Assembly (NCBI GenBank): GCA_017521605.1
Contig: JAFXCD010000114.1
Location: forward strand, 1-33,267
Source of the DNA: Lachnospiraceae bacterium
GTDB taxonomy: Bacteria > Bacillota > Clostridia > Lachnospirales > Lachnospiraceae
Length of the DNA: 33,267 nt
Direction: 5' to 3'
In this document: positions 1 to 33,267 of the stretch, one piece after another
Numbering within the stretch: the first letter of the stretch is position 1
Layout of the letters: the number at the start of each line of letters is the position of its first letter
Made by a program: the position numbers and the translations under genes
The notes under the pieces: generated by a model
Database searches by the model: none
What the model saw: only the letters and a program-made list of their open reading frames with translations
What the model was told of the DNA's origin: nothing

Positions 1-192
1 ACTATCGCTGTAGCTAAGGCTTTGGCTGAAACAGAAGCAACTACCATTATCGGTGGTGGTGACTCTGCAGCAGCTGTTAACCAGTTAGGCTTCGGCGACA
101 AGATGAGCCACATTTCTACAGGTGGTGGTGCTTCCCTTGAATTCTTAGAGGGTAAGGTACTTCCCGGTGTAGATGCAGCAGACGACAAATAA
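1..192 (+). CDS. pgk: Phosphoglycerate kinase, C-terminal end (partial)
   Basis: The reading frame is open from the first base and ends at TAA 190-192, giving the last 63 residues. It shows the typical phosphoglycerate kinase C-terminus: [12 protein letters not shown], which contacts the nucleotide, then [15 protein letters not shown] and a short LPGV tail. The enzyme transfers the acyl phosphate of 1,3-bisphosphoglycerate to ADP in glycolysis and is cytosolic. The start lies outside the window. tpiA follows after only 18 bases with its own ribosome binding site, so the two genes are very probably co-transcribed. The short motif run and the neighbour make the call secure although most of the protein is missing. 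Confidence 0.96.
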
Positions 193-210
193 GAAAGAGG
201 ATATATAATC

Positions 211-963
211 ATGGCAAGAAGAAAAATTATCGCTGGTAACTGGAAGATGAACATGACTCCCAGCCAGGCAGTTGAACTTGTAAATACTTTAAAGCCCCTC
301 GTAGTGAATGACGATGTAGACGTAGTATTCTGCGTACCTGCAATCGACATCATTCCTGCTATGGAAGCTGCTAAGGGTTCTAACATCAATATCGGTGCTG
401 AAAATATGTACTTTGAAGATAAGGGTGCATTCACCGGTGAAATCGCTCCTAACATGCTTACAGATGTTGGAGTTAAGTATGTAATCATCGGACATTCTGA
501 GAGAAGAGAATACTTCGCAGAAACCGACGAAACCGTAAACAAGAAGGTATTAAAGGCATTCGAGTACGGAATTACTCCTATTGTTTGCTGTGGTGAAACC
601 TTAACTCAGAGAGAGCAGGGCGTTACCATCGACTTCATCCGTCAGCAGATTAAGATTGCTTTCTTAAACGTTACTGCGCAGCAGGCTGCTACTGCAGTTA
701 TCGCTTACGAGCCTATCTGGGCTATCGGTACCGGTAAGGTTGCTACTACTGAGCAGGCTCAGGAAGTATGTAAGGCAATCCGTGATTGCATCGCAGAAGT
801 TTATGATGATGCTACTGCAGCAGCTATCCGTATCCAGTACGGTGGCTCTGTATCTGCTTCCAGTGCACCTGAATTATTCGCTCAGCCGGATATCGACGGT
901 GGTTTGGTAGGTGGCGCTTCTTTGAAGCCTGACTTCGGCGCTATCGTTAATTACAATAAGTAA
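211..963 (+). CDS. tpiA: Triosephosphate isomerase
   Basis: This is a full-length 250-residue TIM-barrel enzyme that interconverts dihydroxyacetone phosphate and glyceraldehyde 3-phosphate. All catalytic residues are visible: N10 and K12 in GNWKMN, H95 in IIGHSERR, and E167 in [12 protein letters not shown], which also opens the flexible active-site lid. The C-terminal phosphate-binding glycines ([14 protein letters not shown]) are present. The ATG is preceded by AGAAAGAGG. The gene follows pgk in the usual clostridial order but is not followed by gpmI, which lies 23 kb away. A strong terminator closes the unit. The codon choice (many AAC, GCT, ATC) looks like that of a highly expressed gene. 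Confidence 0.98.
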
Positions 964-983
964 GATATAAATATGTATCATGC

Positions 984-1018
984 ACCGGGTAGTGAGAAAT
1001 CACTATCCGGTGTTTTTT
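984..1018 (+). terminator. Rho-independent terminator of pgk-tpiA
   Basis: A 12-bp stem (ACCGGGTAGTGA with TCACTATCCGGT, one G-U pair) closes on a GAAA tetraloop and is followed by six T residues. It starts 20 bases after the tpiA stop codon, so it ends the glycolytic transcript before the inserted element. Confidence 0.93.
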
Positions 1019-1030
1019 GCTTTATAGGAA

Positions 1031-1050
1031 AGTTCTCCAGCCGGAGAACT
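1031..1050. repeat. 8-bp inverted repeat at the left edge of the IS91-like element
   Basis: AGTTCTCC, a four-base loop AGCC, then GGAGAACT form a perfect hairpin without a T-run. It lies downstream of the transposase 3' end, where IS91-family elements carry their origin-side (oriIS) hairpin. It also contains GAAC/GTTC, a tetranucleotide associated with IS91-family target sites. Calling it oriIS is inference; the exact element edge is not resolved. Confidence 0.45.
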
Positions 1051-1054
1051 CCTG

Positions 1055-1081
1055 AAAAAAATAGCCCGCTGGAGAGCGGGC
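1055..1081 (-). terminator. Minus-strand terminator after the IS genes
   Basis: Read on the minus strand, a 7-bp perfect stem (GCCCGCT / AGCGGGC, loop CTCC) is followed by TATTTTTTTC. It lies 22 bases beyond the stop codon of the 59-residue ORF and would end the transposase transcript. Confidence 0.75.
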
Positions 1082-1102
1082 ATACAAAGAAGACGATGCG
1101 TA

Positions 1103-1282
1103 TTAGAAGATGTAAAAACCTTCTTCACCGGCTTCGCCAAAATCAAAGTCTTCTTCGTTTAAGAAGTAATCCATATCCAGAAGGTCGTTAGCGCTCATAG
1201 TACGGATTTCCGCAGCGGTCATGCCTTCGGGTGGATTCTGGATGTATTTTTGTCGTAGTTTCTCTGTGTTTTGTTTGTTCAT
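1103..1282 (-). CDS. 59-residue acidic protein coupled to the transposase
   Basis: This small ORF reads MNKQNTEKLRQKY, then a region ending in MSANDLLDMDYFLNEED and an acidic tail ending GFYIF. Its ATG overlaps the transposase stop codon as ATGA, and a CGGAGG ribosome binding site lies inside the last transposase codons. It is therefore probably translated by coupling to the transposase, and a minus-strand terminator follows it. The first 20 residues are basic and the last 25 strongly acidic, with no cysteines or membrane segment. I recognise the pattern of a small passenger ORF accompanying clostridial transposases but know no function. It could regulate or assist the transposase, which is inference only. 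Confidence 0.75.
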   Translation of the reverse strand: MNKQNTEKLRQKYIQNPPEGMTAAEIRTMSANDLLDMDYFLNEEDFDFGEAGEEGFYIF

Positions 1283-2490
1283 GATGTATACCTCCGCTTT
1301 AAAGATAGTTTACTACAGTCGGAGGGATTTTTACAAGATGCAGATGGTGGGCGACAGCTGCGGTGTTTTGCCATTGTCCTTTCGTATAATTCATCCAGAG
1401 AAACACGATGACGTTTGAAGTAAAGTTCCAGAAAACGCATAACTGAGGAACATTTGGGACATTTCAGCGGGTCATAGCCGAAGGAGGAAAGCAGACAATT
1501 GCGCCAACGGTTGAAGGACAGAAGAATCCTATGCTTTTCCAAAGGAATAACCCGGCGGAGTTTTTTATCAGAGCTACGGTGGCGTGCATAGATGCCGTAA
1601 TACCGAATCATTTTGAAGTTTGTTTCGGGGATGTGCCTGATAAGTCTTTCTATGAAATCCAGTGCGGGAATGGTCTCATAAACAAGTTGATCGTCCTCAT
1701 GCCTGTTGTAGTGGAAGGTGACCGAGTCGCCGTCATATTTATCAATGCGAGAAGTAGCAATCACTGGGCGTCCCAGGTATCTGCCGATGTATTTGGTGAC
1801 AATGGAGGGATCGCAGAGATTAGGTTTTGCGTAGACATAAAACCCGTTCTTCTGATTCCGGTAAACAGAGGCTTTGACTTTTTTGAAGGAATCACCAATC
1901 CGGGGATGCATTTCATTAAGAAGAGCGGTCTGAAAAGAAGTTCGAAGAAGTTTGTAGTTGAAGCGTTTAAAAGGACGCCAACGCCCAGAATTACCAATGC
2001 CGCCTTCTGAAATGAGGTAGTGGATATGAGGATTCCATTTAAGGTCGCGTCCGAAAGTATGCAGGACACAGATGAAGCCGGGAGTAAAACATTCAGATTT
2101 GTTTTTCGATTGGAACATTCTGAGGACGACGCTACGGACAGCAGAGAAAAGGCAATTAAGTAGTGTTCTGTCAGTAAGGAAAAAAGGCCGTAATTCTTCA
2201 GCAATGGTAAAAACGCAGTGTCTGTGAGGGACATCAATGAGTTTGAAGGACATAGAAGTGGTTCTGTCAATGGAGTATTTGACACCGCAGGTAGGACAGA
2301 ACCGGCTGTGGCATCGGAAAGGTACAAATTTAAGCGTGCCACAGGAAGGACATCCGTACATGGCACCACCAAAGGACGGATCCCCACAATGAATCATTTT
2401 TTCAACATTCTCGACAACAGCCTGTCGGGGATGAAGAATATAAATCATTTCTTCATAATGGTCTGTAAAAATGTTTTGTAGTATGTTCAT
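1279..2490 (-). CDS. IS91-family HUH (Y2-like) transposase
   Basis: The 403-residue protein has an N-terminal zinc-binding domain with cysteines at C47, C50, C60, C65 and C68, as in the IS91 zinc-binding transposase domain. The HUH metal-binding motif is H155-I-H157 within WNPHIHYL. Two tyrosines four residues apart, Y234 and Y238 (KYIGRYLGRP), fit the paired nucleophiles of Y2 HUH enzymes. A C-terminal CPKC (344-347) may bind another metal. Such enzymes nick one strand and move DNA by a rolling-circle route, usually without target duplication. The frame is intact. No strong ribosome binding site precedes the ATG, which suggests weak expression. The gene opposes its neighbours and lies just past the tpiA terminator. 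Confidence 0.9.
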   Translation of the reverse strand: MNILQNIFTDHYEEMIYILHPRQAVVENVEKMIHCGDPSFGGAMYGCPSCGTLKFVPFRCHSRFCPTCGVKYSIDRTTSMSFKLIDVPHRHCVFTIAEELRPFFLTDRTLLNCLFSAVRSVVLRMFQSKNKSECFTPGFICVLHTFGRDLKWNPHIHYLISEGGIGNSGRWRPFKRFNYKLLRTSFQTALLNEMHPRIGDSFKKVKASVYRNQKNGFYVYAKPNLCDPSIVTKYIGRYLGRPVIATSRIDKYDGDSVTFHYNRHEDDQLVYETIPALDFIERLIRHIPETNFKMIRYYGIYARHRSSDKKLRRVIPLEKHRILLSFNRWRNCLLSSFGYDPLKCPKCSSVMRFLELYFKRHRVSLDELYERTMAKHRSCRPPSASCKNPSDCSKLSLKRRYTS

Positions 2491-2532
2491 AAGACTATTA
2501 TGAGGGAAGAAGGAACAAAAAGAAACCCCTAA

Positions 2533-2550
2533 CCCCTCATGAATGAGGGG
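2533..2550. repeat. Inverted repeat upstream of the transposase gene
   Basis: CCCCTCAT and ATGAGGGG are separated by GA, 43 bases upstream of the transposase ATG, at the end where an IS91-type terIS would lie. The hairpin could also hinder read-in transcription. Confidence 0.5.
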
Positions 2551-2563
2551 CAGGGGAGTTGAT

Positions 2564-2582
2564 GTGTCGAAGACACTTTTTT
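2564..2582 (+). terminator. Small terminator-like hairpin
   Basis: GTGTC-GAA-GACAC is followed by six T residues. The stem is only 5 bp, so it may be a weak terminator or part of the right end of the insertion element. Confidence 0.3.
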
Positions 2583-2633
2583 ATAAATTTTATTCACTCA
2601 CCTATCCGTTGAGTGCCCTCAAAACCGCGGTTA

Positions 2634-2662
2634 TTGTTCTTTTTTGAAAGTTACGATATGCT
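2634..2662 (+). promoter_or_regulatory. Possible sigma-A promoter of the HTH/TPR gene
   Basis: TTGTTC and TATGCT are separated by exactly 17 bases, about 50 bases upstream of the start codon. The palindrome AACCGCGGTT (2622-2631) lies immediately upstream and might be a regulator site. Both elements match the consensus only moderately. Confidence 0.35.
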
Positions 2663-2714
2663 ATATTCATCAGCTGATACAAAATATTAGAGAGTATTAA
2701 AGGAGAACTTAGAA

Positions 2715-3758
2715 ATGGATATGAATATTGGAAGTGTGATAAAAAGATTACGTATTGCTCAGTCAGTAACCCAGGAGGATTTGGCAGAGTATCTGGGGAT
2801 ATCCTATCAGGCAGTCAGCAAGTGGGAAACGGGAGTAGGATTGCCGGATATTACATTACTGCCCAGGATAGCAGTTTTCTTCGGAGTGCGGATTGATGAG
2901 TTATTTTCCATCAGTCATGAGGATGAAATGGAACGAATCAGACATATTCTGGATTATGAAAAAATGAATGATGGGAATTTTGCCTATGCTAAGCGCACCT
3001 TGGATACTATGCTGAGCGAGAACTCGAAAAATGTGGATGCTATAAAAACATATGCTAAGGTGATTCTGACTAAGTCTAATGAGGAGCTGCTTTCAGCAGG
3101 TAAAATGCTGGAAAAGGCCATGGAAACCAGTCCTTTGGATGATGAAATCTACAACCTTTATCGTGCAGTACGTGGGGGCGGTGAATACAAATACCATAGC
3201 GATAATGATTGGTTTATCAGAGTTTGTGAGCCTTATGCAAGGAAGTATCCCCAAAAAGAAGGCTTATGCAATCATCTGGTAGAAGCCATGATCAGCCAGC
3301 AGTATTTTGATAAGGCAGAAGAAATCATCTGTATGATGCAGCCTTCTGCAGAGCAGGCATTCATGAAGGAGATTTTGCTGGGAGATGTACAGGTAAAGAG
3401 AGGAAATACCAAAGCTGCTAAGAAAATCTGGGAAACTGTTTCTGAGGAGGATTGGCGTGCTCAGTATGAGGTGGGCGAACGATTAAATCGTTTAAATGAA
3501 TATGAAGATGCCATTGCTTGCTTTAAGAGAGCTTTTGACTTACAGAAAGCACCTAAGCGAGCTTTGGATATGGTTTATTCATTAGCTTTCCTGTATAAAA
3601 AACTGGGACGATTTGAAGAAGCTGTTAAGGCCTGGGAATGTATTCTACAGGTGCTTAAAGAGGATTACGGACTGGCAGAAGGCAATGATGTGGAATGGGC
3701 AAAACGAGAGCTTTTGCAGTTAAAGGAACTGATTGACAAGGATTATAATTTGATATAA
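2715..3758 (+). CDS. XRE-family helix-turn-helix regulator with C-terminal TPR-like repeats
   Basis: This 347-residue cytosolic protein begins with an XRE/Cro-type helix-turn-helix (about residues 8-62: IKRLRIAQSVTQEDLAEYLG, then ISYQAVSKWETGVGLPDI). The rest is all-helical and fits TPR-like repeats, with pairs such as LNRLNEYEDAIACFKRAFDL and LYKKLGRFEEAVKAWECILQ at about residues 257-310. HTH-plus-TPR proteins often sense a peptide or partner protein through the repeats, as RRNPP-type and related clostridial regulators do, but no peptide gene is seen here. The start has AAAGGAG eleven bases upstream. The promoter of the next gene overlaps its 3' end, so this could be a linked regulator; that is inference. 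Confidence 0.88.
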   Translation: MDMNIGSVIKRLRIAQSVTQEDLAEYLGISYQAVSKWETGVGLPDITLLPRIAVFFGVRIDELFSISHEDEMERIRHILDYEKMNDGNFAYAKRTLDTMLSENSKNVDAIKTYAKVILTKSNEELLSAGKMLEKAMETSPLDDEIYNLYRAVRGGGEYKYHSDNDWFIRVCEPYARKYPQKEGLCNHLVEAMISQQYFDKAEEIICMMQPSAEQAFMKEILLGDVQVKRGNTKAAKKIWETVSEEDWRAQYEVGERLNRLNEYEDAIACFKRAFDLQKAPKRALDMVYSLAFLYKKLGRFEEAVKAWECILQVLKEDYGLAEGNDVEWAKRELLQLKELIDKDYNLI

Positions 3759-3761
3759 AAT
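3733..3761 (+). promoter_or_regulatory. Strong sigma-A promoter for the riboswitch leader
   Basis: TTGACA (3733-3738), a 17-base spacer and TAAAAT (3756-3761) make a near-perfect promoter whose -10 overlaps the stop codon of the upstream gene. Transcription would begin near 3768, about 15 bases before the aptamer. Confidence 0.8.
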
Positions 3762-3780
3762 TTTCTTGAGAATTACGAAT

Positions 3781-3864
3781 AGTGTTGACAAACTGATAGA
3801 AATGTAAGGGCGCAAAGTCGGAAGTCTACAGTGTGAATAAGATACTTAGATGGTTCGGTTGCAA
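3781..3864 (+). promoter_or_regulatory. Cyclic-di-GMP-I (GEMM-I) riboswitch aptamer
   Basis: The leader carries the family landmarks in order: CAAAC (3789-3793); a short helix capped by a GAAA tetraloop (3799-3802, arms CTGATA/TGTAAG with one mismatch); GGCGCAAAGTC (3809-3819, family GACGCAAAGCC); TCTA (3825-3828) paired with TAGA (3847-3850); and TGGTTCGGTTGC (3851-3862, family TGGCxGGGTTGCC). The closing helix pairs TTG(A)CAA at 3785-3791 with TTGCAA at 3859-3864, with one bulged A. Several positions deviate from consensus, so this is a divergent member. The 3' strand of the closing helix is shared with the terminator that follows, predicting that ligand prevents termination (an ON switch). 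The identification is by eye. Confidence 0.75.
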
Positions 3865-3888
3865 AGAAGTTTCTTTGCAACCTTTTTT
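3857..3888 (+). terminator. Riboswitch-controlled terminator
   Basis: GGTTGCAAAGAA pairs perfectly with TTCTTTGCAACC and is followed by six T residues. Its left arm contains the 3' strand of the aptamer closing helix, so the two structures exclude each other. Confidence 0.9.
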
Positions 3889-3951
3889 GTGTATTGAGAA
3901 TTGCGTGATAGGATTTTATTAAATGGTGAAACAATTAGAAAGGGGAAACAA

Positions 3952-5115
3952 ATGGGACTGTTTTTTGAAAATATACACATTCATAAAAGTCTGGAATACA
4001 GTGTAGAGGTTTTGAAAAAAGAACTTGTCAGATATTTTGAAGAGAACGGGTTTAAATTGGCCGCAGAAGGCGAAGAGGGAAATGCTTCTGTGGTAATTTA
4101 TGAGCCGAATGGTAGCGAGTGGATATCAGTTGCTTCTGATATTTTTCAATTTAATACGGAAGAGGATATACGAAAAGTGGCCGAACCTCTTTCGAAATGC
4201 TTTGAAACAGAAGTTTTAACAGCCGGATGTTATGATTCTGACTATTTGCGTTTGAGCCTGTTAAAGGTCTTGGATGGGACGGATGCTTGGATTAATGTAG
4301 GTAGAGCGGAAGGAATGAAGCAATTTCGACGTACAAGCTTGACACCTTGGAAAAAGATTGTGGCGGATTTAGATATATTAAAGAATATTGTGAAAGCAGA
4401 ATATGTTTTTTCGGAGGAAGCTTTTTATAAAATCGCAGACTTGATACAGATGATGCCGGAGCAGGTTGCACTTGAGGTGGAAACTATGGATGCGTTGAAT
4501 GTAGAGGAAATGACTACCTTGAGATTTTTAGCACCGGAGGGAGCTTTAAATCTACCTGAATTTGAGATACCAAGATACAATGGAATGCCTTGTAAGATAG
4601 GGGAATCCCAGGTTGTCTCTGTATATAATAAAGGCGGTAAGTCTAAAGGATTTGGAATCATGTTTATTGGTGATTATGTAGAGAATGATGAAATCACCTT
4701 CGAAGATGTAAAGCTACAGCTAATGACAAAGGAAGGCTGGCAGTTTGTACCAATTGAACTAAAGAAGGTTAATTGGACACAGGGGAAGAAATGTTACTAT
4801 TGGAGTGATGCAGAGTTCCAACTTCCGCCGGCAGTGAGCGAAGCGATTCCGCTCATGAAAAGAATGAATATGGAATTTGAAAGAGAAATAGGGATTCGGT
4901 TTACACCAGTTGGAAATCCTAGAAAGGTTTTAGATATTAGACTTGTGATATATCCTTTGGCTAATAGTAGGGAGGGTCAGACGTCATGGTATGTTTATCG
5001 ATACGATGGCAGTAAAAGAAAGTATATTGAGCAGTACAATAGACGAAGAACAGATATGCATATAGGTTCTACCCCAATAGATTTGCTAAACCCGGAAGAT
5101 TATGATTTGGATTAA
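3952..5115 (+). CDS. Uncharacterised 387-residue protein under riboswitch control
   Basis: I do not recognise a named family. The protein is soluble, with no signal peptide or membrane segment. It begins MGLFFENIHIHKSLEYSVEV, and the early part (EPNGSEWISVASDIFQFNTEED, then CYDSDYLRL) looks like a compact alpha/beta domain. The C-terminal half contains a segment with IGESQVVSVYNKGGKSKGFGIMF split over residues about 213-240, and ends in a positively charged region and an acidic tail. I chose ATG 3952 because AAAGGGG lies eight bases upstream; a TTG at 3901 lacks one. It is the first gene after the riboswitch terminator. The next gene follows after 97 bases. A cytosolic defence or immunity-type role is possible from its neighbours but unsupported by motifs. 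Confidence 0.85.
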   Translation: MGLFFENIHIHKSLEYSVEVLKKELVRYFEENGFKLAAEGEEGNASVVIYEPNGSEWISVASDIFQFNTEEDIRKVAEPLSKCFETEVLTAGCYDSDYLRLSLLKVLDGTDAWINVGRAEGMKQFRRTSLTPWKKIVADLDILKNIVKAEYVFSEEAFYKIADLIQMMPEQVALEVETMDALNVEEMTTLRFLAPEGALNLPEFEIPRYNGMPCKIGESQVVSVYNKGGKSKGFGIMFIGDYVENDEITFEDVKLQLMTKEGWQFVPIELKKVNWTQGKKCYYWSDAEFQLPPAVSEAIPLMKRMNMEFEREIGIRFTPVGNPRKVLDIRLVIYPLANSREGQTSWYVYRYDGSKRKYIEQYNRRRTDMHIGSTPIDLLNPEDYDLD

Positions 5116-5117
5116 TT

Positions 5118-5210
5118 GGGAAGAAAGAAGAAATCGTGGACAGTGATGATAATGAGGCATTTAAGGCTGTATTTGAAAAGTGCGAAATCACTGCCGCAAA
5201 TGAGGTGTAA
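5118..5210 (+). pseudogene. Possible C-terminal gene remnant
   Basis: In the 97-base gap, one frame reads to a stop as ...EEIVDSDDNEAFKAVFEKC and ends TAANEV. It is coding-like but has no convincing start, apart from a GTG at 5136 without a good ribosome binding site. It may be the tail of a deleted gene. Its last residues (ANEV) match those of the next protein, which may be chance. Confidence 0.2.
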
Positions 5211-5212
5211 CG

Positions 5213-6238
5213 ATGAAGAAAAAAAGATTAAACCGAGATGGCTGGGGATTTCAGTATTTTCCCTATTATCAGATGAGAATAGATTGTGACTGTTTCCATG
5301 GACTGATATGTCTGTTAAGAATTGTAGAAGGCGAATTTAATTATTGGGAAATGCCAAATGCCGGCAGAGTTGCAGTTTGTGGTGAGGGAATGACATGGCT
5401 TCATCTGATACCGGATGCGGGGAAGAGAGTTATTACGGTAAAGTATTTTCGAGATGGTGATGTGGATTCTATGAGGACAAATTATCCATCCTGGGCAAGG
5501 GAAGAATTCTGTCCTTCTTTGTGGTATGTGGATGTGATGGAAAATCTGGAATATGACGAACAGGGAATTGCAGTCTATGTCGACAAATACCTGGATGTGA
5601 TTTTCACGCCGGAAGGTGATGTGAAGGTGGATGACAGAGATGAATTGGATGATGCTTATGAAAAGGGGGAACTGACTCAGTCGCAGTACGAAGAGGCTTT
5701 GGCAGAAGGAGAAGCGATTTTGAAAGAACTTTGTGAGGATATTCCGGCCACAGCAAAATGGTGTGCTGAGATTCGAAGAATTGTGGAACAAAAGATTATG
5801 AACGGCTACAAGCCTATGTATTTATTCCATGGCTCCACTTTGAGATTTGACCGATTAGAACCTCAACAAGCTCATGGAGCTTGTGACAAGGAGTCTTTAC
5901 GAGCTATTTATGCAGCGGAGAGTCTAAGGGAGGTGATTCCCTTTGCGTTACCGCTAAGGTGGTACCCTGATGAACCCGGAGGAAAGAGAAGTTTTTCCTG
6001 TGATGCAGGGAAGACTTATGTGGAGCAAGGATATGTAGATATTAACAGAATGGGATATGTGTATCGTGTGAAGCCAGATACCTTTCAGAAAATAGATGAG
6101 TGGCAATGGATATCAGAGGAAGCAGTAGAACCACTGGAAGTACTGGCGATTCCCGGTAAAAATATGCTACATACAGTTACTTTTTCTAAAGAAGCAAGAG
6201 AAAGTCAGAATAGGATGTTTCCGGCCAATGAAGTTTAA
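5213..6238 (+). CDS. DUF402-domain protein fused to an ADP-ribosyltransferase-like C-terminal domain
   Basis: The 341-residue soluble protein has two parts. Residues about 85-175 match the DUF402/FomD-Ntdp fold: LWYVDVMENLEYDEQGIAVY, then a VDKYLDVIFTPEGDVKVDDR stretch and an acidic helix ELDDAYEKGELTQSQYEEAL; members include nucleoside di/triphosphate phosphatases. Residues about 200-325 open with YLFHGS (H206), continue with FDRLEP and AIYAAES (Y233), and end with EWQWISEEAVEPLEVL. This spacing recalls the H-Y-E signature of PARP/diphtheria-type ADP-ribosyltransferase folds, with E302 or E303 as candidate acid. The second assignment is inference from motif spacing. The ATG is six bases from an aagtgc-rich gap with only a weak ribosome binding site, so coupling to an upstream frame is possible. 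It is probably in one transcript with the riboswitch gene. Confidence 0.8.
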   Translation: MKKKRLNRDGWGFQYFPYYQMRIDCDCFHGLICLLRIVEGEFNYWEMPNAGRVAVCGEGMTWLHLIPDAGKRVITVKYFRDGDVDSMRTNYPSWAREEFCPSLWYVDVMENLEYDEQGIAVYVDKYLDVIFTPEGDVKVDDRDELDDAYEKGELTQSQYEEALAEGEAILKELCEDIPATAKWCAEIRRIVEQKIMNGYKPMYLFHGSTLRFDRLEPQQAHGACDKESLRAIYAAESLREVIPFALPLRWYPDEPGGKRSFSCDAGKTYVEQGYVDINRMGYVYRVKPDTFQKIDEWQWISEEAVEPLEVLAIPGKNMLHTVTFSKEARESQNRMFPANEV

Positions 6239-6261
6239 GTGGAAATGAGAAGGGAGGACGT

Positions 6262-6741
6262 ATGAAGGTATCTTTTGATTTGGATGATACATTATTTGTA
6301 TCACCGGATGAGTTTGAAGTAGAAGAAGCACCGCGTTTCCTGTATAAATGAAAATATAAAGAGAGGCTTCGTAAGGGAACTATAGAACTTTTTGAAAAAC
6401 TAAAAGCTATGGATGTGGAAATATGCATTTATACGACCTCATTCCGCTCAGAAAGGTATATAAGAGGTTTGTTTTGTTGTTATGGCTTGAAAGTGAATGA
6501 TATTGTAAATGGTGAGAGGCATGCCAAAGAGGTACAGGGAGAACGTGCAGAAGCCATGCCATCCAAATATCCCAGTAAATATCGTATCGATTTGCATATA
6601 GATGATGATGTGTCCGTGGCACAAAACGGAAGAGTATATGGGTTTAAGGTGCATATTGTGGGGACACAGGACGATAACTGGGTGGAGAAAATTGTGGAGG
6701 AAGTAATAAGGATAAAACGAACAAAGGAGTTACAAAGGTAA
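6262..6741 (+). pseudogene. HAD-like phosphatase gene interrupted by one in-frame TGA
   Basis: The frame starts at ATG 6262 behind AGGGAGG and reads MKVSFDLDDTLFVSPDEFEV, the DxDxT motif I of HAD phosphatases. After FLYK a TGA lies at 6349-6351, and the same frame resumes without any shift as KYKERLRKGTIELFEKL. It then reads IYTTSFRSERYIRGLF (motif II, T/S) and RIDLHIDDDVSVAQNG (motif III/IV acidic cluster), ending at 6741. The whole would be 159 codons, a normal length for a small HAD protein. A G-to-A change from TGG (Trp) would explain it. A shortened product starting at 6409 would lack the nucleophile. It follows the DUF402 gene by 23 bases and belongs to the same unit. A selenocysteine reading is not favoured. 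Confidence 0.82.
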
Positions 6742-6743
6742 AT

Positions 6744-7124
6744 ATGGAAAAGAGGGTTACTCAAATTTTTCAGAAAGAATTGAAGATAATCCTGGCAAAA
6801 TCGAACGCTGTGTAGTGAGACAGGGAAATTATGTATACACAGTGAAGTGCCTAAGGGGTAAGTTTGTCGTACGCCTCAGTGAAGAAAAAGAAGTATATAA
6901 AGAAACTGTCTATTGGCTAGAAAGACTTGCTGATTTAAATATTCCGGTACCAAAAGTACTGGCAAAAGGCTTTTCATTTTTATACATTAATGTTTTGTGT
7001 GGATTTTATGGGAGAGCGCGGCATGCAGTTTATGGATAAAAGAATTGAAGTGAACGAAAAAATAATTAAGCGTTTAAACGATTTATATGATAAATTATTG
7101 GATAAATGGAATGGGTACATATAA
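6744..7124 (+). pseudogene. Degraded aminoglycoside-phosphotransferase-family (APH) gene
   Basis: Fragments of an APH-family kinase lie in two frames. After an ATG (6744) and a one-base frame change, the sequence reads GYSNFSERIED, then VRQGNYVYTVKCLRGKFVVR and LERLADLNIPVPKVLAKG, which is the N-terminal lobe with its beta strands. At about 6995 a second shift leads to VDFMGERGMQFMDKRIEVNE, a C-terminal APH tail ending at TAA 7122-7124. The middle, which carries the catalytic HGD and DFE motifs, is missing, so the product cannot be a kinase. It starts two bases after the HAD relic and so closes the riboswitch-led unit. The best reading is a decaying gene rather than a new short protein. Confidence 0.8.
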
Positions 7125-7147
7125 TCTAATACAAATACGACTTTAAA

Positions 7148-7176
7148 TTGTTTTTTTAAACAAAACATGGTATAGT
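7148..7176 (+). promoter_or_regulatory. Sigma-A promoter of the zinc-ribbon/TPM genes
   Basis: TTGTTT, 17 bases and TATAGT lie 45 bases upstream of the ATG at 7221. The -35 overlaps an AT-rich inverted repeat (TTGTTT...AAACAA) that could bind a regulator. Confidence 0.7.
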
Positions 7177-7220
7177 AAAGTATCAAAGTGTTTTTATGGG
7201 GGAGAAAGGAGATAAACGCG

Positions 7221-8207
7221 ATGATTTTTAAATGTAAAAACTGTGGCGGTAATGCTGTATACAGTCCGGAACATAATGGTATGTTCTGCCCTTATTGTGA
7301 TAGCGAAAAGAGTCATGAACGTATGCATGATTTATATAATATTCAGGTGTGCCCTGATTGCTCAGGTGAATTGCAAATAGAAGAGCATACCTCTGCTATG
7401 CAGTGTCCTTATTGCAATAACTATATTATTTTGAATGAGCGTGTGGAGGGACAGTATGCACCTAAGAAGATGATACCTTTTAAGTATAGTAAAGACATGG
7501 TGAAAAAGCTTATGAGAGATAATTTCAAAGGTCGTGTTTTTGCTCCTACGGACTTTTTGTCTGAAGCCAGATTAAATGGTATGAGTGGTGAATATGTACC
7601 TTTCTGGATGTATGACTATGATACACGATGTGTATTTCGTGGAGAGGGTACCAAGACCAGAAGCTGGACCAGTGGTGATATGCGATATACGGAAACCTCC
7701 TATTATAATATTGTCAGAGATTTAAATGTAACCTATAAGGATATTCCTGTTGATGCTTCCATTATAATGCCTGATCAGATTATGGATTTGATGGAGCCCT
7801 ATAATTATGATGATTTGGTAGAGTTTACACCGGAATATATGTCAGGTTTCCATGGTGAAAAGTACAATATGGATGCTACAAGCATTGAAAATCGAGCCAA
7901 TTCCAAGATGCGTAGCAGTGCGGAAACCTTGTTGAATCAAAGTGTAACAGGGTATTCCAGGGTGACGCCTATCGATAAGAAGATTATGCCCAGAATGACG
8001 GAAGCCACATTCTGCTTACTGCCTGTATGGAAATACATATACAAATATAAGGATACGGAATATCCCTTCTATATTAATGGACAGACCGGAAAGGTTATCG
8101 GTAAGGTGCCGGTATCTAAATCTAAGATTTGGGCTTATGGAGCTACTTTGTGGGCTTCTCTGGCAGGCGTTATATTGTTGGCCGGATATATTATTTCAAG
8201 CTTATAA
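7221..8207 (+). CDS. Double zinc-ribbon protein with a C-terminal membrane anchor
   Basis: The 328-residue protein has two N-terminal zinc ribbons: C5/C8 with C23/C26, and C44/C47 with C62/C65, of the TFIIB/zinc-ribbon type common in clostridia. A long soluble middle follows (VPFWMYDYDTRCVFRGEGTK, an aromatic beta-rich stretch). One hydrophobic segment (IWAYGATLWASLAGVILLAG, about residues 303-323) ends the protein. The topology is therefore probably tail-anchored with the ribbons in the cytoplasm. ATG 7221 has AAAGGAG nine bases upstream and is preferred to GTG 7188. The TPM-domain gene starts 18 bases downstream, so the two probably work together at the membrane. Function unknown; the zinc ribbons may hold proteins or nucleic acid. 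Confidence 0.85.
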   Translation: MIFKCKNCGGNAVYSPEHNGMFCPYCDSEKSHERMHDLYNIQVCPDCSGELQIEEHTSAMQCPYCNNYIILNERVEGQYAPKKMIPFKYSKDMVKKLMRDNFKGRVFAPTDFLSEARLNGMSGEYVPFWMYDYDTRCVFRGEGTKTRSWTSGDMRYTETSYYNIVRDLNVTYKDIPVDASIIMPDQIMDLMEPYNYDDLVEFTPEYMSGFHGEKYNMDATSIENRANSKMRSSAETLLNQSVTGYSRVTPIDKKIMPRMTEATFCLLPVWKYIYKYKDTEYPFYINGQTGKVIGKVPVSKSKIWAYGATLWASLAGVILLAGYIISSL

Positions 8208-8225
8208 AAGGGGAGGAAACTGGAA

Positions 8226-9170
8226 ATGTCACAGGATTATGATGTTAAGGCAGAAGCCAGAAAACAATATTTAAGATATTTTAAAGGGTGGTTTATATTG
8301 TTGGGACTCCTGACAGTGATTTGTGGCGTAATGTTTGGCGGCAGATTACTCAAGGGACAAGTGGCCCGTACCAATGATGAAGCGCCGGATGAAAGAGTTT
8401 ATGACCACGCAGATGTGTTATCAGACAGTGAAGAGGAGAAATTAAGTAAGCTTATTGAAAAGGCACAAGCTGAAATTCAGGCAGATATTGTATTGGTAAC
8501 TATAGATCAAGCAGTGGAAGGCAGTGAAGCCCAAAAAGAATATGGATATCATTCTGACGATTGGGAACAGAATATGGTGGATTTAGCGGATGATTTTTAT
8601 GCTAAAAACATGTTTGGTTATGATGAGGATGAATATAGTGGCCTGTTGTTATTGGTGAACTGGTATTCAGACAGTGATGGAAGCCAGCGGGGTGCACATT
8701 TAGCTACCTTCGGTAGTGCACGCGAGCGTCTTGGAGACAGAGAGAATGATCAGATAATCGATGGAGCAATGGACGTGCTTGTAGCCGGAGGTTCACACTA
8801 TAAGGCCTATAAGACATATGTAGACAAAGCTGTTGATTTTATGGACGTTAGGCTGCACTTGGCGCCTATGTGGATTTTTGTGGTAGCAGCATTGATAATA
8901 CCGGCCATTGTAGCACTAATTTTTGTGACAAGTAAAGCTATCGGTAGCCAGGGTAAGGTTACGACCAGCGTGAATACTTATGTGAGCGAGAATTCCCGTA
9001 ATAATACTATGGATGATAGTTTTATAAGAAAGAGTGTAACCAGTACACGTATTTCTACCAGTAGCAGTTCCGGTGGTGGTGGCACAAGAAGTGGCGGTGG
9101 TGGTGGCGGTGGCCGCTCCTATGTAAGTAGTAGCGGACGCACACATGGTGGCGCTAGTCGAAGGATTTAA
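8226..9170 (+). CDS. TPM-domain (YgcG-type) membrane protein
   Basis: This 314-residue protein has a first membrane segment at residues 21-39. An extracytoplasmic TPM domain follows at about 57-205 (RVYDHADVLSDSEEEKLSKL; DIVLVTIDQ; YSGLLLLVNW). A second membrane segment lies at 215-236, and the tail is Ser/Gly-rich (SSSGGGGTRSGGGGGGGRS, about 280-298). TPM domains occur in the YgcG family, the PSII repair protein TLP18.3 and acid-phosphatase-like proteins; several are linked to membrane-protein upkeep. The Gly/Ser tail is typical of the YgcG type. The start is supported by AGGGGAGG 8-15 bases before ATG. It lies between a zinc-ribbon membrane protein and a TM2 protein, a frequent grouping in Firmicutes whose exact role is not known. 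Confidence 0.9.
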   Translation: MSQDYDVKAEARKQYLRYFKGWFILLGLLTVICGVMFGGRLLKGQVARTNDEAPDERVYDHADVLSDSEEEKLSKLIEKAQAEIQADIVLVTIDQAVEGSEAQKEYGYHSDDWEQNMVDLADDFYAKNMFGYDEDEYSGLLLLVNWYSDSDGSQRGAHLATFGSARERLGDRENDQIIDGAMDVLVAGGSHYKAYKTYVDKAVDFMDVRLHLAPMWIFVVAALIIPAIVALIFVTSKAIGSQGKVTTSVNTYVSENSRNNTMDDSFIRKSVTSTRISTSSSSGGGGTRSGGGGGGGRSYVSSSGRTHGGASRRI

Positions 9171-9220
9171 AATACAATGATGTTAGAAATTATAATCAAA
9201 AGATAAGAGGAGTGGATGTT

Positions 9221-9619
9221 ATGGAAAATATAACAGGTACAACTGAGATAATTGAATTGCAAGAGAGAATGAAGTTTTGTAAACATTGTGGAAGAAAGAT
9301 TCCGGAGGCAGCTGTAATATGTGTATTGTGTGGTTGCCAAGTAGAAGAATTAAAGCAAATAGAGCAGCCTAATATAATTATTAATAACGCAAATACTAAT
9401 ACTAATACAAATAATCTAATGTATGGCGGACGAATGAAAGATAAGTGGGTTGCATTTTTCCTTTGTGTATTGTTTGGTTATTTCGGTGCACACAAATTTT
9501 ACGAAGGTCGTATTGGAACAGGGGTATTGTATCTATTTACAGTTGGTCTATTTGGTATAGGCTGGATTATAGATTGTATTAGTTTGTTGTTAAAACCTAA
9601 TCCTTATTATGTTAGATGA
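9221..9619 (+). CDS. Zinc-ribbon TM2-domain membrane protein
   Basis: The 132-residue protein starts with a zinc ribbon (FCKHCGRKIPEAAVICVLCG, two CxxC pairs), passes through an Asn/Thr linker (NNANTNTNTNN), and ends in a TM2 domain. That domain has two hydrophobic segments around a short loop (WVAFFLCVLFGYFGAHKFYE, then VLYLFTVGLFGIGWIIDCIS). The G-x-x-G-x-H-x-F-Y signature of TM2 proteins is clear (GYFGAHKFYEGR). ATG 9221 has AGAGGAG 8-14 bases upstream; GTG 9212 lies within that site and is rejected. It is the last gene before a shared terminator and is probably transcribed with the two genes before it. TM2 proteins are widespread and their molecular role is not settled. Confidence 0.9.
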   Translation: MENITGTTEIIELQERMKFCKHCGRKIPEAAVICVLCGCQVEELKQIEQPNIIINNANTNTNTNNLMYGGRMKDKWVAFFLCVLFGYFGAHKFYEGRIGTGVLYLFTVGLFGIGWIIDCISLLLKPNPYYVR

Positions 9620-9677
9620 AATATGCGCAAAAATAGTAATATATTGTTTTTGGAAACGATGTACTTTATGAAAAAAA

Positions 9678-9706
9678 GAACTCACATGACGGTGTGAGTT
9701 CTTTTT
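9678..9706. terminator. Bidirectional terminator between the TM2 gene and rpsT
   Basis: A 9-bp perfect stem (GAACTCACA / TGTGAGTTC, loop TGACGG) has five T residues on its right and seven A residues on its left. It can therefore stop both converging transcripts. Confidence 0.93.
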
Positions 9707-9726
9707 GCGTTTTATATTTTTTAAAA

Positions 9727-9990
9727 TTAAGCCATCTGATTAACAGCCTTGCTAAGACGTGAAACTTTTCTAGCAACGTTGTTCTTGTGGTAGATGCCCT
9801 TAGAAGCAGCCATTTCAATAGCTTTGGTAGCGTTTGCAAGCTCTGCCTGAGCAGCAGCCTTATCGCCAGCTTCGATAGCAGCAAAAACCTTCTTCATTGC
9901 AGTCTTAACACCAGACTTAATTGCTTTATTTCTTTCAGTTCTAATCTGAGCAACTTCGATTCTCTTCTTTGCAGATTTAATGTTAGCCAA
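9727..9990 (-). CDS. rpsT: Ribosomal protein S20
   Basis: The 87-residue basic protein begins ANIKSAKKRIEVAQIRTERN and ends with the conserved segment IYHKNNVARKVSRLSKAVNQ, typical of bacterial S20, which binds 16S rRNA in the body of the small subunit. The start codon is TTG (TTGGCTAAC), preceded by GGAGG twelve bases away. S20 also starts with UUG in Escherichia coli, where the codon takes part in feedback control of its own translation; whether that applies here is inference. It stands alone on the minus strand, with a strong promoter at 10081-10109 and a leader of about 84 bases, diverging from gpr. Confidence 0.97.
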   Translation of the reverse strand: MANIKSAKKRIEVAQIRTERNKAIKSGVKTAMKKVFAAIEAGDKAAAQAELANATKAIEMAASKGIYHKNNVARKVSRLSKAVNQMA

Positions 9991-10080
9991 AGTTCTACAC
10001 CTCCAATATGTTGAATTCGATAGTAATATAAAATGTGATACTTAAGCCAGACACGGAAGACTAAGTACACACACCATTGT

Positions 10081-10109
10081 ATTTTAGACAAGGATTACCA
10101 ATTTGTCAA
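10081..10109 (-). promoter_or_regulatory. Strong sigma-A promoter of rpsT
   Basis: On the minus strand, a perfect TTGACA (10104-10109) and TAAAAT (10081-10086) are separated by exactly 17 bases. The predicted transcript starts near 10074. Confidence 0.88.
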
Positions 10110-10174
10110 TACATATTTTGAGGTTTTTATGAAAAAATAGGAGATAAAGCAATATTTTTTCAGAGGAGGAGCAA

Positions 10175-11083
10175 ATGAGCAGCTTTCAAGTAAGAACAGA
10201 CCTGGCATTAGAGGCAAGAGAAAGTATATCGGATACAAAAAGTGAATTACATGGGGTTCATGTAGAAGAATGTGAAAAAACAGAGAGAGACATACGTGTA
10301 ATCAGAGTTTCTATTGAAACTAAGAACGCTGCAAAGACTATGGGAAAACCAATTGGTACCTATATTACCATTGAAGCACCTCAGATGTTGGAACCGGATG
10401 AAGATTATCACAGAGAAATATCAGAGAGCCTGTCAGAAGAACTTTTAAATATGCTTCCTAAGAAAAAGGACGGGTTGTCGATATTAATTGTAGGGCTGGG
10501 AAATCGAGAAGTAACAGCAGATGCACTAGGTCCCAGAGTGCTGGATAATCTGATGATTACCAGACATATTATACGGACCTATGGGAGGGCAGCTTATGGT
10601 AATAAAGGTATTAATGAGATTAGTAGTATAGAACCCGGAGTTATGGCCAAAACCGGTATGGAGACAGCGGAGATCGTAAAAGGTGTGGTGGAAGAAACAA
10701 GACCTGATGTAGTGGTAGTGGTAGATGCTCTGGCTGCCAGAAGTACCAGAAGGCTGAATCGAACTATACAGATTACCAATACCGGTATTCATCCGGGCTC
10801 AGGTGTGGGAAATTACAGGAATGCGTTGACCGAGGAAAGTCTGGGGCGCCCAGTGGTTGCCATTGGTGTGCCGACAGTGGTGGATGCGGCAACTATTGTG
10901 AATGATGCTTTGGAGAAAATCGTAGACAATAAAGATGATTTGAATGATTGGAAGGAGATGGAACGGTTTCGGCTGGCTTTTGCAGAACTTAATAATATGT
11001 ATATGACTGGTAAGGATGTGGATGCCATGATAAAAAGGGTTAGCTATACTTTGTCCGAAGGAATTAATATTGCATTAGCGTAA
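10175..11083 (+). CDS. gpr: Germination protease (GPR endopeptidase)
   Basis: The 302-residue protein is the spore protease (family A25) that cleaves small acid-soluble spore proteins during germination. Family hallmarks are the N-terminal RTDLALEA, where zymogen processing occurs, the GLGNREVTADALGPRV segment and VVVVVDALAARSTRR; the latter two contain the aspartates of the active centre. ITNTGIHPGSGVGNYR is also conserved. GAGGAGG lies nine bases before ATG. A weak forespore-type promoter (TTTATGA, then CAATATT about 17 bases on) is visible at about 10126-10157, but I hold it loosely. spoIIP follows directly, the usual gpr-spoIIP order of Firmicutes. Confidence 0.97.
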   Translation: MSSFQVRTDLALEARESISDTKSELHGVHVEECEKTERDIRVIRVSIETKNAAKTMGKPIGTYITIEAPQMLEPDEDYHREISESLSEELLNMLPKKKDGLSILIVGLGNREVTADALGPRVLDNLMITRHIIRTYGRAAYGNKGINEISSIEPGVMAKTGMETAEIVKGVVEETRPDVVVVVDALAARSTRRLNRTIQITNTGIHPGSGVGNYRNALTEESLGRPVVAIGVPTVVDAATIVNDALEKIVDNKDDLNDWKEMERFRLAFAELNNMYMTGKDVDAMIKRVSYTLSEGINIALA

Positions 11084-11153
11084 ATAGGAATAGTGAGGCA
11101 GTCTGTTTCATATATTGAAACAATGGATAAGCAATAAGGAAGCTTATGGTGAC

Positions 11154-12371
11154 ATGATTAAGAAATATGGACGACCTGCTTTGCTGTGGGTAATGATTAT
11201 TGTTTTTTTGAGTATGTTTGAATATGGATGGAGCGAAAGAAGTTTGAAAAGTTGCCTGCCTAATATTGCTTTTATATCAGAAGAAAATGCCTGGAGCAGT
11301 TGGGTGAAGGAAAGGGTACAAAATATGTTGCCGGTATATTCTTTTATGGTAACACAAAGAATTGTCATACATCGACAGGATAGCTTTTTGCTTAAAAATA
11401 TAAAGCCGGTAGAGCTTCTGACCATGATGGAGGTGGAAAACAGAGAAGAGAGATATATAGTTCCTGAAAAACCGCAGCCGCCGATACAAGCAGAAGTGTC
11501 TGTGGAGGAAAATAACCGGGTTGCACAGCAGGATACTTTACCAATGGGAGATACGCAACCTATTACAGAGGCGGCGGGAACAGTATTTGTACCCCATTCT
11601 TTACAAAGGATAGTGAATGTGCAGGAGTTGGCTGATTTTGATACACTTATGGGACAGTTCTATACAGTAGATAGTGTGGCACAGGTCAGTGGGGAACTTT
11701 TAAATGCCCAAAGACTGAATGAAAAGGATTTACGCATTCAAAAAAATACAGAAGGTCCACAGATTCTTATATATCATACCCATTCTCAGGAAGCTTTTAC
11801 GGATTCTATACCGGGAGATGAAAGTACCACTATTGTAGGTGCAGGGGAACATTTAGCAGAGATTCTGCGCAATCAGTACGGTTACAATGTGCTTCATCAT
11901 AAAGGGAAATATGATGTGAAAACCAGGGATAATGCCTATTCCAGTGCTTTGCCGGAGATACAGAAGCTACTGGAAGAGAATCCTAGCATACAAGTGGTGA
12001 TTGATTTACATCGTGACGGGATTGATGAAAGTGCAGGTAAATTGGTAATGGATTTGGATGGCAGACCTACGGCAAGATTTATGTTCTTTAACGGAGTCAG
12101 TTGCGGAAAAAGAACCGGTAATATTGACTACCTATATAATCCTAATCTGGAAGAGAATCTGGCATTTTCCTTCCAGCTTAAGAAAGCGGCAGAGGAATAT
12201 TATCCGGGACTAACCAGAAAGAATTACATAAATGCTTATCGCTATAATATGCACCTTTGTGGCAGAACCACTCTTTTAGAGCTGGGGGCTCAGAATAATA
12301 CGGTAGAGGAAATTATGAATGCCTGTTACCCCATTGCCCATATTTTGGATATGGTATTAAGCGGAGTGTAG
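11154..12371 (+). CDS. spoIIP: Stage II sporulation protein P
   Basis: SpoIIP is the amidase/endopeptidase of the SpoIID-SpoIIM-SpoIIP machine that thins septal peptidoglycan during engulfment. The sequence shows one N-terminal membrane segment (PALLWVMIIVFLSMF), a long linker, then the catalytic domain: ILIYHTHSQEAF with the first zinc-binding histidine, VVIDLHRDG with the second, and the terminal TTLLELGAQNNTVEEIMN with a catalytic glutamate. I use ATG 11154 (AAGGA upstream); TTG 11115 would add 13 residues but has no well-placed ribosome binding site. The gene starts 70 bases after gpr. Length is about 405 residues, normal for the family. Confidence 0.95.
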   Translation: MIKKYGRPALLWVMIIVFLSMFEYGWSERSLKSCLPNIAFISEENAWSSWVKERVQNMLPVYSFMVTQRIVIHRQDSFLLKNIKPVELLTMMEVENREERYIVPEKPQPPIQAEVSVEENNRVAQQDTLPMGDTQPITEAAGTVFVPHSLQRIVNVQELADFDTLMGQFYTVDSVAQVSGELLNAQRLNEKDLRIQKNTEGPQILIYHTHSQEAFTDSIPGDESTTIVGAGEHLAEILRNQYGYNVLHHKGKYDVKTRDNAYSSALPEIQKLLEENPSIQVVIDLHRDGIDESAGKLVMDLDGRPTARFMFFNGVSCGKRTGNIDYLYNPNLEENLAFSFQLKKAAEEYYPGLTRKNYINAYRYNMHLCGRTTLLELGAQNNTVEEIMNACYPIAHILDMVLSGV

Positions 12372-12379
12372 AGAAATAC

Positions 12380-12408
12380 TTGCGTCCCGGATATATTTCT
12401 GTTAAAAT
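12380..12408 (+). promoter_or_regulatory. Sigma-A promoter of lepA
   Basis: TTGCGT, 17 bases and TAAAAT lie between spoIIP and lepA. This would let lepA be transcribed in vegetative cells independently of the sporulation genes upstream. Confidence 0.6.
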
Positions 12409-12442
12409 CATACTGATTATGTGGTGAAGAGAGGAAATATAG

Positions 12443-14257
12443 ATGGCATATACAGACCAGAGTAGAATCCGCAACTTTTGTATTGTTGCACATATCGATC
12501 ACGGGAAATCCACACTGGCAGACCGTATTATTGAGAAAACAGGCCTTTTAACCAGCCGTGAAATGCAGGCTCAGGTTTTGGATAATATGGATTTGGAGAG
12601 GGAAAGAGGGATTACCATAAAGGCTCAGTCCGTTCGTACCGTATACAAGGCGCAGAATGGGGAAGAGTATATTTTTAATCTGATTGATACTCCCGGTCAT
12701 GTGGACTTTAATTATGAAGTGAGCCGTTCTCTGGCAGCCTGTGATGGGGCGATTTTAGTTGTGGATGCGGCACAGGGGATAGAAGCGCAGACCTTAGCGA
12801 ATGTATATCTGGCACTGGATCATGACTTGGATGTATTTCCTGTAATTAATAAAATTGACTTGCCCAGTGCAGAACCGGAGCGGGTTATAGAAGAGATTGA
12901 AGATGTCATTGGTATTGAAGCTCAGGACGCACCTCTTATTTCTGCTAAGAATGGTTTGAATATTGAGGATGTACTGGAGGCTATTGTAGAGAAGATTCCC
13001 GCACCCAAAGGTGACCCAAAGAAGCCCTTACAGGCTTTGATTTTTGACTCAGTGTATGATTCCTATAAAGGTGTTATTATTTTCTGCAGAATTATGGAAG
13101 GTACCGTAAAGAAGGGAACTACCATCCGTATGATGGCTACAGGTGCCAAGGAAGAAGTGGTGGAAGTAGGATATTTTGGTGCCGGTCAGTTCCATCCCTG
13201 CGAGGAATTATCAGCAGGTATGGTAGGCTATATTACAGCTTCAATTAAGAATGTAAAGGATACGGCAGTGGGTGATACAGTAACAGATGATAAGGATCCC
13301 TGTGCAGAGCCATTGCCCGGCTATAAAAAGGTAAACTCCATGGTGTATTGTGGTATGTACCCGGCAGATGGCGCCAAGTATCCGGATTTACGTGATGCAT
13401 TGGAAAAACTTCAGCTGAATGACGCATCCTTAAATTATGAACCGGAAACCTCCATTGCATTAGGCTTTGGCTTCCGTTGCGGTTTCTTGGGATTATTACA
13501 TCTGGAGATTATTCAGGAGCGTCTGGAGAGAGAGTACAATTTAGACCTTGTTACAACGGCTCCCGGTGTTATTTATAAGGTGTTTAAGACCAATGGAGAG
13601 GTAATTGAGCTGACCAATCCTTCCAACTTACCGGATCCTTCGGAAATCGAGCATATGGAGGAGCCCATTGTAAGTGCGGAGATTATGGTGACCCAGGAGT
13701 TTATTGGTTCTATTATGGAGCTTTGTCAGGAAAGACGAGGTCGATACTTAGGAATGGAATACATGGAAAATCGTGCACTGATTAAGTATGAGCTTCCTTT
13801 GAATGAGATCATTTATGACTTCTTTGATGCACTGAAGTCACGTTCTAAGGGTTATGCTTCCTTTGACTATGATTTGAAGGGTTATGAAGAGTCCAAGCTG
13901 GTGAAGCTGGATATTCTTATTAATCGTGAGGAAGTGGATGCATTGTCCTTTATTGTACATGCAGATTCTGCTTATGAGCGTGGACGTAGAATGTGTGAGA
14001 GATTGAAGGATGAGATTCCCAGACATTTGTTTGAAATCCCCATCCAAGCGGCTGTGGGTGGCAAGATTATTGCCCGTGAAACCGTAAAGGCTATGCGTAA
14101 GGATGTGTTGGCAAAATGTTATGGTGGTGATATTACCCGTAAGAAGAAGCTGTTAGAGAAGCAGAAAGAGGGTAAGAAACGTATGCGTCAGATTGGTAAT
14201 GTGGAGATTCCGCAGAAGGCCTTTATGAGTGTATTGAAATTGGATGAACGGAATTAG
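12443..14257 (+). CDS. lepA: Elongation factor 4 (LepA) GTPase
   Basis: The 604-residue translational GTPase has G1 AHIDHGKST (16-24), switch [10 protein letters not shown]3 DTPGHVDF and G4 NKIDLP, followed by EF-G-like domains and the LepA-specific C-terminal domain ([20 protein letters not shown], then [13 protein letters not shown]). EF4 acts on the ribosome, promoting back-translocation in vitro and affecting initiation and biogenesis in cells. The start has AGAGAGGA ten bases upstream. The length and all motifs are normal. It lies between spoIIP and hemW as in many Firmicutes. Confidence 0.98.
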
Positions 14258-14261
14258 TATA

Positions 14262-14285
14262 AAGAGAGTCGCTTGCGGCTCTCTT
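14262..14285 (+). repeat. Hairpin between lepA and hemW
   Basis: AAGAGAG and CTCTCTT form a 7-bp stem, extended inward by T-G, C-G and G-C pairs. No U-run follows, so it is more likely an mRNA stability or processing element than a full terminator. Confidence 0.5.
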
Positions 14286-14308
14286 GTCATTCTTATGAGG
14301 AAGTTAAG

Positions 14309-15463
14309 ATGAGTGAGAGAAAGAAAGAGCTGGAAATCTATATTCATATCCCTTTTTGTGTGAAAAAATGTAAGTATTGTGATTTTTTATCCGGACCTGG
14401 GGATGAAGATACCAAAGCACAGTATATAGAGGCATTATGTTGTGAAATACAGGAAAAGAGCAATCGATATCGTCAATATGAGGTGACCAGTATCTTTTTT
14501 GGTGGAGGTACGCCAACTGCTGTAGAGGCAAAGATGCTTTGTCGGGTGTTGGCCGTTGTTAAAGAACGATTTGATGTAAAAACGGATGCGGAGATTACTA
14601 TAGAGATGAATCCGGGTACAGTGAAGAAGGAGGCTCTGATCTTGTATAAAAAGGCAGGGGTTAATCGTGTGAGTCTGGGACTGCAGTCCATTCATAATGA
14701 GGAGTTACAAAGATTAGGTCGTATTCATACCTATGAACAGTTTTTGGAAACCTATGAACAGGTTAGAGCAGTTGGCTTTGAAAATGTGAATATTGATTTA
14801 ATGAGTGCGTTGCCGGGACAGGATATGGAGAGCTATAAAAAGTCACTGGAAAGAGTGACACAGTTAATTCCACCGCCGGAACATATTTCAGCTTATAGTT
14901 TAATAATAGAGGAAGGAACCCCCTTCTATGAGAAATATGAACAAGGAAAATTGGATTTGCCTGTTGAGGAGGTAGAAAGAGAGATGTATCACCTGACAAA
15001 GGTTTATTTAAAGGAGCAGGGGTATGAACGGTATGAGATATCCAATTATGCCAAGCCGGATAGGGAATGTGTGCATAATATAGGTTATTGGCAACGGAAA
15101 AATTATGTGGGCTTTGGTATTGGGGCGGCCTCTCTGATAGAAAATGAGCGATTTTCCAATGGAGAAGATTTGCAGGAATATCTGGAGAATCCCTGTGACT
15201 GTGAAATAAACCATCAGTGTCTGTCTGTGGAGGAGCAGATGGAGGAATATATGTTTTTAGGGCTTCGCATGTGCCAGGGTGTATCGATAAAAGGATTTTA
15301 TCAAAGCTTTGGTAGTACGTTGAACCAGGTATATGGTCAGGTGATGGAAAAGCATATAAAAAATGGCTTATTGGAGCAGAAGGAAGGATGGATACGATTG
15401 ACAGAGGCCGGTATGGATGTGAGTAATTATGTAATGGCAGATTTCCTGGAACCGGACATCTGA
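14309..15463 (+). CDS. hemW: Radical SAM heme chaperone HemW
   Basis: The 384-residue protein has the radical-SAM cluster motif CxxxCxxC at C17, C21 and C24 (YIHIPFCVKKCKYCDF). It also has FFGGGTPT for S-adenosylmethionine binding, EMNPGTV, and a C-terminal HemN-like domain (EEYMFLGLRMCQGV). HemW proteins resemble oxygen-independent coproporphyrinogen oxidase but act as heme-binding chaperones; this short form next to lepA fits HemW. Many databases still name such proteins HemN. ATG 14309 has GAGG eight bases before it and is preferred to TTG 14273, which falls inside the intergenic hairpin. It lies 51 bases after lepA. Confidence 0.93.
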   Translation: MSERKKELEIYIHIPFCVKKCKYCDFLSGPGDEDTKAQYIEALCCEIQEKSNRYRQYEVTSIFFGGGTPTAVEAKMLCRVLAVVKERFDVKTDAEITIEMNPGTVKKEALILYKKAGVNRVSLGLQSIHNEELQRLGRIHTYEQFLETYEQVRAVGFENVNIDLMSALPGQDMESYKKSLERVTQLIPPPEHISAYSLIIEEGTPFYEKYEQGKLDLPVEEVEREMYHLTKVYLKEQGYERYEISNYAKPDRECVHNIGYWQRKNYVGFGIGAASLIENERFSNGEDLQEYLENPCDCEINHQCLSVEEQMEEYMFLGLRMCQGVSIKGFYQSFGSTLNQVYGQVMEKHIKNGLLEQKEGWIRLTEAGMDVSNYVMADFLEPDI

Positions 15464-15536
15464 GAAGCGTTTTTTTTCACAATCACTGTCCCAGTCACAT
15501 AAGATAGGTGTAAGAGTAATCCTACGGAGGTTGTTG

Positions 15537-16175
15537 TTGAAAACCTTTCAAAAACCATTGACCGCAGGAGAGGAAGCGGAATATCTGCGGCAGCTAAAAG
15601 GGACGGACAAAGAGGCTGCAGCCAGGGCAAAGGATATTCTGGTAGAACGTAATTTGAGATTGGTTGCCCATATTGTGAAGAAATATCAGAATGTGGATGA
15701 GGATATGGAAGATTTGTTGTCCATCGGGTGTGTGGGGCTGATTAAAGCAATAGATTCCTTTGATTTAGAAAAGGGAAGGCTGGCCACTTATGCCTGTCGT
15801 TGTATTGACAATGAGCTTTTGATGATGTTAAGAGCAAAAAAGAAGTATTCCAAAGAAGTATCCATGTTTGAGCCTATTGGTCAGGATAAAGAAGGTAACG
15901 AAATACGGTTGGTGGATATTATTGAGCAGCAGCACTTTGATGTAGTGGAGCAGATGGAGTATCGTAGTAATGTGCGCAAGATGAAGCAATATATGGAAAG
16001 CAGCCTTACAAAGAGAGAGAAGGAGATACTGGAACTACGATATGGATTAGGAAAAAGCAGAGAACTGACACAAAGCGAAGTTGGTGAAATGTATGGGATT
16101 TCCCGTAGTTATGTTAGTCGTATAGAGAAAAAAGCCTTACAAAAACTAAAGAAATGTTTTGATAATGATAAATAA
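15537..16175 (+). CDS. sigK: RNA polymerase sporulation sigma factor SigK
   Basis: The 212-residue sigma-70-type factor has region 2 (NLRLVAHIVKKYQNVDEDME, LLSIGCVGLIKAIDSF, GRLATYACRCIDNELLM), the SigK-like linker EPIGQDKEGNEIRLVDIIE, and region 4 with helix-turn-helix TQSEVGEMYGISRSYVSRIE. Sigma-K directs late mother-cell sporulation genes. The start is one of three consecutive TTG codons (15531-15539); the third gives the best spacing (six bases) from GGAGG. The protein starts straight with KTFQKPLTAGEE, which matches mature Bacillus sigma-K, so it lacks the roughly 20-residue inhibitory pro-sequence. The gene is not interrupted by a skin-type element. Confidence 0.9.
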   Translation: MKTFQKPLTAGEEAEYLRQLKGTDKEAAARAKDILVERNLRLVAHIVKKYQNVDEDMEDLLSIGCVGLIKAIDSFDLEKGRLATYACRCIDNELLMMLRAKKKYSKEVSMFEPIGQDKEGNEIRLVDIIEQQHFDVVEQMEYRSNVRKMKQYMESSLTKREKEILELRYGLGKSRELTQSEVGEMYGISRSYVSRIEKKALQKLKKCFDNDK

Positions 16176-16176
16176 G

Positions 16177-16205
16177 TTGTAAAATATACAAAAATAATGT
16201 ATAAT
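16177..16205 (+). promoter_or_regulatory. Sigma-A promoter of pilT
   Basis: TTGTAA, 17 bases and a perfect TATAAT start just after the sigK stop codon. The leader holds a small hairpin, AGGTAGA (16214-16220) with TCTGCCT (16228-16234). Confidence 0.8.
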
Positions 16206-16256
16206 GTACCGAGAGGTAGAGTATGAGTCTGCCTATTATTTTATGGAGGACGAAAA

Positions 16257-17309
16257 ATGGCTACAATAGAAGAAATTTTGACAGCGGCGAAAGAAGCCGG
16301 TGCATCCGATGTACATTTAACAGTAGGTATACCACCTAAAATGCGTGTAAATGGTAATCTGGTTACCATGGATTTTCCAAAGATGCTTCCTGCAGATACC
16401 TTGGATGTAGTTTTAAGTATTATGACAGAATCACAGCGTGACCGTTATGAAGAGAAGGGTGAATACGATATGTCTTTTGCCATACCTAATGTTGCCCGTT
16501 ACCGTGTGAATGTATTTAAGCAGAGAGGTTCAGCGGCATTGGCATTCCGTGTGGTTGCTACTGAAATACCATCCCCTGAGAAATTAGGTGTGCCTGAATC
16601 GGTTATTGATTTGTATCAGCGTAAGAGAGGTCTGATTCTGGTAACAGGACCTACCGGTAGTGGTAAATCTACCACTTTGGCTGCGATTATTGATAAAGTA
16701 AACAGCAACAGAGATGCTCATATTATTACTCTGGAAGACCCTATCGAGTATTTACATCAGCATAAGATGTCCATGGTAAACCAGAGAGAAATCGGTTTGG
16801 ACTCAGAGAACTATGCAAACGCACTTCGTGCAGCACTTCGTGAAGACCCAGATGTTATTCTGGTAGGAGAAATGCGTGACTTTGAAACCATAAGTGTTGC
16901 TATTACCGCGGCAGAAACCGGTCACTTGGTATTGTCTACCTTACATACCATTGGTGCAGCCAGTACCGTAGACCGTGTAATCGACGTATTCCCGCCTCAT
17001 CAGCAGCAACAGATTCGAGTACAGCTTTCCAACGTATTGGAAGCAGTTATTTCCCAGCAGCTGATTCCTACCTCAGATGGTAGAGGACGTTGTGCGGCAT
17101 TCGAGGTAATGCATGCAAACCATGCAGTACGTAACCTTATTCGTGAAGGTAAGTCACATCAGTTAATGTCAATTATACAGACCAACCGTAAGATTGGTAT
17201 GATTACTATGGATGATGCAATTTTACAGCTTTATTATGATGGTAAAATCGATAGAGAGCTTGCTATCCAGTTCGCTCAGGATGTGGATGGTATGGAGCAA
17301 AAGATTTAA
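16257..17309 (+). CDS. pilT: Type IV pilus retraction ATPase PilT
   Basis: The 350-residue secretion ATPase has Walker A GPTGSGKST (131-139), an Asp box (ITLEDPIEY, 157-165), Walker B DPDVILVGEMRD (197-208) and a His box (TGHLVLSTLHT, 221-231). The AIRAGGRE-like C-terminal motif of retraction ATPases is replaced here by NLIREGKSHQLMSIIQTN. PilT hexamers drive pilus retraction and twitching at the inner face of the membrane. The ribosome binding site is GGAGG, eight bases from ATG. No other pilus genes are nearby, so it acts with a distant locus or has a specialised use. A strong terminator follows, making it a single-gene unit. Confidence 0.95.
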   Translation: MATIEEILTAAKEAGASDVHLTVGIPPKMRVNGNLVTMDFPKMLPADTLDVVLSIMTESQRDRYEEKGEYDMSFAIPNVARYRVNVFKQRGSAALAFRVVATEIPSPEKLGVPESVIDLYQRKRGLILVTGPTGSGKSTTLAAIIDKVNSNRDAHIITLEDPIEYLHQHKMSMVNQREIGLDSENYANALRAALREDPDVILVGEMRDFETISVAITAAETGHLVLSTLHTIGAASTVDRVIDVFPPHQQQQIRVQLSNVLEAVISQQLIPTSDGRGRCAAFEVMHANHAVRNLIREGKSHQLMSIIQTNRKIGMITMDDAILQLYYDGKIDRELAIQFAQDVDGMEQKI

Positions 17310-17319
17310 TAGATATTTT

Positions 17320-17347
17320 ACAGCGGTCCAAATGGGCCGCTGTTTTT
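17320..17347 (+). terminator. Terminator of pilT
   Basis: CAGCGGTCC pairs with GGGCCGCTG (one T-G pair, AAAT loop) and is followed by five T residues, starting 11 bases after the stop codon. Confidence 0.92.
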
Positions 17348-17357
17348 GTAAGATAAG

Positions 17358-17765
17358 CTATAATAATCCTTGTTTTTTCATATGTTCAATTACATTTAGT
17401 TCAGCCCCATGCTCCTTTAGCCATAGCCGGCATTCCTTGTAGTCCGGAAGTATGGAGGCTACCATATTCCAGAATTCTTTGGAGTGATTCATATAGGTGA
17501 TATGGCAGAGTTCATGGACGACTACATAATCCAGAATTCTGGGAGGGGCGTACAATAAACGATAGTTAAAGGACAGGGTACCGGAGGAGGAACGACTGCC
17601 CCAGCGGGTCTTCTGGTCCCGAATGGTGATGCGGGTATAGGTGCCACCTGTAAGGGGGAGAAAATGCTGCACACGATTGGTGAAATGGGTTTTGGCTGCA
17701 CTACGGTAGCGATTGTCAAAAACCTCTATTCTTTTTCGCTCTTCAGGGGTATAGAACTGTGCCAT
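17358..17765 (-). CDS. YgjP/SprT-like zinc metallopeptidase (M48-related)
   Basis: The 135-residue protein carries the zinc site HELCH (in DYVVVHELCHITYMNHSKEF) and the family segment ITIRDQKTRWGSRSSSGTLS followed by FNYRLLYAPP. These identify the YgjP-like (DUF45) group, predicted cytosolic metallopeptidases of unknown substrate. The protein is short: most relatives have 60-100 more N-terminal residues, so it may be a trimmed version keeping only the catalytic core. ATG 17765 (minus strand) has AAAGGAA eight bases upstream; upstream extension to 17840 would cross the structured repeat and is not favoured. It converges on pilT. Confidence 0.87.
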   Translation of the reverse strand: MAQFYTPEERKRIEVFDNRYRSAAKTHFTNRVQHFLPLTGGTYTRITIRDQKTRWGSRSSSGTLSFNYRLLYAPPRILDYVVVHELCHITYMNHSKEFWNMVASILPDYKECRLWLKEHGAELNVIEHMKKQGLL

Positions 17766-17787
17766 GAGTATTTCCTTTCGTAAGAAT

Positions 17788-17891
17788 TCATGGTACAATA
17801 TACGCGAACACAAAGAGCCAAGCGGCTGCAAAGCAGACATTTGGCGAGTGTGTGCGAACCATGATGAAGTGAAACGGAGTCATGGTACAAT
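17788..17891. repeat. Structured intergenic repeat with 12-bp direct-repeat ends
   Basis: TCATGGTACAAT occurs at 17788-17799 and again at 17880-17891. Between them are nested inverted segments: TTCATGGT with ACCATGatGAA, CGCGAACAC with GTGTGTGCG (partial), GCCAA with TTGGC, and GCTGC with GCAG. Together they can fold into one long hairpin of about 80 bases. GCGAAC also repeats (17804 and 17854). The arrangement looks like a small dispersed or mobile repeat; copies elsewhere cannot be seen from this window. Confidence 0.55.
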
Positions 17892-17933
17892 TATAGCTTA
17901 ATAAAAGATATTTGAAAAGTAGGAAGTGAGCAT

Positions 17934-18599
17934 ATGACAGATAAAAAATGTATTGTAATCGGCGCCGGTGATTTGACGGTAGGTGCTGTGAATGTAGGAG
18001 AAGAGGATTTGGTTATCGCCGTGGATGGCGGTATTAATTATTGTGGCATATTGGAGATTGAACCGGATATTATCTTAGGAGATTTTGACTCGGTCAATGA
18101 AGCTCAGAGAGAGGCAATCCTAAACATGAAGGAACAGGCGCCGGACAGAGTTATCGCCTTGAAGCCGGAGAAGGATGATACGGACATGCTGGCAGCCCTT
18201 AAGCTGGGCTTGGAAATGGGATACGATGATTTCCTGATTTATGGAGCAACCGGTGGCAGGTTGGAGCATACTTTGGCCAATATCCAGTGCCTATTGTATC
18301 TGAAGAATCACGACGCAGTAGGGTATCTGATGGATGGCAGTGGCATGATTTTTGTCATAAAGAATGAAGAGGTGAAGCTGAGAGATAATCTGGAAGGTTA
18401 TTTTTCTTTGTTCTGCCTGGGCAAGGAAGCGAAAGGTGTCACCATAAAAGGTATGAAATACGAATTAGAGGACTATACCATGACCAATGATTTCCCCATT
18501 GGGGTTAGTAATGAGTTTATCGGGAAAGAGGCTAGTGTCAGTGTAAAGGACGGCGAACTGGTGGGAATTGTGAATTATGTGAGTGATGAGGTTGTATAA
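17934..18599 (+). CDS. thiN: Thiamine diphosphokinase
   Basis: The 221-residue cytosolic enzyme transfers pyrophosphate from ATP to thiamine. Diagnostic segments are VIAVDGGINYC, PDIILGDFDSV (acidic metal/ATP site), KPEKDDTDMLAAL, IYGATGGRLEHTLANIQCLL, and the C-terminal thiamine-binding domain with TMTNDFPIGVSNEF. The length is normal. The start has GGAAGTGA upstream. It lies alone, after the structured repeat. In many Firmicutes thiN follows rpe/rsgA, and here those are absent, consistent with local rearrangement. Confidence 0.95.
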   Translation: MTDKKCIVIGAGDLTVGAVNVGEEDLVIAVDGGINYCGILEIEPDIILGDFDSVNEAQREAILNMKEQAPDRVIALKPEKDDTDMLAALKLGLEMGYDDFLIYGATGGRLEHTLANIQCLLYLKNHDAVGYLMDGSGMIFVIKNEEVKLRDNLEGYFSLFCLGKEAKGVTIKGMKYELEDYTMTNDFPIGVSNEFIGKEASVSVKDGELVGIVNYVSDEVV

Positions 18600-18688
18600 G
18601 AAGCGGTAGTACATCCAAAGAGGATTTATATAAAAAGCTTAATGATTGGGAAGATGAACATGTAGGAAGAAAAAAGAAAACTGATTAA
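18599..18688 (+). pseudogene. Possible C-terminal remnant next to the immunity-like genes
   Basis: A frame without a start reads RSGSTSKEDLYKKLNDWEDE followed by HVGRKKKTD and a stop. The hydrophilic, lysine-rich tail looks coding and directly precedes three immunity-like genes, so it might be the scar of a toxin C-terminus. The evidence is only composition and position. A hairpin GGAAGAG/CTCTTCC (18690-18706) follows. Confidence 0.25.
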
Positions 18689-18777
18689 GGGAAGAGAGGC
18701 TCTTCCGGAGGAACTTAATACAACAAGCGGTAAGTGCGGTGGCAAACCGTAATATTGCGAAAAGAAAGGAACAAGAT

Positions 18778-19122
18778 ATGGATGTGAAAGAATATAACGA
18801 AATAATAGAGTGGGCTAATGAGAAGGGTGGCCTTGAATTTAAAGCATTTATGGAGATTATTTATAAGGCTCATGTGGATGGTACCATACTAAATTTTGAA
18901 GACGAAAGTCAGAGTTTTAGTGGGCAAGTGAAGAGAATTTTTTGCTTTTACAATCCCAGATTTCCGGATTTTGATTTGGGCATTAAAATTGGAGATAGTA
19001 TATTTAAAAGCATTAAAAATATCACGATGGAAGATTTTAAGATATTGTCGGATACCGAGTATGTTCTTTTAAGCAATGGTGTTTTGCAGATTAAAATTAA
19101 TTTAGAGAAAGGTACAGACTAA
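18778..19122 (+). CDS. Uncharacterised 114-residue acidic protein
   Basis: I do not recognise a family. The protein is soluble and mixed alpha/beta, beginning MDVKEYNEIIEWANEKGGLE and ending in a basic strand VLLSNGVLQIKINLEKGTD. ATG 18778 has AAAGGAA eight bases upstream; GTG 18739 lacks a ribosome binding site. Its stop codon overlaps the next start by one base (TAATG), so both are translated together. Its small size, acidity and neighbours (notably the SUKH-like gene at 19680) resemble an immunity-gene cluster, which is inference. Confidence 0.75.
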   Translation: MDVKEYNEIIEWANEKGGLEFKAFMEIIYKAHVDGTILNFEDESQSFSGQVKRIFCFYNPRFPDFDLGIKIGDSIFKSIKNITMEDFKILSDTEYVLLSNGVLQIKINLEKGTD

Positions 19123-19628
19123 TGAAAGAATATATTATCAAAGCAAAGATGGCAGAAGAACCAATAGTGGGAAAGGATAAAATGGGTGGAAAACCAACCT
19201 ATCAGCCACCAAATCCGGAAAAGATAAATGGCTTCTTTTTTATGGAATTGTATAACAGGGAGATTGATGAGGATACGGATATAATTTGTTGGCAGTTTTA
19301 TCAGGATGATGATTTTGCAGGTGCTTTGGAAGAGGTGATTGAAATACGAAAAGGCGCCTCCGCATATATAGACGGTTCTGTGAAGTTGAGACGTTGGATA
19401 AACGAATATGAATTAGAGTTACAGGAGTATACCTCAGAATATGATGGAAAAGAAGTGTCTATGATAGGAGGGAATCCCTCTAAAGAAGTGTTGAAGGATT
19501 GTAAGAAACATAAGATTAATTATGTTGGTGTGTTGTATAAAAACATTATTCCATATGATGATACAGGATTCGTGTTAGATCCTGTGATAATTGGAAGAAA
19601 TAAGCTAGGCAAATTGTATTGTGATTAA
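19122..19628 (+). CDS. Uncharacterised 168-residue protein coupled to the preceding gene
   Basis: No known family is recognised. The protein is soluble, without signal peptide or membrane segment. It has a Pro/Gly-rich loop (KMGGKPTYQPPNPEK) followed by an aromatic strand (NGFFFMELYN) and an acidic stretch (EIDEDTDIICWQFYQDDD). The C-terminus is a basic loop, GFVLDPVIIGRNKLGKLYCD. Translation is coupled to the upstream gene by a one-base overlap. The two genes probably form a pair; an immunity or toxin-neutralising role is possible from context only. Confidence 0.75.
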   Translation: MKEYIIKAKMAEEPIVGKDKMGGKPTYQPPNPEKINGFFFMELYNREIDEDTDIICWQFYQDDDFAGALEEVIEIRKGASAYIDGSVKLRRWINEYELELQEYTSEYDGKEVSMIGGNPSKEVLKDCKKHKINYVGVLYKNIIPYDDTGFVLDPVIIGRNKLGKLYCD

Positions 19629-19679
19629 TGATTATTAGTAAGATGCGATGCTTATACAATGTGAAAGGAGAAAGATGTA

Positions 19680-20363
19680 ATGAATGAAAAAGAATTTGTG
19701 CAAGGAGCATTTCGCGCATTGGTTGACAGGGGGGTTCTCAGTAATTCTGATTTTGTAGAGTCGAAAGTTACAGATATGGATATTCAGCAATTTGAAGATA
19801 AGTATGGTGTGGCTATGCCGTCGCTCTTTAAAACATACTTAGAAACCTATTGTTATACCTTTGATACAATAAATGCACCGATACCGGATGATAGAGATTC
19901 TATTATGGAAGAGGAAGAAGAACCTTGGACAGAATTGCAGTGGATTACACTATTTGCATTGCCCCAAGAGGAGCCTTTGAAAATGCTGGATGAGTATATG
20001 AATGGCTTCAGACAATTATTAAGGATAACGGAGTTGGATATCTATCATAAGGATTATCTTTTGCCAATTGGAGACTGGGGAGCAGGTTGGGGCTATTTAT
20101 TTATAGATTTGTCCAGAAGTGATGATGAAGTGGAGATAGATGATACAGATACTTGGAATATCGTATGGATAGATCACGGCGAATTAGATGAGGATTATTT
20201 GGGTGATGATGGGAAAATCCATGCATATGAGGTGGCTCCTGATTTCAAGACTTTGCTTCAGTGGTATTTTTATGGAATATATGATAAATGTTATGAAGAG
20301 CAATGCGAAAGTGAGGAAGAGGAACTTCCTGATTATTCAACATACATTGAGTGGGAATGTTAG
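19680..20363 (+). CDS. SUKH (SMI1/KNR4)-like immunity protein
   Basis: The 227-residue, very acidic protein resembles the SMI1/KNR4 (SUKH) superfamily. An N-terminal motif (DIQQFEDKYGVAMPSLFKTY, about residues 38-57) matches the family's I-x-x-F-E-x-x-x-x-x-x-L-P-x-x-(Y/F) opening. The central LLPIGDWGAGWGYLFIDLS matches its F-x-x-x-G/D-x-G core, and TWNIVWIDHGE follows. SUKH proteins commonly protect cells from contact-dependent or polymorphic toxins by binding them. No toxin gene is present in the window, so this would be an orphan antidote. GAAAGGAG lies nine bases before ATG. The gene follows the coupled pair after 51 bases. Confidence 0.8.
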   Translation: MNEKEFVQGAFRALVDRGVLSNSDFVESKVTDMDIQQFEDKYGVAMPSLFKTYLETYCYTFDTINAPIPDDRDSIMEEEEEPWTELQWITLFALPQEEPLKMLDEYMNGFRQLLRITELDIYHKDYLLPIGDWGAGWGYLFIDLSRSDDEVEIDDTDTWNIVWIDHGELDEDYLGDDGKIHAYEVAPDFKTLLQWYFYGIYDKCYEEQCESEEEELPDYSTYIEWEC

Positions 20364-20446
20364 AAGGAAGCGTAATATTTGTAAAGTGATTATTTGATAT
20401 TAGGCGGATAGGAAACATTTTCTACAATAATTGAATAGAAATTTAC

Positions 20447-20475
20447 TTGCACCACCATATGCTTTGCGTTATACT
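20447..20475 (+). promoter_or_regulatory. Sigma-A promoter of the Rpn-like gene
   Basis: TTGCAC (20447-20452), 17 bases and TATACT (20470-20475) make a good promoter with a predicted start near 20482 and a leader of about 130 bases. Confidence 0.75.
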
Positions 20476-20490
20476 GAATGCAAAGCATAT
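20457..20490. promoter_or_regulatory. Operator-like 11-bp inverted repeat across the promoter
   Basis: ATATGCTTTGC and GCAAAGCATAT are perfect inverted copies separated by 12 bases that include the -10 box. The left arm lies in the promoter spacer and the right arm over the transcription start, as expected for a repressor site. It could instead be a terminator for the upstream genes, since TTTTCATTTATT follows. Confidence 0.55.
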
Positions 20491-20565
20491 TTTCATTTAT
20501 TCTTTAGAATCTCTAATTCTATTTATTTCAGAAATTCATGCTTTTAATTCACATTACTAGAAAAA

Positions 20566-20596
20566 GCAGGAGGTTTCTGAAAGGGTATGCTCCTGC
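20566..20596 (+). repeat. Leader hairpin upstream of the Rpn-like gene
   Basis: GCAGGAG (20566-20572) pairs with CTCCTGC (20590-20596), just ahead of the true ribosome binding site GGAGG (20602-20606). CTCC could also pair with that site, so the leader might switch between a closed and an open form. Confidence 0.45.
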
Positions 20597-20613
20597 CATA
20601 AGGAGGGTACTAG

Positions 20614-21567
20614 ATGCGAGTAAAACGTAACTACAAGGATTCTATCTTTAGGATGCTGTATCTGGATGAGAAGGAGCTATTAAGTTTGTATAATGCGGTA
20701 AACGGTACGGATTATACGGACGTGGAAAATCTGGAGATTAACACACTACAGAATGCGATTTACATGAATATGAAGAATGATGTGTCATTCCTTTTTGATT
20801 TTCAGGTAAATTTGTATGAACAGCAATCTACAGTAAATCCAAACATGCCTTTAAGAGATTTAATCTATGTATCAAAATTAATTCAAAATATGGTAAGAGA
20901 TTGTGATTTATATGGCAGTGCATTAGTGAAAATTCCGGCACCCAGATTTGTGGTCTTTTATAACGGAAGTGAGAAGCAGCCGGAGAGAAAAGTATATAGA
21001 TTGTCAGATTCTTTTTCTAAAAAGCAGGATGAGCCGGAGTTGGAGGTGATAGTTACGGTATTGAATATCAATGCCGGAAATAATGCAGAGATTTTAGGGA
21101 AGTGTAAAACACTTAGAGAATATATGCAGTATACGGATAGAGTAAGGTGCTACGCTTTAAATATGCCTATAGAAGAGGCTGTAGAGTGTGCCATTACAGA
21201 ATGTATTAATGAGGGTATACTGGCAGAGTTTTTAAAGAAGAACCGTGCGGAGGCGATGGAAGTGAGTATATTTGAGTATAATGAAGAACTGCATCTGGCG
21301 AACCTGCGAAGGGAAGGATATGAAGAGGGGTTAGAGCAAGGAATAACTCAAGGAATAACTCAGGGGAAGTCTCTGTCTATTCTTGAACTATTAGATGAGT
21401 TGGGAGATGTTTCTGAGGAATTGAAGGTGAGAATTTTAGAGCAGACTCAGGATGATGTATTATCTAAATGGCATAAGCTGGCGGCTAGAGCAGAAAGTAT
21501 ACAGGAATTTGAGAAATTTATAAAGGAACAGTATGGGGATAAACCATTAATAAAATATAAACTATGA
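20614..21567 (+). CDS. Rpn/YhgA-type PD-(D/E)XK nuclease (recombination-promoting)
   Basis: The 317-residue protein belongs to the Rpn/YhgA-like group, formerly called putative transposases. The N-terminal KDSIFRMLYLDEKELLSLYN and the core MKNDVSFLFDFQVNLYEQQS followed by TVNPNMPLRDLIYVSKLI carry the PD-(D/E)XK-like acidic residues and the typical E/Q-Q-S. The C-terminal part has low-complexity GLEQGITQGITQGK (about residues 240-253), encoded by a perfect 12-base tandem repeat (CAAGGAATAACT at 21337 and 21349). Rpn proteins are DNA nucleases; some act in phage defence. Strong GGAGG lies eight bases before ATG. The gene has its own promoter with an operator-like palindrome. Confidence 0.9.
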   Translation: MRVKRNYKDSIFRMLYLDEKELLSLYNAVNGTDYTDVENLEINTLQNAIYMNMKNDVSFLFDFQVNLYEQQSTVNPNMPLRDLIYVSKLIQNMVRDCDLYGSALVKIPAPRFVVFYNGSEKQPERKVYRLSDSFSKKQDEPELEVIVTVLNINAGNNAEILGKCKTLREYMQYTDRVRCYALNMPIEEAVECAITECINEGILAEFLKKNRAEAMEVSIFEYNEELHLANLRREGYEEGLEQGITQGITQGKSLSILELLDELGDVSEELKVRILEQTQDDVLSKWHKLAARAESIQEFEKFIKEQYGDKPLIKYKL

Positions 21568-21621
21568 AAGGAAAAGTAATCCAGCCTTATTATAAAAGGT
21601 GCCGGATTATACCAAAACACC

Positions 21622-24042
21622 ATGAAAAGATGGGCAAGAGCAAATCATCAACCGAATTTACCATTGGAAAATGGCAGGTATGTGACAGCCTGCAAGGAGC
21701 ATGTATTGTTGTCTAAGGAAGCAGCAACTGAGGGTATGGTACTGTTAAAAAATGAAAAGAACAAACTGCCTTTGCAGAGTGGTGCAAAGGTAGCGTTGTT
21801 TGGTAAGGGGACCTTTGATTATGTGAAAGGTGGTGGTGGCAGTGGTGATGTACACTCCTCTTATGTACGTAATCTTTATGAGGGCTTGAAGGAGCTGAAG
21901 GAAGTGGAAATTTTCGAGCCGTTAGCAGAGTATTATCGTGAAAATGTGAAAAAACAGTATGCAATTGGTGCAGTGCCGGGAATGACTGTGGAACCGGCTA
22001 TTACGGAACAACAGGTGCAGGATGCAAGAGCCTTTGCAGATACGGCTATTGTGGTAATCAGTCGTTTTTCCGGGGAGGGGTGGGACCGTTCATCCATAGA
22101 GTGTGATGAAGAATACAATCCATGGATGTCAGAGCCTGGTACCAGTATGCCTGCCATAAGCGGCAGAATCTTTCCCAAGGGGGATTTTTACCTTACCAAG
22201 GAAGAGGAAGATATGATTGCCCGGGTAGAGGAAGCATTTATGGATATCGTGGTGGTGTTAAATATCGGTGGTATGATGGATACCTCCTGGATTAAAAAGG
22301 ATGAGAAGCTGGCAGCTGCCCTCATTGCGTGGCAGGGTGGTATGGAAGGTGGCTTGGCTACTGCTGAAATTTTAATGGGTAAAGTATCTCCCAGTGGTAA
22401 GCTGTCAGATACTTTGGCGGCTTCCGTAGAGGATTATTTATCTACGGAGAATTTCCATGAGTCCTTTGATTATGTGGATTATATGGATGATATATATGTA
22501 GGATATCGTTATTTTGAGACCTTTGCAGGTGCAAAGGATAAGGTGTGCTATCCTTTTGGTTATGGTCTTTCTTATACCAGCTTTGTACTGGAAAATATTA
22601 AGACTTGGGAAGAGGCTGAGGCGATAAAGGTTTCTTTAAAGGTAACCAATACCGGTACTTTTGCCGGTAAGGAAGTACTGCAGGTCTATACTAGTGCGCC
22701 ACAGGGACTTTTACAGAAGCCGGCAAAGGAATTAAAGGCTTTTGCAAAGACTAAACTGTTACAGCCGGGAGAGGCACAGGAACTGGAGCTTAGCTTTATC
22801 AAGGCGTCCATGGCATCCTATGATGATTTGGGCAAGGTGGCGAAATCAGCCTATGTGTTGGAAGCGGGAGAGTATGGAATTTATGTAGGAACCAATGTGC
22901 GTGATGTGGTGAAAGCAGATTGGACATATCAGGTAAAAGAGAACCAAGTGGTAGAGCAGCTTTCTGCGAAATTAGTGCCCACACAGCTAAAGAAACGTAT
23001 TTTAGCAGATGGAACCTATGAGGAACTTCCCCTGGGCGAACCTAACGATCCCAATGTTTGTATTTTTGAGAAAATGGTACCCGGAATGGACGAAGGCATC
23101 CTGCCTGCAGTACGTGGACGTGCCAGTTGCTTTATGCTGGATGCCTACAAAAAGGGAACTCATTTCTTAATCGAGGTGGCTGAGGGCAAAGTTACCTTGG
23201 ATGAGTTTGTGGAACAATTATCCGATGAGGATTTAATTCATTTACTGGGCGGACAGACCAATATGGGTGTGGCCAATACCTTTGGTATCGGTAATCTGCC
23301 GGAATATGGCGTGCCTAATATTATGACTGCGGACGGACCGGCAGGAGTGCGTATTAATGAAGGCTTCGATATTTATACTACTGCATGGCCCTGTGCTACC
23401 TTGCTGGCATGTACTTGGAATGAAGCGTTGGTAGAAAAGGTGGGTATCGCTGGTAGTAAAGAGTTAAAGGAGAACAATCTGAGTGTATGGCTGACCCCTG
23501 CTATGAACATCCACAGAAATCCTTTGTGTGGACGTAATTTTGAGTACTATTCCGAAGATCCCTTGCTTACCGGTAAAATGGGTGCGGCCATGGTACGTGG
23601 TATCCAGTCACAGAATATGGCGGCTACCATCAAGCATTTTGCGGCAAATAACAAGGAAACCAATCGTAAGCACAGCGATTCCCGTGTATCAGAGAGAGCA
23701 TTACGTGAGATTTATCTAAAAGGATTTGAAATTGCAGTAAAGGAAGGCGGTACCTGGGCGATAATGTCTTCCTACAATATGATAAATGGTCATCGGACCT
23801 CCGAATGTCGTGAGCTTTTGGAGGATATTTTACGTGGGGAATGGGGCTATGAAGGTTTGGTTATGACGGATTGGTGGAACAGAGCCGAACAGTATAAGGA
23901 AATCAAGGCCGGCAACGATTTGAAGATGGCTAATGGTTATCCGGAGCGTGTGAAGAAAGCCATGGAAATGGGGGCACTTACCAGAGAGGAATTACTCATA
24001 TCTGTCAAGAGAGTGCTGGGACTGATACTTAAGATTGAATAG
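21622..24042 (+). CDS. Glycoside hydrolase family 3 beta-glucosidase, inverted domain order
   Basis: The 806-residue enzyme has the GH3 domains in swapped order. The C-terminal-type alpha/beta sandwich comes first (KEAATEGMVLLKNEKNKLPL, about 34-53; then GKGTFDYVKGGGGSGDV). A fibronectin-III-like region follows (PFGYGLSYTSF to KVTNTGTFAGKEVLQVY), and the TIM barrel is last (MTADGPAGVR; NFEYYSEDPLLTGKMG; IKHFAANNKETNR). The nucleophile is D750 in GLVMTDWW. There is no signal peptide, so it is cytosolic and probably hydrolyses imported beta-glucosides or cello-oligosaccharides; the exact sugar cannot be told. This architecture is known from Ruminococcus and Butyrivibrio enzymes. The ribosome binding site is weak. 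Confidence 0.93.
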   Translation: MKRWARANHQPNLPLENGRYVTACKEHVLLSKEAATEGMVLLKNEKNKLPLQSGAKVALFGKGTFDYVKGGGGSGDVHSSYVRNLYEGLKELKEVEIFEPLAEYYRENVKKQYAIGAVPGMTVEPAITEQQVQDARAFADTAIVVISRFSGEGWDRSSIECDEEYNPWMSEPGTSMPAISGRIFPKGDFYLTKEEEDMIARVEEAFMDIVVVLNIGGMMDTSWIKKDEKLAAALIAWQGGMEGGLATAEILMGKVSPSGKLSDTLAASVEDYLSTENFHESFDYVDYMDDIYVGYRYFETFAGAKDKVCYPFGYGLSYTSFVLENIKTWEEAEAIKVSLKVTNTGTFAGKEVLQVYTSAPQGLLQKPAKELKAFAKTKLLQPGEAQELELSFIKASMASYDDLGKVAKSAYVLEAGEYGIYVGTNVRDVVKADWTYQVKENQVVEQLSAKLVPTQLKKRILADGTYEELPLGEPNDPNVCIFEKMVPGMDEGILPAVRGRASCFMLDAYKKGTHFLIEVAEGKVTLDEFVEQLSDEDLIHLLGGQTNMGVANTFGIGNLPEYGVPNIMTADGPAGVRINEGFDIYTTAWPCATLLACTWNEALVEKVGIAGSKELKENNLSVWLTPAMNIHRNPLCGRNFEYYSEDPLLTGKMGAAMVRGIQSQNMAATIKHFAANNKETNRKHSDSRVSERALREIYLKGFEIAVKEGGTWAIMSSYNMINGHRTSECRELLEDILRGEWGYEGLVMTDWWNRAEQYKEIKAGNDLKMANGYPERVKKAMEMGALTREELLISVKRVLGLILKIE

Positions 24043-24079
24043 TAGTTGTGAAAAAATTGTCAATTTCGTTAATTTACTG

Positions 24080-24108
24080 TTGCACCATTAGAAAATAAAG
24101 TGTATAAT
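24080..24108 (+). promoter_or_regulatory. Sigma-A promoter of gpmI
   Basis: TTGCAC, 17 bases and a perfect TATAAT lie 55 bases upstream of the gpmI ATG, so gpmI is transcribed on its own. Confidence 0.85.
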
Positions 24109-24163
24109 TCATATGGTTTATTTTGAAAATATAGTTTGCCAATGGCAGAAAGATGGAGGAATT

Positions 24164-25705
24164 ATGAGTAAGAAACCTGTAGTTTTAATGATTTTAGACG
24201 GTTATGGTTTAAACGAAAAGACAGAGGCTAACGCTGTTGCACAGGGTAAGACCCCTGTTATGGATAAATTGATGGAGGAGTGCCCTTTTGTAAGAGGTAA
24301 TGCCAGTGGTATGGCAGTAGGTCTTCCTGACGGACAGATGGGTAACTCTGAAGTTGGACACTTAAATATGGGTGCAGGACGTATTGTATACCAGGAATTA
24401 ACCCGTATTACCAAGGAAATTCAGGATGGTACTTTCTTTGAGAATCCTGCATTATTAAAGGCAGTTGAAAACTGTAAGGCAAATAACAGTGCATTACATT
24501 TAATGGGTCTTTTGTCAGATGGTGGTGTTCACAGCCACAATACTCATTTATATGGATTGCTTGAGCTTGCAAAGAGAAATGGTCTGGAGAAGGTATATGT
24601 TCACTGCTTCTTGGACGGTCGTGATACTCCTCCTGCATCAGGTAAGGATTTTGCGGTTCAATTGGCTGATAAAATGGAAGAAATCGGCGTAGGTAAGATC
24701 GCAACTGTTATGGGACGTTACTACGCAATGGATAGAGATAACAACTACGACAGAGTAGAGCTTGCATACAACGCTATGACTAAGGGCGAAGGCTTAACTG
24801 CTGCTTGTGGTATCTGTGGTATCCAGGCTTCTTACGATAAGGACGAAACCGATGAATTTGTTAAGCCTACCTGTGCTATGGAAGATGGTAAGCCGGTAGC
24901 AGTAGTAGAGGATAAGGATTCTGTAATCTTCTTTAACTTCCGTCCTGATAGAGCAAGAGAAATTACCAGAGCCTTCTGTGATGACGATTTCAAGGGTTTT
25001 GACAGAGTTCGCAAGGATATTACCTTCGTAGCATTTTCTGATTATGATCCTACCATCCCTAACAAGGATGTTGCATTCCACAAGGTTTCTGTAACCAATA
25101 CCTTTGGTGAGTGGTTGGCAGCAAACAATATGACTCAGGCAAGAATCGCTGAAACTGAGAAGTATGCACATGTTACCTTCTTCTTTAACGGTGGTGTGGA
25201 AACTCCCAACGCAGGTGAGGACAGAGTACTTGTAAACTCTCCTAAGGATGTAGCAACCTATGACTTAAAGCCGGAAATGAGTGCTTACGAAGTTTGTGAT
25301 AAATTAACTGAAGCAATCAAGGCTGACAAGTATGATGTTATCATTATCAACTTTGCTAACCCTGACATGGTAGGCCATACCGGTGTGGAAGCGGCTGCTA
25401 TCAAGGCTGTAGAAGCAGTTGATGAATGTGTAGGTAAGGCTGTAGACGCTATTAAGGAAGTGGGCGGCGTTATGTTCATTTGTGCAGACCACGGTAATGC
25501 AGAACAGTTATTAGACTATGAAACCGGCGAACCTTTCACTGCACATACCACCAATCAGGTACCTTTCATCTTGGTAAACTATGATGAAGCATATACCTTG
25601 AGAGATGGCGGATGTCTGGCTGATATCGTTCCTACTTTGATTGAGATAATGGGTAAGGAACAGCCTGTAGAAATGACCGGTAAGTCATTGTTAATCAAGA
25701 AATAA
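24164..25705 (+). CDS. gpmI: Cofactor-independent phosphoglycerate mutase
   Basis: This 513-residue, alkaline-phosphatase-fold enzyme interconverts 3- and 2-phosphoglycerate using two manganese ions. Visible sites are D12 in MILDGYG, the phosphoserine nucleophile S62 in GQMGNSEVGH, the substrate-binding DGRDTPP and FNFRPDRAREIT, and the metal ligands in NPDMVGHTG and CADHGNAEQ. ATG 24164 has TGGAGG seven bases upstream; the frame is open further to 24113 without a ribosome binding site, so the shorter form is right. Codon use is that of a highly expressed gene. In related genomes it directly follows tpiA; here it lies beyond a 23-kb block. Confidence 0.98.
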   Translation: MSKKPVVLMILDGYGLNEKTEANAVAQGKTPVMDKLMEECPFVRGNASGMAVGLPDGQMGNSEVGHLNMGAGRIVYQELTRITKEIQDGTFFENPALLKAVENCKANNSALHLMGLLSDGGVHSHNTHLYGLLELAKRNGLEKVYVHCFLDGRDTPPASGKDFAVQLADKMEEIGVGKIATVMGRYYAMDRDNNYDRVELAYNAMTKGEGLTAACGICGIQASYDKDETDEFVKPTCAMEDGKPVAVVEDKDSVIFFNFRPDRAREITRAFCDDDFKGFDRVRKDITFVAFSDYDPTIPNKDVAFHKVSVTNTFGEWLAANNMTQARIAETEKYAHVTFFFNGGVETPNAGEDRVLVNSPKDVATYDLKPEMSAYEVCDKLTEAIKADKYDVIIINFANPDMVGHTGVEAAAIKAVEAVDECVGKAVDAIKEVGGVMFICADHGNAEQLLDYETGEPFTAHTTNQVPFILVNYDEAYTLRDGGCLADIVPTLIEIMGKEQPVEMTGKSLLIKK

Positions 25706-25720
25706 TAAAGTAATTCATGT

Positions 25721-25749
25721 GGGGTACTGCTGGAAGGCGGGCCCCTTTT
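25721..25749 (+). terminator. Terminator after gpmI
   Basis: GGGG and CCCC flank a CTGC/GCGG inner stem with a TA bulge, followed by four T residues, 15 bases after the gpmI stop. It is imperfect, so partial read-through into the permease gene is possible. Confidence 0.65.
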
Positions 25750-25782
25750 GAATTTTAGCAAGATTTTAGTTGGAGGATTATA

Positions 25783-26559
25783 ATGGAGTATTTTGTTATC
25801 CTTTGGGTAACCTTTTTCGCAGGTATGGGAGCAGGACTGGGTACCGGTTTCGCCGGAATGAGTGCTGCAGCGGTTATCAGTCCAATGTTAATTACCTTTT
25901 TGAATATGGAGCCCTATACCGCAGTTGGTATTGCTTTGGCTTCCGATGTGCTGGCCAGTGCAGTGTCTGCCTATACTTACAAAAAGAATAAAAACATAGA
26001 TATTAAAAATGGTTTGTTAATGATGGTAGCTGTGCTCACCTTTACGGTAGTGGGTAGTTACGTATCCAGCCTGGTACCGCCACGGACCATGGGTGGATTT
26101 AGTATGGTAATGACCTTGTTTTTAGGTTTAAAGTTTATCTTTAAGCCGTTGATGACCACAAAACAGGATATGGAACAGGTGAGCAGAAAGAAACAGATAT
26201 ATGGTTCTCTGATGAGTGGTGCTATTGTTGGATTTATTTGTGGCTTCATAGGTGCCGGCGGTGGTATGATGATGCTGTTGATTCTGACAGGTGTCTTAGG
26301 CTATGAATTAAAGACTGCAGTTGGAACCAGTGTATTCATTATGAGTTTTACTGCTTTAACAGGAGCAGTTTCACATTTTTCTTTTGGAGATACACCGGAT
26401 ATGCAGGTAATGGGACTGTGCATTTTGTTTACCTTTGTATGGGCAAGAATCGCAGCAGTGTTTGCCAATAAGGCGAAGCCGGAGACGTTAAACAGGGCAG
26501 TTGGAGTGGTATTAACTGTATTAGGTGTGGTAATTTTGGGATTTAGCTTTTGGGGATAG
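25783..26559 (+). CDS. TSUP-family (TauE/SafE-like) membrane permease
   Basis: The 258-residue protein is almost entirely hydrophobic with about eight membrane segments. The two halves are similar, each with a glycine-rich opening: GMGAGLGTGFAGMSAAAVIS (about 10-29) and GFICGFIGAGGGMMMLLILT (about 147-166), followed by TAVG in both. This duplicated pattern marks the TauE/SafE sulfite exporter-like (TSUP) family, which exports sulfite, sulfoacetate or other organic anions; the actual substrate cannot be told. The ribosome binding site TGGAGG lies seven bases before ATG. It follows gpmI by 77 bases and may have no functional link to it. Confidence 0.88.
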   Translation: MEYFVILWVTFFAGMGAGLGTGFAGMSAAAVISPMLITFLNMEPYTAVGIALASDVLASAVSAYTYKKNKNIDIKNGLLMMVAVLTFTVVGSYVSSLVPPRTMGGFSMVMTLFLGLKFIFKPLMTTKQDMEQVSRKKQIYGSLMSGAIVGFICGFIGAGGGMMMLLILTGVLGYELKTAVGTSVFIMSFTALTGAVSHFSFGDTPDMQVMGLCILFTFVWARIAAVFANKAKPETLNRAVGVVLTVLGVVILGFSFWG

Positions 26560-26579
26560 TCTTCTATTAGGTGAGGAAG

Positions 26580-26608
26580 TTGTAATTCAACGTTAAATGT
26601 GGTAAGGT
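26580..26608 (+). promoter_or_regulatory. Possible promoter of the TGA-interrupted gene
   Basis: TTGTAA, 17 bases and TAAGGT lie 20 bases upstream of the ATG at 26629. The -10 is a poor match. Confidence 0.35.
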
Positions 26609-26628
26609 AATATATGGAGGAACGACAT

Positions 26629-27396
26629 ATGGGACTTGATATATTCGCAGGAACACTTAGCAGATATTATATGCGGAATTGGAAGACTGCCACCCAGCAA
26701 TTTTGTGAGGAAAATGGATTACAGTATTCGCAAATACATCCTATGGACAAGGTAGAGAATAAAGCTTCTGGGGTAGAAACAGAGGTAGTAGTGAAGCAGT
26801 GACAGGAACTGGTGGTGAATGCGCTGAAAAACTCCGGAGCGGATACGGCAAAGGCGTGGAAGGAAGATTACGATACGACACCCTATTATACTAATAAGCC
26901 GGACTGGGATGCATTAGGTGCACTACTTTTGTTTGCAACAGGAAAGCTCTTGAAAGTCCGGTTTCCCAAGGATTATAAGAAAAATACCAATTATTACGAA
27001 GTGCTGAAGATTATGGGTATTGATAAAACTCAGTATAAGCAGTGGTCTTTATTCAGTGATGTTTGCTATTATATTCCGATAGAGGAACGTCTGGTGTTTC
27101 GATATCCTATGCCAAATGGACAGGAAAATATGCTGAGTACAATCAGTTGCTTAAAGTATGAACTGACACAAATAAATGAAGCAAGCTGGAAGGCTGATGA
27201 GACTACCATATTGGATTGGGTGAATACGGAAGGGTATCCTGCGGATGGGCAAATTGGAGGAAATGGATTACTACAGTTTTTGCCGAGACGGAAGGTGTAT
27301 TCTACAGAATCCCTGGCGAGATTTGCCTTTTCTATTTTGTGGCAGGCAGTGAGTTTTGCAGAAAAAGAGCAAGTAGCTATTGTGTTTGATTATTAG
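26629..27396 (+). pseudogene. Uncharacterised gene interrupted by one in-frame TGA
   Basis: The frame starts at ATG 26629 behind TGGAGGAA and reads MGLDIFAGTLSRYYMRNWKT, continuing to VETEVVVKQ. A TGA lies at 26800-26802, and the same frame continues as QELVVNALKNSGADTAKAWK to a TAG at 27394-27396. Without the TGA it would give a 255-residue soluble protein. After the stop, an aromatic-rich region (KPDWDALGALLLFATGKLLK) and SLFSDVCYYIPIEERLVFRY are well formed, so decay is recent. TGG to TGA is the simplest change. I recognise no family. The ATG at 26614 overlaps the ribosome binding site and is not the start. The next gene begins 11 bases later. Confidence 0.78.
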
Positions 27397-27406
27397 AGGA
27401 AAAATT

Positions 27407-28429
27407 ATGGTACAAGTAACATTAGGAAAAACCGGAATTACGGTAGAGAAAAATGCCTTCGGGGCATTACCCATACAAAGAATCAGTAAGGAAGATGCAG
27501 TAAAGCTTCTAAGAAAGGCTTATGATAATGGCGTAACCTTTTTTGATACTGCCCGTTTTTATACGGATAGTGAGGTGAAGGTGGGTGAGGCTTTCAATGG
27601 GATGCGAGAAAAAGTGTATATTGCCACTAAGACGGGGGCGACCACAGTGGAAGGCTTCTGGAAGGATTTGCATACATCTTTAGGGAATTTGCAGACCGAC
27701 TATATTGATATTTATCAGTTCCACAATCCAAGTTTTTGTCCAAAGCCGGGCGATGGTACCGGGCTTTATGAGGCTATGCTGGAGGCAAAGGAAAAAGGAA
27801 TGGTGCGTCACATTGGTATCACAAATCACAGGCTTCATGTAGCAAGGGAAGCTATTGAAAGTGGTTTGTATGAGACCTTACAATTTCCGTTTTGCTATCT
27901 TGCTACGGAAAGGGACTTGGAAATCGTGGATGCCTGTAAGGAGGCAGGGATGGGATTTATTGCCATGAAGGCACTGTCAGGTGGTCTGATTACCAATTCG
28001 GCGGCAGCTTATGCCTTTCTGGCTGGGTTTGACCATGTATTGCCTATTTGGGGCGTACAAAAGGAAAGTGAATTGGATGAATTTTTAAGCTATATAGATA
28101 CTCCACCTACTATGACAGATGAGTTGAAAGCAGTAATTGAAAAGGACCGTACAGAGCTTTTGGGTGAGTTCTGCAGAGGCTGTGGATATTGTATGCCCTG
28201 CCCGGTAGGTATTGAAATTAACAATTCTGCCCGTATGAGTCTGATGATCAGGCGTGCGCCCTCAGCAGCACAGCTGACAGAGGAGTGGCAAAAGAAAATG
28301 TTGTTAATCGAAAAATGTCTGCATTGTGGGCAGTGTAAGGCAAAATGTCCCTATGGTCTGGATACGCCTACTCTTTTGCAGAAGAATTTGCAGGATTACA
28401 AGGAAATTCTGGCAGGGAAAAAGATTTAG
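27407..28429 (+). CDS. Aldo/keto reductase with C-terminal 4Fe-4S domain
   Basis: The 340-residue protein joins an aldo/keto reductase barrel to a ferredoxin-like end. The catalytic tetrad is complete: D47 and Y52 (FFDTARFYTDSEV), K75 (YIATKTG) and H106 (YQFHNPS). At the C-terminus two cysteine groups, CRGCGYCMPCP and CLHCGQCKAKCP, form 4Fe-4S binding sites. Such proteins are frequent in anaerobes and probably pass electrons between reduced nicotinamide or ferredoxin and a carbonyl substrate; the substrate is unknown. ATG 27407 has GAGGAAAA eight bases upstream; an earlier start at 27380 would overlap the previous frame and lacks a site. It lies close behind the TGA-interrupted gene. Confidence 0.93.
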   Translation: MVQVTLGKTGITVEKNAFGALPIQRISKEDAVKLLRKAYDNGVTFFDTARFYTDSEVKVGEAFNGMREKVYIATKTGATTVEGFWKDLHTSLGNLQTDYIDIYQFHNPSFCPKPGDGTGLYEAMLEAKEKGMVRHIGITNHRLHVAREAIESGLYETLQFPFCYLATERDLEIVDACKEAGMGFIAMKALSGGLITNSAAAYAFLAGFDHVLPIWGVQKESELDEFLSYIDTPPTMTDELKAVIEKDRTELLGEFCRGCGYCMPCPVGIEINNSARMSLMIRRAPSAAQLTEEWQKKMLLIEKCLHCGQCKAKCPYGLDTPTLLQKNLQDYKEILAGKKI

Positions 28430-28480
28430 CAGGGGATTCTGAATAGGTATAGGAAATTATTAACAAAAGGGATTATAAAC

Positions 28481-28526
28481 AGCCTCTATTTGGGCATACT
28501 ATGAAACATAGTAACCAAAGGAGGCT
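28481..28526 (+). promoter_or_regulatory. Two-tier hairpin enclosing the eno ribosome binding site
   Basis: AGCCTC (28481-28486) pairs with GAGGCT (28521-28526), TTTGG with CCAAA (28489-28493, 28515-28519), and an inner ACTATG-AAA-CATAGT caps it (28498-28512). The eno Shine-Dalgarno AAAGGAGG (28517-28524) lies wholly in the right arm, so the folded leader would block initiation. TTTT follows, so a weak terminator for the upstream gene is the alternative. Confidence 0.6.
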
Positions 28527-28532
28527 TTTATA

Positions 28533-29855
28533 ATGATACTTAATATTATTGATGTTTGCGGTAGAGAAATACTGGATTCCAGAGGAAATCCTACAGTGGA
28601 GGCAGAGGTTACGGTTTGCAATGAGGAAACCGGAAAAAAATATATAGGTATTGCAGCCGTACCATCCGGAGCCAGTACAGGTAAGTTTGAAGCAGTAGAG
28701 CTTAGAGATGGTGAAGAAAGATATTTCGGATTAGGTGTAAAGCATGCTGTGCGAAATATTCATGAAAAAATCGCACCGGTGCTGTTGGGAAAGGATGCTT
28801 TAAAGCAAGCACAAATTGATACACTGTTGATTCAGACAGATGGTACGGATAATAAGGGCAATCTGGGTGCCAATGCCATGCTTGCGGTGTCACTGGCAGT
28901 GGCAAAAGCGGCGGCGAAGGGGATGCATATACCACTATATCGGTACTTGGGCGGTGTGAACGGTAATGAATTACCCATGCCCATGATGAATATTTTAAAT
29001 GGTGGGAAGCATGCATCTAATACGGTGGACTTTCAGGAATTTATGATTATGCCTACTGGAGCAAGCAGTTTCCCGGAGGGTCTTCGAATGTGTGCAGAGG
29101 TGTATCATAATCTGAAGAAGCTTTTGGAATTCAAAGGCTTATCCACCGGAGTGGGGGATGAAGGCGGATTTGCGCCGGATTTACCGGATGCGGAATGTGT
29201 TCTAAGTTTTATGGTGAAAGCCATTGAAAAGAGCGGGTACCAGCCTGGTAGAGATATTCAGATAGCACTGGATGTGGCGGCAAGCGAGCTGTATGATGAA
29301 GAAAATGGTTTGTATGTGTTTAAAGGAGAGAGCAAGCTGAAGGGGGAAGAAATCACCCGTACTACCGAAGAAATGATAGGTTATTATGAGAAACTGATCC
29401 AGAAATTCCCCATTGTATCTATTGAAGATGGATTGGCAGAAGAGGATTGGGACGGCTGGCAGGAAATGACAAAGCGTATCGGTGATAAAGTGCAGCTAGT
29501 GGGTGATGACTTATTTGTAACCAATGTAAAGCGCTTAGGAGCAGGTATTAAGCTTCATGCAGGCAATGCCATATTAGTAAAGGTAAATCAAATCGGTACT
29601 CTGACAGAAAGTCTGAATGCGGTGGCCATGGCGAAAAAGCATGGATTTGGTACCATTATTTCCCATCGTTCCGGCGAAACAGAGGACACTACCATTGCAG
29701 ACTTGACAGTGGCATGTAATGCAGGACAGATTAAGACCGGTGCCCCCTGTCGTAGCGATAGAGTGGCAAAATACAATCGTTTATTACGAATTAGTGAAGA
29801 AATCGGAGAAATGAAAGTTTATCCGGAAAAGGAAAGTCCCTGGGCTCTAAAATAG
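28533..29855 (+). CDS. eno: Enolase
   Basis: The 440-residue enzyme dehydrates 2-phosphoglycerate to phosphoenolpyruvate. Catalytic and metal sites are present: [10 protein letters not shown] loop, [10 protein letters not shown], metal ligands in [23 protein letters not shown] and [10 protein letters not shown], the lysine of [13 protein letters not shown], and the family signature [10 protein letters not shown]. It is about ten residues longer than the usual 430, mainly from an EETGKKYIG insert near residue 32. The Shine-Dalgarno is buried in a hairpin, unusual for a highly expressed gene. The codon use is less biased than in tpiA and gpmI, with more ATA and AGA. It precedes secG as in many clostridia. 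Confidence 0.97.
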
Positions 29856-29869
29856 AAAGAAAAAAATAG

Positions 29870-29898
29870 TTGAAATTCTTTGGCTTCTATGTTATGAT
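29870..29898 (+). promoter_or_regulatory. Sigma-A promoter of secG-rnr
   Basis: TTGAAA, 17 bases and TATGAT follow the eno stop codon. The leader contains a perfect hairpin AAATCTG-CTCG-CAGATTT at 29924-29941. Confidence 0.8.
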
Positions 29899-29973
29899 AT
29901 CGGTTGTACGATTAGAAATGGACAAATCTGCTCGCAGATTTAAAATACAAACTCACGTTGTAGGAGGTGTGAC

Positions 29974-30213
29974 ATGGCAGCACTTAGAGTTATTTTGACA
30001 GTTTTATTTATTATCGTTTGTTTGGCTATTGTAGTGTTAGTGTTAATGCAGGAAGGTAAGTCCTCAGGACTTGGTGCACTGAGTGGTGCAGCAGAAAGCT
30101 ACTGGGGGAAGAATAAAGCACGTACCATGCAGGGCATGCTGGTAAAGCTTACCAAGATTTTTTGTGTATTATTCATGGTGTTGGCGATTGTATTGAACAT
30201 GAATATATTCTAA
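29974..30213 (+). CDS. secG: Preprotein translocase subunit SecG
   Basis: The 79-residue membrane protein has two hydrophobic segments, about residues 4-24 and 60-78. They flank the conserved cytoplasmic loop LMQEGKSSGLGALSGAAESY, typical of SecG, which joins SecYE in the protein export channel. GTAGGAGG lies 7-14 bases before the ATG. It is the usual first member of a secG-rnr-smpB-ssrA group, and an imperfect terminator-like hairpin separates it from rnr. Confidence 0.96.
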   Translation: MAALRVILTVLFIIVCLAIVVLVLMQEGKSSGLGALSGAAESYWGKNKARTMQGMLVKLTKIFCVLFMVLAIVLNMNIF

Positions 30214-30225
30214 AGAAAGACACGT

Positions 30226-30256
30226 AAGGCACTCTTAGCAATAAGGGTGCCTTTCA
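30226..30256 (+). terminator. Hairpin between secG and rnr, probable attenuating terminator
   Basis: AAGGCACTCTTA and TAAGGGTGCCTT form a 12-bp stem (one T-G pair) with a GCAA loop, but only TTTCATCATTT follows. It may let part of the transcripts continue into rnr. A second small hairpin, GTAGC-TTT-GCTAC, lies near 30272. Confidence 0.65.
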
Positions 30257-30306
30257 TCATTTAAGGCATCAACGAGTAGCTTTGCTACGAGTATGGGGGA
30301 AAATAA

Positions 30307-32478
30307 ATGAGCAAAGAAATCAGAGATAAAAGAAAAAAGGTAATCTGTGATTTGGTGGCAGATGAGTTGTATGTTCCTATGAAGGAAAAGGAGCTGGCAG
30401 TTTTTTTACAAGTACCAAAGGCAGAGAAGGATGAGTTTAAAAGAATATTGGAAGAGCTTCTGGCTGAGGGGAAACTATCCTTAACCACCAAAGGCAAATA
30501 TATGAAGTCCAATGGCAAAGTTTTGGTAGGGACTTTTATCAGCAATGCTAAGGGATTTGGTTTTGTAGAAGTGGAAGGTCGTGAAGAGGATTATTATATC
30601 CCGGAGGATAAGGTAAATGGTGCCTTTCATAAGGATACAGTACAGATTGCCCTGCTGGGTGCCAAGATTGGTAAGCGTCAAGAAGCTCAGGTGGTGAAAA
30701 TAATTGCCAGAGGTATGACACAAGTGGTAGGTACCTATGAAAAGAGCAAGAATTTCGGCTTTGTGGTACCGGATAATGGGAAACTGAGCCAGGATATTTT
30801 CGTACCCAAGGAACGTTCTAAAGGGGCAGTGGATGGTCATAAGGTAGTAGTAGAGATTACCGATTATGGTTCTGCCCGCAGAAGTCCGGAGGGTAAGATT
30901 GTGGAGATTCTAGGTCATATTAACGACCCTGGTGTGGATATTATGGCCATTGTCAGAGGTTATGAGCTTCCTATGGAATTTGGAGAAAAGGTGCTGAATC
31001 AGGCAGAAAGAGTATCCAAGGATGTGTCTGAGGCAGATAGAGAAGGGCGCAAGGATTTGCGTGATTTGTGCATGGTGACCATCGACGGAGAGGATGCCAA
31101 GGATTTGGATGATGCAGTCAGCGTATCATTTGACGGAGAGAAGTATCATCTGGGCGTGCATATTGCGGATGTGACCAATTATGTACAGGAAAATTCGGCT
31201 CTGGATCGTGAAGCTTTGAAGCGTGGTACCAGTGTGTATTTGGTGGACAGAGTGATACCTATGTTGCCCCATATCCTTTCTAATGGTATCTGCTCCTTGA
31301 ATGCCAGTGTTGATAGGTTGGCACTTAGCTGTCTGATGACCATTGACAAAAAAGGAGAGATTACTGATTATGAGATTTGTGAGTCTGTAATCCGGGTGGA
31401 TAAGAGGATGAGTTATACAGCTGTGAAAGCTATTTTGACTGAGGAGAATGTATATGATACTCATCCGGAATACGAAGAGTATCGGGAGCTGGAACCCATG
31501 TTTAGATTGATGGAAGAGTTATCCGGTATTTTGCGTGCTAAGCGAAGAAAGCGTGGTGCCATTGACTTTGATTTCCCGGAATCTAAGATTATATTGGACA
31601 GAGAAGGTACACCCTTAGAGATAAAACCTTATGAGCGAAATGTAGCCACCATGATTATTGAAGATTTCATGCTGGCGGCTAATGAGACCGTGGCTCAGCA
31701 TTTTTACTGGATGGAGCTGCCTTTTGTATATCGTACCCATGATACGCCGGATGCAGAAAAAATCCAGAAGTTGGTTACCTTTATTAATAATTTCGGCTAT
31801 TCCATAAAAAGTGTGGGAATCCAGAATGGTAAGGTTTCCGGAGAAGAGGTGCATCCTAAGGAAATCCAGAAGCTTTTGGACCGTATCGCCGGTACACCGG
31901 AGGAAGCAATGATCAGCCGTTTGACCCTACGTAGCATGAAACAGGCGAAATATACGGTGGAAAGTGCAGGACATTTTGGTCTGGCAGCCCAGTTTTACTG
32001 TCACTTTACTTCGCCCATTCGTCGATATCCGGATTTACAGATTCATCGTATCATTAAGGAACAACTCCGAGGTCGTCTCCAGGGAGAACGTGTGGAGCAT
32101 TATAAGGCCATACTGCCGGAGGTTGCGAAGCATTCCTCTCAGACGGAGCGAAGAGCAGATGAGGCAGAAAGAGAAACCGATAAGCTGAAGAAAGCAGAAT
32201 ATATGGAAGCACATCTGGGTGAAGTGTTCGAGGGTGTGGTATCCGGTATTACCGCCTGGGGCATCTATGTGGAGCTACCCAATACAGTGGAAGGTCTGGT
32301 TCATGTGGCAAAATTGCCTGGTGATTATTATTACTACCGGGAGGAAAGCTATGAAATGGTGGGAGAGGCTACCGGTAGAACCTACAAATTAGGTATGAAG
32401 GTTAATGTGGCGGCAGTTGCAACCGATAAATTGACCAGAACCATAGATTTTGTTATAGTAGAAGAGGAAGACGAGTAA
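30307..32478 (+). CDS. rnr: Ribonuclease R
   Basis: The 723-residue processive 3'-to-5' exoribonuclease has an N-terminal winged helix (about 10-65) and two cold-shock domains (GTFISNAKGFGFVEV and GTYEKSKNFGFVVPD). The RNB catalytic domain carries the aspartates of IDGEDAKDLDDAVSV, with HYHLGVHIADVTNY-like core, SYTAV and RRYPDLQIHR downstream. An S1 domain lies near the end (VFEGVVSGITAWGIYVELP). RNase R degrades structured RNA and is recruited by tmRNA-SmpB to faulty messages. It is in its usual place before smpB. The start has GGGGGA nine bases before ATG. The C-terminus lacks the long basic tail of the enterobacterial enzyme. Confidence 0.97.
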   Translation: MSKEIRDKRKKVICDLVADELYVPMKEKELAVFLQVPKAEKDEFKRILEELLAEGKLSLTTKGKYMKSNGKVLVGTFISNAKGFGFVEVEGREEDYYIPEDKVNGAFHKDTVQIALLGAKIGKRQEAQVVKIIARGMTQVVGTYEKSKNFGFVVPDNGKLSQDIFVPKERSKGAVDGHKVVVEITDYGSARRSPEGKIVEILGHINDPGVDIMAIVRGYELPMEFGEKVLNQAERVSKDVSEADREGRKDLRDLCMVTIDGEDAKDLDDAVSVSFDGEKYHLGVHIADVTNYVQENSALDREALKRGTSVYLVDRVIPMLPHILSNGICSLNASVDRLALSCLMTIDKKGEITDYEICESVIRVDKRMSYTAVKAILTEENVYDTHPEYEEYRELEPMFRLMEELSGILRAKRRKRGAIDFDFPESKIILDREGTPLEIKPYERNVATMIIEDFMLAANETVAQHFYWMELPFVYRTHDTPDAEKIQKLVTFINNFGYSIKSVGIQNGKVSGEEVHPKEIQKLLDRIAGTPEEAMISRLTLRSMKQAKYTVESAGHFGLAAQFYCHFTSPIRRYPDLQIHRIIKEQLRGRLQGERVEHYKAILPEVAKHSSQTERRADEAERETDKLKKAEYMEAHLGEVFEGVVSGITAWGIYVELPNTVEGLVHVAKLPGDYYYYREESYEMVGEATGRTYKLGMKVNVAAVATDKLTRTIDFVIVEEEDE

Positions 32479-32529
32479 TGACAGCAGTCACAGGCGATAC
32501 TGCATAGAGGTAGAGCCTGTGGTATGTCA
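32479..32529 (+). repeat. Long inverted repeat between rnr and smpB
   Basis: An outer TGACA/TGTCA (32479-32483, 32525-32529) and inner CACAGGC/GCCTGTG (32489-32495, 32515-32521) make an extended stem without a U-run. It occupies most of the 65-base gap, ending 14 bases before the smpB start codon. A role in RNA processing is possible. Confidence 0.5.
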
Positions 32530-32543
32530 GGGGAGATGTAAGT

Positions 32544-33011
32544 ATGGCAAAAGAAGTACAGAAGTTAGTGGCAAATAATAAAAAAGCATATCATGATTTC
32601 TTTATCGACGAAACCTATGAGGCGGGTATTGCTTTGCATGGTACAGAGGTAAAGTCCCTACGTATGGGTAAGTGCTCCATTAAGGAAGCGTTTATCCGTA
32701 TCGAGGATGGGGAAATGTTTGTGTATGGTATGCACGTAAGTCCTTATGAAAAGGGCAATATCTTCAATAAGGATCCTTTGCGTGTAAAGAAGCTGTTGCT
32801 GCACCGCTATGAAATCAATAAGCTGCTTGGTAAAATCAAAGAAAAGGGCTTTACATTGGTGCCTTTGCAAGTATATTTCAAAAACGGTAAGGCAAAGGTG
32901 GAAATCGGCCTGGCCCGTGGTAAGAAGCTTTATGATAAGCGTGCGGATATTGCGAAAAAGGATATGAAGCGCGAGGCGGAAAAGGAATTTAAGATTAGAA
33001 ATCTATCATAA
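32544..33011 (+). CDS. smpB: SsrA-binding protein SmpB
   Basis: The 155-residue RNA-binding protein has the family core: [38 protein letters not shown], then [20 protein letters not shown], and the C-terminal helix [18 protein letters not shown], basic and inserted in the ribosomal mRNA channel. SmpB carries tmRNA to stalled ribosomes. GGGAGATG lies ahead of the ATG. The tmRNA gene follows directly, separated by a promoter, as in many bacteria. Confidence 0.97.
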
Positions 33012-33051
33012 TTTTTTATAAAAATTTAACCATAAGTTAAATGCAGATTAC

Positions 33052-33080
33052 TTGAAGAAAGGCTCTGTTTATGGTAAGAT
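33052..33080 (+). promoter_or_regulatory. Sigma-A promoter of ssrA
   Basis: TTGAAG, 17 bases and TAAGAT predict a transcript start near 33087, about 40 bases before the mature tmRNA 5' end, leaving a leader for RNase P removal. Confidence 0.75.
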
Positions 33081-33128
33081 AAAGTTGCTAAGGAAAGCAG
33101 CAAAAACCTTGCAGCACCTTTTAAACAA

Positions 33129-33267
33129 GGGGTAGTAAAGGTTTCGACAGGGGTCTTGCAGCTGGAGAAGCGAGTCGTATGCAATGCGTCAAATGGCAAA
33201 ATTAAAATTAAACGCTGAAGATAATTTAGCAATCGCTGCCTAATGGCAGTAGTCCGACCTAGTGCAC
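33129..33267 (+). ncRNA. ssrA: Transfer-messenger RNA, 5' part (partial)
   Basis: The sequence opens GGGG...AAAGGTTTCGACAGGGG, the standard tmRNA 5' acceptor-side and D-loop-like segment. The tag frame starts at GCA 33196 (resume codon Ala) after the conserved GTC-AAATG stretch and reads AKLKLNAEDNLAIAA, ending at TAA 33241-33243. The ending AIAA is the usual protease-recognition tail, while the 15-residue length is longer than the commonest 10-residue tags. The remaining pseudoknots and the 3' tRNA-like half lie beyond the window, and the sequence stops at the last base. Confidence 0.95.

Follow-up and report, generated by a model that had tools for sequence, protein, structure and literature searches.

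A c-di-GMP-I riboswitch homologue with ON-type geometry and a probably eroding aptamer in a Lachnospiraceae genome

The window analysed here, a stretch of 33,267 nucleotides from a Lachnospiraceae bacterium, carries a riboswitch-like element between an XRE/TPR gene and an open reading frame for a 387-aa protein (3952-5115, forward strand). A promoter-like site, TTGACA-17-TAAAAT (3733-3761, forward strand), overlaps the end of the upstream gene and is followed by a homologue of the c-di-GMP-I aptamer (3777-3866) and an intrinsic terminator (3857-3888). The promoter was described as near-perfect in the initial annotation; the site does match the consensus at 11 of 12 positions, but this is not proof, as the scan of 701 bases returned one site with at least nine matches where shuffled sequences gave 1.4. 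Upstream of the XRE/TPR gene, a 403-aa open reading frame (1279-2490, reverse strand) resembles an IS91-type transposase by eye. Further downstream (7188-9619, forward strand), genes with zinc-ribbon, TPM and TM2 domains follow one another.

The Rfam covariance search assigned 3777-3866 of the forward strand to RF01051 (c-di-GMP-I). The score is 46.1 bits, the gathering score being 35, and E is 4.1e-6 for the whole window and 3.2e-8 for 261 bases; no other Rfam family passed its cut-off anywhere in the window, whichever strand was read. The search had been proposed in the initial annotation together with the fear of a low score; the score is significant, though it is indeed the lowest of the three copies in this genome (58.2, 57.7 and 46.1 bits). 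All the landmarks that had been read from the sequence were located on the forward strand between 3789 and 3862, namely CAAAC (3789-3793), the GAAA loop (3799-3802), GCAAAG (3812-3817), TCTA (3825-3828), TAGA (3847-3850) and GGTTGC (3857-3862). The differences from the core consensus pointed out earlier, GGCGCAAAGTC, do not all weigh the same: the G that replaces A at 3810 recurs in three of 18 sister elements, the T that replaces C at 3818 in none of them. RF01786, the other family suggested for checking, was absent among the matches listed for 3700-3960 (E up to 10), a list from which two weaker matches of the RF01051 clan were dropped; the two other RNA families on it were both far under their cut-offs. 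RF03167 (c-di-GMP-I-GGC), which belongs to the same clan as RF01051, scored only 30.7 on the window against a cut-off of 59 when run separately.

The window shares with RF01051 the P2/P3 layout, the CAAAC motif, a GNRA loop, the GCAAA motif and the GC of the junction, and differs from it in a weak P2, an A/C mismatch at the base of P2 and a P1 that was not found. The Rfam alignment shows C3862 and G3787 retained, together with the motifs CAAAC and GCAAA, as a working sensor would need. The identity first proposed, a c-di-GMP-I riboswitch, is thus backed by the family score, by 18 sisters sharing its 3' motif and by the 20 GGDEF-domain matches of this assembly. Completeness of the assembly is 92.87% and contamination 5.99%, so that some of these 20 matches may lie on foreign contigs. 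The three riboswitch copies and the GGDEF-domain matches make it likely that c-di-GMP signalling is present in this genome.

The terminator consists of an 11-bp stem (3857-3882) and a run of six T (3883-3888) on the forward strand, and is as strong as had been claimed: shuffled sequences gave 0.4 such sites, the 45-base stretch starting at 3857 folds with -16.4 kcal/mol, and the pair probabilities in a transcript to 3888 are 0.87-1.0. Its left arm (3857-3867) runs into the aptamer. P3 (3816-3860, forward strand) has as inner helix ends the pairing of 3816-3819 with 3857-3860 and that of 3821-3823 with 3854-3856; all its pairs are standard, and its last strand (3854-3860) is followed by the junction bases G3861-C3862. 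By analogy with known structures, we take C3862 to be the base that pairs with the ligand. A base to compare is C75 of the cGAMP switch (PMC6274999). The bases common to both structures are therefore 3857-3862, that is, 3857-3860 of P3 and both junction bases, including the cytosine presumed to face the ligand. Because the terminator reuses the last P3 strand, the junction and this cytosine, aptamer and terminator are mutually exclusive, as first proposed, and no separate antiterminator was seen. A ligand-bound aptamer would hold the P3/junction strand, block the hairpin and let RNA polymerase read into the 387-aa gene; read-through on ligand binding is what this arrangement suggests.

One detail of the initial reading has to be corrected. 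TTGCAA (3859-3864) had been taken for a strand of the closing helix; it is the end of P3 (to 3860), followed by the junction G3861-C3862 and then by partnerless bases. P1 itself has 0 bp in the canonical register of the window, the longest helix nearby being 3 bp, and among the 19 elements of the clade described below the same register offers 4-6 bp in four and 0-2 bp in 15. The absence of P1 is ambiguous as evidence, since by analogy it cuts both ways: binding was lost when P1 was lost in Vc2, whereas Cd1 of Clostridium difficile retained binding with a P1 undetected by NMR, as PMC9262584 reports.

The element could in principle be merely the terminator of the upstream XRE/TPR gene, resembling an aptamer by chance, and the start of the hairpin about 100 bases past the stop of that gene would suit this. 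The E value of 3.2e-8 and a sister in another genome of the genus (G008:C4), 74% identical over 102 bases and laid out in the same way, make such a coincidence scarcely credible. A plain terminator as the sole account is refuted by the family match and the sisters.

Across 101 genomes of the genus we found 54 RF01051 matches in 26 genomes, 52 of them above cut-off; these counts are lower bounds, as stricter filters were used and at most 38 candidates were scored per genome. All 54 were extracted for comparison of their layout. In a strict scan 16 had a terminator that began while 10 or 11 bases of the aptamer match were still to come, 14 had one downstream of the match, and for 24 none was found. 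The 3' motif TTCGGYYGCA occurs in 19 elements from nine genomes, namely the 16 of the strict scan and three with a bulge or mismatch beyond its rules, and each of the 19 folds into a hairpin starting at the GG of the motif. The ON geometry with competing folds thus holds throughout this set, and the overlapping ON layout is a clade trait within the genus. A DNA search for the element in 138 genomes of the genus recovered, besides the window, only G008 and one further copy in the same genome (71-90% identity).

This copy (C121, 43161-43258, 58.2 bits) is a better-preserved sister with the same layout; it reaches 52.3 bits with RF03167, below the cut-off of 59, and cmscan keeps it under the RF03167 name. 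In the third copy (C50, 11979-12054, 57.7 bits) the terminator lies 22 bases beyond the aptamer match, so that both designs occur in one genome; this copy is presumably an OFF switch. The first gene was considered after 10 of the 18 other members of the clade: it encodes a CBM_2 domain in four cases, an RHS repeat in two, an FHA domain in two and DUF6273 in one, with nothing in one. The first gene after C121 was tested by domain scan, and an FHA gene follows a same-layout riboswitch in another genome (G070:C19). By eye, the operon at C121 (L056, 310-7258, reverse strand) comprises FHA, zinc-ribbon, DnaJ, von Willebrand-type and protein-kinase genes. The window adds to c-di-GMP-I a genus-level ON group whose terminator consumes the P3/junction strand, several members of which precede carbohydrate-binding (CBM_2), RHS-repeat and FHA-domain proteins. 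A literature search on c-di-GMP riboswitches and adhesins of Roseburia and Lachnospiraceae returned nothing relevant among the matches listed; we do not claim that the clade is unpublished.

ON control by read-through of a c-di-GMP-I terminator is already established, and the window is another example of a known switch type. The Bc2 RNA of Bacillus thuringiensis is a c-di-GMP-I ON switch before an adhesin gene, demonstrated by termination assays (PMC4933901). The likeness to it lies in the proposed logic, in which the terminator is lost on binding and the ligand permits read-through; Bc2 has been assayed and precedes an adhesin, whereas the window is known from its sequence and precedes a gene with no domain match. 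The pilM GEMM-I switch of Geobacter metallireducens, also of the ON type, senses cGAMP and forms P1 on binding according to PMC9262584. The window resembles it in the mutual exclusion of aptamer and terminator with no separate antiterminator fold, and differs in keeping the G expected for c-di-GMP and in showing no P1.

Membership of the c-di-GMP-I family and the ON geometry are far more certain than the present state of the sensor. The P2 hairpin (3793-3808, forward strand), CTGATA-GAAA-TGTAAG with a G3795/A3806 mismatch, has a folding energy of +1.8 kcal/mol and is the least stable of 52 aptamers. Its first pair in the Rfam alignment is an A3788/C3813 mismatch; the combination GA at places 20-21, with the A as the first base of P2, occurs in only two of the 52. 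In the second of these, G034, P2 is the weakest but one, no other score above cut-off is lower, and the scan found no terminator. Some traits of the window are common among relatives and alone are no sign of decay: fewer than six P2 pairs are found in 11 of 52, so that a lone mismatch is not rare, J1/2, poor in adenines here, has one or none in 11 of 52, and a P1 of 0-2 bp prevails in the clade.

The cost of forcing the standard P2 and P3 pairs, relative to the free minimum-energy fold, was calculated for the 19 clade members. It is 7.0 kcal/mol for the window (8.4 with nine leader bases) and 0-4.5 kcal/mol for the 18 sisters (0-4.7 with the leader). Mean P2/P3 pair probabilities, from which the non-standard pairs of each member were left out, are 0.11 in the window (0.04 with the leader) against 0.54-0.95 in the sisters (0.43-0.94). 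In transcripts ending at 3862-3888, 3770-3775 are predicted to pair with 3851-3856 around another hairpin, leaving the terminator arm free, and the aptamer is absent from the minimum-energy folds. P2 and the pairs 3816-3860, 3817-3859 and 3821-3823/3854-3856 stay below 0.05 probability at every tested length; the outer P3 pairs 3818-3858 and 3819-3857 rise to 0.31-0.87 when the transcript ends at 3862-3876. Taken at face value, 7-8.4 kcal/mol would correspond by hand calculation at 37 °C to an apparent affinity about 10^5- to 10^6-fold weaker; we accept the direction of this estimate and not its size, as fold energies omit the tertiary contacts and the ligand, which can rescue weak helices.

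We conclude that the element is a genuine ON-type c-di-GMP-I member, descended within a local clade of ON design, but that its aptamer is probably eroding and that it now acts, in all likelihood, mainly as a weakly responsive or constitutive attenuator. The sensor half would be the eroded part, with its P2 mismatch, the A/C at the base of P2, the adenine-poor J1/2 and the P1 that was not found, while the terminator is intact. This reading draws on P2 being the least stable of 52, on the cost of the aptamer fold, on nascent folds from which the aptamer is missing, and on the rare A at the first place of P2, shared only with G034. Attenuation would then most likely be largely constitutive at present, any response to c-di-GMP being weak and confined to high concentrations. 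The expectation that this copy still switches well is accordingly the part of the initial reading from which we depart, since the half with P2 and the junction is degraded and the nascent transcript is predicted to fold otherwise than into the aptamer.

Several facts count against erosion. The score is well above cut-off with the key motifs kept, two outer P3 pairs form with appreciable probability, and orthologues for a neutrality test are absent. Outside P2 and J1/2, in a leave-one-out comparison over the 19 members, the window departs from invariant bases at two of 24 places and the others at none or one of 22-23, a small difference taken alone; a tally at position 46 was set aside as partly an artefact, since its pattern can also pick up the P2 loop. 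A c-di-GMP ON riboswitch in full working order, as first proposed, in which tertiary contacts and ligand steady the weak P2 and the alternative nascent folds are immaterial, is possible, if rather doubtful. The conserved motifs in a match above cut-off, the GGDEF-domain matches, the intact promoter-like site and terminator, the same-layout sister in the genome and the binding of Cd1 with no detectable P1 (PMC9262584) would all fit it; the outlying P2 stability and fold cost, the A/C at the base of P2 and the loss of binding with P1 in Vc2 (PMC9262584) would not.

The changes at the junction and the base of P2 cluster beside the ligand site, which allows speculation about an altered ligand, another dinucleotide or a different molecule, the more so as PMC6274999 describes a change of ligand by a single base in the GEMM-I family (the cGAMP type). 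G3787, the last base of J1/2 next to A3788, the first of P2 (3787-3788, forward strand), occupies the G/A place that separates c-di-GMP from cGAMP types. From the alignment and the order of the parts in PMC6274999, it probably corresponds to G20 of Vc2; PMC8835794 did not help to fix the base numbering. The hallmark of the cGAMP type, A in place of this G, is absent from the window, which argues for c-di-GMP over cGAMP as far as sequence can tell. The presumed ligand contacts, G3787 of J1/2 and C3862 of J1/3 (junction G-C at 3861-3862, forward strand, also within the terminator stem), are both kept according to the alignment. Given the unchanged specificity base, the damage to P2, which a new ligand would not require, and a single sequence with no conserved set, we consider an altered ligand highly improbable. 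It is also unlikely, to a slightly lesser degree, that the element answers to another ligand, or only above a much raised activation threshold, and that one genome thereby runs a single ON design with two set points; the sensitive copy would then lie before the FHA operon at C121 and the insensitive one in the window. If, as we prefer, the aptamer is eroding, the locus offers a concrete case of a family-positive riboswitch that may no longer sense, where a score above cut-off indicates homology and not function.

AG at the specificity place, with the base of the cGAMP type, was found in 13 of the 52 genus aptamers. Three c-di-GMP-I aptamers stand in tandem in two other genomes (G065:C81, 3278-3590, L010 and L031; G019:C86, 6478-6790, L009 and L032), the first with GG and the second and third with AG at this place; a triple tandem c-di-GMP riboswitch of Bacillus has already been published (PMC4759541).

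The 387-aa protein had no Pfam or NCBIfam match and a single match among PDB sequences, at E 0.08 only. It was found in one of 138 genomes of the genus and four of 392 of the order, its own genome included in both, and has a 75% identical homologue in an uncultured Lachnospiraceae MAG. The stretches that hold the homologues (L062-L065) gave no RF01051 match at E up to 1; L062 starts 108 bases before the gene and is too short to test, and in the three testable cases, L063-L065, the gene thus occurs unaccompanied by the switch. The gene listing around a 47% homologue (L066) indicated no clear function. Near the 75% identical homologue (L062, 3632-4971, forward strand), two genes resemble an AbiEi/AbiEii pair by eye.
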